DNA from: Mechercharimyces sp. CAU 1602
Lineage (GTDB): Bacteria > Bacillota > Bacilli > Thermoactinomycetales > JANTPT01
Length of the DNA stretch: 64,000 nucleotides
Assembly: GCF_024753565.1 (NCBI RefSeq)
Contig: NZ_JANTPT010000001.1
Span: forward strand, 1,197,969-1,261,968
Reading direction: 5' to 3'
A model generated the notes under the pieces. The model did not search any database. It saw only the letters and a list, made by a program, of their open reading frames with translations, and was not told the DNA's origin. Of this stretch, positions 1-64,000 are shown in pieces. The translations under genes were made by a program, and so were the position numbers. Each line of letters begins with the position of its first letter. Position 1 is the first letter of the stretch.

Positions 1-1493
1 GTCAAAATCAGATCACATTGCGCCAACTCTGCTCCAATCGTCTTCGGCTTCCCATTGGGAGGACGAATAAACGTTTCTGAGTGTAGATATAATACGATCT
101 TCGCCGACGGACACGCTCTCCGAATAGCAGAAATAAACAAAGGGCGATTTTCGATTTGAATTACTTCCGGCTGTAAACGCACTAATTCTGCTGTCACCTG
201 CTTGAGATAGAGGGAGGTGGGGCTGATGCCAGTCTGAAACGCAATTGCTTTTCCTAAAGGCGGAACATTTTTTCCGAAAACCGTAACCGGATATTCCCCC
301 GCTTCACGGGAGACCCGTTCACGTACAGAAATCTCGACCGATCCTGCCCCAAGTCCTTGCATTGGTAAATTACCAGGTGTTACGACGGCTTTTCCTCGTC
401 TTTTCTCCTCTGTACACTCATACTCTTCTTTTTGTTCCGCTAGGTAGGCCGCATAAGCCATCGGATACTCAAAAGTACGATTCCATAACTGAAACTCACG
501 CGCTTGCCGGAACGTAATACGTAAATCCCGCCCATTCACTTCGATGATCCATACATTGCCACTGTGATCAATCCCCACATCAAAGCCCAGATCTGCTAAG
601 CCCGCATCCATTTCACCCAGTTGATCGGCAGCTCGAAGTACGACTTCATCAATTTTAGCCGAAATCTCCTCAAAGGAATAAGCACTTAAGTGATAAACGG
701 ATGAGAAAGGTAGCGCCCTTCCCCCAACTGATACATTGGTTGCAATCCCACTGCTCGGTCCTACTTTAGCTACTTGCCCTGCCACTTGCCACTTCCCTTC
801 TCGACCACGCAAAGCTGATACACGCAGATCATACGGACATCCTTCTAGGCTGGCGAGAGGAATGGCTTGTTGCACAAGATATTTCCCTTGCTTCATCAAT
901 TTATGTTGAAGTTTTCTCCAATCTGATGATGCCAATATACGTGTTGGCGTTTTCCGGGGGTACGAAACACGTACTTTATCCCCGCCTACTCTTTCTACTT
1001 TCACCAGACCGATCGCCAAACTTTTATTCGTTGGTTTCAAATAGACACAAGAGTAGGTATCCAATAACCGCTCCGACTCTTCCAAAGTAAGGAGTGACGT
1101 CTCTGGCAAGTGCGGCTTTATCTCAGGGTTTTGTACTAATTTAGAATATACATCCCACTTATCAAGGCGATTATTAGCATTGTACAACGTAAGTCCATGA
1201 AGCGACTTCAACTGAATCAACTTTTTGACAGATTTACCGAAAGGTCGCGTGCGATGGTGTATCCAACGTGGTAGTGGAAACATACGAGATTCGTAATGTC
1301 CCGCCCCTGTTCGTATATAAGCACGCACTTCTCTGCGAGAAAACCTAATATCATCAAGTGAGAAAAAGATTGGCTTGACACCGTGCTTAGATCCATATAG
1401 ATCATAGAGGGCAAAGGATTCATATGGGGAACACCCTTTTAGCCCGTTTTTCAAGGTGCCCTTGCTGACCAATACACCTACAATCTGTGCCAC
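1..1493 (-). CDS. YheC/YheD-type ATP-grasp protein fused to a glycosyltransferase N-terminus (partial)
   Basis: The reading frame is open from a GTG at 1493-1491 to the window edge (497 residues, 3' end missing). A GGAGGGG ribosome site precedes the GTG. Residues 1-350 resemble the YheC/YheD endospore-coat-associated ATP-grasp family: NNRLDKW near 107-113, YDLRV near 221-225, and the late ATP-grasp signature EVNGRD near 318-323. YheC/YheD proteins normally end about there. Here the same frame continues through a Glu/Lys-rich linker into a second region (about 383-497). It includes VIQIENRP at 444-451 and IVLYLHSETF at 466-475, which resembles the N-terminal lobe of CotSA/YtcC-like family-4 glycosyltransferases of the spore coat. 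I checked the frame at several points through the join and found no stop. ATP-grasp members are thought to act on the spore surface; the fused activity is inference. It lies downstream of dnaD behind a terminator. Confidence 0.75.
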   Translation of the reverse strand, partial: MAQIVGVLVSKGTLKNGLKGCSPYESFALYDLYGSKHGVKPIFFSLDDIRFSRREVRAYIRTGAGHYESRMFPLPRWIHHRTRPFGKSVKKLIQLKSLHGLTLYNANNRLDKWDVYSKLVQNPEIKPHLPETSLLTLEESERLLDTYSCVYLKPTNKSLAIGLVKVERVGGDKVRVSYPRKTPTRILASSDWRKLQHKLMKQGKYLVQQAIPLASLEGCPYDLRVSALRGREGKWQVAGQVAKVGPSSGIATNVSVGGRALPFSSVYHLSAYSFEEISAKIDEVVLRAADQLGEMDAGLADLGFDVGIDHSGNVWIIEVNGRDLRITFRQAREFQLWNRTFEYPMAYAAYLAEQKEEYECTEEKRRGKAVVTPGNLPMQGLGAGSVEISVRERVSREAGEYPVTVFGKNVPPLGKAIAFQTGISPTSLYLKQVTAELVRLQPEVIQIENRPLFISAIRRACPSAKIVLYLHSETFIRPPNGKPKTIGAELAQCDLIL

Positions 1494-1567
1494 GTGATCC
1501 CCTCCTTCTTCCCTATATCCATATGCCATACAGGACAAAAGGAACGGGCGCTCCCCGAAAAAACAAT

Positions 1568-1603
1568 AAAAATAGACAGGCGCATAATAACGCTGTCTAT
1601 TTT
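1568..1603 (-). terminator. Rho-independent terminator of dnaD
   Basis: AAATAGACAG and its complement CTGTCTATTT form a stem around an 11-base loop directly after the dnaD stop. On the minus strand it is followed by a T-rich tract. It separates dnaD from the YheC-like gene. Confidence 0.75.
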
Positions 1604-2329
1604 TCACTTAACCCATTTATAAAAAGAAAAATTGCCGGATTCATAGTTGGCAGCTGGTTGTGCAGAGGTTTGATATAACATACCTTGCTGACGAAATTGC
1701 TTAGTATGTTCAATCGCAGCTTCTGCTGAATTAATCCCTTTTTTCTGCCATTCTAACAAGATACGGTCGATATAACGAAATGATATTTTCCCACAAAATA
1801 CTGCCTCTCTCAAAGCAACCCGAATTACATCCTCACGGTACCCATCTTCATCGATCCACTGAGCCAACGTCTCACATTCCATCGGTGATAAAGGACGCCC
1901 AAATTCGTGCTCAAATAACTGAAATACGCTTTGATAGTCAGCTTTTTCCTCAGATACCCCTACTTTTTCTTCGCGCTCCAGAATAAATTCCGCCAATCGT
2001 TGGTAAAGGGGTAGCAGATGATACTGTTCACTATGAAGCCCTTGCTCATCTACGCTCTTTTCGATTGTAAGAAACCCTTCACCAATTAAGGTGTGTAACC
2101 AACCTACAATCTGATCTGCTGCTACACTCATCCGGCCCTCCAGTTCTGCTACTGTCGGGAAAGAATTACCTTCTTTTTCTTTGAAGTGGATGAGTTGTAT
2201 CAGCAACATCACTTGACCTTCTGAAAGCCCCAATTGAGCGTACTCAGATATAAGCAATGCGGGTACGGATACATTCCCCTGTTCCAAGATCTGTACTACC
2301 GTAACCACAGCGCTATTTACATCTTTCAT
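1604..2329 (-). CDS. dnaD: DnaD-family primosomal protein
   Basis: 241 residues. DnaD loads the replicative helicase with DnaB and DnaI at oriC and at stalled forks in low-GC Gram-positives. The N-terminal winged-helix region (about 20-110, with LISEYAQLGLSEGQVMLL) and the C-terminal DnaD domain (about 140-215, FEHEFGRPLSPME through YIDRILLEWQ) are both recognisable, and the length fits the family. A GTG lies three codons upstream, but the ATG at 2329 is better placed behind AGGTGG, so I start there. Upstream, asnS ends in its own terminator, so dnaD probably has its own promoter. The asnS-dnaD order is typical of Bacillales, but the usual next gene (nth, endonuclease III) is replaced here by the YheC-like gene. 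Confidence 0.9.
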   Translation of the reverse strand: MKDVNSAVVTVVQILEQGNVSVPALLISEYAQLGLSEGQVMLLIQLIHFKEKEGNSFPTVAELEGRMSVAADQIVGWLHTLIGEGFLTIEKSVDEQGLHSEQYHLLPLYQRLAEFILEREEKVGVSEEKADYQSVFQLFEHEFGRPLSPMECETLAQWIDEDGYREDVIRVALREAVFCGKISFRYIDRILLEWQKKGINSAEAAIEHTKQFRQQGMLYQTSAQPAANYESGNFSFYKWVK

Positions 2330-2385
2330 CGTTCCCACCTCTTACTCTTACTATAGCAACCACAAAAAGAAAAAAACAGGCTTGA

Positions 2386-2420
2386 AAAAATAAGACGCAT
2401 CGGGTTCCCCGATGCGTCAA
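2386..2420 (-). terminator. Terminator of asnS
   Basis: A perfect stem GACGCATCGGG/CCCGATGCGTC with a short loop (2394-2418), followed on the minus strand by TTATTTTTTC. Confidence 0.85.
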
Positions 2421-2484
2421 GCCATAACACCCACAATCTGATTTTCTACTCTCAGATTATAAGAAATGGTTCAAAATCCCTACC

Positions 2485-3774
2485 CTATGGATACATCCGA
2501 TTGAGCATACGTGGGAACGGAATCGCTTCACGTACATGTTCCAAACCGCATATCCAGGCGACTGTGCGCTCCAAGCCAATCCCAAATCCCGAATGGGGGA
2601 CAGAGCCGTATTTACGTAAGTCAAGGTACCACTGATAAACATCTGTTGATAGTTTGTGCTCAGCAAACCGCTGTTCTAATAAGGCAGGATCGTCAATACG
2701 TTGACTACCTCCGATAATTTCCCCGTACCCTTCAGGCGCAATCAAATCCGCACAGAGAACCACCTCAGGTCTTTGTGGATCGGGCTTCATATAAAACGAT
2801 TTTAACTCTGTCGGGTAGTGCGTAATAAAAACAGGTCGATCATAGCTTTCTGCAATCTTCGTCTCATGCGGGGAACCAAAATCATCCCCCCACGTAAATT
2901 CGAACCCTTCCTTATTAAGGAATTCCACTGCTTCATCATATGTAATACGAGCAAAGGGGGCTTTTATCTGCTCCAGCTTAGAGACGTCACGCTCCAATGT
3001 ATTTAACTCCGATCGACATGTTTTTAACACATGATCTACGATATGACTGAGGAATTCTTCTTGCATCACTAAGCTCTCTTCATGTTCCACGAAAGCCATC
3101 TCCGGTTCAATCATCCAAAACTCAATCAGATGACGACGCGTTTTTGATTTTTCCGCACGAAAAGTTGGACCAAAGGAATAGACACGACCCATCGCCATCG
3201 CAGCGGCTTCCATATATAATTGTCCGCTTTGCGATAGATACGCATCTTCATCAAAATATTTTGTATGAAAGAGCTCTGTCGTCCCTTCGCATGAAGACGG
3301 GGTAAGTACAGGTGGATCCACCAGCGTAAAGCTTTGCTGACTCAACCAATCCTGCATCGCATGGATAATTTCACCACGAATACGCAAAATCGCTTGTTGC
3401 CGTGGAGAGCGAAGCCATAAATGGCGATGATCCATTAAAAACTCAATACCATGCTCTTTAAGCGAGATCGGATACTCTTCCGCCGCTTGAATCACTTCTA
3501 CTTGTGTTACATCCAATTCATACCCACTTGGGGCGCGTTCATCAGCCCGTATCGTTCCCCAAACATACAAAGAACTTTCTTGCGGTAAATTTTTAACTGC
3601 TTCCCATATTTCAGCCGGTACTTGCTTTTTCAATAGCACACCCTGAATAAATCCCGTTCCATCTCGTAATTGTAAAAATTGTATTTTTCCACTTGATCGC
3701 TTGTTATAGAGCCATGCACCAATTCTTACTTCTTCCCCTACATGACTAGACACATCTTTAATCAACGTTGGCAT
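2485..3774 (-). CDS. asnS: Asparaginyl-tRNA synthetase
   Basis: 429 residues, the usual length for bacterial AsnS. It charges tRNA-Asn with asparagine using ATP. The N-terminal OB-fold anticodon-binding domain (about 1-110) contains [23 protein letters not shown]. The class II catalytic core follows: motif 2 region around [16 protein letters not shown] and motif 3 [12 protein letters not shown] near the C-terminus. An in-frame ATG at 3798 would precede the ribosome site. The ATG at 3774 follows AGGAGG by 10 bases and gives the canonical N-terminus MPTLIKDV, so I start there. A good sigma-A promoter sits just upstream, and the gene ends in a terminator, giving a single-gene unit. No T-box leader is visible; the 5' leader is too short for one. 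Confidence 0.97.
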
Positions 3775-3812
3775 AACTCGCCTTCCTCCTATAGCCATAT
3801 AAACTTTAAGCC

Positions 3813-3841
3813 ATTATACCGCTGGGTTGTCCAGTCGTCAA
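3813..3841 (-). promoter_or_regulatory. Sigma-A promoter of asnS
   Basis: Read on the minus strand: TTGACG, 17 bases, TATAAT, about 40 bases upstream of the asnS start. Confidence 0.8.
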
Positions 3842-3935
3842 CGAACCACTAGAAAGAATCACCAGTATGAAAGCTTTTGTTAAAGGAAATGATCACAGAT
3901 AGACCACCACCCACAAAAAAGTTGAAGGTGATGAA

Positions 3936-4394
3936 ATGATCCAAGATGTAGCAACCAAAACGATTGCAACCGTTTTAAACAAGCAAGTTGCCAACTGGAG
4001 CGTTCTGTATGTGAAGTTGCACAACTTCCACTGGTATGTAAAAGGAAAACACTTTTACGAGTTACACACCAAATTTGAAGAATTTTATACTGAAGCTGCT
4101 GCCTATGTAGACGAACTGGCAGAGCGCCTACTAGCCATTGGAGGCAAGCCAATCGGCAGTATGAAAGAATACCTGAGTGAAGCTTCCATATCAGAGGCAA
4201 CAGGGAATGAGAGTACCGAACAAATGGTGAGAAGTATAAATAACGACTTCCGTATGCTTGTCTCTGACCTTCATCAAGGCATTCATATCGCGGAGAGCGA
4301 AGACGATCATGCCACAGCAGATATGCTCACACACATTCGTACCAACATTGAAAAGCACAGTTGGATGCTAGAATCATTTTTGGTTAGGGATTAA
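3936..4394 (+). CDS. dps: Dps-family ferritin-like DNA-protection protein
   Basis: 152 residues, the usual Dps length. Dps forms a 12-subunit shell that oxidises and stores iron and shields DNA from peroxide damage. The inter-subunit ferroxidase pattern is visible: KLHNFHWYVKG (with the His) followed by HTKFEEFYTEAAAYVDELAERLLAIGG, carrying the conserved Asp/Glu ligands, and PIGSMKEYL. Start ATG at 3936 follows GAAGGTG. It is one of only three plus-strand genes, lies divergent from asnS, and ends in its own strong terminator. I looked for a PerR box upstream and found none convincing. Confidence 0.93.
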   Translation: MIQDVATKTIATVLNKQVANWSVLYVKLHNFHWYVKGKHFYELHTKFEEFYTEAAAYVDELAERLLAIGGKPIGSMKEYLSEASISEATGNESTEQMVRSINNDFRMLVSDLHQGIHIAESEDDHATADMLTHIRTNIEKHSWMLESFLVRD

Positions 4395-4400
4395 AACATC

Positions 4401-4443
4401 AACAGGAGTTGCGAAAAAAGATATTCGCAACTCCTGTTTTCAT
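4401..4443 (+). terminator. Terminator of dps
   Basis: ACAGGAGTTGCGAA pairs with TTCGCAACTCCTGT (4402-4437), followed by TTTTCATTT on the plus strand. Confidence 0.88.
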
Positions 4444-4535
4444 TTATCTCCCAACTAATCCTTGTTTTCATAGCAGTTTCATTATAAACTTCATTAATAC
4501 ATATATCGTATCTAAATATGGAGGCTAAATGTGTG

Positions 4536-5726
4536 ATGGCTAAAAAGATAAGCAAATCCCTTACTTTACTTCTTATGATCGTTATACTAACCGCTTGTTC
4601 CCTGTCCGCAGACACCGAAACACCTGCTGCCAATCTCCCAAAAGAAACAACAACAAAGGTACCTAAAGAACCGCCTCCTCCACGAACGATTACCATTGCT
4701 GCAATGGGTGACTTAATGATGCATAGTGATCAAATTCAAGCGGGTAAACAAGCAGACGGCAGCTACCAATACGACTCTTTCTTTACTGAGATTGAACCAT
4801 ACCTAAAAGAAGCCGATCTAGCCATTGCCAACTTTGAAACCACATTAGCTGGGGAAGAGCGCCCCTATAGTGGATACCCACGTTTTCATGCTCCCGATGC
4901 CTTTGCAGATGCCGTTTTGCGTGCTGGTTTCGACTTAGTTACCACCGCAAACAACCATTCTATGGACACAGGCGAAAAGGGAGTTATTCGTACCTATACT
5001 CAATTGAAAAAAAGTGGCCTTATCCCTGTAGGTACAGCACCTACCGCAGCAGAACAAAAACCGGTCATCGTTGAGAAAAATGGAATTAAATTAGCTTTCC
5101 TCGCCTATGCGGAACACACTAATGGACTTCCTGTACCCGCGGAGAAACAATACCTAGTCAACTTAATCGATCCTGTTAAAATGAAAAAAGATATTGAGCT
5201 GAGTAAGGAGCTGGGAGCCGAAGCGGTTATAGTCGGGCTTCATTTTGGACCCGAATATCAGCGTTCACCAAGTGAACAACAACAAAAAATTGTGGAACAA
5301 GCCTTTAAATTTGGAGCCGATGTGGTCCTAGGTGGGCATCCACACGTCTTACAGCCGATGAAACAGACGGAAGTAGAAGGAGAAGAAAAATTCGTAATCT
5401 ACTCCATGGGTAACGCTATATCTGGACAAACCATCGATTATACTGATGAAGGAATTTTAGTATATGTGACCCTAACTGAAGACCCCCATACAAAACAGAT
5501 TTCATTTGAAAAAGCTTCCTATATTCCAACGTACCGTCACAAGTATACTGCAGCGGGAAAGCGTCATTTTAGTATCTTACCCATTACGAGTGCGAACCCC
5601 ACCTTTGAAGATGTGCCGCAGGTGCCACAAAACAATATCTCGGCCGCTTGGAAAAATACGACCACACTTATGGAAAAACACCAAGCATTCCCTGTGTTTT
5701 CACCAACTGCAGAGACACAAAAATAA
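4536..5726 (+). CDS. CapA-family metallophosphatase-like lipoprotein
   Basis: 396 residues. The N-terminus is a lipoprotein signal: MAKKISKS, a hydrophobic stretch, then lipobox LTAC, so the mature protein should be anchored outside the membrane by a lipidated Cys. A Pro/Thr/Lys-rich linker follows. The CapA domain (PGA_cap, calcineurin-like fold) begins at ITIAAMGDLMMH. It continues with ANFETTLAG, TTANNHSMD, GLHFGPEYQ and GGHPHVLQP, which are the expected metal-site motifs. Relatives are implicated in poly-gamma-glutamate synthesis or export, but no capB/capC partner is nearby, so the substrate is unknown. The GGAGG at 4520 lies inside the longest open frame, which favours the GTG at 4533 or the ATG at 4536 over the ATG at 4518. 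It is convergent with the ACT-like gene, with no clear terminator between them. Confidence 0.85.
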   Translation: MAKKISKSLTLLLMIVILTACSLSADTETPAANLPKETTTKVPKEPPPPRTITIAAMGDLMMHSDQIQAGKQADGSYQYDSFFTEIEPYLKEADLAIANFETTLAGEERPYSGYPRFHAPDAFADAVLRAGFDLVTTANNHSMDTGEKGVIRTYTQLKKSGLIPVGTAPTAAEQKPVIVEKNGIKLAFLAYAEHTNGLPVPAEKQYLVNLIDPVKMKKDIELSKELGAEAVIVGLHFGPEYQRSPSEQQQKIVEQAFKFGADVVLGGHPHVLQPMKQTEVEGEEKFVIYSMGNAISGQTIDYTDEGILVYVTLTEDPHTKQISFEKASYIPTYRHKYTAAGKRHFSILPITSANPTFEDVPQVPQNNISAAWKNTTTLMEKHQAFPVFSPTAETQK

Positions 5727-5777
5727 TTCTTGTCAGCATAAACCATCCCCTTTTATTTATTGCACACTTTACCTTCT

Positions 5778-6281
5778 TCATCTCGTGCACGATTTAGGGC
5801 ACTGCTTGATCGGCGTTTGCGATAAGATTCGAATTGCCTTAGGGATATCCGAGACATCGAGGTATAGACGATTGTCCTCTCCCAAATATATAGTACTTAC
5901 CCTCATTTCACACCATAACCCTCCGAAAATAGGACTAAGAATACCAGGCATTCCGGGTGGAAAATCAGAGACTTGCAACACGTTATTCTCCCTACTTTGA
6001 ATGCCAAAAAATCTCAATACTCCCCGCATCAATATATTTTGCTGTAGTACATTTTCACCTGGTGGACCCACGACAATCAGATTTAGATTTAGTCCCGATG
6101 GTAACTTCCGAGTAATAACCGCTGTAACATTAACGCCTACACCTACTAGCGCATCTAAGATACAACTATATGTTTGATCATCGGCAAGAAATGTAAACTG
6201 CCTGCGAACCATAAAAGTAAATCCGTCACTCTCGTTAGCCCCATTCTCTATTCTTTCTACCTCTGCTCCTATTCTTGGCAC
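5778..6281 (-). CDS. Hypothetical protein with two ACT-like modules
   Basis: 167 residues, not assigned to a named family. A GTG start at 6281 follows GGAGAG with good spacing. By eye the protein splits into two halves with beta-alpha-beta-beta-alpha-beta spacing. Residues about 27-100 run QFTFLADDQTYSCILDALVG, then a Gly/Val turn, LNLNLIVVGPP, a helix and VLQV. Residues about 103-155 run PPGMPGILSPIFGGLW, VSTIYLG, LYLDVSDIPKAIRIL. That is the rhythm of tandem ACT domains, as in small-molecule sensors. No DNA-binding or catalytic part is visible, and there is no signal peptide. It forms a lone unit between two convergent genes, downstream of the amtB terminator. Tandem ACT is an inference from pattern only. 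Confidence 0.6.
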   Translation of the reverse strand: MPRIGAEVERIENGANESDGFTFMVRRQFTFLADDQTYSCILDALVGVGVNVTAVITRKLPSGLNLNLIVVGPPGENVLQQNILMRGVLRFFGIQSRENNVLQVSDFPPGMPGILSPIFGGLWCEMRVSTIYLGEDNRLYLDVSDIPKAIRILSQTPIKQCPKSCTR

Positions 6282-6355
6282 CTTATTCTCTCCTTTCTAT
6301 CGTTCTATTCTACCAGTATATGTAAAATTATATAGAAATGAGCACGGCAGCTTAA

Positions 6356-6402
6356 TTGATTACAAAAAGCTGGGCAGCTTACACCCAGCTTTTTGTAATC
6401 TA
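6356..6402 (-). terminator. Bidirectional hairpin terminator after amtB
   Basis: A 17-bp stem, GATTACAAAAAGCTGGG with its complement (6358-6400), around a 9-base loop. The A- and T-rich stem ends allow termination on either strand. Confidence 0.8.
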
Positions 6403-6469
6403 ACTCATTTCAGCAAGTGCCGAAGCAGCTGATTAGAAATTTCCATATAGAGAAGTGAGACTTTATCTT

Positions 6470-7783
6470 TTAGCTCGTCTTCTGCATTACCTTTTCATCT
6501 GTTAAGGCAGTGGTGGCAGTCTCTTGTAGACCAAAATAGTGGATCTGCTCTCCATAACCATAACTACCATGTTCACTCAAATCTAAGCCATTCCATTCCT
6601 CTTCTTCTGACACACGCAACCCAATCGTCTTTTTTAGTCCCCACAAGATAAGAAAACTTGCACTAGCCACGTAGAGCGAGACGACCAGTATCCCCAGAGC
6701 TTGAATCCCGAGTTGGCTCCATCCTCCACCATAAAACAGACCAGCTCTTCCGACACCCGTCATCTCTACTAAGCGTGGAGATGCGAAAAATCCAGTAGAT
6801 AAAGTCCCCCAGATCCCTGCGATCCCGTGTACAGAAAAAGCATAGATAGGATCATCAATCCCTTTTCGTTCAAAGAAATGTGAAGTCCATGCTGTCAAAG
6901 ACCCTGCAATTGCTCCGATCACAACCGCTGCCCACGGTTCTACAAACGCACATGCTGCTGTAATCGCGACTAATGCCGCCAATACTCCATTAAGAAGCGC
7001 GGGTATTTCAAAAGTACCTACAATCAACCTTCCGGCTACAAGAGCAGCAATTGCACCCGCTGCTGCTGCCAATTGAGTGGTTAATGCGACATATCCAAAA
7101 AATCCGTCCATAGCTCCTAACGTACTTCCCGCGTTAAAACCAAACCATCCAACCCAAATAATTAATACCCCTAAAACCGTATACACCTGATTGTGACCAG
7201 GTAGCATGTTCGACGAGCCATCCTTATTAAATTTTCCTAGCCGAGGACCAAGAAGAAGTGTAGCAATCAATGCAGCTATTCCCCCTTGTAGATGGACGAC
7301 GGTCGAACCCGCAAAATCTTGCTTACCCAATTCTGAAAGCCACCCTCCGCCCCATATCCAATGGCCAACAACCGGGTAAATAATAATGGTAAATAAAGCT
7401 CCAAAGATGAAATATACACTTAATTTAGCACGTTCAGCGAAACCTCCCCACGCTATCGCCAATGATACAGCCACAAATGCCATTTGGAATAAATACATAA
7501 TTTCGATCGGAAATTCTTGTTCACCGGCAAAGTTGAGAAACCATCCACTGGTGCCAAAAAGCGCATTTCCTTCACCAAATGTGATTGCATACCCGAATGC
7601 CCAAAAGCAAAGCGCGGCTATCGCAAAACTGAGCACTTGTTTCCCGGCAATATGCCCTGCGTTTTTCATCCGAGTAGAACCTGCTTCCAAAAGAGCAAAG
7701 CCAGCCTGCATAAAAATTACCAATATTGCTGCCAACATAACCCAAACCATATCTACTGCTGCCGCTACACTAGCTACGTCCAT
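6470..7783 (-). CDS. amtB: AmtB/Amt-family ammonium transporter
   Basis: 437 residues with about 11 predicted membrane segments. It moves ammonium or ammonia into the cell under nitrogen limitation. The Amt signature is visible: ALLEAGSTRMKNAGHI near residues 30-45, the first pore His region STVVHLQGGIAAL and the second SVHGIAGIWGT, with WGGGWL in between. The N-terminus has no cleavable signal. The ATG at 7783 is preceded by GGGGGT. B. subtilis pairs nrgA (amtB) with the PII gene nrgB (glnK). No PII gene follows here, only a terminator. It sits downstream of glnRA behind a terminator, with its own sigma-A promoter and two GlnR/TnrA boxes. Confidence 0.95.
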   Translation of the reverse strand: MDVASVAAAVDMVWVMLAAILVIFMQAGFALLEAGSTRMKNAGHIAGKQVLSFAIAALCFWAFGYAITFGEGNALFGTSGWFLNFAGEQEFPIEIMYLFQMAFVAVSLAIAWGGFAERAKLSVYFIFGALFTIIIYPVVGHWIWGGGWLSELGKQDFAGSTVVHLQGGIAALIATLLLGPRLGKFNKDGSSNMLPGHNQVYTVLGVLIIWVGWFGFNAGSTLGAMDGFFGYVALTTQLAAAAGAIAALVAGRLIVGTFEIPALLNGVLAALVAITAACAFVEPWAAVVIGAIAGSLTAWTSHFFERKGIDDPIYAFSVHGIAGIWGTLSTGFFASPRLVEMTGVGRAGLFYGGGWSQLGIQALGILVVSLYVASASFLILWGLKKTIGLRVSEEEEWNGLDLSEHGSYGYGEQIHYFGLQETATTALTDEKVMQKTS

Positions 7784-7799
7784 TTCTTTACCCCCATTA

Positions 7800-7816
7800 T
7801 GTTAACTTTACTAACA
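7800..7816. promoter_or_regulatory. GlnR/TnrA box, promoter-proximal (amtB)
   Basis: TGTTA, 7 bases, TAACA is a perfect match to the TGTNA-N7-TNACA consensus. It lies downstream of the predicted start point (about +21) and just before the amtB ribosome site, a place where bound GlnR would be expected to block transcription. Confidence 0.75.
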
Positions 7817-7835
7817 CAAAATCTTCTTGTCACCA

Positions 7836-7864
7836 ATATTAGCACAGTAACAGCAAAGGGTCAA
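7836..7864 (-). promoter_or_regulatory. Sigma-A promoter of amtB
   Basis: Minus strand TTGACC, 17 bases, TAATAT. The predicted start near 7829 gives a leader of about 45 bases. Confidence 0.8.
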
Positions 7865-7871
7865 GAAATAA

Positions 7872-7888
7872 TGTCATGTTTTCTAACA
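7872..7888. promoter_or_regulatory. GlnR/TnrA box, upstream (amtB)
   Basis: TGTCA, 7 bases, TAACA, another full match to TGTNA-N7-TNACA. Its centre is about 51 bases upstream of the predicted start point, the position known for TnrA activation of B. subtilis nrgAB. Confidence 0.75.
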
Positions 7889-7937
7889 TAGAATATACAT
7901 TCTTCCCTAGTTTAAGTTCTCCACCAATTTATTACTA

Positions 7938-7976
7938 AAAAAACCCTTAACACCTGCAGGTGTTAAGGGTTTTAAG
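7938..7976 (-). terminator. Terminator of glnA
   Basis: AAACCCTTAACACC pairs with GGTGTTAAGGGTTT around TGCA (about 7941-7972). On the minus strand it is followed by seven T residues. Confidence 0.9.
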
Positions 7977-7979
7977 CTC

Positions 7980-9323
7980 TTAATAAAGCGATAAATACTG
8001 CTCTCGCTCCCAAGGATGTACTTGCGTACGGAACATATCCCATTCAATCTCTTTCGCTTCTACAAAATGCTGGAAGGCATGATCGCCCAGTGCATCACGA
8101 ATCACTTTACTCTCCTTAAGTGCATCCAGCGCTTCAGCTAGCGTAGAAGGTAAACTTTCGATTCCTGCATCCTTCCGTTCTGATTCATCCATCACATAAA
8201 TATTGCGATCAGTCTGTTCTGGCAGATCTAACTCGTTTTTAATTCCATCTAGTCCTGCTTTAAGCATAACCGCTAAGGCTAAATACGGATTAGCTGCAGG
8301 ATCAGGATTACGCAATTCAATCCGTGTGCTCATCCCTCGAGATGCCGGAACCCGCACTAATGGACTTCGGTTCTTCGGTGACCACGCTACATAGCAAGGA
8401 GCTTCAAAACCGGGAACCAAACGCTTATATGAGTTAACAACCGGATTGGTAACAGCAGCAAACGCGCGTGCATGTTTTAATATACCCGCTAAATATTGGC
8501 GTGCCGTTTTGCTCAAACCAAGCTCATCTTGCTCATCATAAAACGAGTTGACGCTTCCTTTAAATAGAGATTGATGACAATGCATACCTGAACCGTTCAC
8601 ACCATATAGCGGCTTTGGCATAAAAGTAGCGTGCAAACCGTGCTGACGTGCAATGTTTTTAACCATCAGCTTAAACATCTGGATGTTATCAGCCGCTTGC
8701 AGAGCATTGGCATACTTAAAATCGATCTCATGCTGACCTGGGGCCACTTCATGATGAGATGCTTCCACTTCAAATCCCATTTTATCTAGTGTTACCACAA
8801 TTTCACGGCGACAGTTTTCCCCTAAGTCTAAAGGAGCTAAGTCAAAATATCCACCTTTATCATTTAGGCGCATTGTCGGTTCGCCTGCTTCATCCGATTT
8901 AAAGAGGAAAAACTCAGGCTCTGGGCCTACATTCATAGCAGTGAAGCCCATATCGCTCGCTTCGGCCAGCGCTCTTTTTAAAATACCGCGCGGATCGCCA
9001 GCAAATGGCGTACCATCGGCATTGTAAATATCACAAAGCAGACCTGCTACTTTTCCACCTTCTGAATCAGACGACCACGGGAAGATCATCCAAGTGTTTA
9101 AATCAGGGTACAAATACATATCCGATTCTTCAATACGAACAAAACCTTCGATCGAAGAACCATCAAACATCATTTTATTATCAAGGGCTTTCCCCAATTG
9201 ACTGCGTGGTATCTCTACATTCTTGATGGTTCCTAACAAATCACTAAACATCAAGCGAATGTACTGGACATTTTCTCGTTCTACGGAAGCCAAAATTTCA
9301 TCTTTTGTAAAGGTACGTGCCAT
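7980..9323 (-). CDS. glnA: Glutamine synthetase, type I
   Basis: 447 residues. It makes glutamine from glutamate, ammonia and ATP as a dodecamer. Motifs: [17 protein letters not shown] with the Arg used in feedback inhibition of Gram-positive GSI-alpha enzymes, [21 protein letters not shown], and [13 protein letters not shown]. The adenylylation-type insertion of proteobacterial enzymes is absent, and the C-terminus GlnR-type [10 protein letters not shown] fits Bacillus GlnA. A TTG at 9326 is in frame; I prefer the ATG at 9323, preceded by GAGGGG. It follows glnR in one operon (32-base gap) and ends in a strong terminator. In B. subtilis the feedback-inhibited enzyme also controls GlnR and TnrA. 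Confidence 0.98.
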
Positions 9324-9355
9324 CAATGAATTCCCCTCTCAGATAGTAGGTAAGA

Positions 9356-9766
9356 TTAGTGGAAAAAGCGCGCTAAGTCTCCGCGAGTTAAGTGGTTTCT
9401 CTTGCTGGCAGAATCACTGAGTTGTCTTTTCAAGAGCTTATGCAAATCTTCATCTGACATATCTTGTTGCTGTGCTTTCGCATCTACAGAAGATGAAGGC
9501 TCCTGCACGATCGCTTCACCCGAGCGACCTTGTCTCAACATCTCCTTGATTCCCGCAATGTTCACTTTCTTCTCCAACAACGAGCGGATCTCTAGCAAGC
9601 GATCCACATCATGAAACGAAAACAAACGTTGGTTTCCTTGGGTGCGAGAAGGTTGAATGAGCCCTTGTTGCTCATAATAACGAATTTGCCTCGGAGTAAG
9701 CTCGGTCAACTTCGTTATTATGCGCATAGGAAACAAAGGCATACTACGACGGATATCATCGTTCAT
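9356..9766 (-). CDS. glnR: MerR-family nitrogen regulator GlnR
   Basis: 136 residues. The N-terminus IRRSMPLFPMRIITKLTEL plus RQIRYYEQQGLI is near-identical in style to B. subtilis GlnR, with the MerR winged helix at about residues 12-80 and the dimerisation helix after it. The C-terminus ends in DLARFFH, the autoinhibitory tail through which feedback-inhibited GlnA acts in B. subtilis. The ATG at 9766 follows AGGAGG. The gene sits first in the glnRA operon behind a consensus sigma-A promoter carrying one perfect and one degenerate GlnR box, so autorepression is expected. Confidence 0.97.
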   Translation of the reverse strand: MNDDIRRSMPLFPMRIITKLTELTPRQIRYYEQQGLIQPSRTQGNQRLFSFHDVDRLLEIRSLLEKKVNIAGIKEMLRQGRSGEAIVQEPSSSVDAKAQQQDMSDEDLHKLLKRQLSDSASKRNHLTRGDLARFFH

Positions 9767-9798
9767 TCCAACATCCTCCTCTCACTTTCTTCTCTTTC

Positions 9799-9827
9799 AT
9801 TATACTCATCTCCCCTTCTATTGTCAA
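9799..9827 (-). promoter_or_regulatory. Consensus sigma-A promoter of glnRA
   Basis: Minus strand TTGACA, 17 bases, TATAAT: both hexamers are perfect. A degenerate GlnR half-box (TGTCA at 9822-9826, paired with AACCA at 9834-9838) overlaps the -35. Confidence 0.9.
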
Positions 9828-9844
9828 TTTAATAACCAAAATGA

Positions 9845-9861
9845 TGTTAGTTTTTTTTACA
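9845..9861. promoter_or_regulatory. GlnR box upstream of glnRA
   Basis: TGTTA, 7 bases, TTACA fits TGTNA-N7-TNACA. It is centred about 60 bases upstream of the predicted start and abuts the stop codon of the DUF456 gene. With the half-site over the -35 it mirrors the two-operator layout of B. subtilis glnRA. Confidence 0.75.
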
Positions 9862-10344
9862 TCATATCCAAATAAGCAAGAAAAACCAACCAATCATCCC
9901 AAACATAAGGATCCCTTTCATAAAAACACCGCCTAAGAACCCGACGAGAGTACTTCCACCAACCTTTAACGCCTCCTGCCAAGAACGGCGTTTATAGAGT
10001 TCAACCAAAAAAACTGCCACAAATGGACCTACTATCAGCCCTAGTGGCCCTAAAAGGAAAGGAGCAATAATTGCTCCAGCAAGAGCTGACCACATCGCTG
10101 TTCGCGATCCACCTGTGGTACGGGCAGCGACCGCACTGGCGGCATAATCAATCACAATGATCAGCACCGTTAAGATACTCGCGATAATCCAAAAACCTAT
10201 TCCTAATTGTGTCTGATCAATTGCAAAGTGATATACAATAAATGCAACGAGCACAAGCGGACTATCCGGCAACACTGGCAAAAATAAACCTGCAAATGCG
10301 AGGACAAATAACACAGCAATAACGAACCACCAGAATATATCCAT
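9862..10344 (-). CDS. DUF456 small membrane protein (YqgC-like)
   Basis: 160 residues, almost entirely hydrophobic, with four or five membrane segments. The Gly/Pro-rich motif FLPVLPDSPLV near residue 22 and GPLGLIVGPFVAVFLVELYKRR are typical of the DUF456 family. The function is unknown; membership rests on these motifs and on length. It starts 4 bases after the ynbB-like gene ends, so the two are cotranscribed and probably translationally coupled. No terminator is visible before the glnRA promoter, so read-through into glnRA is possible. Confidence 0.8.
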   Translation of the reverse strand: MDIFWWFVIAVLFVLAFAGLFLPVLPDSPLVLVAFIVYHFAIDQTQLGIGFWIIASILTVLIIVIDYAASAVAARTTGGSRTAMWSALAGAIIAPFLLGPLGLIVGPFVAVFLVELYKRRSWQEALKVGGSTLVGFLGGVFMKGILMFGMIGWFFLLIWI

Positions 10345-10348
10345 ATTT

Positions 10349-11623
10349 TTACCCCTTTTTCATTTTTCCTGTTGTCAACATACGATCTAAAGCGATTAAT
10401 ATACCTGCTTTCCCATGTGCATAAGTGAGCCCTCCCTGTAAAAAACCCGTATATGGCGGGCGCAGAGGACCATCGGCCGATAACTCAATACTTGCTCCCT
10501 GCACAAATGTACCTGCTGCCATAATCACGTCATCAGGATATCCTGGCATCGGAGCCGGCACCGGTAACAAGTGCGCATCAATAGGCGAAGCTTCTTGTAT
10601 GCCTTCGCAAAAGGCAATTAGGAGATCACGGTCTTGAAAAGAGATTTGTTGAATAATATCCGTGCGTCCTTCATTCCAACGCGGGGAGGTAGGAAAACCT
10701 GCTCGCTCCAGCATCGCAGCAGAGAACACCGCACTTTTTAATGCTTGACCTACCACATGTGGCGCCAGAAACAATCCCTGAAAATAGTCACGCAGGTAAC
10801 CATAAGTAGCTCCCCCTTCACTGCCAATTCCAGGTGCAACTACTGCCGTAGCAGCCCGCTTAACCCAATGCGCACGTCCAGCGATATAGCCACCCGACTT
10901 GGCCATCCCACCCCCAGGATTTTTAATAAGGGAGCCTGCAATCAGATCTGCGCCTACATGAGTCGGCTCTTCTTCTTCCACAAACTCTCCATAACAATTA
11001 TCAACGAAAATGACTGTTTGAGGGGATGCAGTTCGCACAACGTTTATCATCTCTTTTATTTGTGCAATCGTAAACGAAGGTCGGGCTGCATAGCCTCGTG
11101 AGCGTTGAATAGCTACGCACTGCGGCTTCTCTTGACGTACTGCTTCTCTCACCGCTACTACATCCACCTCACCGGAAGCGGTCAATGCGATTTCGCGATA
11201 ACCAATACCAAAATCAGCTAAAGAGCCTGAGCCATCCTGTTCGTTTCCGATAACCCCTTTCAGCGTATCGTAAGGAGGTCCCGTAATCGACAACAGCTGA
11301 TCCCCTGGACGTAAGACCGCAAATAACGAAGCCGAGATCGCATGTGTTCCTGATACGATATGAGAACGGACCAACGCTTCCTCTGCTCCAAACAACCGGG
11401 CAAAAATACGTTCTAATCGCTCTCTCCCTGCATCATCGTAGCCATAGCCGGTAGAAGGGGCAAGATGATGCTCGCTTACCCCTTCCTCACGAAACGCTTT
11501 TAAGGCACGCATCTGGTGAAGCTCTACTCTTTGGTCAATCTCTTTAAACTTCTCATGGATATGGGCTTCCACTTCCTCTGCCCACCCTTTTAACAATTGG
11601 TTGTTTTGTAAATACGTATACAT
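10349..11623 (-). CDS. ynbB: YnbB-like PLP-dependent enzyme (aluminium-resistance / methionine gamma-lyase-like family)
   Basis: 424 residues, a fold-type I PLP enzyme of the Cys/Met-metabolism class once called aluminium resistance protein. The PLP-lysine neighbourhood AGSLIKNPGGGMAKSGGYIAGR is clear near the middle, as is the cofactor Asp context IFVDNCYGEF. GTHAISASLFAVLRPGD is the usual phosphate-cup region. The physiological reaction is not firmly established for the family. The ATG at 11623 follows AAAGGG. Position after hflX and before glnR matches B. subtilis ynbA-ynbB-glnR. A hairpin separates it from hflX. Confidence 0.9.
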   Translation of the reverse strand: MYTYLQNNQLLKGWAEEVEAHIHEKFKEIDQRVELHQMRALKAFREEGVSEHHLAPSTGYGYDDAGRERLERIFARLFGAEEALVRSHIVSGTHAISASLFAVLRPGDQLLSITGPPYDTLKGVIGNEQDGSGSLADFGIGYREIALTASGEVDVVAVREAVRQEKPQCVAIQRSRGYAARPSFTIAQIKEMINVVRTASPQTVIFVDNCYGEFVEEEEPTHVGADLIAGSLIKNPGGGMAKSGGYIAGRAHWVKRAATAVVAPGIGSEGGATYGYLRDYFQGLFLAPHVVGQALKSAVFSAAMLERAGFPTSPRWNEGRTDIIQQISFQDRDLLIAFCEGIQEASPIDAHLLPVPAPMPGYPDDVIMAAGTFVQGASIELSADGPLRPPYTGFLQGGLTYAHGKAGILIALDRMLTTGKMKKG

Positions 11624-11676
11624 CTAATTCGTCCCTTTACGATAAGTATGATGATGTAACAAAGTTGGCATACAAA

Positions 11677-11714
11677 CGGCCTTCTTTCGCTGACATGGAC
11701 GAAAAGAAGGCCTA
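11677..11714 (-). terminator. Hairpin after hflX
   Basis: GGCCTTCTTTCG pairs with CGAAAAGAAGGCC (11679-11712) with one bulge. The T tract after it is weak (CGTTTGT), so it may be a leaky terminator between hflX and ynbB. Confidence 0.55.
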
Positions 11715-11766
11715 CAATAGAACTAACCTTAAACTGGAACCAGTGATACAATAACACTCTCCCCGT

Positions 11767-13017
11767 CTACTGCAATTGAATATGCGATTTCATCTCAGGA
11801 GATAAGCGCTCAAATTGCTCCGCTGGTAGCGTAAATGAAATTTCCATTGTGAGCCCCGTTACCTCAGACTCAATAATATCTGCTTGTTGGTATAAAGAAG
11901 AGATCCACTCTCCACGCTCAACAGGAAGTTTAGCTAACCCTTTTACCTGCTGTTGATGGAGTATTTCATCGATGCGCTCTGCCAACCGTAACAGATCCAT
12001 ACTTGAAAAAGCGGAAACAGAAATCGATTCCCCTTCAGGAGTCAATACCTCTGAGTGTGTTTGATCCGCTTTATTCAGCACAGTTAACACAGGTACATGA
12101 GATGCCCCCAACTCTTCCAACACTTGTGTTACCACCTTCATTTGCGCATCCGCCTCTGCGTGACTTTGATCCACAACATGAAGAAGAAGATCCGCTTCTG
12201 TCACTTGTTCTAAGGTGGAACGGAATGCCGCGATCAGGTCATGCGGAAGGTCGCGAATAAATCCAACCGTATCTGTTAACATGATGGTTTCCTTAGAAGG
12301 GAGCTCAAAGAAACGAGATGTGGGATCCAGTGTGGCAAATAATTGATTTTCCGCTAAGACGTCAGCATTGGTCAGTTGGTTGAGCAAAGAGGACTTCCCC
12401 GCGTTTGTATACCCTACCAATGCTACTTGTAAAATATCCATTTTACGACGTCGACTGCGATGAAGCAGACGATGCCGCTTCACTTTCTCCAGCTGCTCCT
12501 TCAACTCACTAATACGTCTGCGTATATGTCGACGATCTACTTCTAACTTCTTCTCACCCGGGCCTCGAGTTCCGATACCGCCACCAGTCCGCGATAAACC
12601 TTGGCGAGAACCTACTAATCGAGGCAACATATACTGCATTTGAGCCAATTCAACTTGAATACGCCCTTCATGCGTCTGCGCTCGCATTGCAAAAATATCG
12701 AGGATTAATTGTGTTCGATCCACTATTTTACATGGGATTGCCTGCTCCAAATTACGTAATTGCGCAGGAGAAAGCTCTTGCAGAAAAATGACTACGTCCG
12801 CCTCATGTTCCTCAACAGCCTCCACGATTTCCGCCACTTTCCCCTTGCCCACCAATGTGACTCGATCCGGTTTCTCACGTATCTGCACCACTTGATGAAC
12901 AACTTCAGCTTGTGCTGTATCCGCTAAACGCGTTAACTCTTCTAAAGCGGATTCCAATTCAGCTTGTTGGGCACGCGTACTAGTCCCCACCACAATTGCT
13001 ATTTCGATGGCCACCAT
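11767..13017 (-). CDS. hflX: HflX-family ribosome-associated GTPase
   Basis: 416 residues. HflX binds the 50S subunit and splits or rescues stalled ribosomes, notably under heat stress. The N-terminal HflX domain (about 1-180) has FLQELSPAQLRNLEQ, the glycine-rich GTRGPGEKKLE linker segment, and a basic coiled coil. The G domain from about 195 has P-loop GYTNAGKSSLLN, switch II DTVGFIRDLPHDLI and NKAD. The initiation site is ambiguous: AAGGAG runs directly into ATG-GTG, leaving poor spacing for either codon, and I keep the ATG. It is flanked by spoVK upstream and ynbB downstream, as in B. subtilis (ynbA). Confidence 0.95.
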   Translation of the reverse strand: MVAIEIAIVVGTSTRAQQAELESALEELTRLADTAQAEVVHQVVQIREKPDRVTLVGKGKVAEIVEAVEEHEADVVIFLQELSPAQLRNLEQAIPCKIVDRTQLILDIFAMRAQTHEGRIQVELAQMQYMLPRLVGSRQGLSRTGGGIGTRGPGEKKLEVDRRHIRRRISELKEQLEKVKRHRLLHRSRRRKMDILQVALVGYTNAGKSSLLNQLTNADVLAENQLFATLDPTSRFFELPSKETIMLTDTVGFIRDLPHDLIAAFRSTLEQVTEADLLLHVVDQSHAEADAQMKVVTQVLEELGASHVPVLTVLNKADQTHSEVLTPEGESISVSAFSSMDLLRLAERIDEILHQQQVKGLAKLPVERGEWISSLYQQADIIESEVTGLTMEISFTLPAEQFERLSPEMKSHIQLQ

Positions 13018-13097
13018 CTCCTTCTATAAAAAACCATTACTTACGCTAGAGTATACCACGAATAAATGATTTATTGCGCAAAAGGATTGTAAAAGAT

Positions 13098-14036
13098 CTA
13101 TTCTACTATATCTTCAGGTAAAATCATCATTAATGTGTCCCTTGAAGGGTCTCGTTCCTGTAATAAGCGAACCGCCTGTTGACGAATCGCTTGCTCTACC
13201 AAATTACGGACAGTACGAGCATTACCAAAAGAGAGGCGTCCCCCCTCCTTCCGTCTATATATCATGGTAGCCAGCTTCTCTTTAGCTGCTCGTGCTAGGA
13301 TATACTCCCGCCTATTCACCATTTCCTCAGCAATCTGCACCAACTCCCCCACCGTAAAGTCAGGAAAATGAAGCTGCAAAGGAAAACGCGAAGGCAGCCC
13401 TGGATTGGCATTCATAAACCTCTTCATCTCATCTGAGTACCCTGCCAATATTAAGATAAAGTGATTATGATGATCTTCCATCGCTTTTACAAGCGTGTCG
13501 ATGGCTTCTTTCCCAAAATCCTGCTCCCCACCCCGAATGAGTGAGTACGCTTCATCGATAAAGAGAATTCCGCCTTGCGCACGTTTCACTTGTTCCCTTG
13601 TTTTTTGTGCCGTATGTCCTATATATTCCCCGACTAAATCAGCACGCTCTGCCTCAATCAGATGTCCTTCTGTTAAAACTTCCATCTCTTTCATCATTTC
13701 GCTCATCATCCGAGCCACCGTCGTTTTACCCGTCCCTGGATTCCCAGTAAAAACCATATGCAACACCTGCTGTTCTGCTGACAAACCGGCAGCAGCACGG
13801 TAACGGTTCACTTCCAACCATGCATATATCTCTTGAATAAACTCCTTTACATGTTGTAATCCTACCAGCTCTTCTAAGCGGTGGATACAACGCTGCAGCG
13901 GAAGGTGATGCTCTTCTTTGAGCGCTTCTGATAACGCGAGTGGTTTCTCCTCCACACTTGCCGGAATAGGGGGTAAACTGTGTTCCCACACGACCTGAAT
14001 GCGGTTAGATGCCCGTGTGATCACTCGTTGGCTCAT
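13098..14036 (-). CDS. spoVK: Stage V sporulation protein K, AAA+ ATPase
   Basis: 312 residues. SpoVK is a CbxX/CfqX-type AAA+ ATPase needed for spore maturation. Walker A GNPGTGKTTVARMM, Walker B GGILFIDEAYSL, sensor region LILAGY and an arginine-finger context NPGLPSRFP are all visible, and the length fits. A GTG at 14045 is in frame, but GAGG sits 8 bases before the ATG at 14036, so I start there. It has its own upstream region containing a hairpin, and hfq ends in a separate terminator. A sporulation-sigma promoter is expected, but I could not pick one convincingly. Confidence 0.95.
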   Translation of the reverse strand: MSQRVITRASNRIQVVWEHSLPPIPASVEEKPLALSEALKEEHHLPLQRCIHRLEELVGLQHVKEFIQEIYAWLEVNRYRAAAGLSAEQQVLHMVFTGNPGTGKTTVARMMSEMMKEMEVLTEGHLIEAERADLVGEYIGHTAQKTREQVKRAQGGILFIDEAYSLIRGGEQDFGKEAIDTLVKAMEDHHNHFILILAGYSDEMKRFMNANPGLPSRFPLQLHFPDFTVGELVQIAEEMVNRREYILARAAKEKLATMIYRRKEGGRLSFGNARTVRNLVEQAIRQQAVRLLQERDPSRDTLMMILPEDIVE

Positions 14037-14060
14037 CTGGTTCACCTCTTACGATTCTAA

Positions 14061-14090
14061 TGGGCTCCTCTATATATACGCAGGAGCCCA
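14061..14090. repeat. Inverted repeat between hfq and spoVK
   Basis: TGGGCTCCT and AGGAGCCCA flank a 12-base AT-rich loop. There is no T tract on the minus strand, so it may be a second, weak terminator or a leader hairpin for spoVK. Confidence 0.5.
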
Positions 14091-14106
14091 TTCGTTGGTG
14101 AACATA

Positions 14107-14135
14107 TGAAAAAACCAAGTGAAGTCACTTGGTTT
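14107..14135 (-). terminator. Terminator of hfq
   Basis: AAACCAAGTGA/TCACTTGGTTT stem abutting the hfq stop, followed on the minus strand by TTTTTTC. Confidence 0.85.
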
Positions 14136-14389
14136 TATTTCTCGTTATCGTTATCTTCTTGGTTGCTATTCGCCATCAAATTTACAGGGCGAACAGGCGT
14201 AAAGGTTGAAATCGCATGCTTATATACCATTTGTTGTTTGCCTTCACTTTCAATACAGATCGTGAAGTTATCAAATCCACGCACAATCCCTCTAAGTTGG
14301 AAGCCATTAACCAAGTATATTGTGACAGGAATTGAATCTTTACGAATCTGGTTCAAAAATGTATCTTGGATATTAATCGTTTGTTTCAA
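14135..14389 (-). CDS. hfq: RNA chaperone Hfq
   Basis: 84 residues. Hfq is a hexameric Sm-like protein that binds sRNAs and mRNAs. Sm1 motif [32 protein letters not shown] is present in shortened Gram-positive form, and Sm2 reads VYKHAISTF, carrying the YKHAIS core. A short acidic tail follows. The start codon is TTG at 14389, well placed 9 bases after AGGAGG. It follows miaA with a gap of about 40 bases, the conserved miaA-hfq pairing, and ends the long mutS-to-hfq cluster. Confidence 0.96.
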
Positions 14390-14428
14390 CGCTGATTACC
14401 TCCTATGTACGTTTGGCACTCGTTTACT

Positions 14429-15364
14429 CTATTCTCTGTGTGCAAGAAAATCCCCTGCAATCAAAGAGGTAATTTCTTGTTGAAAATCACTTGCTGTGCA
14501 ATCAAACCAATGGATTTCATCCATTCGACGGAACCAAGAGAGTTGGCGTTTAGCAAACTTACGGGTGCCCCGCTTAATTCGCTCAATCGCCTCATCCAGG
14601 GAAATCTCTCCAGCTAAATGCTGCATGATCTCTTTATATCCCAATGCTTGCATCGAAGTCAACTCGCGACCATACCCCTGAGCATACAATGCCCTTACCT
14701 CTTGTAATAATCCAGCCGCAATCATATGATCGACACGCTCGTTGATCCGTTTATATAAAAGTTCACGCGGCATCGTCAAACCAAGAAAAAGAATATCGTA
14801 AGGCGGTTTCTGCTGCACTTGTTGAGCAGAAAATGGCTTTCCTGTGTTAGCGATCACTTCTAGTGCACGAATGACCCGTCTACGATCGTTAGGATGAAGA
14901 CGCATCGCTGTCACTTCATCTTGTTCTTGTAACTTTCGCCACAGCGCTTCATTACCTTCTTTCTCCGCAAAATCATTCCATTTAGCGCGCAAAGCCACGT
15001 CTTCTTCTATATTAGGTAGACGATAGCCATGAGTGACCGCCTGAATATACAGCCCCGTCCCTCCTACCAGCATAGGAAGGTGGGAGCGGGCATGAATAGC
15101 CGCAATCGCCTCATATGCATGCTTTTGAAATTCTTCTACCGAAAAAGATTCATCTGGATTAACCAAATCTAAGAGATGATGGCGCACTTGCTGTTGCTCT
15201 TTCTGCGATGCTTTGGCCGTTCCAACATCCATCCCTCGATATACCTGCATGGAATCACCAGAGAGGATCTCTCCATTAAATTTTTCTGCTAAATGTAAAC
15301 TTAAGTTTGTTTTACCCACCGCTGTCGGCCCAACCAAAACGAGCAACTTTCCCTTCGTCTGCAT
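14429..15364 (-). CDS. miaA: tRNA dimethylallyltransferase MiaA
   Basis: 311 residues. It adds the isopentenyl group to A37 of tRNAs reading UNN codons, the step before the methylthiolation by MiaB (also in this window). P-loop GPTAVGKTNLSL near the N-terminus, then SGDSMQVYRGMDVGTAK, LVGGTGLYIQAV and FAKRQLSWFRR are diagnostic. The ATG at 15364 overlaps the preceding methyltransferase stop as TGATG and follows GAGGAGG, so translation is probably coupled. An in-frame GTG one codon upstream is less likely. Confidence 0.97.
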   Translation of the reverse strand: MQTKGKLLVLVGPTAVGKTNLSLHLAEKFNGEILSGDSMQVYRGMDVGTAKASQKEQQQVRHHLLDLVNPDESFSVEEFQKHAYEAIAAIHARSHLPMLVGGTGLYIQAVTHGYRLPNIEEDVALRAKWNDFAEKEGNEALWRKLQEQDEVTAMRLHPNDRRRVIRALEVIANTGKPFSAQQVQQKPPYDILFLGLTMPRELLYKRINERVDHMIAAGLLQEVRALYAQGYGRELTSMQALGYKEIMQHLAGEISLDEAIERIKRGTRKFAKRQLSWFRRMDEIHWFDCTASDFQQEITSLIAGDFLAHRE

Positions 15365-16146
15365 CACTTCCCCTCCTCAGTCTCAATCACCGCCAGTGCA
15401 TAGCGCTTCGATTCTTTCACGATAGTAAAGCCTAAGCGCTCAAACTCCGAGCTTCCTGTTCTCTCTTTTAACACCACTTTGCGGCGTGCTACTCGAATAG
15501 CTTCTTTCACGGCTCCATCATCAAGGGGTTGAGGGTTAGCGAGTTGCTTTAATGACTGCATAGCGGGTGATTTTTTCACAGTCTGGCGAAACATCGGATC
15601 GAAGAGTATGACATCGTACGCGTTATCCTCACATTGGGCGAGGTAGGAAGTGTAGTCAGCACAAATCACCTGTACCCGCTCCATCGCTTCCTTTAACGAA
15701 TTCCGTTCTGTTCTATATTGCTTTAACCCATGGGCAACAATCGTAGCGATCACAGGCTGGCTCTCTACACCCACCACACGTCCACTGCTACCCACAACAT
15801 GAGCAGCTACCACTGCGTCCGCCCCCATGCCTAAGGTGCAGTCTAAAACTTCATCTCCTTCTTCGATTCCCGCTACTTGTATCAAGCTATCATTTCCCGT
15901 CTGTTTCCATTGCTTTACCCGTAATGCGGCCAAGTTAGGATGAAAGAAAAATGAGTCTCCACTCCGTTCCTGCCACCGTATTTGTTGATTAGCTACGAGC
16001 AATGCCTGCTCAGCCTCTTGTAAATCTAACAACTCTACTATACTGTGTCTTTGTCTCTCTATATAAGGGATGCGCAGTCGCTGTGCTAGCTCTTCCGCCA
16101 AAGCGATATCCTTCGTCTGTGCCTTCATTGATGTCGTAACGAGCAC
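15364..16146 (-). CDS. Class I SAM-dependent methyltransferase (RsmJ-like)
   Basis: 260 residues. A SAM-binding motif I is present (VLDCTLGMGADAVVAA) and a motif IV of the form ILFDPMFR, followed by LANPQPLDDGAVKEAIRVARRKVVLKER. This resembles the RsmJ/DUF548 group of 16S rRNA methyltransferases and the Bacillus YpiP-like proteins. The substrate is not known here. Its N-terminus LVTTSMKAQT fits that family, which supports the GTG at 16146, only 3 bases after mutL. It overlaps miaA at the 3' end, so mutL, this gene and miaA form one coupled unit. Confidence 0.8.
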   Translation of the reverse strand: MLVTTSMKAQTKDIALAEELAQRLRIPYIERQRHSIVELLDLQEAEQALLVANQQIRWQERSGDSFFFHPNLAALRVKQWKQTGNDSLIQVAGIEEGDEVLDCTLGMGADAVVAAHVVGSSGRVVGVESQPVIATIVAHGLKQYRTERNSLKEAMERVQVICADYTSYLAQCEDNAYDVILFDPMFRQTVKKSPAMQSLKQLANPQPLDDGAVKEAIRVARRKVVLKERTGSSEFERLGFTIVKESKRYALAVIETEEGK

Positions 16147-16148
16147 CC

Positions 16149-18101
16149 TTACATCACCCGCTTAAACAGCTTTTCCAAATCATAGCTGGAAAAGTGCACA
16201 AAAATAGGGCGTCCATGCGGACAAGTATAAGGCGTATGACAATTATATAGTTGGGTAAACAGCGCTTCCATCTCTTCCTGACGCAAACGACGATTCGCTT
16301 TGATCGCTGCTTTGCACGCCATCATTTTGGCGCCCTCATCACGCAACCATTCCACCCGAACCTCGCCTTTTTGCTCCAGCCAGCCCATCATTTCACGAAT
16401 AAGTTCTTCCTCGCTTCCCTGCGGAAACCAGCGTGGATGTGATCGCACTAGATAGGTGGTTCCCCCGAATGACTCCGGCTCAACCCCCACTTTATGCAGC
16501 TGCTCACGATAACGCTCGATCACTTGAGCCTCTGAAGCAGTACATTCCAAGGTAAGAGGAACGAGTAGGGACTGGTGTTCAAATGATCCTTCCGCCATTT
16601 TTTGCATAAAGCGCTCATAGTAAATCCGTTCATGTGCTGCATGCTGATCCACTAAATAAAATCCATCATCTGATTCAGCCACGATATAGGTTCCATGTAC
16701 TTGAGCAAGTGGACGAAACGCTGGTAGCGTTTGAGACGAACTCTCGTAAGAATAGGTCTTGTTCTCCTCCTTGAGCTTAGGCCCCTCTTCTAAGATAGAC
16801 GGCGACGTTAGCTTCGTCGAGTCTATCTTAGAAGGTTGGCTCTCTGACGGACTTCTCCCATCAGGAAGCATGCCATCCGTATGCTCTTGGCCCTCCTCTG
16901 TACCCTGTTGTGCCAGTCGATAAAGCCGATCACTTGGAAAAACAACCTGTTCACGTATCTTTCCTGGAAGAGGTGATGATGGCTCTTTCTCTTGCTTTGA
17001 CATCTCCGACCACAATCGTTGTTGCTGTGGCTTTTCATCCTGGCGCTGCCGCAAAGTTACTTGTGAGCCATCCCCACTCTTGGCGCGCTTCATATCCACA
17101 GCGGGAATCAACTGCTCTTGGTGCCAGCGCTTCTTTAATGTCTGTTCAATCAGCGAAAATAACGAGTCTTCCTTACTTAGACGCACTTCTAACTTTGCTG
17201 GGTGCACATTTACATCCATCAACTTAGGATCCATCGTAATCGCCAACACGACGATGGGAAAACGCCCAATGGGGAGCAAGGTATCAAAGGCACGCGTTAC
17301 AGCCTTAGCTAACTTCATACTGCGTACATAGCGACCGTTGATAATCGTGGAAATATAGGTGCGATTGGCACGTGTTACTTCTGGACGCGCCGCCCATCCC
17401 TCTATGTGATAATCTACATCCTCCCCTTGAAAAGAGACCATTTTACTCGCCACTTGCTTTCCATATAAGGACATAATAGCATGCAGGCGCTTACCATCAC
17501 CTGTCGTATGAAACAACTGCTTTCCATTATGGCGCAATAAAAAACCCACTTCTGGATGTGCCAATGCGAGCCTTCCCACATAATCGGCTACATGACTAAT
17601 TTCAGTGTTGACCGTTTTAAGGTATTTCAAACGAGCTGGTGTATTGAAGAACAGATCTTCCACCTTTACCTCTGTCCCTTGAGGGTGTGCTGTATCTGTC
17701 AGCGAAATCACTTTACCCCCTTCTATTCTCATCTGGGTAGGCGCGTTCTCTGAACCATCATGTGTTTTCACTGTAACGCGGGCGACAGAAGCAATGCTAG
17801 GTAGTGCTTCTCCACGAAACCCGAGTGTCCGGATAGAATAAAGGTCTCGATCTCTCCGGATCTTACTGGTAGCATGGCGACTAAATGCACGTTCCACATC
17901 GCTTCGTTCCATACCCTCTCCATTATCTGAGACTCGGATAGAGCGGATGCCCCCCTCTTCGATTTCAATCTGAATACGAGTTGCCTTTGCATCCAACCCG
18001 TTCTCAACCAATTCTTTTACCACCGAGGCAGGTCGCTCCACTACCTCGCCTGCCGCAATCTGATTGGCTAAATGCTCATCCATGATATGGATTTTAGCCA
18101 T
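16149..18101 (-). CDS. mutL: DNA mismatch repair protein MutL
   Basis: 650 residues. MutL links mismatch recognition by MutS to strand incision. The GHKL ATPase domain opens with IAAGEVVERPASVVKELVENGLDA, then VSDNGEGM and TLGFRGEALPSIASV. The transducer domain includes DVNVHPAKLEVR. After a variable acidic/Ser-rich linker (about 340-450), the C-terminal dimerisation domain carries the endonuclease motif DQHAAHERIYYE, plus ACR-like MACKAAIK and CPHGRPIFV. It is therefore an endonuclease-type MutL as in other organisms lacking MutH. It starts 18 bases after mutS. Confidence 0.98.
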   Translation of the reverse strand: MAKIHIMDEHLANQIAAGEVVERPASVVKELVENGLDAKATRIQIEIEEGGIRSIRVSDNGEGMERSDVERAFSRHATSKIRRDRDLYSIRTLGFRGEALPSIASVARVTVKTHDGSENAPTQMRIEGGKVISLTDTAHPQGTEVKVEDLFFNTPARLKYLKTVNTEISHVADYVGRLALAHPEVGFLLRHNGKQLFHTTGDGKRLHAIMSLYGKQVASKMVSFQGEDVDYHIEGWAARPEVTRANRTYISTIINGRYVRSMKLAKAVTRAFDTLLPIGRFPIVVLAITMDPKLMDVNVHPAKLEVRLSKEDSLFSLIEQTLKKRWHQEQLIPAVDMKRAKSGDGSQVTLRQRQDEKPQQQRLWSEMSKQEKEPSSPLPGKIREQVVFPSDRLYRLAQQGTEEGQEHTDGMLPDGRSPSESQPSKIDSTKLTSPSILEEGPKLKEENKTYSYESSSQTLPAFRPLAQVHGTYIVAESDDGFYLVDQHAAHERIYYERFMQKMAEGSFEHQSLLVPLTLECTASEAQVIERYREQLHKVGVEPESFGGTTYLVRSHPRWFPQGSEEELIREMMGWLEQKGEVRVEWLRDEGAKMMACKAAIKANRRLRQEEMEALFTQLYNCHTPYTCPHGRPIFVHFSSYDLEKLFKRVM

Positions 18102-18119
18102 CCATCATCGCCTCCACCT

Positions 18120-20735
18120 CTACTCTTTCTTCACTAAACGTTGCTGTAACTCATGCAAAAATTGTACTGTCGCGAGTGGGGCTTCTGTCATCACATTCCA
18201 AGAAGTCAACTCTTCTAAGACAGATGCTTCAACTGGACACTTTTCACTCACCGACGTCAACTCCACCGTATTTTCCTGTAATTGAAAAAGGTCTAGTTGT
18301 AGACTGGCCGCACTTTCTTTTTCATTATCATTTTCCAACTGGTCTAATATCACCTGAGCGCGTTGAATTACCTGCTCCGGCAATCCTGCCAATTCTGCTA
18401 CTTGAATTCCATAACTACGATCACTGCGCCCAGGTGCTACCTGATGCAAAAAGACGACCTGACCTTCCTTTTCCACACAGCGAACATGCACATTAACTAC
18501 GCCCGCTAACTCTTGTTCTAAGTGCGTTAATTCGTGATAATGAGTAGAAAACAACGTTTTGGCTCCAACACGATCGTGAATATATTCAACAATAGCATGT
18601 GCCAACGCCATGCCATCAAAAGTGGAGGTGCCACGACCTACCTCATCCAACAGAATCAAACTGCGTGGTGTTGCTTGTCGTAATGCTCCGCAAGTCTCTG
18701 CCATCTCCACCATAAATGTACTTTGTCCACCAGCAAGATCATCGGCTGCCCCGATCCGAGTAAAGATTCGATCCAACACAGGTAATTGTGCCGATGTAGC
18801 TGGAACAAAACACCCGATTTGACCCATAATCGCAATCAAGGCTACCTGACGCATATAAGTGCTCTTACCCGCCATATTCGGACCTGTGATCAAAAGCAGC
18901 TGATTATGGTCATCCATCATAAGATCATTGGGGACAAAAACCTCTCCCCCCACTGCTGCTTCCACCACTGGATGGCGGCCTTCTTTAATATAAAATTGAC
19001 CGTCGATCGACAATGTCGGCCTTACATAATGATGACGACTAGCAATAACAGCAAACGAGTGCAACACGTCTAATTGTGCGATCCGTTCTGCCACTTGTTG
19101 CAGCTTAGCAATATGGTGAGCAATCTGTTCCCGTACCTGCACAAATCGCTCATACTCCAATTCTGTAGATCGATCCTGTGCATCCAAGATCAGTTGTTCT
19201 CTTTCTTTTAACTCTGGTGTAATATAACGCTCAGCATTAGAGAGCGTTTGTTTCCGTTGATATCGCTCTTGCGGAACTAAATGTAAGTTAGACTTTGTCA
19301 CTTCAATAAAATAACCAAATACTTTGTTATAGCGAACCTTTAATGATTTAATCCCAGTCAATTCGCGCTCTTGTTGCTCGAATCGGGCCAGCCACCCCTT
19401 CCCATCAGCTTGAATATCCCGAAGCCGATCCAATTCATCATCAAAACCAACACGGATGATCCCTCCATCTTTAACGGAAATGGGAGCCTCCTCTTCAATC
19501 GCTTCTGCAATAAGGCTACTCACTTCAGTACATGGATCTAGTTCAGCTTCCAGTTGAGCGAGCAACCCACTATTCACGCGTAATAATAAAGCTTTTATCT
19601 GCGGCACTTGTTCCAAAGAGCGACGTAATGACAACAACTCTCGCGCATTGATGGAGCCATAAGCAAGCCGAGAACTAAGGCGTTCCAAATCATATACTTT
19701 TTTTAATACTTCCCGCACTTCTTCTAAAAGTAAACGCTCCGCTATCAAAGCCTCAACAGCGTCTAAACGTGCTGAAATCTCATTCGCATCGATTAATGGC
19801 TTGTCCAACCACTTTTTTAACATGCGACTTCCCATCGAGGTGCCCGTATGGTCGAGTAGATCAAGAAGCGATCCTTTCCGTTTACCTGTACGCAACGTTT
19901 GCGTCAGTTCAAGGTTGCGACGAGCAGCTTCATCTAACACCATATGTTCTTCTGTGTAATATCGATGAAGACGGCGCAGATGAGTAAGAGACCTCTTTTG
20001 CGTCTGTCCTAAGTAATGAAGCAACACTCCACATCCACGTTTAATCGCATCAGGGAGATTATCAATAGATTCGTGAGGAAATTGTTGCTCTAACGCTTGT
20101 TCCACTTTTTCTTCCGTAAGGTAAGTCGTCGCCTCTAATACTGTAATTAATGAGGATAGCCGCTGCTTCATCTGCGTGAGAAACTCCTGCTGATCAGCTA
20201 ACTTGGGATCAACAATCACCTCACGCGGTCGGTAGCTTGCCGCTTCATCTAACCAGCGTTGCTGATCGTCAGCAAATTCTGTAGCATAACATTCGCCTGT
20301 CGACAGATCTGTAGCCACTAATGACCATTGCTTTTGATCACCAGCCAATACTATCAAAAAATTATTCTCTTTCTCTGCGAGCATCTGATCTTCAATCACC
20401 GTACCGGGTGTGACAATCCGTACCACCTCACGCCGCACTACCCCTTTGGCTGTTGCAGGATCCTCAACTTGCTCACATATTGCTACTTTATACCCTTTTT
20501 CAATTAGACGCTGTACATATGCACCACTCGAGTGGTGTGGCACTCCGCACATCGGGATGCGCTCCCCGCCACCCCCATCGCGACTGGTTAATGTGATCTC
20601 TAATTCTGTTGCACAACGCGTAGCATCTTCAAAAAACATTTCATAAAAATCACCTAAACGAAAAAATAAAAAGGCATCGGGGACCTCTGCCTTAATCGAT
20701 AGATACTGTTGTATCATCGGAGTATATGTGGTCAC
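18120..20735 (-). CDS. mutS: DNA mismatch repair protein MutS
   Basis: 871 residues, the usual MutS length. Domain I carries the mismatch-wedging Phe and Glu in FFRLGDFYEMF. The connector, core and clamp follow, then the ABC-type ATPase: Walker A TGPNMAGKSTYMRQVALI, signature region DLAGGQSTFMVEM, Walker B LILLDEVGRGTSTFDG, and STHYHELT. The start is GTG at 20735, 9 bases after GGAGG. The last ~60 residues are a weakly conserved linker to a dimer/tetramer segment. It heads the mutS-mutL-methyltransferase-miaA-hfq cluster. Confidence 0.98.
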   Translation of the reverse strand: MTTYTPMIQQYLSIKAEVPDAFLFFRLGDFYEMFFEDATRCATELEITLTSRDGGGGERIPMCGVPHHSSGAYVQRLIEKGYKVAICEQVEDPATAKGVVRREVVRIVTPGTVIEDQMLAEKENNFLIVLAGDQKQWSLVATDLSTGECYATEFADDQQRWLDEAASYRPREVIVDPKLADQQEFLTQMKQRLSSLITVLEATTYLTEEKVEQALEQQFPHESIDNLPDAIKRGCGVLLHYLGQTQKRSLTHLRRLHRYYTEEHMVLDEAARRNLELTQTLRTGKRKGSLLDLLDHTGTSMGSRMLKKWLDKPLIDANEISARLDAVEALIAERLLLEEVREVLKKVYDLERLSSRLAYGSINARELLSLRRSLEQVPQIKALLLRVNSGLLAQLEAELDPCTEVSSLIAEAIEEEAPISVKDGGIIRVGFDDELDRLRDIQADGKGWLARFEQQERELTGIKSLKVRYNKVFGYFIEVTKSNLHLVPQERYQRKQTLSNAERYITPELKEREQLILDAQDRSTELEYERFVQVREQIAHHIAKLQQVAERIAQLDVLHSFAVIASRHHYVRPTLSIDGQFYIKEGRHPVVEAAVGGEVFVPNDLMMDDHNQLLLITGPNMAGKSTYMRQVALIAIMGQIGCFVPATSAQLPVLDRIFTRIGAADDLAGGQSTFMVEMAETCGALRQATPRSLILLDEVGRGTSTFDGMALAHAIVEYIHDRVGAKTLFSTHYHELTHLEQELAGVVNVHVRCVEKEGQVVFLHQVAPGRSDRSYGIQVAELAGLPEQVIQRAQVILDQLENDNEKESAASLQLDLFQLQENTVELTSVSEKCPVEASVLEELTSWNVMTEAPLATVQFLHELQQRLVKKE

Positions 20736-20798
20736 TACGTTATACCTCCGAAACTCTATTTTTCTTTACTGCATTCATCTTATCATGTCTTAATTCTA

Positions 20799-22187
20799 CT
20801 AGACAAGCAGATCTGATCCCCCGATGGATATGTTCCACATCGTGCGAAAATCTTTTGTTTCATCCCACACCTGTCCTGCACAAAGCGAATCAAAGTATGG
20901 ATCGAGCATTTCTTCATACCTAGGATAGTACTCTAAGGCCTGCAACTCCAACCAAATATCATAAATAATATCTCCCACGACTCGCTTGTTCCCCTCATAA
21001 TACGCCTGTTGTCTCTCTTCTGTCGATAGTGGCTCATACCGTAACAGAGGATAAGAGCTTGCAACCAGCTGTCCTAATGCCATCACACCACACGTAATTA
21101 CGGGAGAGACGAGCCAACTTGGGAGGGTACGATATTCAAACCCCCCATGGGGTTGACGGCGAAAGTCCCCCAAAAAGCCATATCGCGGACGACGCAGAAT
21201 TCCTCTCGGATCTTCTGCAAGCACCAATGGTAACGCGAGGTATTGATCGAGAGCACGAAGGAGGGGGAAGTTAAGATCAAGGCCACTAAAGTGAATATGC
21301 CCACCTAAAGGAAGCCTTGCAACAGGCAACCCTCCTGCTAGCCACTTCACATTCTCCTTTGGAACCAGGTGATTTGCATGCAATAACCCCTGGTACATGC
21401 GCAGAATCACTTTCTTGGGATCACTGCTAGGTGTAGGGCGCAACTCAACCAGGGGTTTATTTTCACGATTTTCTCCCTGCCATATAGCATCACATCCTAC
21501 CTTACCGTCCTTTGGAAAGTAATCTGATGCAAATACAATCTCCCCTGTTCTCGTATCTCGCATAATAAATTCAGGATCAGCGCCGAGCATAATGGATTCC
21601 GGTCTAGTCGTCATATTAGGTAAACGATTAATGTATGATACGATCGCTTCACAAAATGCCTCTTTAATTGTATCGTTCATACGGGGGTTTATTACCACAT
21701 CAATTACTTTCAATTTTTTACGTTGAAAAAGCCCAATTTTAACAACACCATAGTCCAACCCTAAAGCATAAATAGCTCTAACTGCGAGAGTGGAGACATG
21801 ACGGCTCTCGCGGTTCTTCATATTAACTGCAATTCGCTGGAAAGTAGGCTTTCTTGTCTTTTTGCCGGTAGCCAACCACACCGTCTCTTCTTTCGATTTG
21901 TAGATCAACAACGCATCCGTTTGAAACACTGCAACCACATACTGTGACAGGCATCCTCCCTCATCATCGGCATACGCTATCCCATGCATAGAAAAGCAGA
22001 AGGAACGCTGTTCTCTCGACTGATACATCTCCACCATTTGCTTGCGATTCAACGTGAAGATGGAGGCAGCGTACGGCATATAGCTCCTAATTCTAAGGGA
22101 GGAAACCAATTTCCCATCGTCTGTGATCATCTGTTGACGAATGAGTTGATCTGTTACTTCACCATTCGTATCAGATAGGGAAACCAT
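20799..22187 (-). CDS. Amidoligase-domain protein (COOH.NH2 ligase, phage-type family)
   Basis: 462 residues from the ATG at 22187, which follows AAGGGG; an upstream ATG at 22226 lacks a site. The C-terminal half starts at MLGADPEFIM (about 200-209) and includes ELRPTPSSDP, GGHIHFSGLDL and GGFEYRTLPSWL. These are the Glu/Arg/His motifs of the putative COOH.NH2 ligase (amidoligase) family in the glutamine-synthetase-like fold, expected to form isopeptide or amide bonds with ATP. The N-terminal 190 residues contain ALGLDYGVVKIGL and VIDVVINPRM, faintly reminiscent of the tail of YheC-like ATP-grasp domains. It lies between cotE and mutS, so a spore-surface role is plausible, but this is inference from position. 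Confidence 0.75.
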   Translation of the reverse strand: MVSLSDTNGEVTDQLIRQQMITDDGKLVSSLRIRSYMPYAASIFTLNRKQMVEMYQSREQRSFCFSMHGIAYADDEGGCLSQYVVAVFQTDALLIYKSKEETVWLATGKKTRKPTFQRIAVNMKNRESRHVSTLAVRAIYALGLDYGVVKIGLFQRKKLKVIDVVINPRMNDTIKEAFCEAIVSYINRLPNMTTRPESIMLGADPEFIMRDTRTGEIVFASDYFPKDGKVGCDAIWQGENRENKPLVELRPTPSSDPKKVILRMYQGLLHANHLVPKENVKWLAGGLPVARLPLGGHIHFSGLDLNFPLLRALDQYLALPLVLAEDPRGILRRPRYGFLGDFRRQPHGGFEYRTLPSWLVSPVITCGVMALGQLVASSYPLLRYEPLSTEERQQAYYEGNKRVVGDIIYDIWLELQALEYYPRYEEMLDPYFDSLCAGQVWDETKDFRTMWNISIGGSDLLV

Positions 22188-22275
22188 GGCTTTTCCCCTT
22201 TCTAAACCAAAAGGATTCCCAGTCAACCTGTTGCTAAGATATGTGGGAAATGATAAAAGTGTTAGTGAAAACTCT

Positions 22276-22307
22276 GATAAAAAGAAAAAGGAGGCCAGCG
22301 CCTCCCC
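22276..22307 (-). terminator. Terminator of cotE
   Basis: GGAGGC-GCTG-GCCTCC stem (minus strand reading) followed by TTTTTCTTTTT, about 25 bases after the cotE stop. Confidence 0.85.
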
Positions 22308-22328
22308 CTAAGCCCCTGAAACTAAACC

Positions 22329-22904
22329 CTAATTGTCTAGATCGTCAATGACCAGATCATCAGGATCTAGCTCTTCAAACTCTTGTCCTGAACCTTGGTT
22401 AAGATCAAATCCTTTATCATCCAGATCATCATACGCCGATGGATAAACTGCAATACACACTCTTCTGTCTCCCAACATCTCGACGGAGAATTCACGTTCT
22501 ACTCGAACAAGAATACTGTTCCCAGATCCCGATATGGTTGCCTCAACACAGTTGGGGGCTTGCACTGCGAGAGCACTCACCTCCACATGACTGTCTCTCA
22601 TACTACGGTCATAATCAGATAGCGGAATTTGTTCAACATAATGTACCGTTTCCTTCATGACATCGGTCTTCGTATTTTTCTCATACGAATACCATACGTT
22701 TACATCATAACTTCCCGTAACTTCTACTGTGTCGTCTCGCTTCATGGCATCATAAGAATGATTAATGATCCACGCCCCCAAAACGCTGGAAATACCTTCT
22801 GGGGGATGAATGGTATGTGTTGCATTCGAAAACTTGCGTCCTTTACCGCAAACAGCTTTAGTGACAATATGACGATATTGCATCCCATTATTTCTAGCTG
22901 ACAT
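22329..22904 (-). CDS. cotE: Spore coat morphogenetic protein CotE
   Basis: 191 residues. CotE drives assembly of the outer spore coat around the forespore. Clear family matches are REIVTKAV-like RHIVTKAVCGKGRKF near the start, SSVLGAWIINHSYDA, DVNVWYSYEKNTKTDV, and VQAPNCVEATIS, ending in the usual very acidic C-terminal tail (EELDPDDLVIDDLD). A longer open frame extends upstream, but the ATG at 22904 follows GAGGAGGG closely and gives the family N-terminus. It is its own transcription unit: ricA ends in a terminator just upstream, and cotE has its own terminator. A CATACATAT element 34 bases upstream of the start could be a sporulation-sigma -10. Confidence 0.96.
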   Translation of the reverse strand: MSARNNGMQYRHIVTKAVCGKGRKFSNATHTIHPPEGISSVLGAWIINHSYDAMKRDDTVEVTGSYDVNVWYSYEKNTKTDVMKETVHYVEQIPLSDYDRSMRDSHVEVSALAVQAPNCVEATISGSGNSILVRVEREFSVEMLGDRRVCIAVYPSAYDDLDDKGFDLNQGSGQEFEELDPDDLVIDDLDN

Positions 22905-22937
22905 TAAATTCCCTCCTCGAAGCAATCGTTCAATATC

Positions 22938-22946
22938 ATATGTATG
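22938..22946 (-). promoter_or_regulatory. Candidate sigma-E/sigma-K -10 element of cotE
   Basis: Minus strand CATACATAT resembles the sigma-E -10 (CATACANT) about 34 bases before the cotE ATG. No good -35 is visible at the expected distance, so this is tentative. B. subtilis cotE is known to use sigma-E and sigma-K promoters. Confidence 0.4.
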
Positions 22947-22965
22947 CGGGGCATATGTCCAGGGT

Positions 22966-22995
22966 GCAAAAAACCCACGGATTTTCCGTGGGTTC
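22966..22995 (-). terminator. Terminator of miaB-ricA
   Basis: AACCCACGG/CCGTGGGTT stem with a 4-base loop; followed on the minus strand by TTTTTTGC. Confidence 0.88.
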
Positions 22996-23008
22996 TTTAA
23001 AAAAATTT

Positions 23009-23422
23009 TTATGAACAAGCACATGGGCCGCCATTTCCACATCCCGAAGGGGCTACATTCCCTGTTTCTACCTCGATTTGGTCGGTGACGGCAACCGCCA
23101 ATGTTTGTTGAATCATTTGCAACAAATCATTTACCATCATTTGCGATTGTTGATACTCTCGTACTATAGGGAGGGTGTCCAGCTGTTGATTTAACTCGTC
23201 TAACTCTACTTCCACCTGCCCAATGTGCGCCTCTTTCTGATAATGCTTCGCATGCACCAATTCTTTTTGCTTTTTCTTAATCATTTCGATGAGTTGTTGT
23301 ACACGTTCACTACGATCGATCTGTGCTTCTGCACTACGAAAAGAAGCCACTTCATCTACTTGGGTCAGCTCTTCACCAAAATGACGAGCTAAACTCAGAA
23401 CATCTTGTCTCATCTTAGCCAT
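23009..23422 (-). CDS. ricA: RicA (YmcA), subunit of the RicAFT complex
   Basis: 137 residues, YlbF/YmcA family. In B. subtilis RicA joins RicF and RicT to direct RNase Y-dependent mRNA maturation, biofilm formation, competence and sporulation. The helical body ([51 protein letters not shown]) fits. The C-terminus ends [11 protein letters not shown] with Cys at 128, 134 and 136, a CX5CXC arrangement consistent with the Fe-S-binding tail reported for RicA. I start at the ATG at 23422, nine bases after AGGTGG; it overlaps the miaB stop by 8 bases, so the two are coupled. An upstream ATG at 23455 is deep in miaB and unlikely. Confidence 0.92.
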
Positions 23423-24890
23423 GTAGAGCTTCCACCTCTCCCACCCATTCGCCATCGAGTGACCAGGTTTTAGGAGTGGTAATCTTCACATACGTCATTT
23501 TCCCAATCAAAGATTTGGGAGCCACAAAGTTAACCAGCTTGTTGCTACGAGTGCGTCCCGAAAGCACTTCCTCATTTTTCTTACTTTCACCTTCCACTAA
23601 CACTTCAACCACGTGACCTTGTAGTGCTTGATTCTTCCGCAGACTAATCTCCTCTTGCAAGCGATTTAAACGTTGCAGACGCTCTTTTTTCACTTCCATC
23701 GGAATATCATCTTTCATCTTGGCTGCTGGCGTTCCCTCGCGGGGGGAATAAATGAAGGTAAAGGCAGAATCATATTCCACTTCCCTCATTAATGAAAGCG
23801 TATCTTCAAACTGCTCATCTGTCTCCCCAGGGAAGCCCACAATAATATCGGTTGTCAGCACCACATTAGGAATAGCCGCTTTCATACGCTCTACCAAATC
23901 CAAATATTTCTCGCGTGTATACTTGCGCGCCATCATCTTCAAAATTTGAGTATTCCCTGATTGTGCTGGCAAGTGGATATGCTCTACCAGATTTCCGCCC
24001 TTTGCCAATACATCAATCAAGTGATTATCGAAATCACGTGGATGACTCGTCGTAAAGCGCACACGTGGAATACCAATCTGCCGTACTTCATCCATTAAAT
24101 CGCCAAAGGTATACGAAATATCGGAGAAGTCTTTTCCATACGCATTTACATTTTGGCCTAGCAACGTCACTTCTTGATAACCGAGGCGTGCCAAATGACG
24201 CACTTCATCTAATACATCCTGTGGGCGCCGACTTCGTTCCTTTCCTCTCGTGTAAGGAACAATACAGTACGTACAAAACTTATCGCACCCATACATAATA
24301 TTAACCCAAGCTTTTAGTCCGTCCTGCCTTACCTTGGGAATATTTTCTACAATGTCGCCTTCCTTGGACCACACCTCGATAACCATCTCTTTACTGAGTA
24401 ATGCATTGCGAAGTAAATGAGGGACACGATGAATGTTGTGCGTACCGAAGATAAGATCTACATGCTGATGCTTCTGCAAGATACGATTAACCACCGCTTC
24501 TTCTTGCGACATGCACCCGCATACCCCTAATATCAGGTCAGGGTTTTCCAATTTCAAATTCTTCATACGTCCAATTCCGCCAAACACTTTGTCCTCAGCA
24601 TTTTCACGAATCGCACATGTATTAAAGAGAATGACATCCGCCTGACGCTCTTCTTCTGTCTCTTCATATCCCATCTGTTCCAACATACCCGCAATCGTTT
24701 CGCTATCATGCACATTCATTTGACAGCCATACGTTCTAATCATATATTTTTTACCGGCACCAACACCGCGCATATCTTCTGGAATTTGTTCAAAGTCTAA
24801 CACTTGAACTTTTTCTTTTCCTCGTCTTTTCGCCGCCTTCAAATCAGGCTGTATAAAATAATGCTCCACATCTTTGATATTCTGACTCAT
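23415..24890 (-). CDS. miaB: tRNA-2-methylthio-N6-dimethylallyladenosine synthase MiaB
   Basis: 491 residues. A radical-SAM methylthiotransferase that completes ms2i6A37 on tRNAs first modified by MiaA. UPF0004 domain: [38 protein letters not shown] give three Cys for one Fe-S cluster. Radical-SAM motif [20 protein letters not shown] holds CX3CX2C for the second. The TRAM domain at the end includes VLVEGESKK. The extra 60-residue N-terminal extension is normal for Bacillus MiaB (YmcB). A strong sigma-A promoter lies about 85 bases upstream, and ricA follows with overlapping ends. Confidence 0.97.
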
Positions 24891-24974
24891 CTATGCTCAA
24901 CCCCTCTACTCGATGAGTTTGTCATATACATTTTACACTGAAGGATAGAAGTAACTAACGTAATTCATCCTTAT

Positions 24975-25003
24975 ATTATAACGAATCTAAGAGGGGTGGG
25001 CAA
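24975..25003 (-). promoter_or_regulatory. Sigma-A promoter of miaB-ricA
   Basis: Minus strand TTGCCC, 17 bases, TATAAT. It begins right after the terminator of the HTH-TPR/peptide cassette. Confidence 0.78.
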
Positions 25004-25008
25004 TGTAA

Positions 25009-25041
25009 AAAACCCGAACCGGATGGTTCGGGTTTTTATAT
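25009..25041 (-). terminator. Terminator of the HTH-TPR/peptide cassette
   Basis: AAACCCGAACC/GGTTCGGGTTT stem with a 4-base loop followed on the minus strand by TTTTTTAC, ten bases past the peptide gene stop. Confidence 0.9.
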
Positions 25042-25050
25042 CACAATCCC

Positions 25051-25191
25051 TTAAGGAAAGCTTGGATCTAGTTCTCTTTGATCAACCTTCATTTCAACTG
25101 CATGAGTAGTGGAAATATCAATCGTTGCCGTTGCTGATAATACTCCAATTGAGATACAAACAACTGTGATAAATACCTTAAATGATGTCAC
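25051..25191 (-). CDS. Short secreted pre-peptide, Phr-like signalling peptide precursor
   Basis: 46 residues, GTG start at 25191, stop at 25053-25051. It begins inside the last codons of the upstream HTH-TPR regulator in another frame (14-base overlap), as phr genes do with rap genes. The N-terminus MTSFKVFITVVCISIGVLSA has a Lys followed by a hydrophobic core. SATATID then offers a signal-peptidase-type AXA site, and the polar tail ends QRELDPSFP. An in-frame TAA sits two codons before the GTG, so this is the only sensible start. The ribosome site (AGAGAGG) is 12 bases away and weak, suggesting coupling to the regulator. By analogy with Phr, PapR or NprX, the active peptide would be the C-terminal 5-8 residues, re-imported by an oligopeptide permease. 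No homology was tested. Confidence 0.72.
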   Translation of the reverse strand: MTSFKVFITVVCISIGVLSATATIDISTTHAVEMKVDQRELDPSFP

Positions 25192-26503
25192 GGATTAATC
25201 CATCCTCTCTCATTTCTCTGTATACCTCAAACATATTCGATAGTAGGTGTTGAAATACCTTCTGATCCACATGTTGATAAGAATTAGCTAGCCTATATAG
25301 AATAGCATGCTTTTTTTTCTTAAGACCGCACTTCTCCGCTATCTGTATAGCTTCCTGATAATACAAGATAGCTTCATTATTGTTCCCTAACCTAACTTTT
25401 AAATCTCCCATTATCGTAAGAGCATCTATCAAATACACATCCGCCTTTAATTCTCGTCCCTGTACAATAGCGTCCTCTAAGAATAAATGGGCCCTTTCAA
25501 GTTCCCCCTTTCTCATATACAAAATCCCACACCTAGTTAATGTTGCAATGTATAGGTGATGTCTAGTATTGATTTTCTTTTTTAGTTTTACAGCAAAGTC
25601 TAAACAAACCTCTGCATTCTCTAAATCATCCATCCGCAAATATACAGATCCCATTGCATCCCACAAATCTAAAATCCGGATATATTCACTGGTCATTCTA
25701 GCACGTTCAAGTCCCTCCGTTCCTATCTCGATAGCTTCCTCATAATGATCTGTCTTTCTTAGAAGAGTAACCCTTTGTTGGTATAAATGCAAAAGAAGCT
25801 CAGGCTTTCTTATCTCTTCTTTTCTCTCCCAAATCTCGCTCACCAATGTAAATGCTTCTCCAACACGATTTAGATTTTCAAGATAAGAAATCTTATTAAT
25901 AATTAGGACATCCAAGAGTTGGCTTCTCTTTCCTTCTGGTACAAAAGTCTGTATACCTTTATCTGTAAATTGAATTGCCTGGTTTAATTCATTCGTAAAA
26001 AAGGAAATAATTCCAAGAAGACAATACGATGACGCCTCTATATTTTCAGTGTGGCAATTCCCTGATAGTCTAATAGCACTCGATATTTCTCTTTTAGCTT
26101 TTTCCCATTCACCTTTGCTTACATAACATTTCCCTCTCAAGAAATATACAATAGCTGCAAAAGGATGCTCTGTGCTCATACTATCATATTTATTTAATTT
26201 TTCAATAGCTTCTTCTATCTCCCCCACATCGCAAAATGATTCGATCGCAAGTAAATCTAGTTCAAGCTGTTTCAGCTCTTCCGCTACACCCGCTTTGAGT
26301 CTCTTCACCTCATCTTCATCTGTACCTAATTTCTCCATAAGATACTCTATTTTACCCGAGAGGACATGTGGAACTCCTCGTTCGATATTGCTAATTGTTG
26401 CCGGGGAGATATTTTGATCAGCTATATCTTCTAGGCGAAGACTTTTTTCTTTTCTAATTCTGCGAAGCAACTCTCCTAATTCTTTCGTGTGTAAACCTTT
26501 CAT
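25178..26503 (-). CDS. HTH-TPR regulator 2 (RRNPP-like)
   Basis: 441 residues. The N-terminal Cro/C1-type HTH (about 5-60) reads LGELLRRIRKEKSLRLEDIADQ and ATISNIERG. The rest is helical with repeated 34-residue TPR-like pairs, for example CYVSKGEWEKAKREISSAIRLSG, VYLRMDDLENAEVCLDFAVKL and ILYMRKGELERAHLFLEDAI, the last two thirds of the protein. This is the architecture of PlcR/NprR/Rgg-type peptide-responsive regulators. I prefer the second ATG (26503), 7 bases after AAGGAGG. It is a close paralogue of the gene 35 bases upstream and overlaps the peptide gene downstream. Targets are unknown; self-regulation is likely. A plain XRE regulator without peptide ligand remains possible. Confidence 0.85.
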   Translation of the reverse strand: MKGLHTKELGELLRRIRKEKSLRLEDIADQNISPATISNIERGVPHVLSGKIEYLMEKLGTDEDEVKRLKAGVAEELKQLELDLLAIESFCDVGEIEEAIEKLNKYDSMSTEHPFAAIVYFLRGKCYVSKGEWEKAKREISSAIRLSGNCHTENIEASSYCLLGIISFFTNELNQAIQFTDKGIQTFVPEGKRSQLLDVLIINKISYLENLNRVGEAFTLVSEIWERKEEIRKPELLLHLYQQRVTLLRKTDHYEEAIEIGTEGLERARMTSEYIRILDLWDAMGSVYLRMDDLENAEVCLDFAVKLKKKINTRHHLYIATLTRCGILYMRKGELERAHLFLEDAIVQGRELKADVYLIDALTIMGDLKVRLGNNNEAILYYQEAIQIAEKCGLKKKKHAILYRLANSYQHVDQKVFQHLLSNMFEVYREMREDGLIRDII

Positions 26504-26538
26504 CATTAGTCCTCCTTATTTATGTAAAATTTTGATCT

Positions 26539-27846
26539 TCAATAAACATTTATATTTATTTGTTGTAACTCATGTAAATCCGATAAATACTCTTGATGCT
26601 CCAAACTATTTAAATGATCTGGAAAATGCATCATTCTACTTAAAACATATTCTTGCTTATGCTTTATTTTCTGATTTTTCGACAGTTGCAATGCTCTTTT
26701 GAAGTAATTAATAGCTTCAGTATGCTTATCTAATAAGATTTTTATGTCCCCCATATATATAAGTGCATCCAGCAAGAAAACTTCTGCCTGTAACTTTTCA
26801 CCTAGTGATATCGCTTCACTGAGAATCTGTTCACTTTTTTTTACTTCACCTTTCCTCATTTTCATAATCCCGTACTTAGTAAGTGTAGATATATAAATAT
26901 AGTTTCTCTTTCTAACTCTCTTTTCGATTTTCATAGCAAATTCTAACGCAACCTCGGCATTATCAAGCTCATTCATCTTAAGATATACTGCCCCTATAGC
27001 ATCCCATAATTCTAAAATACGACGGTACTCCGTTGTCATCCCAGCCCTGTTCAGTCCTTCCATTCCTATCTCGATAGCAAGACTGTGATGATCCATTTTT
27101 CTTAATATGTTAACTTTCAATTGGTATAAATGAAGTAAAGTATCTGGCTTCTTTATCTCTTCCTTCTTACACCATATCTCTTCAGTTAAAGCCATTGCTT
27201 CACCTAACCGGTTAAGCTTATCAAGAAATGTAATTTTATTAACGATTAAGACATCAAGAACTTGGCTCCTCTTTCCCTCATTAACAAAAGCTTTTATCCC
27301 TTTATCAGTAACACTTATGGCTTCTTCTAATTCATTCGTAAAATAAGCAATCACACCCAATAAACAATACGAACATGATTCGATATTTTCAGCCGGATAT
27401 TTTGCAGATAGTTTTATAGAGGTATTTAGTGCTCTTCTCGCCGATTTCCACGCACCCTTCGCTATCAAGCACTTCCCCTTAAGATAAACAGCCACTCCGG
27501 CTAACGGGTGTTCATTATCTAAATTTTCGTATTTATTTAATTTGTACATCGCTTCATCTATCTCACCAATATCACAAAAAGATTCGATCGCTAACATATC
27601 GAGTTCTATCTTGTTTAGTTTTTCTCTAATACCAGATCGAAGTCTGATAATCTCCGATTCATTCGTACCCAGACGTTCTAAAAGGTACTGAACCTTCCCA
27701 GGCAATACGTGTGGAACTCCACGCTCAATATTGCTTACAGTAGCCGGGGAGATGTTTTGGTCTGCAATATCCTCTAAGCGAAGGCCTTTTTCCTTTCGAA
27801 TGCGACGTAAAATTTCACCCATCTCTTTTGTATGTAATCCGTCCAT
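26539..27846 (-). CDS. HTH-TPR regulator 1 (RRNPP-like)
   Basis: 435 residues, the first gene of the cassette. HTH at about 6-60 (MGEILRRIRKEKGLRLEDIADQ, ATVSNIERGVPHV) is nearly identical to its downstream paralogue. The TPR-like body is clearly related but more diverged, e.g. VYLKMNELDNAEVALEFAMKI and IMKMRKGEVKKSEQILSEAI. The pair therefore looks like a tandem duplication. The ATG at 27846 follows AAGGAGG by 8 bases. Unlike the second copy it has no peptide gene at its end; the 35 bases to the next start hold only a 9-codon frame without signal character. Its base composition is more AT-rich than the neighbouring housekeeping genes, consistent with accessory origin. Confidence 0.85.
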   Translation of the reverse strand: MDGLHTKEMGEILRRIRKEKGLRLEDIADQNISPATVSNIERGVPHVLPGKVQYLLERLGTNESEIIRLRSGIREKLNKIELDMLAIESFCDIGEIDEAMYKLNKYENLDNEHPLAGVAVYLKGKCLIAKGAWKSARRALNTSIKLSAKYPAENIESCSYCLLGVIAYFTNELEEAISVTDKGIKAFVNEGKRSQVLDVLIVNKITFLDKLNRLGEAMALTEEIWCKKEEIKKPDTLLHLYQLKVNILRKMDHHSLAIEIGMEGLNRAGMTTEYRRILELWDAIGAVYLKMNELDNAEVALEFAMKIEKRVRKRNYIYISTLTKYGIMKMRKGEVKKSEQILSEAISLGEKLQAEVFLLDALIYMGDIKILLDKHTEAINYFKRALQLSKNQKIKHKQEYVLSRMMHFPDHLNSLEHQEYLSDLHELQQININVY

Positions 27847-27884
27847 TCATCAGTCCTCCTTAGTAGAACTTTCCGTCAAATCTA

Positions 27885-27912
27885 ATTATATACTAATAAT
27901 TCGTTGTTTCAA
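27885..27912 (-). promoter_or_regulatory. Sigma-A promoter of the HTH-TPR cassette
   Basis: Minus strand TTGAAA, 16 bases, TATAAT, about 40 bases upstream of regulator 1. The region just upstream is very AT-rich with repeated TTAATT/AATTAA words that could be an operator. Confidence 0.72.
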
Positions 27913-28011
27913 TAGCTAGATTAAATGTAATTAAATCTTTTTTTAATTAATTTCAAATATGCATGAATTTTACTATATGAGAAATAGAACCATGTTCATG
28001 TATTTTCATTG

Positions 28012-28050
28012 AAAAAATAGAGGCCTGCCATTAGCAAGCCTCTATTTTTT
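28012..28050 (-). terminator. Terminator of tdh-kbl
   Basis: AAATAGAGGCTTGC and GCAGGCCTCTATTT pair around a short loop (minus strand), followed by TTTTTTC. Confidence 0.85.
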
Positions 28051-28053
28051 AAG

Positions 28054-29244
28054 CTAGATAATCCCCAATCTCTTTCCTACCTCAGAAAATATAGCGAGCG
28101 CCTCTTCCAGCTCTGCTTCGGTATGTTGGGCCGTCACAATGGTACGAACACGAGCGGCGTCTTTAGCTACCGTAGGGAAAACAATGGCTTGTGCATATAC
28201 ACCCGCGCTAAATAATTCATCCGAAAAACGGGAAGCGAGTGAGCCTTCACCGACAATCACCGGTGTGATCGGGGTATCGCTCTTACCTGTGTTAAAGCCA
28301 AGCTTTTCTAAACCTTGCTTAAAAAAGCGTGTATTTGACCACAATTTATCGACCAGCTCTGGTTCCTCTTCCAATACTTCAATCGCTGCATGGCAAGCCG
28401 CTGTAACGGCTGGCGGATGGGAGGTACTGAAGAGAAACGGACGTGCCCGTTGCACCATATAATCCCTCATTACTTGAGGACAAGCAACATATCCGCCTAA
28501 CACACCTACCGCTTTGGAAAGGGTACCTACTTGAATATGTACCCGGCCGTGCAGATTAAAGTGATCAACGGTACCACGCCCATTTTTACCAAGAACACCA
28601 CTTGCGTGAGCATCGTCCACCATGACGATCGCATCATACTTTTCAGCTAATTCCACAATCTGTTCGAGCGGAGCGATATCCCCATCCATACTAAACACGC
28701 CATCGGTTACAACTAAGCGCTTTCGTGCGGATTGAGATTCTTGCAGAGCTTTTTCTAAATCCTCCATATCCGCATGTTTGTAGATACGACGACCCGCTTT
28801 CGTAAGACGAATGCCATCAATAATGCTGGCATGGTTTAATTCATCGCTGATTACAACATCCTCCTTAGTAAGGATCGTAGCTAACACCCCTACATTAGCG
28901 GTAAAACCAGACTGGAAGACAAGTGCAGCTTCGGTATGTTTAAATTGTGCCAACTTCTCTTCAAAGCGTTCATGCATTGAAAAAGTACCCGCAATGGTGC
29001 GGACTGAACCTGTTCCTGCACCGTATTGCTCTACAGCAGCTATCGCCGCTTTTTGTAAGCGTGGGTGTGTGGTAAGTCCGAGATAGTTATTAGATGATAA
29101 CTGAATTACTTCCTTACCTTTAATCGTCACCTTCGCTCCTTGTTCCGACTCCAGTTCCGTCAGTGGACGAAAAATCCCTTCTAGTTTCCACTCCTCAATC
29201 TCTTTCGCCAGGTAAGAAAAATCTGCTGCAAGATCACGTTTCAT
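28054..29244 (-). CDS. kbl: Glycine C-acetyltransferase (2-amino-3-ketobutyrate CoA ligase)
   Basis: 396 residues, alpha-oxoamine synthase family (fold-type I PLP). It cleaves 2-amino-3-ketobutyrate with CoA to glycine and acetyl-CoA, the second step of threonine degradation after Tdh, which lies directly upstream. Seen: LSSNNYLGLTTHPRL, GAGTGSVRTIAGTFSMHE, VDDAHASGVLGKNGRG, and the PLP-lysine context QVGTLSKAVGVLGGY. I prefer the ATG at 29244 (nine bases after GGAGG) over the ATG at 29250. An 8-amino-7-oxononanoate synthase (BioF) has the same fold, but the tdh partner decides in favour of Kbl. It ends the tdh-kbl operon. Confidence 0.94.
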   Translation of the reverse strand: MKRDLAADFSYLAKEIEEWKLEGIFRPLTELESEQGAKVTIKGKEVIQLSSNNYLGLTTHPRLQKAAIAAVEQYGAGTGSVRTIAGTFSMHERFEEKLAQFKHTEAALVFQSGFTANVGVLATILTKEDVVISDELNHASIIDGIRLTKAGRRIYKHADMEDLEKALQESQSARKRLVVTDGVFSMDGDIAPLEQIVELAEKYDAIVMVDDAHASGVLGKNGRGTVDHFNLHGRVHIQVGTLSKAVGVLGGYVACPQVMRDYMVQRARPFLFSTSHPPAVTAACHAAIEVLEEEPELVDKLWSNTRFFKQGLEKLGFNTGKSDTPITPVIVGEGSLASRFSDELFSAGVYAQAIVFPTVAKDAARVRTIVTAQHTEAELEEALAIFSEVGKRLGII

Positions 29245-29307
29245 TCTCATTCTCCTCCTTCTTATAACTAGATTGCTATCTTAGAAAGTATACCCACGTA
29301 TCTTAAC

Positions 29308-30348
29308 TCATGGAAACAAGACGACTTTCCCGGACTCTCCCCGCATCATCAGATCAAAGCCCTTCTCAAACTCCTCTAACGAAAAACGATGAGTAATAAT
29401 CTTTTCTACTTCTACTTTTCCCGACTCCAGCAATCCCGCTGTCTGTTCCCAAGTTTCATACATACGCCGACCCACAATACCATGCACGGTAATTCCCTTA
29501 AACACCACATCATTAGCAATATCCAATTCAACCGAACGGGTAGGTAAGCCAAGCATAGAGACACGACCACCAGGTGCCACCATAGAAAACCCTTGCTGAA
29601 TTGCATGTGGATGGCCTGACATTTCTAATACTACGTCCACTCCATAGCCAGATGTATGACTGCGAATCTCTGCTACAGCATCTACTTCCCCGGAATGAAT
29701 CGTACTACTCGCCCCTATCGATTGTGCCAGTTCAAGGCGATATGGATTAATATCGAGAGCAAACACACGCCTAGCGCCCGCCGCTTGTGCTACCGAAACA
29801 GCGATCAATCCAATAGGGCCACATCCGATTACAGCTACATCTTTTCCCACTATTGGACCTGATAATGCCGTGTGCACTGCATTGCCCATCGGCTCCATAA
29901 TAGAGGCATATTCATGAGGTACTTCTTTGCTATTAATCCACAAATTATCCTCTGGCATGGCAACATACTCAGCAAAACAGCCTGCCCGATCTACCCCGAT
30001 AATTTCTGTATTATAGCAAACATGGGCTTCTCCCTTACGACAAGCAGGGCATTTACCACACACGATGTGAGTTTCACACGATACATGATCTCCCACTTTC
30101 ACACGCGAAACACCGCTTCCTACTTCAACCACTTCACCAGAAAACTCATGCCCAAACACATAAGGGGGCTTTACTCGACTCTTTGCCCAATCGTCCCATT
30201 GATATATATGAACATCAGTGCCGCAAATACTTGTTGCTTTAACCCGAATAAGAACATCATGAGGCCCAATCCCTGGAATCGGTACGTTTACTAACTTCGC
30301 CCCTCTGCCCGCATGATGCTTCATAAGCGCTTTCATTTGTCCATCCAT
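29308..30348 (-). CDS. tdh: L-threonine 3-dehydrogenase
   Basis: 346 residues, zinc-dependent medium-chain dehydrogenase. It oxidises threonine to 2-amino-3-ketobutyrate with NAD. Catalytic zinc context SICGTDVHIYQWDDWA and FGHEFSGEV. The structural zinc loop CGKCPACRKGEAHVC has four Cys. The Rossmann motif is VIGCGPIGLIAVSVAQAAGA. The N-terminus MDGQMKALMK fits the family best at 30348. An in-frame ATG at 30357 is only 3 bases after GGGAGG, so the true start is uncertain by three codons. A sigma-A-like promoter and a cre-like site lie upstream, and kbl follows after 63 bases. Confidence 0.95.
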   Translation of the reverse strand: MDGQMKALMKHHAGRGAKLVNVPIPGIGPHDVLIRVKATSICGTDVHIYQWDDWAKSRVKPPYVFGHEFSGEVVEVGSGVSRVKVGDHVSCETHIVCGKCPACRKGEAHVCYNTEIIGVDRAGCFAEYVAMPEDNLWINSKEVPHEYASIMEPMGNAVHTALSGPIVGKDVAVIGCGPIGLIAVSVAQAAGARRVFALDINPYRLELAQSIGASSTIHSGEVDAVAEIRSHTSGYGVDVVLEMSGHPHAIQQGFSMVAPGGRVSMLGLPTRSVELDIANDVVFKGITVHGIVGRRMYETWEQTAGLLESGKVEVEKIITHRFSLEEFEKGFDLMMRGESGKVVLFP

Positions 30349-30399
30349 GGCGTACATTGACCTCCCAAAAAGCATGTCTGTCTCTTATTGTTCCTCTGG

Positions 30400-30429
30400 A
30401 TTATACCATGCTTGCACGTTTATCAGCAA
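30400..30429 (-). promoter_or_regulatory. Sigma-A-like promoter of tdh-kbl
   Basis: Minus strand TATAAT at 30405-30400 with TTGCTG 18 bases upstream (30424-30429), a weaker -35. Confidence 0.6.
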
Positions 30430-30464
30430 AATTAATCCTTTTCATTTTTCATATTTTATATTGG

Positions 30465-30478
30465 TGTAAACGTTTCCA
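30465..30478. promoter_or_regulatory. cre-like (CcpA) site upstream of tdh
   Basis: TGTAAACGTTTCCA matches the cre consensus TGWAANCGNTNWCA at all but one position. It lies about 65 bases upstream of the tdh -10, so CcpA control of threonine catabolism is plausible but untested. Confidence 0.5.
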
Positions 30479-30566
30479 TATTGAGACATAATCGAGCAGG
30501 AAGTGTTCCTCTCTCTCTTGAAACACTCCTGTCCTTCATAGGAGGACAATATTTCATAACCTACAC

Positions 30567-30608
30567 ATAGCAAACGACCACCTTTCGCGAAAGGTGGTCG
30601 TTTGCTAT
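30567..30608 (-). terminator. Perfect 42-bp palindrome, terminator of korAB
   Basis: Two 21-base arms meet at TTTCG-CGAAA with no mismatch. It follows the korB stop by about 16 bases. With no loop, the RNA form would open a few central pairs. The T tract is short. Confidence 0.75.
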
Positions 30609-30624
30609 ATTTTATACCGAACTT

Positions 30625-31491
30625 TTAGGCAAACTCCATCATTAGTTCCTCAAACTTCTCTTTTTCCAAGCGGACATCAAGATGCGCTAACGGTTTCTCT
30701 GCAAATCCTCGCACCAATTGTTCATATGGTGGTTGTTCTTTATTTTGATAAATGATCCCGGTCAACCAGCCCTCATGCTCCATCAACTTTTGCATTGCAT
30801 GTAAACGATTACTAGCATCATAAGCCTCTTCTTCATCTAAATTAGATAGGTTTGTTTTAAACCATTCATACGTATTTACTTTATTATAAGTTACACAAGG
30901 ACTAAACACATTAATAAGGGAAAAGCCCTCATGGCGAATCCCCTCTTCAATAATACGGGTCATCTGTTTCAAATCACTAGAAAATCCTTGCGCTAAAAAC
31001 GTTGCTCCCGCGGACAGCGCCATCTCCATTGGATTAAGTGCTGATTCGATCGTCCCTTGAGGTGAACTCTTCGTCTTAAACCCGACCGCACTACGTGGCG
31101 AGGTTTGTCCTTTCGTCAATCCGTATACTTGGTTATCCATAACAATATACGTGATGTTGATGTTGCGGCGAATCGCATGCATCGTATGGTTAAGTCCAAT
31201 AGCAAACCCATCTCCATCCCCGCCAGCAGCAATAACGGTAAGGTCGCGGTTAGCTAACTTTAACCCTTGTGCTATCGGGAGTGAGCGACCATGAATACCA
31301 TGAAATCCGTAAGAATGTGTGTAGCCGGAGATACGACCCGAACAGCCAATTCCAGAAACAAGTGCCACTTCCTCTGGTTCCGTTCCTACGCTAGCGAGAG
31401 CACGCTGGAGGGCCGCTAACACCGAGAAGTCGCCACAGCCTGGACACCAATTCGGCTTTACTTTATTACGAAAATCCTTAAACGTGGCCAT
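30625..31491 (-). CDS. korB: 2-oxoacid:ferredoxin oxidoreductase, beta subunit
   Basis: 288 residues. With KorA it oxidatively decarboxylates a 2-oxoacid (probably 2-oxoglutarate) to the acyl-CoA and reduces ferredoxin. NWCPGCGDFSVLAALQRAL at the N-terminus carries Fe-S cysteines. GIGCSGRISGY and GGDGDGFAIGLNH with VMDNQVYGLTKGQTSP form the thiamine-diphosphate and Mg site. The ATG at 31491 overlaps the korA stop by 14 bases, implying coupled translation. Substrate assignment (2-oxoglutarate rather than pyruvate) is by family resemblance and not certain. Confidence 0.93.
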   Translation of the reverse strand: MATFKDFRNKVKPNWCPGCGDFSVLAALQRALASVGTEPEEVALVSGIGCSGRISGYTHSYGFHGIHGRSLPIAQGLKLANRDLTVIAAGGDGDGFAIGLNHTMHAIRRNINITYIVMDNQVYGLTKGQTSPRSAVGFKTKSSPQGTIESALNPMEMALSAGATFLAQGFSSDLKQMTRIIEEGIRHEGFSLINVFSPCVTYNKVNTYEWFKTNLSNLDEEEAYDASNRLHAMQKLMEHEGWLTGIIYQNKEQPPYEQLVRGFAEKPLAHLDVRLEKEKFEELMMEFA

Positions 31492-33238
31492 GAACCATCA
31501 GCTCCTTGCATTGGGTATAAATTTCAGCTGGCAGGAAGGGATTGCCGTCATACTTACCAAAGTGAATCAATTTATCATGATAACCGCAATGTTGTGCAAT
31601 AAGTGCACGCAATTGTCCCGTAGCATTGTTTTCGACAACTAATACTTTCTTCGCTCGCTCCAACTGCCTTTTCACTTCAGCGGTTGGAAAAGGAAGAAGT
31701 TGACGGATGTGAATATGATTGATTGCCATATCATCCTGCTCTAACCGTTCCTTTGCTTCTTGAATCGTTCCCCGTGTCGAACAGATACCGACGATGAGGA
31801 GATCAGCATCATCATGATCTGCGTCCACCATAACCGGTTGTGTAAACGGAATTCCGTGTTGTAACTTACGTAACCGCTTTTCCATCATTTCCGCCCGATT
31901 GAGCGGACTTTCCGATGGACGCCCAACTTTATCGTGTTCCACACCGGTCACATGAAACAAGCCTTTTTTTGTACCTGGAATGACACGAGGACTAATCCCA
32001 TCTTCTGTATTTTGATAGCGTGGAAACAGCTCCGCAGTCGGTAGTTCTGTCAATTGACTCTCATCGCTAATCATTTTACCGCGATCGATTTGAATCCGCT
32101 TATAGTCAAGAGGCTCTACCGTTTGTTTACCCAGCGAAAGCGCAAGGTCTGAAAGAATAATTACTGGACATTGAAACTGATCCGCCAGATTAAAAGCTTC
32201 CACCGTATCATAGAAGCATTCTTCCACTGTACTAGGTGCAATCACAATCTTAGGGATCTCCCCATGCGTACTGTATATCATGGCATTGATATCGCTTTGT
32301 TCTTGTTTTGTCGGTAGACCTGTACTGGGGCCACCTCGCTGGGTATTTACAATAACTGCTGGGGTCTCCGTCATCCCAGATAAACCGATCGCTTCTGTCA
32401 TTAATGATAACCCTGGACCTGCCGATGCCGTCAGTGAGCGAACACCCCCGTAATTAGAGCCGATCACCATAGAAATCGCAGCAATCTCATCCTCGGTCTG
32501 TACAACCGTCCCCCCAAACTGCGGAAGTTTCTTTATCAAATACTCCATTATTTCAGAAGACGGAGTAATCGGATACGCTGCCATCAAGCGCGCCCCCGCT
32601 GCTATCGCTCCTAAAGCAATCGCATCATTTCCTATCATATATAGGCGCTTCTTCCCATCTGCCGGAACCAATTCATATTTCGGTTTTTTATTATTCAGTG
32701 ATTTGCTTATATAATCCGCTCCGCGTGCAATCGCATCCATATTACTTTGCACGATCTCTTTTCCTTTGCGGGAGAATTTCTCTTCAATCACATCGTTAAA
32801 CGCATCAATCGAAAGGCCGAGTAAGCGGCTCGATGCTCCCACAGCCACCATATTTTTCATCTGAGCCATTCCGATCTCTTTTGCAATCTCCGCAAACGGC
32901 AACGTAATCAGCTCAGCTGTAACTCCTTCTGGAAGGCTGGGGTTCCACTTTTCATCTGCGAGCACCACCCCGCCTGCTCTCAATTCGGCAGCATTTACAT
33001 CAATCGTTTCCTGATCAAATGCCACCAATATATCTAACTCATCGGATATCGCTCGAATAGGGCGAGTACTGATACGAATCTTAGTATTGGAGTGCCCTCC
33101 TTTAATACGTGAGGAAAAATGACGATATCCATACAAATAATACCCCATGCGATTTAAAGCGAGGCAAAATATTTCTCCCGTACTATCAATTCCTTCACCT
33201 TGCTGACCGCCCACTTTCCACGAAAGCTGCTGGATCAT
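31478..33238 (-). CDS. korA: 2-oxoacid:ferredoxin oxidoreductase, fused gamma-alpha subunit
   Basis: 586 residues, longer than a simple alpha subunit. Residues about 1-185 are the gamma (POR/KOR catalytic) domain: VGGQQGEGIDSTGE, GYRHFSSRIKGGHSNTKI. The alpha domain follows: GNDAIALGAIAAGARLMAAYPITPSSEIMEYL with the substrate-binding TP motif, TEDEIAAISMVIGSNYGG, TASAGPGLSLM. The C-terminal transketolase-like domain is VVENNATGQL. The gamma-alpha fusion is the standard form in aerobic Bacillales. Paired with korB through a 14-base overlap; a sigma-A promoter lies about 140 bases upstream. Confidence 0.94.
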   Translation of the reverse strand: MIQQLSWKVGGQQGEGIDSTGEIFCLALNRMGYYLYGYRHFSSRIKGGHSNTKIRISTRPIRAISDELDILVAFDQETIDVNAAELRAGGVVLADEKWNPSLPEGVTAELITLPFAEIAKEIGMAQMKNMVAVGASSRLLGLSIDAFNDVIEEKFSRKGKEIVQSNMDAIARGADYISKSLNNKKPKYELVPADGKKRLYMIGNDAIALGAIAAGARLMAAYPITPSSEIMEYLIKKLPQFGGTVVQTEDEIAAISMVIGSNYGGVRSLTASAGPGLSLMTEAIGLSGMTETPAVIVNTQRGGPSTGLPTKQEQSDINAMIYSTHGEIPKIVIAPSTVEECFYDTVEAFNLADQFQCPVIILSDLALSLGKQTVEPLDYKRIQIDRGKMISDESQLTELPTAELFPRYQNTEDGISPRVIPGTKKGLFHVTGVEHDKVGRPSESPLNRAEMMEKRLRKLQHGIPFTQPVMVDADHDDADLLIVGICSTRGTIQEAKERLEQDDMAINHIHIRQLLPFPTAEVKRQLERAKKVLVVENNATGQLRALIAQHCGYHDKLIHFGKYDGNPFLPAEIYTQCKELMVHGHV

Positions 33239-33373
33239 GAACTCATCTCCTTAGTAATTCCCTTTATCATCCTATTTTACATCACGGTCTGGCAACACGT
33301 AACGGCGAATATGATTCGCTGTCCCTTCTTCCCTGTTAATATTGTAGATTCTTAACTTTCTTATTCCTTCACT

Positions 33374-33402
33374 TATATAAAATGATAGCATAAATATGAC
33401 AA
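33374..33402 (-). promoter_or_regulatory. Sigma-A promoter of korAB
   Basis: Minus strand TTGTCA, 17 bases, TATATA. The predicted leader of about 130 bases holds a small GCGAAT/ATTCGC hairpin (around 33306-33320). Confidence 0.6.
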
Positions 33403-33421
33403 ATGTGCGAGCGCTTCGCCG

Positions 33422-34369
33422 TCATAAGGTGCGACGGTAAAGATTCTCCCAATTTTTATACATCCATCCTTCTACTAGTGAGGAAGGGTATCGACGCAGC
33501 AGCTCCTCCGCTAATACTGCAAGCTTACCCGCATGCTCCAACCCATATATAAGTTCTGGGTAACCATCAAAATCTGATCCAAATGCTAGGTGATTCTCCC
33601 CACCCAAACGACAAATATGATCCACATGGCGAAGCAGATCATCTATCATGAGCGGTCTTTTTTCCACGTCGACAAACGGGGGCACAAATGTAAGTCCCAT
33701 CACACCATTCACCTTGATCAACGCTTCGATCTGAGTATCTCGTAAATTACGAACGTGTGGACACAAAGTATAACAGTTGGAGTGTGAAGCAATGACAGGA
33801 AGCTCATTTCTAACCTCTAGCACATCCCAAAAAGCTTTTTCAGACAGATGTGAGACATCAAGAATCATCTGTAATGACTCCATCTCTTCTACGACTTGTC
33901 GACCAAAAGCAGTTAACCCTCCACCCCTCTCCTCCAACGCTCCATCTGCCACCTCATTTGCATAATTCCAGGTCAAGCCCATCTGTCGGACTCCCAGACG
34001 ATATAATGTACGCAGGCGGTATAATTCCCCTTGTAGCGCATCTGCTCCTTCTAAGGCTAAGATGGCGCCCAATAGGGGTGATTGTAATCCATCCAAATCA
34101 GAGACTGTTGCGATCGCACGCACCTCTTTACCCTCACCTATAATCCGTTCATAAAAAATATCGACTTGTTGTAGTGCAACTTCCCACAATGCACTGGCAC
34201 TTACCGCTTCAGGTATATAGATAGCAAATACCTGTAGCTTAAGCGGAGCCATCCTAGCTGAGTCCAGCATCACATCCATCCGCTCTTCACGTTCCTCATA
34301 GAAGGAGAGCTTCTCTCCTGCTCGCCACATTTTACTTAGCACATCGCAGTGCCCATCAATCCAGACCAC
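33422..34369 (-). CDS. Membrane dipeptidase (peptidase family M19)
   Basis: 315 residues. A zinc dipeptidase of the renal-dipeptidase family. Metal ligands are visible in DGHCDVLSK near the N-terminus, LALEGADAL (bridging Glu), SHSNCYTLCPHVRNLRD (His ligands) and FGSDFDG (Asp). Also seen is LDVSHLSEKAFWDVL. There is no signal peptide, so it is probably cytoplasmic in spite of the family name. The start is GTG at 34369, nine bases after AAAGGAG; the ATG four bases upstream is out of frame. Located between spoVS and korA, as in several Bacillus genomes. The natural peptide substrate is unknown. Confidence 0.9.
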   Translation of the reverse strand: MVWIDGHCDVLSKMWRAGEKLSFYEEREERMDVMLDSARMAPLKLQVFAIYIPEAVSASALWEVALQQVDIFYERIIGEGKEVRAIATVSDLDGLQSPLLGAILALEGADALQGELYRLRTLYRLGVRQMGLTWNYANEVADGALEERGGGLTAFGRQVVEEMESLQMILDVSHLSEKAFWDVLEVRNELPVIASHSNCYTLCPHVRNLRDTQIEALIKVNGVMGLTFVPPFVDVEKRPLMIDDLLRHVDHICRLGGENHLAFGSDFDGYPELIYGLEHAGKLAVLAEELLRRYPSSLVEGWMYKNWENLYRRTL

Positions 34370-34387
34370 GCATTCGTGCTCCTTTAT

Positions 34388-34432
34388 ACAAAAATATAAG
34401 GCACCCGCTTGGCAGTAACTGCCTCACTGTGC
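34388..34432 (-). terminator. Terminator of spoVS
   Basis: Minus strand: GGCAC arm and GTGCC arm enclosing an inner GGCAGT/ACTGCC hairpin, then TTATATTTTT. Confidence 0.7.
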
Positions 34433-34462
34433 CCTAATGATCTATACATAAAAATGCTTACC

Positions 34463-34723
34463 TTACCGTGGCTCAACAATCAACTTAATGGCCGTACGTT
34501 CTTCACCATCGATGATAATATCCGTAAATGCCGGGATACAAATAAGGTCGATCCCACTTGGAGCTACAAATCCTCGAGCGATCGCAACTGCCTTCACTGC
34601 TTGATTGAGTGCACCTGCTCCGATCGCTTGCATTTCCGCTTGCCCGCGTTCGCGCAACACGCCCGCCAGTGCACCAGCAACAGAATTCGGACTAGACTTT
34701 GCTGAAACTTTTAATACTTCCAT
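34463..34723 (-). CDS. spoVS: Stage V sporulation protein S
   Basis: 86 residues, the invariant SpoVS length. An Alba-like small protein affecting septation and coat assembly in sporulation. The sequence EVLKVSAKSSPNSVAGALAG, GAGALNQAVKAVAIARGFVAPSG and FTDIIIDGEERTAIKLIVEPR is nearly canonical. The ATG at 34723 follows GGAGGTACC. A very good sigma-H promoter lies 137 bases upstream, matching the known sigma-H control of spoVS in B. subtilis. Upstream ymdB is on the same strand but 214 bases away. Confidence 0.97.
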   Translation of the reverse strand: MEVLKVSAKSSPNSVAGALAGVLRERGQAEMQAIGAGALNQAVKAVAIARGFVAPSGIDLICIPAFTDIIIDGEERTAIKLIVEPR

Positions 34724-34807
34724 GTTCGGTACCTCCTCGATGGATGAAGTATAGGATGGCGACAGCTATTTTTCCTATAGCTATGAAATTTAAATGTGCG
34801 CCGCCTT

Positions 34808-34871
34808 TCTAGCGAATATGAAGTCACTGTCGAGTGATCAAAAACCGCCTTAGTAAACTATATTCGCTAGT
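34808..34871. repeat. Inverted repeat spanning the spoVS promoter and leader
   Basis: CTAGCGAATAT at about 34809-34819 is repeated in inverse as ATATTCGCTAG at 34860-34870, about 40 bases apart. One arm is the sigma-H -10 region itself. A smaller CACT/AGTG pair lies inside. Confidence 0.6.
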
Positions 34872-34888
34872 ACCATAATAATTCCTGC
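34860..34888 (-). promoter_or_regulatory. Sigma-H promoter of spoVS
   Basis: Minus strand GCAGGAATT, 11 bases, AGCGAATAT. Both elements match the sigma-H consensus (RNAGGAWWW, 11-12 bases, RNNGAATWW) at every position. Confidence 0.8.
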
Positions 34889-34937
34889 AATCCACCGTTA
34901 AAGGTTGGAAAATTCCAACTCTCCTCGAATCATCCTC

Positions 34938-35732
34938 TTATCTATCCATAAAAGGTGTGTCTTCATCGATTCGTATCCGTGCAATTCGGGTCGCACGTTG
35001 TCCGGTCCGTTCCATATCCACCACGACAGCATTAACTTGCTCTCTTCCACTCGCTACTTCCATACGAATGGGTAAGTGCGTGAGGAACTTCTTCTGAATA
35101 ATCTCTCGATCCATTCCTAAAATACTATCATAAGGGCCTGTCATCCCGACATCAGTTAAAAAAGCAGTGGTACCTGCCAAAATACGTTCATCTGCTGTTT
35201 GCACATGTGTATGTGTCCCTACCACAGTCGCTACCCGACCAGCTAAATACCATCCCATCGCCATTTTTTCAGAAGTCGTCTCAGCGTGAAAATCTACCCA
35301 TACAGGAATATCAGGGTTCAAACCCTCCAATAACTTGTCCACTGTACGAAAGGGACAATCCAATTGCGATAAAAACGTCCGTCCCATTAGGTTGATGACA
35401 TATAATTCACTCTGCCCCGCTTTTACTTTCATCACCCCTTGACCTGGGGTTCCCTCAGGATAGTTAGCTGGACGAACCATCTTCGGTTCGGTGTCAATAA
35501 AATCAAAGATCTCATAACGATCCCACGTATGATTCCCCATCGTAATGCCATGGACGCCAGCATGTAGTAGCTCGCGCACGATGGGGCGTGTAATACCTCT
35601 ACCCTGAGCAGCATTCTCCCCATTCGCCAAAATCAGGTTCGGTTGATATGATCGCTTTAAAAGCGGCAAGTACTGCAAAAGCGCCTTTCTCCCCGGATCA
35701 CCTACAATATCTCCAAACATTAATACACGCAT
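34938..35732 (-). CDS. ymdB: YmdB metallophosphodiesterase
   Basis: 264 residues. In B. subtilis YmdB hydrolyses 2',3'- and 3',5'-cAMP in vitro and influences biofilm versus motility states and RNase Y levels. The di-metal site is intact: FGDIVGDPG, NGENAAQGRG, TMGNHTWDRYEIFDFID, DFHAETTSEK and GTHTHVQTAD, then TDVGMTGPYDSILGMD. GTG at 35735 or ATG at 35732 could start translation; both follow GGAGG at workable distances, and I keep the ATG for the family N-terminus MRVLMFGD. It follows rny after a terminator hairpin. Confidence 0.95.
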   Translation of the reverse strand: MRVLMFGDIVGDPGRKALLQYLPLLKRSYQPNLILANGENAAQGRGITRPIVRELLHAGVHGITMGNHTWDRYEIFDFIDTEPKMVRPANYPEGTPGQGVMKVKAGQSELYVINLMGRTFLSQLDCPFRTVDKLLEGLNPDIPVWVDFHAETTSEKMAMGWYLAGRVATVVGTHTHVQTADERILAGTTAFLTDVGMTGPYDSILGMDREIIQKKFLTHLPIRMEVASGREQVNAVVVDMERTGQRATRIARIRIDEDTPFMDR

Positions 35733-35755
35733 CACATATATCCTCCACTCTAGGC

Positions 35756-35791
35756 TAAAAAATAAGCGGCACCAAGCGGCCGCTTATTTTG
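35756..35791 (-). terminator. Terminator hairpin after rny
   Basis: AAATAAGCGGC and GCCGCTTATTT pair around GCTTGGT (minus strand), followed by TTTTTAG. It includes the rny stop codon. Read-through to ymdB is likely partial. Confidence 0.75.
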
Positions 35792-37325
35792 CATACTCGA
35801 TCGCACGTGTCTCTCGTACAACCGTTACTTTAATATGTCCTGGATAATCCAGCTGTTTTTCAATTTCTTTCTTCACGTTACGCGACAGTCGAACCGCCTC
35901 ATCATCATCAATCTCTTCCGGACGGACAATAATACGCACTTCTCGTCCTGCTTGAATTGCAAAGGACTTTTCCACCCCTGAAAAAGACTCAGAAATCTCC
36001 TCTAACTTTTCCAGTCGACGAATGTAGGCTTCCAGCGTTTCACGGCGCGCACCCGGGCGCGCTGCTGATAAAGCATCAGCTGCACCTACTAAGACAGAGA
36101 TAACACTCGTCGGTTCAACATCACCATGATGTGAAGCAATACTGTTGATCACGACTGGATGCTCGTTATACTTTTTACCCAGTTCAATTCCAATCTCAAC
36201 GTGTGACCCTTCTACCTCATGGTCAATCGCTTTTCCGATATCATGAAGCAAACCTGCTCGTTTCGCCAAGACCACGTCTTCACCCAATTCAGCTGCCAGC
36301 ATTCCTGCTAGATGAGCCACTTCCATCGAATGCATCAATACATTTTGTCCGTAGCTCGTCCGAAACTTAAGCCGACCAAAGATCTTGATCAAGTCAGGGT
36401 GTAAGCCATGCACTCCCGTTTCAAACGTGGCTTGCTCACCATACTCACGAATCCGTTCATCCACTTCACGCCGTGATTTTTCCACCATCTCTTCGATTCG
36501 AGCTGGATGAATGCGTCCATCCGCCACTAGCTTCTCTAGAGCAACTCGCGCCACTTCGCGTCGAACGGGATCAAATCCAGATAGGATCACAGCTTCCGGT
36601 GTATCATCAATGATTAAGTCAATCCCGGTCAATGTCTCCAGCGTGCGAATGTTACGCCCCTCACGACCAATAATTCGACCTTTCATTTCATCATTAGGCA
36701 GGTTAACCACCGACACCGTTGTTTCTGTCACATGGTCAGCTGCGCAGCGTTGAATTGCCAACGACAGGATATTCCGTGCTTTTTTGTCGGCTTCCTCTTT
36801 CGCTTGTTGCTCAATATCTTTAATCATCTGCGCTGTCTCTTGTTTCAATTCGCTCTCCACTCGTGAAAGAATCAAGGTACGTGCTTCTTCATTAGAAAGA
36901 CCAGATAACCTTTCTAATTCTTGTTCTTGTTCTTCATGAAGTTGCGCTGTTTGTGCTTCCAATGCAGCGAGCTCACTCGTACGGCGAGCCCAATCTTTCT
37001 CTTGTTGGGCAACAGATTCCGTTCGTTGCTCCAATCCCTCTTCTTTTTGCATCAGACGCCGTTCCAGACGCAGGAGTTCATTTCTCTGCTCACGGATTTC
37101 ATTTTCCGCTGCACTGCGCAAATGATGAGCCTCATCACGTGCCTCAAGTATCTTTTCTTTCTTTAGTGCTCCCGCTTCATGCCTTGCCTTCTCCGCAATC
37201 TGTGCGGCTTCTTGTTCCGCACTGCCAATCCGTGCTTCTGCGAGTAATTTACGCATCCAGTAGCCGATAGCAGCCCCTGCGATCAGACCGATCACGAGCA
37301 GAAGAACTCCTAAAAGGTCCTCCAT
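35784..37325 (-). CDS. rny: Ribonuclease Y
   Basis: 513 residues. The membrane-anchored endoribonuclease that initiates bulk mRNA decay and works with the RicAFT complex. N-terminal transmembrane helix ([19 protein letters not shown]), then a long coiled coil (about 25-200). The KH domain is [21 protein letters not shown], and the HD catalytic domain is [17 protein letters not shown]. An upstream in-frame codon at 37355 lacks a ribosome site; the ATG at 37325 follows TAGGAG. The preceding Rad50-like operon ends in its own terminator about 35 bases before, so rny has its own promoter. Confidence 0.97.
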
Positions 37326-37356
37326 TTCTCTCCTATGCCTCCCTTCTGTTCCCAAC

Positions 37357-37388
37357 TATAAAAGAAGACCGATGTCATTCGGTCTGTG
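37357..37388 (-). terminator. Terminator of the split Rad50 / SbcD operon
   Basis: AGACCGAATG..CATCGGTCT stem (37366-37385), followed on the minus strand by TCTTTTATAG. It lies about 90 bases past the last gene. Confidence 0.7.
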
Positions 37389-37475
37389 GCTAGTTACCAG
37401 ACTTTCATTTTTTCATCGCTGTACGTTTTATCGCAAATCAAGCTTACATTCGTGCATCAAAAAAACAGAGATACA

Positions 37476-38168
37476 CTATGATTTTATTATTTTTTCATGG
37501 TTGCTGTCAAGAATTGAGGAAGGAATAATTTGGGTTTTGCCCCCTTTGATCTGCACATGGAATACCTGGTCAGCCGCTTCTGTCAAATGCGGGTTGTGTG
37601 TAACCAGGATCATTTGCCGATCAAACATACGCCCTGTCGACTGTAAAAATTCGAGCATATTCATCACATACTCACTACTCACATGCTTCCCTGGTTCATC
37701 CAATATGATCGGTCCCTGTGGACGCGGATCAAAGGTTTCGACCATAGCGATGCGAAGCGCAAGTGAAGTAATATCAACAATCCCACCCCCACGTGCATCT
37801 TGAGGCTTATTCCGGATTTCCTGTCCCTCCCATTCTGTCACCACATAAAACTCTGCCCATGGCTTCCCGCTATGTTCTGTTAATTCGATCTCAAAACGGA
37901 AAGCAGAACCAAAGATAAATTGTAATGCATTTGTTACTAACGTTTCGATCTGTTCCTTAGCTTGTTTGCGGGCATAGTCAGATGACTCCTGCAGTAATAG
38001 ACGAACCGATTCATATAAATCCAGTTGAACTTGCTTTTCCTTTATTTCCTGCTCTATGTCAGCAAGCATCCCTGCTAAGGTCTCTCGCTTGGCGTCGCGA
38101 CGCACCCATTCTTGCTTTGCCTCGGCTAACTGTTGGCGCAGTCTCTCCTCTCTTTCTCTGCGATCCAT
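37476..38168 (-). CDS. C-terminal half of a split Rad50/SbcC-like ATPase
   Basis: 230 residues. It lacks Walker A but has the other ABC/SMC-type ATPase parts. A signature-like GGGIVDITSLALRIAMV lies at about 127-143, Walker B GPIILDEP at 152-159 with the catalytic Glu, and an H-loop LVTHNPHL around His191. The first 80 residues are a basic/acidic coiled coil. In Rad50, SbcC and RecN these parts share one chain with Walker A; here Walker A is on the protein encoded by 38437-39873. The two should associate to form a working ATPase head (inference). It is the last gene of the operon, starting two bases after the small coiled-coil gene. Confidence 0.8.
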   Translation of the reverse strand: MDRREREERLRQQLAEAKQEWVRRDAKRETLAGMLADIEQEIKEKQVQLDLYESVRLLLQESSDYARKQAKEQIETLVTNALQFIFGSAFRFEIELTEHSGKPWAEFYVVTEWEGQEIRNKPQDARGGGIVDITSLALRIAMVETFDPRPQGPIILDEPGKHVSSEYVMNMLEFLQSTGRMFDRQMILVTHNPHLTEAADQVFHVQIKGGKTQIIPSSILDSNHEKIIKS

Positions 38169-38170
38169 CG

Positions 38171-38437
38171 TTATTGGATCAGCTCCTTAGGTAATAGTGA
38201 ACTCGCTTCTTCTAACTTTTGCTCAATCTCTTGCTCTAATTTGGCAATCTCTTCATCTAGCTTGTCTGGTTCTACCTCCAACACCTTTAACTCCGCCAAC
38301 AACTCTTCTTCTTGTTTTTCCAACTGCTCTAACCGTGCTTCCGCTTTATAACGCAGATCCTTGGCTTTCTCGAGCGAGCCTTTTACCAGTTTCAATTTAT
38401 CCTCTAAATTATTCAATTCCCCATCACTCCCATCCAT
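38171..38437 (-). CDS. Small coiled-coil protein of the split Rad50 operon
   Basis: 88 residues from the ATG at 38437, which overlaps the stop of the upstream gene as TAATG. Almost the whole length is predicted coiled coil with heptad Leu and alternating Lys/Glu (NNLEDKLKLVKGSLEKAKDL, LEQLEKQEEELLAELKVLE, EEIAKLEQEIEQKLEE). No homology is recognised. Its place between the two ATPase halves suggests it supplies or extends the coiled-coil arm, but that is inference. Confidence 0.75.
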   Translation of the reverse strand: MDGSDGELNNLEDKLKLVKGSLEKAKDLRYKAEARLEQLEKQEEELLAELKVLEVEPDKLDEEIAKLEQEIEQKLEEASSLLPKELIQ

Positions 38438-39873
38438 TATCGCAAATGTTGCAATACATCGTGCCCCTCGGTCATCTCCGTTCCACATGTTGGACAACGT
38501 CCATATCGACGCAATAGGTTGGCATACTCCTCTGTCTGACGAACGATCTCTTCCTCTTTTTGCGTAAGAAATTGCTCACCTTCACAGATGCGCTTTCGTA
38601 AGTCTCGTTTTTGTTCTCTTAACTGAAGCAAACGATGTAGAACTGCTAACTTCTCTTCACTCACACTTACCTGCAGTAATAGTTGTGGAAGTACCTCTGT
38701 CTGTCTTTCTACTTGCTTCCACTTTTGTCGCTCCGCTTGCGTTTGTAGCCACCGCGGTGTTATCTGTTTCAATTGATGATACCGTTGAAGAGCTACGTGT
38801 ACCGACTCCAAAGAGTTCTCTACTTCCACAGTCCCTCTTGTCTCTTTCAGCCAATAACGACTCCTATCCAATTGCTCTTGCAGTCGTACCCATCTATGTT
38901 TGAGTGAGTGCTGCCCTGCTTGTTTTCTCAGTTGCAAGGAGACACTTTCTAGCATCTCTTCTACTTTAGGTAACGCCTGCACTTGCTTTAGAACATCCCT
39001 ACACCGCTTCTCTGTGTACTCTCTTTCTTGCCACACGCGATGCAGCCGTTTCACTTGTTGTAAGCGTAAAAAGAGGGAGTCACTAGCTGATACTTTTCGT
39101 TCTATCTCATCTACTTGCGCCAGTTGCTGAAGCACACCTTTCCACGTAACCAGCTGAGCTTGTATCTCACGCCGGCGCTCTGCCAACTTTCGATAAGAAT
39201 CCACTTGCTGTTTCTTTCGGTCAATATCAGATTGTAAGTGTTCCACTCGCTCCAAGTTCGCTTTAAGCTCAGGTAAATTTTCATACGGGACTAACTCTTG
39301 CCGAAGTTCCTCCACCTGCTTTTCTTGCTGACGTTTCTCAGCAAAGAGGGCCTGTCGATCTCGCACCGCATCACGTAGCGCCATATCAAGTACATGTGCC
39401 CCACTGATGCGACTGATCGACTTCGCTTTCACACTCCCTGAGTCGGAGAGCAAAAACGGGGCTTCTAATTGACTTCCAAACTGTAATGCCATCTCCCAGT
39501 CACCGTCCACTTTAAGTGGAAGCATCTGATGAGCATCCAATACCTCTTGAGGAACCGAACTTCCGAATCCCTCATACACCTGCTCTTCCCCCGACTCATT
39601 TATGATTACATACCGATTGATCGATGTTCCCTTCTCTCGCATAATCGTGACCCCATTAACTAACGTGAGCGAAACCCGACACCGACTACAGCCCGTCCGA
39701 ATAAAATCACTGCCCCGCGGCTGATTGTACAACACCCAACGCAAAGCCCGTAAAATCGCACTTTTACCACTATCCGATGGACCGACAAACACTTGTAAAC
39801 CGTCCTCAAAGTGAATCTCTGTCTGTACGTGCGATTGAAAGTTTTCTATCTTTAAACGTCGAAAGCTGATCAT
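38437..39873 (-). CDS. N-terminal half of a split Rad50/SbcC-like ATPase with zinc-hook motif
   Basis: 478 residues. The N-terminus ISFRRLKIENFQSH is typical of SMC/Rad50 proteins, followed by Walker A GPSDSGKSAI (31-40) and the Q-loop region. A long coiled coil fills about 160-450. Near the end CPTC (460-463) matches the CXXC zinc hook at the tip of the Rad50 arm, and the chain stops 15 residues later. No Walker B or signature motif is present; these are on the downstream 230-residue protein. It starts immediately after the SbcD-like stop (TAAATG), so expression is tightly coupled. Confidence 0.82.
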   Translation of the reverse strand: MISFRRLKIENFQSHVQTEIHFEDGLQVFVGPSDSGKSAILRALRWVLYNQPRGSDFIRTGCSRCRVSLTLVNGVTIMREKGTSINRYVIINESGEEQVYEGFGSSVPQEVLDAHQMLPLKVDGDWEMALQFGSQLEAPFLLSDSGSVKAKSISRISGAHVLDMALRDAVRDRQALFAEKRQQEKQVEELRQELVPYENLPELKANLERVEHLQSDIDRKKQQVDSYRKLAERRREIQAQLVTWKGVLQQLAQVDEIERKVSASDSLFLRLQQVKRLHRVWQEREYTEKRCRDVLKQVQALPKVEEMLESVSLQLRKQAGQHSLKHRWVRLQEQLDRSRYWLKETRGTVEVENSLESVHVALQRYHQLKQITPRWLQTQAERQKWKQVERQTEVLPQLLLQVSVSEEKLAVLHRLLQLREQKRDLRKRICEGEQFLTQKEEEIVRQTEEYANLLRRYGRCPTCGTEMTEGHDVLQHLR

Positions 39874-40857
39874 TTATGCTCTCCCCTCACCAATACGCTC
39901 TTGAATGACAGCAATCCTTCTCATCGCTTCGTACTTGACCTCGTCTGCGATTCCTTCTAACAAAGCAATCTCATTAATGATCTCTACGGGGTCTAGTGAA
40001 TGAAACGTCCCTGCTGCCTGCACTTGTTGCACAAAGGAAGACATCTTCTCTGCTCTCCACGCCGCTTCTTCGATATAAGAGCGATCCAACACATCTTTTC
40101 CCTCTGGAGCAGACCGGAGAGGGAATAATTGGATATCTATCTTCTCTCCCAAAGTAATCAATGCTACCTGAGGGCGACGCCGCATCTCAGAAGGATGATT
40201 GTTGATGCGCGCTAGCGCTCCTGGATTAACAATATACTTTCCCTCTTTCTCCTGCACAGCAAACCCAGCATGATAATGACCCGTCAATAACAAATCCACA
40301 TCATCAGACCATAACTTGTCCACTAATGTATGGTGCACTCCGTCTGGCAAGGCACGTTCTACCACCATACCATGCACCATATGAATACAAAAATCTGCTT
40401 CGCTCTCGTTTTGCACAACATAATCGAGCCGAACATCGCGTCGATCCAAATCGTAATGAAAGGGTTGACCAGACAACTGTACCTTTATTCCCCCTGCAGT
40501 CAACACACGTCGCTCTCCTTGATTCAGCATAGTTACAGTACCAAAAGCGTCAAGTAATCCAATCATAGAGCGATGAGCCGTTTCCGGATTATGTCCATAT
40601 ATATCGTGGTTTCCTGCAATCGTATAGATAGGAGCTGAAAACTTACGCAAAATCCCTGCAAACTCCCCTACAACCGAAGGGGAGACATCAGGGCGATCAA
40701 AAAAGTCTCCACCGTGTAAAATAACATCTACCTCTTCGCGATTAGCTATCTTCACAACCTCTAACACTTTCTCTTTCAAAGTTTGTGGAAAGTCATCCAT
40801 GCGACTGCGCGGTGATGTTCCACGAATGTGTGTATCTGTAAAGTATAATAGACGCAT
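39874..40857 (-). CDS. SbcD/Mre11-like metallophosphoesterase
   Basis: 327 residues. It has the calcineurin-like nuclease core of the Mre11/SbcD family. Motifs: FTDTHIRG, ILHGGDFFDRPDVS, TIAGNHDIYG, MVHGMV, LLLTGHYHAG, followed by VNPGALAR. The C-terminal ~70 residues are helical and may be the partner-binding segment. The ATG at 40857 (MRLLYFTDTH) follows GTGGGGG; a longer frame to 40926 adds an unlikely N-terminus. As the first gene of the operon with the split Rad50 halves it should provide the nuclease of a DNA-end processing complex. Whether a conventional sbcCD also exists elsewhere in the genome cannot be seen here. Confidence 0.85.
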   Translation of the reverse strand: MRLLYFTDTHIRGTSPRSRMDDFPQTLKEKVLEVVKIANREEVDVILHGGDFFDRPDVSPSVVGEFAGILRKFSAPIYTIAGNHDIYGHNPETAHRSMIGLLDAFGTVTMLNQGERRVLTAGGIKVQLSGQPFHYDLDRRDVRLDYVVQNESEADFCIHMVHGMVVERALPDGVHHTLVDKLWSDDVDLLLTGHYHAGFAVQEKEGKYIVNPGALARINNHPSEMRRRPQVALITLGEKIDIQLFPLRSAPEGKDVLDRSYIEEAAWRAEKMSSFVQQVQAAGTFHSLDPVEIINEIALLEGIADEVKYEAMRRIAVIQERIGEGRA

Positions 40858-41020
40858 GCCCAACCCCCACTTACGCTCGTTAATATCACATACTCTCATT
40901 ATCGCACAATCCTCGTACTTCTTCATGTACCTACCAGAAAAACACCCTTTCTACATGATGGAAGCGCCATGTGCCCATATCTAAGCAGGGATTTCACGAG
41001 TCCTATATCCGTTATCCAAA

Positions 41021-41068
41021 CAAAAAGGCGGTTCTCTTCTGCTTAAGTAGAAGAGAACCGCCTTTTTG
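41021..41068 (-). terminator. Terminator of the SBBP/collagen gene 1
   Basis: AAAAAGGCGGTTCTCTTCT pairs with AGAAGAGAACCGCCTTTTT around an 8-base loop (41022-41067). It has a long T run on either strand. Confidence 0.9.
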
Positions 41069-41116
41069 TGTAATCATCCTCACTGCATCTACTTTTACCC
41101 TCGTAACGGGAAATGG

Positions 41117-43168
41117 CTACAGTCCCAGCTCTCCCTCACTCCCACCCCGCACCCCTCGTGGCCCCCGTGGCCCACGTCTCCCCCGTGCTCCCCGATTCCC
41201 TCTCGTTCCCGTAGCACCGGTTGCTCCCGTAGCTCCGGTTGCTCCGGTCGGACCTGTTGCTCCTACCGCAGACCGTAACCCTACCTTCGTCACAAATACA
41301 TCATCATTACCTGCATTTTGCGACTGAAAAGCGTTCACTGTAACAGGAAAATTGGTAGATCCAGTACGCCCAGTAAAGTAGGCACTCTCCACATTATCGA
41401 CCGCAACAGCATTTCCTCTATCATCTAGGCTCCCTCCCAGATACGATGAAAAAGAGATTCCTTGTCCAGAATAGCTCAACTGCGTCACAAAAGCATTACT
41501 ATTACCAGATAAGCTGTCCTGAAATGCATCTGATGTAACAGGAAAATTAGTTGACATGGTTTCTCCTGTCACCCATGCTGACCCAAAGGAGTCAACCCCT
41601 AATCCAAATGCTCGATCAACCCCAAATCCTCCTAGGTAAGTAGAGTAAATAAGATGATCCCCTGATGGATTAACCTTGGTTATAAACACTGAGTTAAGAC
41701 CTACTGCAGGGATTACGGTTTGAAATGCATTGTTGGTAATCGGAAAATTGGTTGACTGTGTCTGTCCTGTCACATATGCATTTCCGCCCCCATCTATATT
41801 AATTGCGAAAGCAGCATCGCTACCAAGACCACCTAAATAAGCGGAATACTGAAGGGATGAACCCACCGCGTTTAGCTTAGTAACAAAAGCATCTGACCCT
41901 CCTCCAAAAATGGTTTGAAATGCGGCTGTTGTAATCGGAAAATTGGTTGATTGAGTCACTCCCGTAATAAAAGCCTGACTATTTTCGTCAAGAACGATTC
42001 CTCTACCCGCATCCCCACCATTTCCCCCGATATAAGTGGAATAGAGAAGTGAAGTCCCTGTGGTATTTAGCTTTGTGACAAAAGCATCCGACGCTCCTCC
42101 AAAAATCGTTTGAAAAGCATTCGAGGTTATTGGGAAGTTGGTGGAGAGCGTTTCCCCTGTCACATAAGCATTATTCGTTTCATCAATCACAATCCCAAGT
42201 CCACGCTCTCTTCCTGATCCACCCAAATAAGTGGAATACACAAGCGAACTTCCTGTGGCATTTAATTTGCTAACAAAAGCATCGCTTGTCGTAGGTGCAG
42301 CTATCGGCATAGTCTGGAACGCGCCTGAGGTTACAGGAAAATCAGTAGAGAGAGTAATACCCGTCACATAAGTATTTCCAAGAGTATCTACTGCGATATC
42401 GGTTCCACCATCAATTAAACGACCTCCCAAGTAGGTAGAATAGAGAAGAGAACTTCCTGATTTATTAAACTTACTTATAAATACATCATCCAATCCAGCA
42501 TTCATCGTCTGAAATACACCCGAGGTGACGGGAAAGTCAAGCGAACATGTGTCCCCAGTTATATAAGCACTCCGCGCTGAATCGACCGTAATACCATTTC
42601 CCTCATCTCCACCCGTTCCCCCCAAGTAAGTGGAGTAGAAAACGATAGGATCAATTAGCAGGAGGCAGTTAGGGTCATAATGGTCACCGTGAATTGTAAA
42701 ACCAATTGTCCCATCATTATAGAGCTCAAATCCGGTTTCAATCATTTTCTTTTCTTGGTTTATCCACTGGAAACTAACTGGTTTCCTTTCACACAGAACG
42801 CCACACGAAGTATAGATCAACAAATCGCCATCTTCAGTCAACTTTACTTCGTCCCCGCCCTCATAACGCAAGCGAATATCCCCCAAACAAGCATCTGGAT
42901 GCACGATTAGATCGTATTTTAGTTGCCTTTTCTTATCCATGAACACAACGTCAATCCCTGGCCACACGTTATCATAGACAACACGTTCAAATCCACTAAC
43001 TTGCTCGTTACTCTTCTGCGGTACTATACCTTGACGTGTTTGCAAGAAACGTAGCATAATCGCAGCCTTCTCACACAAACGAAGTTGCACCCCTGTTGGG
43101 TAGAAAGTACACTTCATTCCCTGCTCAGCGATAGCATACTTTTTGCTTCGTACTATGTGCGTATCCAC
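41117..43168 (-). CDS. SBBP beta-propeller protein with collagen-like tail (paralogue 1)
   Basis: 683 residues, GTG start at 43168 behind GGGAG. Residues about 1-175 form an N-terminal domain (with VVYDNVWPGIDVVF and GFTIHGDHYDPN) commonly found before SBBP repeats. Seven repeats of about 60 residues follow, each with a YSTYLGG-type opening, ITVD..GNAYVTG and TNFPVT..AFQT, consistent with a seven-bladed propeller. The last 48 residues are collagen-like: about 13 Gly-X-Y triplets, first GAT/GPT then Arg-rich (GNRGARGRRGPRGPRG). There is no signal peptide, so it is probably made in the mother cell for the spore surface, like BclA-type proteins (inference). It has its own terminator. Confidence 0.85.
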   Translation of the reverse strand: MDTHIVRSKKYAIAEQGMKCTFYPTGVQLRLCEKAAIMLRFLQTRQGIVPQKSNEQVSGFERVVYDNVWPGIDVVFMDKKRQLKYDLIVHPDACLGDIRLRYEGGDEVKLTEDGDLLIYTSCGVLCERKPVSFQWINQEKKMIETGFELYNDGTIGFTIHGDHYDPNCLLLIDPIVFYSTYLGGTGGDEGNGITVDSARSAYITGDTCSLDFPVTSGVFQTMNAGLDDVFISKFNKSGSSLLYSTYLGGRLIDGGTDIAVDTLGNTYVTGITLSTDFPVTSGAFQTMPIAAPTTSDAFVSKLNATGSSLVYSTYLGGSGRERGLGIVIDETNNAYVTGETLSTNFPITSNAFQTIFGGASDAFVTKLNTTGTSLLYSTYIGGNGGDAGRGIVLDENSQAFITGVTQSTNFPITTAAFQTIFGGGSDAFVTKLNAVGSSLQYSAYLGGLGSDAAFAINIDGGGNAYVTGQTQSTNFPITNNAFQTVIPAVGLNSVFITKVNPSGDHLIYSTYLGGFGVDRAFGLGVDSFGSAWVTGETMSTNFPVTSDAFQDSLSGNSNAFVTQLSYSGQGISFSSYLGGSLDDRGNAVAVDNVESAYFTGRTGSTNFPVTVNAFQSQNAGNDDVFVTKVGLRSAVGATGPTGATGATGATGATGTRGNRGARGRRGPRGPRGVRGGSEGELGL

Positions 43169-43278
43169 CTTCTCATCTCCCTCATCGCCTTACATCAGTT
43201 AATCCATCTATATGCCATTTTGCCCTATAGGTTCAAGATAGCGCTGGAGTCTACCTCGACGCATAATAACCTCACACA

Positions 43279-43324
43279 AACAAAGCAAATTCACCCTACT
43301 GAGGTAGGGTGAATTTGCTTTGTT
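43279..43324 (-). terminator. Terminator of recA-recX
   Basis: CAAAGCAAATTCACCCTAC and its complement (43281-43322) around a 4-base loop, with T residues at the 3' side on the minus strand. Confidence 0.9.
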
Positions 43325-43334
43325 TAAACTATCA

Positions 43335-43982
43335 TTATTTTACTTGATGATTGTCTCGCAACTGTTGCATAATCTGAAATACATGGCTCGCAGAATAACC
43401 ACGGCGTAACAAATAGCCACTCAAACGCCGTTCCACGGTTGGCCATGGCAGATGTGCCAACCGTGGATACCGTTTTTCAGCCATCATGAGTGCCATGTCC
43501 CATTCGTCTTCCTCTTCGATCTGCGCTACCGCCTGGTTGATCACTTCTATCGAGATCCCTTTACGCTCCAGTTCTTGACGCAACACGCGTTTTCCTAAAC
43601 CCTTACTCTGCATCCGCTCCGCAACCCAGGCGGTAGCAAAGCGATCATCATCTATGTATCCATGATCGATACACTCGCTGATAATCTCCTCCACATGATG
43701 CTCCTCATACTCCTTCTGCAAAAGAAATCGACGCACTTCATGTGCTGTTCGCGGTTTATAGCTGAGATGACGAAGAGCAGATTGTCGCACTTGACTACGC
43801 TCTTCTGCTTCTCCAATCTGACCCCATTCCTCAGCACCTAGAGATAGGCCTTTACGCAAACCTTTTTTGACTAGCACTTCCTCATGAATAGTGCCCCAGT
43901 ATACATCATCGCGATACAAGTGATATCGCTGCGTACGTCCTCGCTGCTTTTCAATTCGGGTAATCACGCCGTCTGTCGTCAT
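43335..43982 (-). CDS. recX: Regulatory protein RecX
   Basis: 215 residues. RecX modulates RecA filament assembly. It has the three-helix RecX repeats: ALRHLSYKPRTAHEVRRFLLQKEY, IIDECIDHGYIDDDRFATAWV-like ISECIDHGYIDDDRFATAWV, and LRQELERKGISIEVINQAV. I start at the ATG at 43982, nine bases after GGGAGG, rather than at 43991, which abuts it. It lies 29 bases downstream of recA on the same strand, so it probably shares the LexA-controlled promoter. In B. subtilis recX is elsewhere on the chromosome. Confidence 0.93.
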   Translation of the reverse strand: MTTDGVITRIEKQRGRTQRYHLYRDDVYWGTIHEEVLVKKGLRKGLSLGAEEWGQIGEAEERSQVRQSALRHLSYKPRTAHEVRRFLLQKEYEEHHVEEIISECIDHGYIDDDRFATAWVAERMQSKGLGKRVLRQELERKGISIEVINQAVAQIEEEDEWDMALMMAEKRYPRLAHLPWPTVERRLSGYLLRRGYSASHVFQIMQQLRDNHQVK

Positions 43983-44011
43983 GATCCCCATCCTCCCTGC
44001 TCACCTAACTC

Positions 44012-45082
44012 TTATTGCACATCGAGCGAAGCCTCTTTCTTCTTTCCTTTTTTCTTCTGCTCATCGCTCGTAGCTTCCACCGTTTGCGTTTCCGGTTGAA
44101 TCAGCTGGTGATGCTCACGAATCTTACGTTCAATCTGCCCTGCGATCTCGACATGCTCTTTTAAAAACTGTTTCGCATTTTCACGTCCTTGTCCCAAGCG
44201 CTCACCTGAAAAGGAGTACCAAGAACCACTCTTATCCACAATATCGAGATCGCTACCGATATCGAGAATACTTCCCTCTTTCGAGATTCCTTCACCGTAC
44301 ATAATATCTACTTCCGCTTGTTTAAACGGTGGTGCTACCTTATTTTTCACTACCTTGATGCGTGTGCGATTCCCTACCATATCTTGACCTTGCTTAATGG
44401 TTTCCGCACGTCGTACGTCCAAGCGAACACTCGAATAAAACTTAAGTGCTCGTCCACCTGGAGTTGTTTCCGGGTTCCCGAACATCACGCCTACTTTTTC
44501 ACGTAGTTGGTTAATAAAAATAGCAATCGTTTTCGACTTGCTAATCGCACCGGATAGTTTACGCAATGCCTGTGACATCAAGCGCGCTTGCAGCCCCACG
44601 TGCGAGTCTCCCATCTCACCCTCGATCTCTGCTTTGGGAACCAGCGCTGCAACGGAGTCAACCACAATAATATCCACAGCACCGCTACGCACCAATGCTT
44701 CTGATATCTCTAATGCTTGCTCCCCAGTGTCCGGTTGAGAAAGTAGTAATTCGCTTATGTTGACACCTAATTTACGTGCATATACAGGATCAAGAGCATG
44801 CTCAGCATCAATAAAAGCTGCTTGACCACCAGCGCGCTGAACCTCTGCGATCGCATGAAGAGCGACGGTTGTCTTACCAGATGATTCTGGACCATATACT
44901 TCAATAATTCGCCCACGCGGATATCCACCAATCCCTAGAGCAATATCTACAGCTAGAGAACCACTCGGAATGGTCTCTACTGGAGGGAAAGAATCCTCCC
45001 CCATCTTCATAATGGACCCTTTACCAAACTGCTTTTCGATCTGCCGTAACGCCATATCTAATGCTTGTTTACGATCCGACAT
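44012..45082 (-). CDS. recA: Recombinase RecA
   Basis: 356 residues. The DNA strand-exchange ATPase and SOS coprotease. [20 protein letters not shown] at the N-terminus is canonical and fixes the ATG at 45082 rather than the longer frame to 45115. Walker [10 protein letters not shown] (64-72), Walker [12 protein letters not shown]1/L2 loops, and [20 protein letters not shown] are intact. The C-terminal tail is Lys/Glu-rich as usual. A sigma-A promoter and a LexA-type box lie upstream, divergent from the DUF59 gene. Instead of the usual rny neighbour, recX and the SBBP gene follow. Confidence 0.98.
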
Positions 45083-45126
45083 CCCATTCCACTTCCTCTC
45101 GATCTCTTCTATCAATCTATATATTC

Positions 45127-45155
45127 ATCATACATGGTTTTTCTCTGCCTGCCAA
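45127..45155 (-). promoter_or_regulatory. Sigma-A promoter of recA
   Basis: Minus strand TTGGCA, 17 bases, TATGAT, about 45 bases upstream of the recA start. Confidence 0.78.
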
Positions 45156-45164
45156 GGTTGTTTA

Positions 45165-45178
45165 CGAACATTTATTCG
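45165..45178. promoter_or_regulatory. LexA (SOS) box upstream of recA
   Basis: CGAACATTTATTCG differs from the Bacillus CGAAC-N4-GTTCG consensus at one position. It lies 10 bases upstream of the -35. Confidence 0.72.
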
Positions 45179-45269
45179 ATTATTTTTCTACCTATTTTAA
45201 CCCACTCGCGCATATGGTACAGTAAAGAAGAGCAGGAAGAACCTTTTGCAAAAAATGAGGTGGACCACA

Positions 45270-45581
45270 ATGGATAAAGAAAAACAAGAAGAGATGATTA
45301 TGGAAGCACTGGAAGAGGTTATTGATCCAGAGCTAAATATTGATATTATCAACCTTGGTCTTGTCTACGGTGTAGATGTAGAAGAGGATGGAAAAGCAAA
45401 AGTTACGATGACACTGACAGCGATGGGATGCCCACTAGCCGGTATGATCCAAGAGATGGTAACACAAGCCGTTACCAAAGTTGACGGTGTAAAAGAAGTA
45501 GAAGTTGAAATTGTATGGAACCCGCCATGGTCTAAAGATAGAATGTCCCGCTATGCCAAAATGGCGCTAGGCATTCATTAA
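45270..45581 (+). CDS. MIP18/DUF59-family Fe-S assembly-type protein
   Basis: 103 residues. The DUF59 (MIP18/PaaD-like) signature is clear: EALEEVIDPELNIDIINLGLVYGVDV, then TLTAMGCPLAGMI with the conserved Cys, and VEIVWNPPWSKDRMS. Members help deliver Fe-S clusters (SufT, Cia2). The short free-standing form is common in Firmicutes, and its exact client is unknown. The ATG at 45270 follows GAGGTGG; an upstream in-frame ATG at 45246 lacks a site. It is divergent from recA, on the plus strand, and ends in a bidirectional terminator shared with the SBBP gene. Confidence 0.9.
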   Translation: MDKEKQEEMIMEALEEVIDPELNIDIINLGLVYGVDVEEDGKAKVTMTLTAMGCPLAGMIQEMVTQAVTKVDGVKEVEVEIVWNPPWSKDRMSRYAKMALGIH

Positions 45582-45587
45582 GTAATA

Positions 45588-45632
45588 GCGAGGCCGTCTG
45601 CTTGGCACAGTGCCAAGCAGACGGCCTCTTTC
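45588..45632. terminator. Bidirectional terminator between the DUF59 gene and SBBP gene 2
   Basis: A 19-bp GC-rich perfect stem, GAGGCCGTCTGCTTGGCAC with its complement (45590-45628), one unpaired base at the centre, then TTTCGTCTT on the plus strand. Confidence 0.85.
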
Positions 45633-45673
45633 GTCTTCTGCCGCCCCATGTCCAGGTAACACCACTTTAAGAG

Positions 45674-47668
45674 TCAACGTTCATTCGATCCCGAGATCCC
45701 TCTTGCCCCCCTCGCCCCACGTGGGCCCCGTTCACCTGTAGCCCCCGTCGGTCCCGTCGCCCCGCGCACAGCCTGCCCAGGAAAGACCAGACTAAACAAA
45801 AATGCATCCGCATTCCCACCAAACTGTTGCTGAACCGCATCTAGCGACACAGGAAAGTTTGCTGACGAAGTAAACCCGGTCATATATACGTTTCTAAACT
45901 CATCCACTACAATATCTTCACCCGCCTCAGATGCGATTCCACCTAAGTATGAGGAATAGGTTAAGCCTGATCCGATAGAACTTACCTGAGCGATAAAAGC
46001 ATTTTGCGACCCTCTTCGACGACTCTGAAACGCATCCGGGGTAACAGGGAAATTTTCTGATTGGGTCAAACCCGAAATCCAGGCATTTTGAAAAGAGTCT
46101 AACGCAATACTTAAGCCATCATCAATCCCTCCGCCACCTAGATAAGAAGAATAGAGCAACGCTGATCCTGTTCGATTGAACTTACTGACGAACCCATCTA
46201 CATTTCCCCCAAAATTGGGTTGAAAAGCACGTTCAGTGGGAAAAGCAGTCGATGATGTACAACCGGTAACATAGGCATTCCCATCGGAATCGATGGAGAT
46301 GCCATGCCCCTCTGTGATATCGATAAAGTTGTTCCCACCTAAAAATGTAGAATAGAGAAGGGTGGTCGCAGTTGCATTTATTTTAGAGATGAAAGCAGAA
46401 GAAATTCCTCCTAGTTGCGTTTGAAACGCACCGGCTGTAACAGGGAAATTACTGGCCAGTGTACCTCCAGTCACATAAACATTCCCGCTATCATCAAGAG
46501 CAAGCGCACTTATCAATTGCGTCTCATCACTCCCACCTAGATAGGTGGAGTACAACAAAGAGGAGCCTCTAGCATTAAATTTACTAATCGTACCCGCGAA
46601 ATTAGGGGACTGGCCAGTAAAACTGGTTTGGATCACGCCTGATGTAACTGGAAACTCCTTCGAACTACTCGCTCCGGCTACATAAGCGTTCCCTTCCGCA
46701 TCCACTTTAATGTCTGCCCCTTGTGTCACCCCATTTGCTCCTCCAAGAAATGTAGAATAAAGAAGGGAACTCCCGCTTGCGTTTAGCTTGGTCACAAACG
46801 CATCTGAACCCGCTAGTTTACTTTGAAACGCTCCAGAGGTAATAGGGAAATTAGGGGATTGTGTCGTCCCTGTCACATAAGCCCTTTGCTCCTCATCCAC
46901 TTCAATCCCACATCCAAAATCTACTCCTATTCCTCCTAAATAAGTAGAGTAAAGCAGGGACGATCCTCCTGGGTTCACTTTTGTAATAAAAGCATCTGAA
47001 CCTCCACGCAAACGAGTTTGAAATGAACCCGAAGTAACTGGAAAATCATTAGAAAAGGTGCGTCCTGTTACATACGCGTTCCCTTCTAAATCGACGGCAA
47101 TGCTTTTCCCCGAATCAAACTCAGTCCCTCCCAAATAGCTAGAATAACGTACCACTGGATCAATCAAGAGAGGACGCTTTTGATCGTATTCTCCGTTTGG
47201 TTCAAACCCAATACTGCCATCTGAACGAACATTATATTGAACAGCTACGATCTGTTTAGACAAAGAGTGATCAAACTGCATAGCAACCGGGATTTCCTCG
47301 ATGAATACCCCTGTGTTGGTTGCAATACACAGCCTTCCTTCCTCATCGAGGTAAGGAGCCTCTTCACTTTCAAAAGAAAACTGAATTGCCCCTAATCCCT
47401 CTGAGTCCGCCTGTATGACCCAATCTGATTTCCAACCAATTGCCGTACGATAATACCATAAGTCAACCCCTCGCCAGAGTGAAGAATAAAGTACTTCTCC
47501 CCTGCTACTCTTCGTTCGACTTACACCTTCGCTTCCAATAAATCGCATTCTAACCATAGCACCCGTCACTAGATCTTCATATCCCACACTATCTTCATAA
47601 AAATGTACACATACTGCTTTCAAACCCATCTGTTGAGTGGCTACATCTTCTTCATAAAATAAATCTTT
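45674..47668 (-). CDS. SBBP beta-propeller protein with collagen-like tail (paralogue 2)
   Basis: 664 residues from the ATG at 47668, six bases after GGAGG. The open frame reaches 47785, but that lies in the upstream terminator. This start also aligns in length with paralogue 1. Layout is the same: an N-terminal domain of about 170 residues (LYSSLWRGVDLWYYR, SIGFEPNGEYDQ), seven repeats opening with YSTYLGG or YSSYLGG, and a collagen-like end with about nine Gly-X-Y triplets (GATGPTGATGERGPRGARG). No signal peptide or membrane segment is seen. It lies on the other side of recA-recX from paralogue 1; the two have clearly diverged in sequence. Confidence 0.85.
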   Translation of the reverse strand, partial: KDLFYEEDVATQQMGLKAVCVHFYEDSVGYEDLVTGAMVRMRFIGSEGVSRTKSSRGEVLYSSLWRGVDLWYYRTAIGWKSDWVIQADSEGLGAIQFSFESEEAPYLDEEGRLCIATNTGVFIEEIPVAMQFDHSLSKQIVAVQYNVRSDGSIGFEPNGEYDQKRPLLIDPVVRYSSYLGGTEFDSGKSIAVDLEGNAYVTGRTFSNDFPVTSGSFQTRLRGGSDAFITKVNPGGSSLLYSTYLGGIGVDFGCGIEVDEEQRAYVTGTTQSPNFPITSGAFQSKLAGSDAFVTKLNASGSSLLYSTFLGGANGVTQGADIKVDAEGNAYVAGASSSKEFPVTSGVIQTSFTGQSPNFAGTISKFNARGSSLLYSTYLGGSDETQLISALALDDSGNVYVTGGTLASNFPVTAGAFQTQLGGISSAFISKINATATTLLYSTFLGGNNFIDITEGHGISIDSDGNAYVTGCTSSTAFPTERAFQPNFGGNVDGFVSKFNRTGSALLYSSYLGGGGIDDGLSIALDSFQNAWISGLTQSENFPVTPDAFQSRRRGSQNAFIAQVSSIGSGLTYSSYLGGIASEAGEDIVVDEFRNVYMTGFTSSANFPVSLDAVQQQFGGNADAFLFSLVFPGQAVRGATGPTGATGERGPRGARGARGISGSNER

Positions 47669-47765
47669 CATCTCTACCCTCCATTCTCCATTACACTGTA
47701 ATTTATGCCGACCATAAGCTACGTGTTTCATTTTCAGAGGATATAAACTACCTAACCTGGAGAAA

Positions 47766-47817
47766 TAAAAAAACTGCCTTTCCACTATCTAATGAGTGGA
47801 AAGGCAGTTTTTTTTGT
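47766..47817 (-). terminator. Terminator of the pgsA-cinA-DEAD operon
   Basis: AACTGCCTTTCCACT and its complement AGTGGAAAGGCAGTT around a 9-base loop, with T runs of seven or eight on both sides. Confidence 0.92.
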
Positions 47818-49400
47818 TAGGAACGCTCACGCGGGCGTGCAGGTTCTAAATTGACGCGTGCACCATTGATACGCGTTTGCCGTAAAGCTTCAAAGACAAA
47901 CGGAGCAGCCTCTTCTGGAACTTCTACAAAAGAGAAGCGATCATAGATGTTGATTCGCCCTACCTCTTTCGCTTCAATACCCGCCTGATCTGCAATCGCT
48001 TGAACCAATTCCCTTGGACGAATATCGGCATTGCGACCCACATTGATAAAGAAACGAACCATCCCCGGAGATGCACCCGTTTCCCCGAAGTTATAATTGG
48101 CATCAGTTTCGCTGGTAAAGCGATCAGCAAACGCGAGATGAAGTGCCGCGATCGCAATCTGTTCTGGATTATAGCGGGTCGATAGCTCTTTTACCATACT
48201 GTCAAAGATCGGATATTCTTGATCTGACTTCATGGTCTCCTCTAAACGAGCACCCCATGCCTCTTGTTGCTTCTCTGCTACTTCTTCCAAGGTAGGTAGC
48301 GAGCGCACCTTCAAACGGAATCCCACTTCTTGCTCAATACTGCGTAACTGTTTCGTCTCGCGTGGAGTAACCAGCGTAAGGGCTTTCCCTGTTCGGCCAG
48401 CGCGCCCTGTACGACCAATGCGATGCACATAGCTTTCCGCATCTTGCGGAATATCATAGTTAATTACGTGCGAAACATTACCGACATCTATCCCACGGGC
48501 AGCTACATCGGTGGCGATCAACAAATCAATCTCGCGTCGACGAAAGGCATTCATAACGCGATCACGTTGAGGTTGCGCTAAATCACCATGCAATCCCCCC
48601 GCAAGGTAACCACGTGCCGACAAAGAATCAGCCAGTTCATCTACACCTTTTTTCGTCCGGCAGAAGACGATCCCTAAACCAACATCCTCACTATCTAACA
48701 AGCGACAAAGCCCATCTAGCTTCCCGCTGTCTAACACTTTATACACCACTTGCTCAATTACAGGTGCCGTCACTTCTCCCCGGTTCACAGTGATATAGCG
48801 CGGCTTACGCATATACTTTTGCGCCAAGGAGCGAATAGCACGTGGCATCGTCGCTGAAAAGAGCAGCAGCTGGCGTTGATTGGGCAAATATTTCATTACA
48901 TCCTCAATATCGTCAACAAAACCCATATCCAGCATTTCATCGGCTTCATCTAGCACCATAATCTCCACATCATCTAGCTTCAAAGTCCCCCGCCGCAGAT
49001 GATCGAGCACACGACCAGGCGTTCCGATCACAATATGAACACCTTGTTTTAATACTTTAATCTGATGACCGATGGATTGTCCTCCATATACGGGCAACGT
49101 GCGTACATTTTTTTTACGACCAATACGTTGGATCTGCTCTGATACTTGGATCGCCAATTCCCGCGTTGGCGCCAAAATGAGGCTTTGTACCACCCGCCGC
49201 TCTACATCCACATGATCGAGGATAGGAATGCCGAAGGCAGCCGTCTTACCTGTACCTGTCTGTGCCTGCCCAATCACATCTTCACCACGAAGAACGATCG
49301 GAATGCATTGCTCTTGAATGGGAGACGGCTCCTCAAAGCCCATCTCCTTCACACCTTGTAATACCTGCTCATCTAATTCGAACATCTCAAATGACTTCAT
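47817..49400 (-). CDS. DEAD-box RNA helicase (CshA-like)
   Basis: 527 residues. ATP-dependent RNA helicase core: Q motif FEEPSPIQEQCIPI, motif I AQTGTGKT, Ia PTRELAIQ, II VLDEADEML, III SATMP, V ATDVAARGIDV, VI HRIGRTGRAG. The C-terminal region (about 440-520: GMVRFFINVGRNADIRPRELV through INIYDRFSFVEVPEEAA) is a DbpA/CsdA-type RNA-binding domain, with little of the usual basic tail after it. It probably acts in ribosome assembly or mRNA turnover. The start overlaps the cinA stop by 14 bases, so the gene is translated as part of the pgsA-cinA operon. CshA or DbpA cannot be decided from sequence reading alone. Confidence 0.92.
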   Translation of the reverse strand: MKSFEMFELDEQVLQGVKEMGFEEPSPIQEQCIPIVLRGEDVIGQAQTGTGKTAAFGIPILDHVDVERRVVQSLILAPTRELAIQVSEQIQRIGRKKNVRTLPVYGGQSIGHQIKVLKQGVHIVIGTPGRVLDHLRRGTLKLDDVEIMVLDEADEMLDMGFVDDIEDVMKYLPNQRQLLLFSATMPRAIRSLAQKYMRKPRYITVNRGEVTAPVIEQVVYKVLDSGKLDGLCRLLDSEDVGLGIVFCRTKKGVDELADSLSARGYLAGGLHGDLAQPQRDRVMNAFRRREIDLLIATDVAARGIDVGNVSHVINYDIPQDAESYVHRIGRTGRAGRTGKALTLVTPRETKQLRSIEQEVGFRLKVRSLPTLEEVAEKQQEAWGARLEETMKSDQEYPIFDSMVKELSTRYNPEQIAIAALHLAFADRFTSETDANYNFGETGASPGMVRFFINVGRNADIRPRELVQAIADQAGIEAKEVGRINIYDRFSFVEVPEEAAPFVFEALRQTRINGARVNLEPARPRERS

Positions 49401-50649
49401 GCATGTCTACACCTTTCTGTATACGTTCCATTAAGATAAATAAAGCATAATTTGCGGCACGACGCTGTATGGAGCGCCGCGTACCCCGCAGTGCGAGCTG
49501 ATATATCACTGCCTTCCTTCCTGTTTCCGCAAGTCCGATATATACAGTCCCCACTTCTTTTCCTTCAACAGAATCTGGCCCTGCCACTCCTGTGATCGAA
49601 ATAGCCACATCTGCGTTAATTCGTGCACATGCTTCTTCGGCAAGATCTGCTGCCACTTCTCCACTTACTGCACCATACTGTTGCAGCCGACTTTTACTTA
49701 CACCCAGAAGTTGATGCTTCGCCTCGTTGGTGTAACAAACAATCCCTCCACGCAGTACCTTACTACTTCCTGGGACACTAGTCACAGCTTGAGCCAGTAA
49801 CCCACCAGTACAACTTTCCGCCAGTGCTAAAGTTAATTGACGTCTCTCCAATTCCTCTACCACTTTTTGCTCTAGCGACTCGTCATCTTCTCCATAGCAG
49901 TATGCACCCACCCGTTCCAAAATCGCTTGCCGAACGGGAGCAATAAGTGAAGTCGCTTCTTCTATACTTGTTGCTTTTGCTGTTAGACGCAGCGTAACTC
50001 CATCCTCTTTGGCTAGGGGTGCAATTGTCGGATTGGATTGCGCTTTGATAAGATCGCCCACTTCTTCCTCCAAATGGGATTCACCAATCGCATAAAAACG
50101 TAGTACCTTGGAGTGAACAACATGTGCCTGGGGCAGCAGTCCTACCAGATATGGGCGAACTGTGCGCTCAAACATCGCTTTCAATTCATGGGGTGGACCT
50201 GGCATCAAAATATAGGTAACACCTTTATGTGTCACCCCCATACCAGGGGCGGTTCCACGCCGGTTTTCAAAAACTATACCATCTTTAAACATTAATGCCT
50301 GTTTGCGGTTTGCAGGTGGCATCGTGCGCCCAAATTTACGAAACATCGTCTCAATCCGTTCCAATGATGGCGCATGCTCCACCAATGGAATGTTAAGCAT
50401 TGCTGCCACAGCCTCTTTTGTAAGATCATCCTCGGTAGGTCCCAATCCGCCTGTCAGAATCACTAAGTCAGAACGTGAGGAAGCAAGCATAAGAATGTCT
50501 TCCAGCCGCTTTTGATTATCTCCGACCGTTGTATGATAATACATATCAATCCCAAGCTCAGATAGCGCCTGTGAGAGATAGGCGGCATGTGTATCCACAA
50601 TTTGTCCAAGCAGAAGCTCCGTGCCAACTGCTATAATTTCTGCTCGCAT
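49387..50649 (-). CDS. cinA: CinA, competence/damage-inducible nucleotide-repair-like protein
   Basis: 420 residues, full-length two-domain form. The N-terminal MoaB/COG1058 domain opens MRAEIIAVGTELLLGQIVDTH and contains LTGGLGPTEDD and YILMPGPPHELKAMF. The C-terminal PncC-like nicotinamide-nucleotide amidase domain has LALAESCTGGLLAQAVTSVPGSS and ITGVAGPDSVEGKEVGTVYIG. In B. subtilis cinA is in a competence-induced operon with recA. Here recA is about 4 kb away, beyond the SBBP gene, so that link is broken. It begins 21 bases after pgsA. Confidence 0.96.
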   Translation of the reverse strand: MRAEIIAVGTELLLGQIVDTHAAYLSQALSELGIDMYYHTTVGDNQKRLEDILMLASSRSDLVILTGGLGPTEDDLTKEAVAAMLNIPLVEHAPSLERIETMFRKFGRTMPPANRKQALMFKDGIVFENRRGTAPGMGVTHKGVTYILMPGPPHELKAMFERTVRPYLVGLLPQAHVVHSKVLRFYAIGESHLEEEVGDLIKAQSNPTIAPLAKEDGVTLRLTAKATSIEEATSLIAPVRQAILERVGAYCYGEDDESLEQKVVEELERRQLTLALAESCTGGLLAQAVTSVPGSSKVLRGGIVCYTNEAKHQLLGVSKSRLQQYGAVSGEVAADLAEEACARINADVAISITGVAGPDSVEGKEVGTVYIGLAETGRKAVIYQLALRGTRRSIQRRAANYALFILMERIQKGVDMHEVI

Positions 50650-50670
50650 ATCATCTTCCCTTCCCGTACA

Positions 50671-51255
50671 TTATTTCGATTTTGAAAAGCGAATAACCCC
50701 TCTGTTCTTATAAAAGTAATCCACACCGGAAATGACAGTTATGATTACAGCCAACCAAATCAAAATCTCACTGAAGGGAACAGCAAAGTAGGAAAAAGGA
50801 AAGTTATTTAAAATCAATGCAGCAATAGCAACAATTTGGATGATTGTTTTTAATTTGCCCAACGGACTAGCAGCGATCACTTGCCCTTCAGCAGCAGCAA
50901 CTAAGCGTAGGCCCGTCACGGAAAATTCACGACTAATGATCACAATCGCCACCCACGCATCCAGTCTCTGCATCTCTACCAAAGAGATGAGCGCTGCTGT
51001 AATTAGAAGTTTGTCCGCCAATGGGTCTAAAAACTTCCCTAAGTTCGTCACAATCTTTCTTTTGCGTGCAATATAACCATCCAAGCCATCTGTCGCAGCG
51101 GCTAGTATAAAGATGAACGCTGCTATGATCTCATTTAGCGAAATTGCTTCTTTCCCTATGTAAACCTGACCGAAATCATAGCTTACCAGCAAAAAGAACA
51201 TCACTACAGGCACTAGGAAGATACGGGCTAACGTAATGCGATTGGCCAGATTCAC
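50671..51255 (-). CDS. pgsA: CDP-diacylglycerol-glycerol-3-phosphate 3-phosphatidyltransferase
   Basis: 194 residues, an integral membrane enzyme that makes phosphatidylglycerol phosphate. The CDP-alcohol phosphotransferase motif D-G-x2-A-R-x8-G-x3-D-x3-D is intact in DGLDGYIARK through GKFLDPLAD. NLANRITLARIFLVPV at the start and several membrane helices fit. The start codon is GTG at 51255, eight bases after GGGGGG. A strong sigma-A promoter sits about 70 bases upstream, so pgsA starts its own operon rather than depending on rodZ. Confidence 0.96.
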   Translation of the reverse strand: MNLANRITLARIFLVPVVMFFLLVSYDFGQVYIGKEAISLNEIIAAFIFILAAATDGLDGYIARKRKIVTNLGKFLDPLADKLLITAALISLVEMQRLDAWVAIVIISREFSVTGLRLVAAAEGQVIAASPLGKLKTIIQIVAIAALILNNFPFSYFAVPFSEILIWLAVIITVISGVDYFYKNRGVIRFSKSK

Positions 51256-51325
51256 AGCAGGAGCCCCCCTTCGCAGGACATTACCATATTCATTTCCTCC
51301 ACAACCATTAAATCAATCTGCTACA

Positions 51326-51355
51326 AGTATAAGCGAGGCCTTTTATACGTGTCAA
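51326..51355 (-). promoter_or_regulatory. Sigma-A promoter of pgsA-cinA-DEAD operon
   Basis: Minus strand TTGACA, 18 bases, TATACT, just after the rodZ-like stop. Confidence 0.8.
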
Positions 51356-51373
51356 AACAGCAGAGCCTTTAGT

Positions 51374-52261
51374 TTAATTCTCACCCTGCTGCTTCTCATC
51401 TGCACGTTTCAATTGAAAAGCTTGTGCTTTCGAGTATCCGCTAGTATCAATACCAACACCATTTACAACCAGCTCTACTTGATCTGGGCGTTCCATATAG
51501 ATCGAGACCCATTCATCATGGGCAAAACTTTTTGATGTACCTTTATTCATCGTTGTTTCTTCCGTAATTTCTTCTGTTGGCCCCCCTGCCCGATATCGGA
51601 TGAGAACATCTTTTTTCGCCTTCACGTCCACCTGAACCGTTTTCACATTTCGCACAACATACTCGTCACCATACTGATTTAGTTCAGCAGGTTTAACCAA
51701 TTCCAACTGTGCGTCTGTCGCCAGGTCACCTTCAGCTTCTACACTCTGGTCAGTTTTAACAGGGGCGGAAACTGACTCTTCATCCTTTGCGCCAGAGGTA
51801 GCATCAACGACTTCTTTAGGCTGATCAGATCCTAACCAATACAGCGCTCCTGTTGCAGATAAAATAAGAACAACGGTTGTAAGCCCACCAATCACCCACC
51901 ATCTCAGACGATTCGTCTGCCACGACTCTCGGATCATCGAAATCAGGGCCTGGCCCATAACCTTCGTCTTATGACCTCGAGTCCGCGCTTGTACACGTTC
52001 GGATCGAGTCCGCACCAGATCATTTCCATCCTGATGCCTAGCATCTGTTCGCTGTTCGTCATACTCCGAAAAAAGGTCATCTGCATCCACACCCACATGT
52101 TGAGCGTAAGAAAGCAAATACAGGCGAGCTTTAGCTGGGGGGAGCTCATCCCAACTACCCGCTTCAATCGCCTTTATATATTGGAGCGGGATCTTTGTTT
52201 CTTTATGTATCCCTTCCAAGCTTAATCCACTACGCTTCCGTACCTCGTTTAACTCTAGCAT
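51374..52261 (-). CDS. RodZ-like HTH membrane protein (copy 3, ymfM position)
   Basis: 295 residues. Cytoplasmic N-terminal HTH (about 3-70: LNEVRKRSGLSLEGIHKETKI, YIKAIEAGSWDELP, YAQHVGVDADDLF), a basic linker, one transmembrane helix (WWVIGGLTTVVLILSATGALYW), then an extracellular linker and a C-terminal DUF4115-type beta domain ending GVGIDTSGYSKAQAFQLKR. RodZ couples the MreB cytoskeleton to the cell-wall elongation machinery. Of the three copies this one sits directly before pgsA, the position of B. subtilis rodZ (ymfM), so it is the best candidate for the orthologue. The ATG at 52261 follows GGGGG; 52270 is also possible. It has its own promoter. Confidence 0.88.
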   Translation of the reverse strand: MLELNEVRKRSGLSLEGIHKETKIPLQYIKAIEAGSWDELPPAKARLYLLSYAQHVGVDADDLFSEYDEQRTDARHQDGNDLVRTRSERVQARTRGHKTKVMGQALISMIRESWQTNRLRWWVIGGLTTVVLILSATGALYWLGSDQPKEVVDATSGAKDEESVSAPVKTDQSVEAEGDLATDAQLELVKPAELNQYGDEYVVRNVKTVQVDVKAKKDVLIRYRAGGPTEEITEETTMNKGTSKSFAHDEWVSIYMERPDQVELVVNGVGIDTSGYSKAQAFQLKRADEKQQGEN

Positions 52262-52347
52262 GAATCTCATCCCCCATGATGACTTCGGTTAAAAAGGGCG
52301 GTAAACCAGCATATTGCTTAAGAAGATGAGTTCCCTTAAGTCATTTC

Positions 52348-52377
52348 AGTATACCTTACCCCTATATTCCATGTCAA
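52348..52377 (-). promoter_or_regulatory. Sigma-A promoter of RodZ-like copy 3
   Basis: Minus strand TTGACA, 18 bases, TATACT. The -35 begins in the T tail of the preceding terminator. Confidence 0.8.
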
Positions 52378-52401
52378 AAAAGCTCCCGTCTAAGGGAGCA
52401 T
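52376..52401 (-). terminator. Terminator after RodZ-like copy 2
   Basis: TGCTCCC-TTAGAC-GGGAGC stem followed by TTTTTTG on the minus strand. Confidence 0.85.
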
Positions 52402-53861
52402 TATTTGAGGTGTTTAATGTTTAGTTTCTTATTAGGTTCGGAAGAAGATAGTTCTACTGGGACTCCGCCCACCTTCACTTCCTTTAAACCTGAAGTGTTA
52501 CCAAATTCAATCCAAATCTCATCGTTATCAAAGGTAAACACTTCTTTATCGTTAGATCCTACCTTCTTATCTGCTAATATTCCTGCCCGATTTACCAGCT
52601 CTTCAAATTCACGAATCTGTATCCACACAGCTGATTCGGTTTCAACGACAACTTCGATGTTATCTGTTCCAGATAGTTCATATACATCAGGCTCACCTTC
52701 TCCTGAGGAAACCTTCGTCAGAACACCTTTTGTTCCCGACTCTTCTTGTGGAGTTGAGCCTTCCTTTTCATCACTCTTCTCATCACTTGCCTCAGCTGCA
52801 GAATCTGCCTCCGGAGATTTTTTACTATCGTCACCTAACAGCTGCAGCCCAACAAAAATCGCAGCGGGAATTAGAAGTAATATACCAATAAGCAAGATAC
52901 GATTAAAAGTAGATTCAAACCAGGAACTTTTTTTCTTTTTCTGCGGGTTTTCCATCAGCATCAAGCTTTCAGCTGTAGAAGAGCCTCCACCTGCACGTGT
53001 GCGACGATCCCCTTCAGAGATCGCTCTTTGCTTGGCCGTACGCGATAATGTCTGTGGAAGCGGTTCCTCATCCTGCTTAGTGGGTTCCTCTTTACTGGCG
53101 GCTACCTCTGCTCGCCCTCGAGAAAGTTGTTGAGAAGGTGTTTGTTCCTTTTCAATCCGGCTACGCAAAGAAAGATCCTCTTGTTTTTCTTGATCATCTT
53201 TGCGACTACGTGACGGCAAACCCACCTCTTCTGGGCGGGGCAGATCTGTTGGCATTTGCACCCGGCGGGTATTCATTGTGGATTGAGGCACGGCTTCTTT
53301 TTCTTTGCGGGATGGGATCTCATCTTTAGGTGTAACCGGTTCCATCCTCCGTGTAGATGAAGCAGCTGTAGATTCTTCCTGTTCCCGTTTCGGTGGGGTT
53401 TGGTTTAACTCATCACTCACAATACGGTTCGACCGAGCCTGTGTTCTCGATCTACCCTCCACCAGAGGAGAAGAAGGCGACTCTGTTCTCTTTTCTTCCT
53501 GAATGACCTGCTTCTCCTCGGGTACTGCTGGTCGAGAGCCTGGATCCATACGTCTCTGATTGCGCTTTACTCTGCCTGCACGCGAGTTCCCCGCCAAAGG
53601 GGGTTCACTTTCACCACGTATACGCTGTTGTTCACTCACGCGGTACTGGCGCAAGACCGTTTGTGGTTCCACTCCAACAGCATTAGCGTAGGAGCGTAAA
53701 TAGGAACGCGCGTAAAAAGGACTGGGCAATTCTTCAAACCGTCCTTCTTCAATTATCATCAGCTCTGACGGTTGTATGCGAGTTTGTTCTGCTAATTCTT
53801 CTACTGACAGCCCCATCGCTTCTCTTGCCCGTCTGAGCCGGAGACCGATTTCATCTGACAC
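52401..53861 (-). CDS. RodZ-like HTH membrane protein (copy 2, long linker)
   Basis: 486 residues, the longest of the three. The HTH (IGLRLRRAREAMGLSVEELAEQ, SELMIIEEGRFEELPSPFYARSYLRSYANAVGV) is followed by about 220 residues rich in Arg, Glu, Ser, Pro and Gln, probably disordered. One transmembrane helix follows (ILLIGILLLIPAAIFVGLQLL), then an acidic linker and a DUF4115-like end (VVETESAVWIQIREFE, VKVGGVPVELSS). The start is the second of two GTGs (53861), eight bases after GGGAGG. It starts 24 bases after copy 1, so the two share a transcript and stop at the terminator at 52376. Paralogue of RodZ; its role is unknown. Confidence 0.82.
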   Translation of the reverse strand: MSDEIGLRLRRAREAMGLSVEELAEQTRIQPSELMIIEEGRFEELPSPFYARSYLRSYANAVGVEPQTVLRQYRVSEQQRIRGESEPPLAGNSRAGRVKRNQRRMDPGSRPAVPEEKQVIQEEKRTESPSSPLVEGRSRTQARSNRIVSDELNQTPPKREQEESTAASSTRRMEPVTPKDEIPSRKEKEAVPQSTMNTRRVQMPTDLPRPEEVGLPSRSRKDDQEKQEDLSLRSRIEKEQTPSQQLSRGRAEVAASKEEPTKQDEEPLPQTLSRTAKQRAISEGDRRTRAGGGSSTAESLMLMENPQKKKKSSWFESTFNRILLIGILLLIPAAIFVGLQLLGDDSKKSPEADSAAEASDEKSDEKEGSTPQEESGTKGVLTKVSSGEGEPDVYELSGTDNIEVVVETESAVWIQIREFEELVNRAGILADKKVGSNDKEVFTFDNDEIWIEFGNTSGLKEVKVGGVPVELSSSEPNKKLNIKHLK

Positions 53862-53885
53862 CCGGCCCACCTCCCTAGTCGTTCA

Positions 53886-55055
53886 TTATTTCTTCACTAG
53901 TTTGATTCGATAGCTCTTTGGCAGATCGTCCGCCGTCGTATCAATTTCATGACCATTTACTTCAATCTTTGTATCGGATGGTTTAGTAACACGGAACCAG
54001 ATGAAATCATCCTTTTTCAGCTCTCTTTTCTTCCCTGTTTCCAAACTGAAATTTTCATCGGTTTCGTTAACATTGTCCCCAAAACGAACGCTAACATCCT
54101 CTGTTCCTTCCATACGGATACTAACAACAATCTCACTCTCACCTTTTAGCTCGTATAAAACACCTTCAGCATCTGAGTCCCCATACTCTTTTTGCACGAG
54201 TCCCTTCTCAGCAACCTTTTCAGCGCTTGCGGTTCCAGTGGAGTCTGATTTAGCCGCCTTGGTCTGCGAATCAGCTGCTACCACTTGTTCTTTTTTCGCT
54301 GACTCTTCATCTCCACCTAATTGTGAAACACCAAAGATCGTCGCTGGAATCAAGAGTGCTGCAGCTACAATACCAGCCCAAACCCCTTTGCTCAGCTTCG
54401 GTTTTTTCACATTCATCATCGCTGACACGGTAGAGGAACGTTCAGATGATAAAGGTCCCTTGCCATTATCGGTCACAGGGACATGTCGACCTGTACTACG
54501 AGAGAGAGGTGCTTTCCCTGCTACTTTTGTCTGTTCGATACTCACGGTGTTTCGTTTACCCGAATTGGTAACACCTGCTGGATTATCCACAGGTTGTTGT
54601 GCTTTCAGTCTCGTCGTATCCTGCACAACAGGGTGACGTTGACTACGGGAAAGCGATTGCGTCGTATCTTGTAGAGGTTGTTGCGGCCTTCTCATCCGCT
54701 TTGTTTCTTGCGAGCTTGTCCGTGAACGTTGTGGAGGAGTATCGGCTCTACCTCCACGCTCCCGCCCTGTGGCCGCACGGGGAGCTTGTGATGATTCTCG
54801 TTGTGGACCCGTCTCCGGTTGCCCACTATCCATTTTATCATAACGGTCTAGAAACGGCTCTGCATCCAACCCTAAGCTATGTGCATATGAGCGTAAAAAT
54901 GCTCGTACATAAAATGGGCTCGGAAGCAATTCAAATTGATCCTGCTCTAACGCTTGTAAATATTCTAAATGTATCTTCGTCATTCTCTGCACATCGTTTA
55001 ACGTTAATCCCATCGACTCCCTAGCTTGTTTCAGCTGAACTCCAATTCCTGACAT
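53886..55055 (-). CDS. RodZ-like HTH membrane protein (copy 1)
   Basis: 389 residues from the ATG at 55055, after GGGGGTG. The HTH (IGVQLKQARESMGLTLNDVQRMTKI, YLQALEQDQFELLPSPFYVRAFLRSYAHSLGLD) is followed by a basic, Gln/Arg/Ser-rich linker of about 140 residues. The single transmembrane helix is GVWAGIVAAALLIPATIFGV. The C-terminal beta domain (SEIVVSIRMEGTEDVSVRFGDN, DTKIEVNGHEIDTT) is of DUF4115 type. It resembles copy 2 more than copy 3 (both share FELLPSPFY-type and RSYLRSYA-type blocks). It lies 60 bases after the DUF3388 gene. Confidence 0.84.
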   Translation of the reverse strand: MSGIGVQLKQARESMGLTLNDVQRMTKIHLEYLQALEQDQFELLPSPFYVRAFLRSYAHSLGLDAEPFLDRYDKMDSGQPETGPQRESSQAPRAATGRERGGRADTPPQRSRTSSQETKRMRRPQQPLQDTTQSLSRSQRHPVVQDTTRLKAQQPVDNPAGVTNSGKRNTVSIEQTKVAGKAPLSRSTGRHVPVTDNGKGPLSSERSSTVSAMMNVKKPKLSKGVWAGIVAAALLIPATIFGVSQLGGDEESAKKEQVVAADSQTKAAKSDSTGTASAEKVAEKGLVQKEYGDSDAEGVLYELKGESEIVVSIRMEGTEDVSVRFGDNVNETDENFSLETGKKRELKKDDFIWFRVTKPSDTKIEVNGHEIDTTADDLPKSYRIKLVKK

Positions 55056-55124
55056 CAGCTGCACCCCCTGATTATATTCTTTAAATCCCCATTACTCTTA
55101 CTGTCTATATCTCTTATATACACT

Positions 55125-55907
55125 TTAACTTATATCAAAAGCAGAGAAGCCAGTATCTAGCAACTCATAAGTGATTTCTTCATCTGGATGATTGCGCAAC
55201 TCAATGAAATAATCAAAATCATCCAATTCATATTCTGTCTCTCTCACAAAGATATCAGGATGCTCAATCACTTTTGTTGCCTGCATCCGAATAATTTCAC
55301 GGACTAGCATATGGTGCCGCTCGGTTGAGCGGAGTGTGGACACAATTCCGTCAATGATGTAAACATTGTCGGGAACCATCTCATCATCAGCCAACTGACT
55401 GCGAATCGTTTGTCGCAAGAGCGTGGATGAAACAAAAGTCCAGCGCTTGTTGGCACACACACTAGAGGCAACGATCGATTCCGTTTTCCCAACCCGGGGC
55501 ATTCCTCGCACACCTATTAGCTGATGCCCTTTCTTTTGAAAAATCTCAGCTAAAAAGTCTACTAATAGGCCCAATTCATCACGTGTAAATCGGTAGGTGC
55601 GCTTATCTTCTAAACAACGATCCAAATAACGACCGTGGCGTACTGCCATGCGGTCAATCAGTGTCGGTGGACGCATAGCGGTGATGGTTATATTATCTAT
55701 TCGATTCAGGATTTGCTTTAATGCGTGAATTTTCTCGCGATCATCCGTTCGCAAGAGCATCCCACGGCGTTGGTTCTCCACTCCATTAATCGTCAAGATA
55801 TTGATGGAGAGCATTCCAAGGATCGAAGCGATGTCGCCCAAAAGACCGGGACGATTCTTGTGAATGTGGTACTCCAAATACCAGTCGTGTCCGCCCAAGA
55901 AAGTCAC
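55125..55907 (-). CDS. ymfK: DUF3388 protein with ACT and P-loop (YmfK)
   Basis: 260 residues from the GTG at 55907. The N-terminus DWYLEYHIHKNRPGLLGDIASILGMLSINILTINGV is an ACT-type domain (about 8-75). The middle contains a Walker-A-like GMPRVGKTES and a conserved block IVASSVCANKRWTFVSSTLL. The end ELDDFDYFIELRNHPDEEITYE matches B. subtilis YmfK. Function is unknown; an amino-acid-sensing NTPase is inference. The longest open frame starts inside the promoter and is excluded. The GTG is only one base from AAAGG, so the TTG at 55898 (better spacing) may be the real start. Confidence 0.88.
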   Translation of the reverse strand: MTFLGGHDWYLEYHIHKNRPGLLGDIASILGMLSINILTINGVENQRRGMLLRTDDREKIHALKQILNRIDNITITAMRPPTLIDRMAVRHGRYLDRCLEDKRTYRFTRDELGLLVDFLAEIFQKKGHQLIGVRGMPRVGKTESIVASSVCANKRWTFVSSTLLRQTIRSQLADDEMVPDNVYIIDGIVSTLRSTERHHMLVREIIRMQATKVIEHPDIFVRETEYELDDFDYFIELRNHPDEEITYELLDTGFSAFDIS

Positions 55908-55937
55908 ACCTTTCAAGCCATAGACGTAGTAAGTATT

Positions 55938-55966
55938 TATATAATAGTATAGCATATGTTAGTCAA
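55938..55966 (-). promoter_or_regulatory. Sigma-A promoter of ymfK
   Basis: Minus strand TTGACT, 17 bases, TATATA, with an overlapping TATACT inside the spacer. The predicted leader is only about 25-30 bases. Confidence 0.7.
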
Positions 55967-56074
55967 TAAGCGAACCCTCGGTGTAAGAAAACCTTGCAAA
56001 ATAAGCGAAAGAGCACATCTATAAGACATGTGGATATAATATAATAGAATTTTCTTAATGTAAAGGATAATAGA

Positions 56075-56119
56075 GAAAAGCGAGTAATTCTGCGACTTTC
56101 ACAGGATCACTCGCTTTTA
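56075..56119 (-). terminator. Terminator after the DUF3243 gene
   Basis: AAAAGCGAGT and ACTCGCTTTT arms about 24 bases apart, with an inner CTGTGA/TCGCAG pairing, ending in TTTTCTC on the minus strand. Confidence 0.75.
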
Positions 56120-56138
56120 AATCACTCATCGCCTTTTG

Positions 56139-56384
56139 CTAATGTTTAACTAATTTTACCATTAAATTTGCGATTGTATGTTGTTCTTCTTCCGAGGCAA
56201 CATCCCACAACTCTTTTAATACCCGTTCTTGGTGGTTTTTGGGATCTACCCCTTTAGCAAGATAATCACCCAATTGATATGCCATATTACTAATCGTTTC
56301 GTTATCTACACCCAACGATTCCGCCTGATCCAGACGATCATTCAAAAAGCTTTTCCACTCCTGAAAATTTTCTAGGACAGACAT
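56139..56384 (-). CDS. ymfJ: DUF3243 family protein (YmfJ)
   Basis: 81 residues. A small all-helical soluble protein with the DUF3243 pattern MSVLENFQEWKSFLNDRLDQAE, ISNMAYQLGDYLAKGVDP and LKELWDVASEEEQHTIANLMVKLV. The function is unknown. The ATG at 56384 follows AAGGAGG; the open frame runs further up but has no other start site. It follows the SDR gene at about 100 bases, as in B. subtilis ymfI-ymfJ. Confidence 0.88.
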   Translation of the reverse strand: MSVLENFQEWKSFLNDRLDQAESLGVDNETISNMAYQLGDYLAKGVDPKNHQERVLKELWDVASEEEQHTIANLMVKLVKH

Positions 56385-56482
56385 GTTTTTTCCTCCTTCT
56401 GCAAACAAGCTTGGATTAAGCCTTCTAAAGGTAATATGTCCGCGTTCCCACTTCCCTATACATTCCCCTGCATCCACCAAAA

Positions 56483-57244
56483 TCAGGGGTACCATCCTCC
56501 ATTTATATGCAAGACTTGCCCTGTCACATAGCCTGCTCTTCGCTCACATAAGTACGCAATCATTTCCGCCACTTCATTCGCCTCCCCTAATCGACCCAAG
56601 GGAATCTCCTCGGCTAACATGTGCTGCTCCACATCGTTTAAATGATTGGTTACCATATCTGTAGCAATCGCCCCAGGTGCGACTGCATTGACGGTGATCG
56701 CAGAGGGTGCTAACTCTTTAGCAAGTGATCGCACCAGCCCATTAATTGCTCCCTTCGCTGTCGAATACAACACTTCTCCCGCACCGCCTGCTTCTGCCCA
56801 AATAGAGGATAAAAGAATGATACGCCCGTACTGGTTGCGGATCATATCATTTACAACTTGTTGAATAAGATAGATCGCCCCTCGCACATGCACATTCATC
56901 ATCTCTTCATACTCTTCCTCCGTCACATCTTGAATCAAACCGACACGTGAAATTCCAGCGCAATGAATCAATACCATAGGAAGACTTCCCATCTCCCACT
57001 TTATGGCTCGCATTCCCCGCTCTACATCCTCTTTTCTACATACATCCATCTGCACCGCCACTGCCCTTACACCATATGTTTTGCATTCCTGTATAACACG
57101 TTGAGCATCAGACTGGGCTGTCCGAAAACCGATCGCAATATCAAAACCGGACTGTGCCAACTTTACTGCTGTGGCTGCGCCAATGCCCCTACTCCCACCT
57201 GAAATGAAAACAACTTCCCGCTCTTTAACTAACCCCATTTCCAT
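56483..57244 (-). CDS. ymfI: SDR-family oxidoreductase (YmfI)
   Basis: 253 residues, a classical short-chain dehydrogenase/reductase. The coenzyme motif is FISGGSRGIGAATAVKLA, the NAG-like motif IHCAGISR, the catalytic Ser in LLSSIW, the Tyr-Lys in YSTAKGAINGL, and AVAPGAIATDM. The C-terminus VTGQVLHINGGWYP is typical of 3-oxoacyl-ACP reductases (FabG-like). YmfI in B. subtilis has a proposed fatty-acid role; the substrate here is unproven. The ribosome site before the ATG at 57244 is poor, so the true start is uncertain. A terminator separates it from ymfH. Confidence 0.88.
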   Translation of the reverse strand: MEMGLVKEREVVFISGGSRGIGAATAVKLAQSGFDIAIGFRTAQSDAQRVIQECKTYGVRAVAVQMDVCRKEDVERGMRAIKWEMGSLPMVLIHCAGISRVGLIQDVTEEEYEEMMNVHVRGAIYLIQQVVNDMIRNQYGRIILLSSIWAEAGGAGEVLYSTAKGAINGLVRSLAKELAPSAITVNAVAPGAIATDMVTNHLNDVEQHMLAEEIPLGRLGEANEVAEMIAYLCERRAGYVTGQVLHINGGWYP

Positions 57245-57310
57245 ACGCTACAAACTGTAAGGAATGTAACGCTTTCACCTCCATCACATTACTTTCGTAC
57301 CTAAAGTCCA

Positions 57311-57364
57311 CAAAAAAGAGCTGTCACCTTGTAACGTTCTTAAGAAGATGACAGCCCATTTTTT
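57311..57364 (-). terminator. Terminator between ymfH and ymfI
   Basis: GGGCTGTCATCTT and AAGGTGACAGCTC pair with one mismatch around a 14-base loop (minus strand), followed by TTTTTTGTGG. Confidence 0.8.
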
Positions 57365-57388
57365 ACACAGATAATAACAGCACAACTC

Positions 57389-58669
57389 TTACAACGGTTT
57401 CACGATTGAGGCGGCAAAGCGTTCTTCATCTATATGCTCTTTCATCCTTTGGTTCACATCATCAACCGTTAAATTATCTAACACTGGCAAGTACCGTAGT
57501 AAACTAGCATCATTTAGCCATAACCCGGTATATTGGTTGGCAATCCATTCAGGGGAATTAAATGCTTTCACCATTCTCCCCATCTCCTTATTGCGCAATC
57601 GAAGAAAATCATCTTCTGAAATTCCTTGTTTCACTCTTTTCGGAAGTTCTTCTTTCACACGGGTCAATAAACGATCTGGATCAACCGTATCCCCACCTAT
57701 TGCCGAAAAGCCAAACTCTTTTTCCAAACTATAGCTTGCACCAAATTGCTCATCTATTAGACCTTCATCGTATAGAGACTGATAAAATGATGATCCACTT
57801 CCGAATATAGACTCCAACATCAATTCGGTAGATAGTTGCTGTTTTAAATATTGATCGCCTTGTGCTCCCAACTTGATCTCTTTAAACCCAAAGTAACATT
57901 TCCCAATCCCTACACTGAGGGAAGTTTCTGCACGCTTCGTAGCAACCGCCTCTGGCTCTTTAGAAAAAAAGCGCTCAATCTCACGCCGATCACGGAAAGG
58001 CTTTTTATCCTGGTTCTCTCTAATCAACGCAATCGTCTTTTTTGGATCCATCGGCCCGACGACAAAAAGAAACATGTTGCTAGGGTGATAAAAGGTTTCG
58101 TGACACGTCGTTAAAACCTCTTTATCGATCTTTGCAATCGATTGAATTGTTCCCGCAATATCGATCCTTACGGGATGCTTTTGAAACAGTGCTCCAATCA
58201 AACCAAAGTAAACACGCCAATCGGGATTATCTTCATACATGCGGATTTCTTGGCCAATAATCCCCTTTTCTTTCTCTACATTTTCATCTGTGAGGTAGAG
58301 GCGCTGTACAAAGTTAAGTAATGTCGTTAGATTTTCTTCGATCTTCTCTGTCCCCGTAAATAGGTAAGAGGTGCGATTAAACGAGGTAAACGCATTTGCG
58401 GATGCTCCCTGTTGCGAAAACTGTTGAAAAACATCCCCCTCAGCTTCTTCAAACATTTTATGCTCGAGAAAATGGGCAATCCCATCTGGAACTAACAACT
58501 TTTCTCCATCTGGCAAACGAAAGTGCTGGTCAATCGAACCATAACGTGTGGTAAACATCGCATACGTCTTCACATAGTCTGGTCGGGGAAGTAGTACGAC
58601 TGTTAAGCCGTTATCTAGTTGCTCCTGGTAATACGTTTCTTGTAGAAGTTGGTCTCTAAGCTGTTCCAT
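57389..58669 (-). CDS. ymfH: M16-family zinc peptidase (YmfH)
   Basis: 426 residues. The inverted zinc motif HXXEH is present as HFLEH at 66-70, followed by a distal Glu region (NVEKEKGIIGQEI), so this is the catalytic partner of the pair. N-terminal LDNGLTVVLLPRP is typical. Residues 200-426 form the second M16 half-domain. I start at the ATG at 58669, behind GGAGGGGG; it overlaps the end of ymfF by 14 bases, giving a coupled pair. Family-known relatives act in peptide processing, and in some species in competence or pheromone handling. No substrate is visible here. Confidence 0.93.
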   Translation of the reverse strand: MEQLRDQLLQETYYQEQLDNGLTVVLLPRPDYVKTYAMFTTRYGSIDQHFRLPDGEKLLVPDGIAHFLEHKMFEEAEGDVFQQFSQQGASANAFTSFNRTSYLFTGTEKIEENLTTLLNFVQRLYLTDENVEKEKGIIGQEIRMYEDNPDWRVYFGLIGALFQKHPVRIDIAGTIQSIAKIDKEVLTTCHETFYHPSNMFLFVVGPMDPKKTIALIRENQDKKPFRDRREIERFFSKEPEAVATKRAETSLSVGIGKCYFGFKEIKLGAQGDQYLKQQLSTELMLESIFGSGSSFYQSLYDEGLIDEQFGASYSLEKEFGFSAIGGDTVDPDRLLTRVKEELPKRVKQGISEDDFLRLRNKEMGRMVKAFNSPEWIANQYTGLWLNDASLLRYLPVLDNLTVDDVNQRMKEHIDEERFAASIVKPL

Positions 58670-59954
58670 TGGCTGCCCCCTCCTCTTGATCCCGCAAGAA
58701 ATACACCGTGTCCAACTGTATCTGTTCCGCCACTCGGCGTATATCATCTTTCGTAACTGATTCAATCTCTGCTATTGTTTCCGCTAAGCTTCGCTCTTTA
58801 CCACAAAGTACATGGTGATAATGATAATCGATCATATCAGTTGCCCGATCTTGTCGCGCGCGCATTTGATTACATAGCATCGCCTTCGTCTGCGTCAGTT
58901 CCTTATCTGAGATCTCTCCGTCTTTTAACGCATTCATTTGTGCCTTAATAATATCTACAGTTTGTTTGTAGTTACCCATCTCAATCCCCGCCTGTATCAT
59001 CAACACACCCTTATGACTCTCCAACCGAGAGGATGCGTAGTAAGCGAGACTTGCTTTTTCCCGTACATTGACAAACAGTTTAGAATGCGGGAAACCACCC
59101 AAGATTCCATTGTACACAAGTAATGGAATATAATCTTCATCTGCCATTGAGATTTGTGTACGACAACCCATATTAAGCTTCCCTTGCTTAACATCCATGC
59201 GCTCCACAATTTCACGAACTTCCGTAACCACATGACCAACAGCTTTCGTTTCCACCTTTGTTTCTCGCTCAGATGTATATGGAAAGTTCGCTTTGATCAG
59301 TTCAACTACATGTTCCTGCTCTACATTCCCCATGACATAAAGATCTAATGGCTGATTGGCAATTGCCTTTTGATAATATGTAAAAAGAGACTGTGACGTA
59401 ATCGTAGGAATCACTTCGGGTTTCCCCAGATTAGAGAGGGCAAAAGGTTCCTCTTTGCACATCTCTTCTGTTGCACGCTGCGCAGCATATCGTATTTTAT
59501 CATCTTTTAATGCATCCATCCGCTGTTGCAAATTCTTCTTTTCTGCTTCTACATACATGGGAAGAAAGCCATCCTCCTCAATCGCAGGTTGGAAGAGTAA
59601 TTCCCCAATCAACTGAATGCCTTGCTCAAGTAAGTTTACCTGATCGGGCAAATAAACCTCGTTGGCCAACTCCATCCCTACCTGTAGGATTTGACGCTCC
59701 CCTCGTTTAAAAGTGCCGGAAAACAGAATCGCTCCATACAGGGATTCCAACTGTTGCTTCAGTTGGAGAGTAGATGGATAAGAACGAGTTCCTCGTTCTA
59801 ATACATTAGCAAGAAGTGATGTCTGTGTTACTTTCTCTTCTGCAAGCTCTTGTTGAATCATAGCCATTACAACATTCGTTTTAAATTTATCTGAAACTGA
59901 AAGATGTAAGCGAATCCCGCCCACAGCAACGGTCTTAAATGGTACAAAAGACAT
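58656..59954 (-). CDS. ymfF: M16-family peptidase-like protein (YmfF)
   Basis: 432 residues. M16 fold, but the HXXEH zinc motif is absent from the expected place (the aligned region reads TSLLANVLERGTRSYPS). It is therefore probably the non-catalytic partner of YmfH, as in the alpha/beta pairs of mitochondrial processing peptidases. C-terminal features ELTQTKAMLCNQMRARQDRATDMIDY and LGGFPHSKLFVNVREKASLAYY are typical. The ATG at 59954 follows AAGGTGGGG. It follows the nup transporter genes after a terminator and a structured spacer. Confidence 0.93.
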   Translation of the reverse strand: MSFVPFKTVAVGGIRLHLSVSDKFKTNVVMAMIQQELAEEKVTQTSLLANVLERGTRSYPSTLQLKQQLESLYGAILFSGTFKRGERQILQVGMELANEVYLPDQVNLLEQGIQLIGELLFQPAIEEDGFLPMYVEAEKKNLQQRMDALKDDKIRYAAQRATEEMCKEEPFALSNLGKPEVIPTITSQSLFTYYQKAIANQPLDLYVMGNVEQEHVVELIKANFPYTSERETKVETKAVGHVVTEVREIVERMDVKQGKLNMGCRTQISMADEDYIPLLVYNGILGGFPHSKLFVNVREKASLAYYASSRLESHKGVLMIQAGIEMGNYKQTVDIIKAQMNALKDGEISDKELTQTKAMLCNQMRARQDRATDMIDYHYHHVLCGKERSLAETIAEIESVTKDDIRRVAEQIQLDTVYFLRDQEEGAANGTA

Positions 59955-60061
59955 GCGACCCCACCTTCAATCATTATTTTCATACAAACAACGCTCTCCC
60001 TTTATTATATCCCCTCCCTCTTCTGATTTTACACCATTATTTTCATCCCTTTTCTCATTCC

Positions 60062-60100
60062 AAAAAACGCATCCCCTGTCAGTCAGGAAATGCGTTTAAT
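60062..60100 (-). terminator. Terminator of the nup operon
   Basis: AAACGCAT/ATGCGTTT outer stem with an inner CCTG/CAGG stem (60065-60098), followed on the minus strand by TTTTTTGG. Confidence 0.85.
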
Positions 60101-60109
60101 CTCTTTAGA

Positions 60110-60165
60110 ATGGGTTAGACCCCGTTCGAACAGGGACTTTTCCCATCAGATGGGGTCACACCCTA
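60110..60165. repeat. Structured GGGGTC-rich inverted-repeat element
   Basis: Arms GGGTTAGACCCC (60112-60123) and GGGGTCACACCC (60152-60163) pair as GACCCC/GGGGTC plus GGGT/ACCC. Inside lie the palindromes GTTCGAAC and CCCATC-A-GATGGG. It looks like a small dispersed intergenic repeat rather than a plain terminator, since no T tract follows. Confidence 0.55.
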
Positions 60166-60218
60166 CCTAATTCCCCAGTGTGTGAGCTAAACTGAAAGGT
60201 TTCATTCGTTTCATCGTA

Positions 60219-61148
60219 TTAGCGTGTACCTTTTTCAAACGGCTTCCCTAATGCAGAGGGAGCTTCAGCCCGCCCAACAAAGCCAGCTAACACTAAAATC
60301 GTTAATACATAAGGAATCATATTGAGAACGCCGCTCGGAACATACGCAGTTAACCCTACCAGCTGCCCTACGAGCGCGAGAGCTACCGTTAAACCGAAAA
60401 AGCTGGCCGCACCAAAAGCTCCCAGTGGATGCCACTTCCCAAAGATTAAAGCTGCTAAAGCAATAAAGCCTTGTCCTGCTACCGTAGTAGCGTTAAATTC
60501 ATTCCCAATCGCAATCGATAATCCAGCCCCACCCAGTGCAGCCAGGATTCCACTGATAATAACAGCAGTATAGCGCATCCCTACAACGCTAATTCCTCCC
60601 GTTTCTGCTGCATGCGGATGCTCGCCCACCGCACGCAGACGCATTCCAAATACCGTATGAAAAAGAATAATATAGGTGATTATCACCACGAAAACCGCTA
60701 AATAGGAAGTAGGATACATATCAAAAAAAGCGGTTCCAATCACAGGGATTTCGTTTAGAATCGGTATTGAGATTCGCTCCAAGACGGGCACTGTAGGCGT
60801 CTGCCCCGCATCAAACAGCGTCTTTACCAAATAAACGGAAACCCCCAAGGCCAAAAAGTTAACCGCCACACCGCTTACAACTTGATCCGCCTTTAATGTA
60901 ATCGATGCGACTGCATGCGGCAGTGCAATAAACATTCCCGCAATCGCAGCGAACAGCAAAGCCAGCCATGGGCTACCGGTGTAGTGACTGGTGATCGCTG
61001 CTGTAAAAGCACCAATGATCATCATGCCTTCCAGCCCGATGTTAACAACACCAGATCGTTCAGAATAGAGCCCACCAAGTGCTGTCAAGATCAGAGGAGT
61101 CGCATAGATAACCATGGATTGTAATATATTAGAAATGATATCAAGCAT
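60219..61148 (-). CDS. nupQ: Nucleoside ABC transporter permease (NupQ-like)
   Basis: 309 residues, BPD_transp_2-type permease with about eight or nine membrane segments. The hallmark SERSGVVNIGLEGMMIIGAF lies near the N-terminus, with RAVGEHPHAAETGGISVVGMR in the cytoplasmic loop. The ATG at 61148 overlaps the nupP stop by 8 bases behind GAGGTG; the longer frame is unlikely. It works with NupP, NupO and a BMP-type lipoprotein to import purine nucleosides, by analogy with B. subtilis nupNOPQ. Guanosine or inosine specificity is not readable from sequence. Confidence 0.9.
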   Translation of the reverse strand: MLDIISNILQSMVIYATPLILTALGGLYSERSGVVNIGLEGMMIIGAFTAAITSHYTGSPWLALLFAAIAGMFIALPHAVASITLKADQVVSGVAVNFLALGVSVYLVKTLFDAGQTPTVPVLERISIPILNEIPVIGTAFFDMYPTSYLAVFVVIITYIILFHTVFGMRLRAVGEHPHAAETGGISVVGMRYTAVIISGILAALGGAGLSIAIGNEFNATTVAGQGFIALAALIFGKWHPLGAFGAASFFGLTVALALVGQLVGLTAYVPSGVLNMIPYVLTILVLAGFVGRAEAPSALGKPFEKGTR

Positions 61149-62211
61149 CTTTATCACCTCGCTTATCCAAGCCCAATGCTTTCCCAATAATACTCGAAAT
61201 ATTAGCTGCTACAAATAAGATAATGGCGGCAAAAACCACGCGTACAACCTCAAAAGGAACACCTGCTTCAAACTGCATCGCGCCTCCACCATAAGTTAAC
61301 GCTCCGAAGAGGAAGGCAGAGAAAATGGTACCAATCACCGTATTTGCCCCTAATAGAGCTACAGCAATTCCATCAAAGCCCAATCCCGTAAAACTTTCTT
61401 GAATTGCCAAGTATTCAAACGTACCCAGCACCTCTGATGCACCTGCAATCCCAGCAAAGCTACCTGAAATCATCATTGACATCACGATATTCCGGTTCAC
61501 ATTGATCCCGGCATATTGCGCAGCATATTTATTTAAACCCACAGAGCGCATTTCATATCCGTAAGTAGTGCGCCAAAGTAAAAAGTACATAAAGAGTGCA
61601 ATTAACAAAGCTATAAACACGCTTAAATTAATACGGGAATTGGCGAAAAGAGAAGATAACCAATCTACTCTGATCGACGCGTTTTCTGAAATACGCTCTG
61701 TTTTATCAGACCCTCCAGCAAGCCACTCTCTAATTAATACATTTGCTAAACTTAAAGCGATAAAATTCATCATAATGGTCGTAATTACTTCATGAACGCC
61801 GCGCTTTGCTTTAAGCAATCCAGGGATATACGCCCATAACGCACCTGCCAACGCTCCTGCTAGTACCGCAACGAAGGCGTGTAAGCCATAAGGAAGGCTC
61901 ATCTTTGTTCCTACAATCACCGCCGCTAAAGACCCTACGATGACCTGACCCTCCACCCCGATATTAAAGAGACCTGTTCGAAATGCCAATGCAACTGCTA
62001 ATCCCGTCAATAGTAGTGGAGCCGTCTGTCGCAATGTCTCACCAATATCAAATGGGTCTAAAAACGCTGAGGCAAACAAGGCGCCATATGCCGTGATGGG
62101 GTTATAGCCCGCGATCAACATAAAGATTGCCCCCACAACCAAACCCAACACAACTGAGATGAGTGATAACAATAGGGGGGACTGACGATTCATTTTTAGC
62201 AGTGCTTGCAT
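61141..62211 (-). CDS. nupP: Nucleoside ABC transporter permease (NupP-like)
   Basis: 356 residues, second permease of the pair. It has FRTGLFNIGVEGQVIVGSL and RSVGLNKYAAQYAGINVNRN, matching NupQ at the corresponding places, plus an extra extracytoplasmic loop (residues about 150-190, EWLAGGSDKTERISENAS). About eight membrane segments. The ATG overlaps the nupO stop as TAATG. Permeases of this subfamily form heterodimers. Confidence 0.9.
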   Translation of the reverse strand: MQALLKMNRQSPLLLSLISVVLGLVVGAIFMLIAGYNPITAYGALFASAFLDPFDIGETLRQTAPLLLTGLAVALAFRTGLFNIGVEGQVIVGSLAAVIVGTKMSLPYGLHAFVAVLAGALAGALWAYIPGLLKAKRGVHEVITTIMMNFIALSLANVLIREWLAGGSDKTERISENASIRVDWLSSLFANSRINLSVFIALLIALFMYFLLWRTTYGYEMRSVGLNKYAAQYAGINVNRNIVMSMMISGSFAGIAGASEVLGTFEYLAIQESFTGLGFDGIAVALLGANTVIGTIFSAFLFGALTYGGGAMQFEAGVPFEVVRVVFAAIILFVAANISSIIGKALGLDKRGDKDA

Positions 62212-63734
62212 TACGCTTTCACCTCTCGTTCCTGTGTTCCAGATGACATCAGCAGACCCAATTCTTCTTCAGTTGCTGTTTTTGGATCAACCCAACCCAC
62301 AATTTTTCCTTCATATATCACAGCGATACGATCACTTAAATTACGCACCTCATCCAGCTCCATGGAGACCAACAATACGGCTTTGCCCTTATCACGCTGT
62401 TCGATCAGCTTACCGTGAATAAATTCGATCGCACCCACATCCAATCCACGTGTTGGCTGTGCAGCGATCAGGAGTTCAGGATCTTGATCTATTTCGCGCG
62501 CAATAATGCCCTTTTGCTGATTACCACCTGAGAGCGCCCGTGCCATCGTATGCTCGTCCGGAGTACGAACATCGTACTCTTCGATGAGCTTCTTCGCGTG
62601 TTCAAATACTGCAGGGTAATTCATTAAGATTCCTCGCGCAAACGGAGATTGATGATACGTTTTTAATACCATATTTTCACCTATGGAAAAGTCCAGTACT
62701 AAACCGCGTTTATGACGGTCTTCAGGAATATGTCCTACCCCTGCTTGGTCAATTTGACGTGGAGTATTCTTGGTAATTTCGTTACCTCTTAGTTTTATGC
62801 TCCCTGATTCGACTTTACGCAATCCGGTAATCGCTTCGATCAGCTCCGATTGCCCATTTCCATCGACACCAGCGATCCCAACGATTTCTCCCGCCCGAAC
62901 CTCCATGTTTAATCCAGCGACAGCATGAAGGTTACGATGATCGTTTACCACGAGGTTTTCCACTTGTAGCACCACTTCACCGCTATCCTTATCTTCTTTA
63001 TCTACAGAAAAGGTAACTTCACGCCCTACCATCTTCGTTGCTAACTCTTTTTCATTCGTATCTTTAACGGATAAAGAGTCGACCACTCGTCCACGCCGAA
63101 TAACGGTGACGGAATCACAGGCACTCATAATTTCCTTAAGTTTATGTGTGATAAAAATAATTGTTTTGCCCTCAGCCACCAAGTTTTTCATAATTGCGAG
63201 CAACTCTTCTACTTCCTGTGGTCCTAATACGGCGGTTGGCTCGTCAAAGATCAATACATCTGCTCCGCGATATAAGGTTTTTAAGATTTCTACTCGCTGT
63301 TGCATCCCGACTGAGATATCCCTTATTTTTGCTTTAGGATCCACTTTTAATCCGTAGCGATCAGAAATCTCCTGCACTTCTTTCTCCGCTTTCAGTCGAT
63401 CAAGAAAGGGCCCCTTCTTTGTCTCTGCCCCCAGCATAATATTTTCCGTTACCGTAAATGGCTCCACCAACATAAAATGCTGATGTACCATTCCAATCCC
63501 ATAACGATCTGCGTCTGCTGGACCGCTTATAGCGACTCGATCTTCCTTTAGAAAGATCTCACCCTCATCTGGCTGATATAGTCCGAATAAGATGTTCATC
63601 AAGGTAGACTTTCCTGCACCATTCTCACCTAATAGCGCATGAATCTCTCCTTTTTTAACTTGCAGATTAATGGAATCATTAGCGACAATTCCAGGAAAGC
63701 GTTTAGTAATGCCTTTCATCTCCACCACATTCAT
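62211..63734 (-). CDS. nupO: Nucleoside ABC transporter ATPase (NupO-like), double nucleotide-binding domain
   Basis: 507 residues with two fused ABC domains. The first domain has Walker A LLGENGAGKSTLMNILFG, signature DISVGMQQRVEILKTLYRG and Walker B VLIFDEPTAVLG. The second has a shorter Walker-like GIAGVDGNGQSELIEAI, signature ALSGGNQQKGIIAREID, and LIAAQPTRGLDVGAI, typical of this sugar/nucleoside class with a degenerate second site. The ATG at 63734 (MNVVEMKGITK) follows GGGGGAG. A weak terminator between it and the BMP gene probably lowers its expression. Confidence 0.92.
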   Translation of the reverse strand: MNVVEMKGITKRFPGIVANDSINLQVKKGEIHALLGENGAGKSTLMNILFGLYQPDEGEIFLKEDRVAISGPADADRYGIGMVHQHFMLVEPFTVTENIMLGAETKKGPFLDRLKAEKEVQEISDRYGLKVDPKAKIRDISVGMQQRVEILKTLYRGADVLIFDEPTAVLGPQEVEELLAIMKNLVAEGKTIIFITHKLKEIMSACDSVTVIRRGRVVDSLSVKDTNEKELATKMVGREVTFSVDKEDKDSGEVVLQVENLVVNDHRNLHAVAGLNMEVRAGEIVGIAGVDGNGQSELIEAITGLRKVESGSIKLRGNEITKNTPRQIDQAGVGHIPEDRHKRGLVLDFSIGENMVLKTYHQSPFARGILMNYPAVFEHAKKLIEEYDVRTPDEHTMARALSGGNQQKGIIAREIDQDPELLIAAQPTRGLDVGAIEFIHGKLIEQRDKGKAVLLVSMELDEVRNLSDRIAVIYEGKIVGWVDPKTATEEELGLLMSSGTQEREVKA

Positions 63735-63762
63735 GGTTGTGGCTCCCCCTTCCTCCGTCATG

Positions 63763-63790
63763 TAAAGAGGCTAGCCAACGCCAGCCCCTT
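63763..63790 (-). terminator. Weak attenuator between the BMP gene and nupO
   Basis: GGGGCTGGC and GCTAGCCTC form a nine-pair stem with two G-U pairs around GTTG (minus strand, 63767-63788), then TTTAC. The short T tract suggests partial read-through. Confidence 0.6.
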
Positions 63791-63813
63791 ATCATCATAC
63801 CTTCGTATGCAAT

Positions 63814-64000
63814 TTACTTCATAAACTCTTCAAGCTCTTCAATTGTGGCAGGAACTTTAACTTCACCATCGATGATTTTGTTGCGATACTCGTCCACTTT
63901 CTTTAGTACATCATCTGGGGTGTTTTTGTTACTCGTAGTAGCAATACCGACCGCATCATCTTCCAAGCCGAGTACAACTTCTTTTCCACCCTCAAACGTT
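63814..64000 (-). CDS. BMP-family nucleoside-binding lipoprotein, C-terminal end (partial)
   Basis: 62 codons before the stop at 63816-63814; the 5' part is outside the window. The readable end, LGLEDDAVGIATTSNKN, DDVLKKVDEYRNKIIDGEVKVP and TIEELEEFMK, matches the tail of BMP/Med-family (basic membrane protein) substrate-binding lipoproteins, where DG-E-I-x-VP is typical. It lies directly upstream of nupOPQ, the place of nupN in B. subtilis. Its lipobox and start cannot be seen. Confidence 0.82.
   Translation of the reverse strand, partial: TFEGGKEVVLGLEDDAVGIATTSNKNTPDDVLKKVDEYRNKIIDGEVKVPATIEELEEFMK

Follow-up and report, generated by a model that had tools for sequence, protein, structure and literature searches.

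The window, a stretch of 64,000 nucleotides from the genome of Mechercharimyces sp. CAU 1602, holds two regulator genes, A and B, followed on the minus strand by an ORF of 46 codons (Table 1). Both A and B pass the Pfam cut-offs for HTH_31 and several TPR models, and they are the two tandem HTH-TPR regulators of the original prediction, which was made from the sequence alone. The small gene and the end of B share exactly 14 nt (25178-25191), as had been claimed, and the strong terminator expected at the end of the unit was found as well. The gap between A and B is 32 nt and holds no peptide gene of A's own. All elements of the proposed cassette of two regulators and a peptide are present, but it is only B, and not A, that forms a direct pair with the peptide gene.

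Table 1. Genes and predicted elements of the unit (positions in the window).
Feature	Position	Strand	Remarks
Regulator A	26539..27846	-	HTH (Cro/C1 type) and TPR receptor, 435 aa; tandem paralog of B without peptide gene
Regulator B	25178..26506	-	442 aa; HTH with about nine TPRs; the receptor that pairs with the propeptide gene
Propeptide gene	25051..25191	-	46 codons, GTG start, 14-nt overlap with the end of B
Predicted mature signal LDPSFP	25054..25071	-	last 6 codons; exact ends predicted
Shine-Dalgarno-like GAGAGGA for the propeptide	25203..25209	-	inside the coding end of B
Sigma-A-like promoter TTGAAA-16-TATAAT	27885..27912	-	11/12 consensus matches; consensus match only
Imperfect 21-bp palindrome	27918..27938	.	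immediately upstream of the -35 box; speculative candidate for an operator
Intrinsic terminator ending the unit	~25007..25037	-	G+C-rich hairpin with T-run

The sigma-A promoter of the original prediction was recovered at the same place, and it is the best of nine promoter-like sites in the region, but the number of such sites was not above that of shuffled sequence. The palindrome next to it can only speculatively be called an operator. The pattern for the shuffle test was written from the site itself and, with three mismatches allowed, gave about 0.8 matches per shuffled window, and the site stands in an AT-rich region with other inverted repeats. The palindrome was not seen upstream of the paralogs, and no common operator was found there; the 9-mers common to these upstream regions are promoter elements. 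An Rfam search of the window gave no matches.

The arrangement of a receptor gene with an overlapping small ORF is more than chance. Using identical criteria, a small ORF whose N-terminal half is hydrophobic was found to overlap the gene end in 31 of 67 homologous receptors as compared to 1 of 159 other genes, with a Fisher p-value (2e-18) that is indicative only, the paralogs being non-independent. This is not the picture that the original prediction had named as counting against it, with homologous regulators lacking any conserved small ORF downstream. In a wider set, where a C-terminal Pro was required, 61 of 122 distinct receptors had an overlapping ORF, and one relative frame is shared by 55 of these 61 ORFs. 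A small signal-bearing ORF is a recurrent companion of the homologous regulators, but not a constant one, the other half of the receptors being without a detectable peptide gene. A Shine-Dalgarno-like motif within the last 15 receptor codons was present in 46/61 receptors with a peptide gene and in 5/61 without (p = 1e-14).

For a closer view of the small products, 62 propeptides from across the order were picked by eye. A Lys or Arg stands near the N-terminus in 61 of them, and Pro is found at position -4 in 57 (shuffle mean 6.6, maximum 17). There are 57 distinct C-terminal hexapeptides among the 62, so the variable C-terminal residues looked for are there, with a fixed Pro. The export signal of the window's propeptide, a basic and hydrophobic N-terminus, was judged by hydropathy alone, and agrees with the Lys plus hydrophobic core that had been described for it. 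The 46-aa protein gave no informative match in Pfam and NCBIfam, and it has no close ortholog from which selection at the codon level could be read. Internal copies of the C-terminal unit were observed in 9 of the 62 propeptides, for instance SEPGGL and GNPGEY with four copies each, and the number of copies can be as high as six. That the C-terminus is what is processed into the signal, as has been described for Rap-Phr (PMC11343458), is indicated most clearly by these repeats. The mature signal of the window's propeptide is predicted to be about six residues long, LDPSFP, with its ends as we infer them. The repeated putative pheromones, by locus, were SAFPGP x6 (L087), GNPGEY x4 (L014/L043, Marinithermofilum abyssi), QSEPGGL x4 (L035), SEDPGMS x3 (L099), SEPGGL x3 (L028) and GDPIHT x2 (L091).

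At least 12 homologous receptors are encoded in the 2.93 Mb genome. Eight of them, B included, are accompanied by a small ORF whose start lies 11-14 nt ahead of the receptor stop codon, and B and its peptide gene are one of eight receptor-peptide pairs in this genome. The junction between receptor and peptide reads ATGAAATCATTTAA in several paralogs, the receptor ending with ...EII-stop and the peptide beginning with MKSFK.... The last six residues of the eight propeptides are, give or take a residue, LDPSFP (B), ISTPSE, GDPSIS, AEPSST, AEPSKS, SDPEHV, TEPIVR and YEPDGP. Four receptors are without a small ORF, namely A and those of the loci L004, L010 and L012.

The AlphaFold model of B, built with 35 homologs, has a pLDDT of 91.7 and shows the HTH and, after it, many helix pairs in a row, with residues 436-442, which are partly encoded by the overlap, disordered. 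The top rows of the VIA-align comparison were apo NprR (Z 28.6), Rap-CSF (27.2), Phi3T Rap-pheromone structures (26.9) and the NprR-NprX complex (26.4). Other TPR proteins reached a Z of 25-26, only a few units below the top, so the fold supports peptide sensing but does not by itself prove it. The viral fold library returned generic TPR proteins only. PDB sequence matches in the HTH region included Rgg and ComR structures, and an NprR chain was absent among the best 60 of 180 PDB sequence matches.

We consider it very probable that B and the 46-codon gene form a quorum-sensing pair of the RRNPP/RRNPPA type that works as follows. A single transcript from the promoter at 27885-27912 would carry A, B and the propeptide gene, and the propeptide would be translated from the ribosome-binding site within the last part of the B gene. 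Going by what is known of the class, the hydrophobic N-terminal signal would export the propeptide, which would be trimmed to the C-terminal peptide of about six residues, and an oligopeptide permease would re-import it; OppA-type binding proteins (PF00496) are present in the genome. The peptide would then bind in the TPR superhelix of B and alter DNA binding by its HTH, with a direction of regulation that is presumed. Regulator A may read the peptide of B, that of another system, or none. The recurrent ORF, the N-terminus, the fixed Pro, the repeats and the fold all support the RRNPP-type reading of the original prediction, and the likeness to the logic of Rap-Phr and NprR-NprX that it noted agrees with NprR and Rap as top matches of the B model. 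As a minor observation, one PF00496 match (G000:C4:53802-54743) is split in two pieces within one 606-aa open frame.

It could be argued that A and B are HTH-TPR transcription factors sensing something else, and that the small ORF is there by chance or takes no part in signalling, given that half of the homologous receptors have no peptide ORF, that TPR domains bind many ligands, and that unrelated TPR proteins also match the B model. This is difficult to reconcile with overlapping hydrophobic ORFs in 31/67 receptors but 1/159 other genes, with their fixed relative frame, with the Pro at -4 and with the pheromone-like internal repeats. A chance ORF was rejected on these grounds, and the explanation as a whole appears highly improbable. 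Even harder to believe is that the ORF encodes a small membrane protein, or a hydrophobic toxin under HTH regulators as in a toxin-antitoxin pair, despite its short length, its hydrophobic N-terminal half and its place beside an HTH protein. What is conserved is the pattern of the polar C-terminal unit, repeated up to six times in relatives, and this is what a processed signal and not a membrane toxin would show, and the best fold matches of B are NprR and Rap. The toxin-antitoxin pair was therefore rejected.

The role of A within the quorum-sensing unit is a separate matter. In the tree A and B are sisters (support 99/98), with a branch of 0.51 for A and 0.23 for B. The end of A has neither the embedded ribosome-binding site nor the tail common to the paralogs, and these losses, together with the mere 32 nt to B and the longer branch, suggest that A is probably an orphan duplicate of B, a receptor without a peptide gene. 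The long branch and the lost end features fit a relaxed constraint, though a function is still compatible with them. It is conceivable, if somewhat doubtful, that A is a working second receptor for the peptide of B, in a hetero-oligomer, as a decoy or as a second output, which would be compatible with signalling by the pair. The two are adjacent sisters in the same orientation, the reading frame of A is intact, and their first 60 residues, which contain the HTH, are about 83% identical, but a branch about twice that of B and the changed end speak against such a role.

The pair is a real, uncharacterised member of a well-known signalling class. It shares with RRNPP systems a receptor with a predicted TPR superhelix and an HTH, an adjacent small propeptide gene, and a propeptide of basic, hydrophobic and variable parts. 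By Pfam, AlphaFold and VIA-align, B has the HTH plus nine-TPR architecture of the NprR subfamily. As in NprR-NprX of the Bacillus cereus group, the receptor is followed by a small propeptide, here putatively exported, and NprR is the best structural match of B, both apo and, with a lower Z, in complex with NprX. The NprX peptide, SKPDIVG, also contains a Pro, but the peptide code and the lineage are different here. Rap-Phr of Bacillus and its phages has a similar nine-TPR superhelix, short C-terminal pheromone and tandemly repeated pheromones, and the Phr105 pheromone ERPVGT has its Pro at -4, as here (PMC11343458). Unlike A and B, the Rap family is without a DNA-binding domain. In AloR-AloP of the Paenibacillaceae, an HTH and TPR receptor is followed by a propeptide gene of 32-50 aa that sometimes overlaps the receptor 3' end, there are many pairs per genome, and orphan receptors occur (PMC7425212); the Mechercharimyces genome resembles it in its many pairs, in the propeptide gene directly after the receptor and in its probable orphan receptor. 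The published AloR search matched essentially Paenibacillaceae only (PMC7425212), and B gave no Brevibacillus or Paenibacillus record among plasmid records at E 1e-5. A structural phylogeny divides the nine-TPR receptors into NprR/Rap and AloR/AimR clans (PMC12700828).

With NprR-NprX, Rap-Phr and AloR-AloP known, the kind of cassette is not new. The RRNPP_detector survey reports strict, HTH-bearing RRNPP candidates in biosynthetic gene clusters of Thermoactinomycetaceae (n = 4; PMC10075063); these belong to the same family, and the likeness is to the survey's description, not by sequence. PMC10075063 was the one relevant paper found on quorum sensing in Thermoactinomycetales. We give even chances to the proposal that the Thermoactinomycetales have an RRNPPA receptor subfamily of their own, as yet unnamed and separate from every experimentally validated one, in which a cell has many parallel private channels (eight pairs here), the ribosome-binding site is inside the receptor gene and the hexapeptides share an xxPxxx code. 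The cassette leaves the known mechanism of the class unchanged. What it adds to peptide quorum sensing is a lineage that had not been characterised, and a code that is compact and can be tested, with one Pro-centred hexapeptide per receptor. With eight different hexapeptides in a genome of 2.9 Mb, and with tandem pheromone repeats in its relatives, this lineage lends itself naturally to studies of how receptors become specific for a peptide, or orphaned, once they have been duplicated.

Named homologs occur in Marinithermofilum, Paludifilum, Melghirimyces, Kroppenstedtia, Thermoactinomyces, Laceyella and relatives. The propeptide of Marinithermofilum recurs unchanged in genome G007, which belongs to the order of the window. 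At E 1e-15, among 250 genomes taken from the class, 22 had matches, all of them from the order of the window, and of the 41 other genomes of this order in the relatives search none was without a match. The genes around the unit were identified by NCBIfam as tdh, kbl, miaB, mutS and mutL, and the unit itself lies between kbl and miaB (window 24890-28054). These two are direct neighbours in 11 of 29 relatives, where kbl stands upstream of miaB at a distance of up to about 0.75 kb and no receptor gene separates them. A receptor within 1.5 kb upstream of miaB was not found in any of the 29. The cassette is thus an insertion or a duplication specific to this lineage, set into a block of housekeeping genes. 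None of its neighbour genes suggests a target. There is no support for an origin from a phage or a plasmid, as B had no match among phage records and two distant matches only among plasmid records. One distant homolog of B (24% identity) is on the Staphylospora marina plasmid NZ_CP034119.1 (29577-31007; L165 2399-3829), where, judging from the annotation only, no small gene is directly downstream. Elsewhere in the window, the ORF at 37476-38168 had no match in Pfam and the one at 33422-34369 none in NCBIfam, and two large proteins encoded near each other (41117-43168 and 45674-47785) carry SBBP beta-propeller repeats and a DUF7948 domain.
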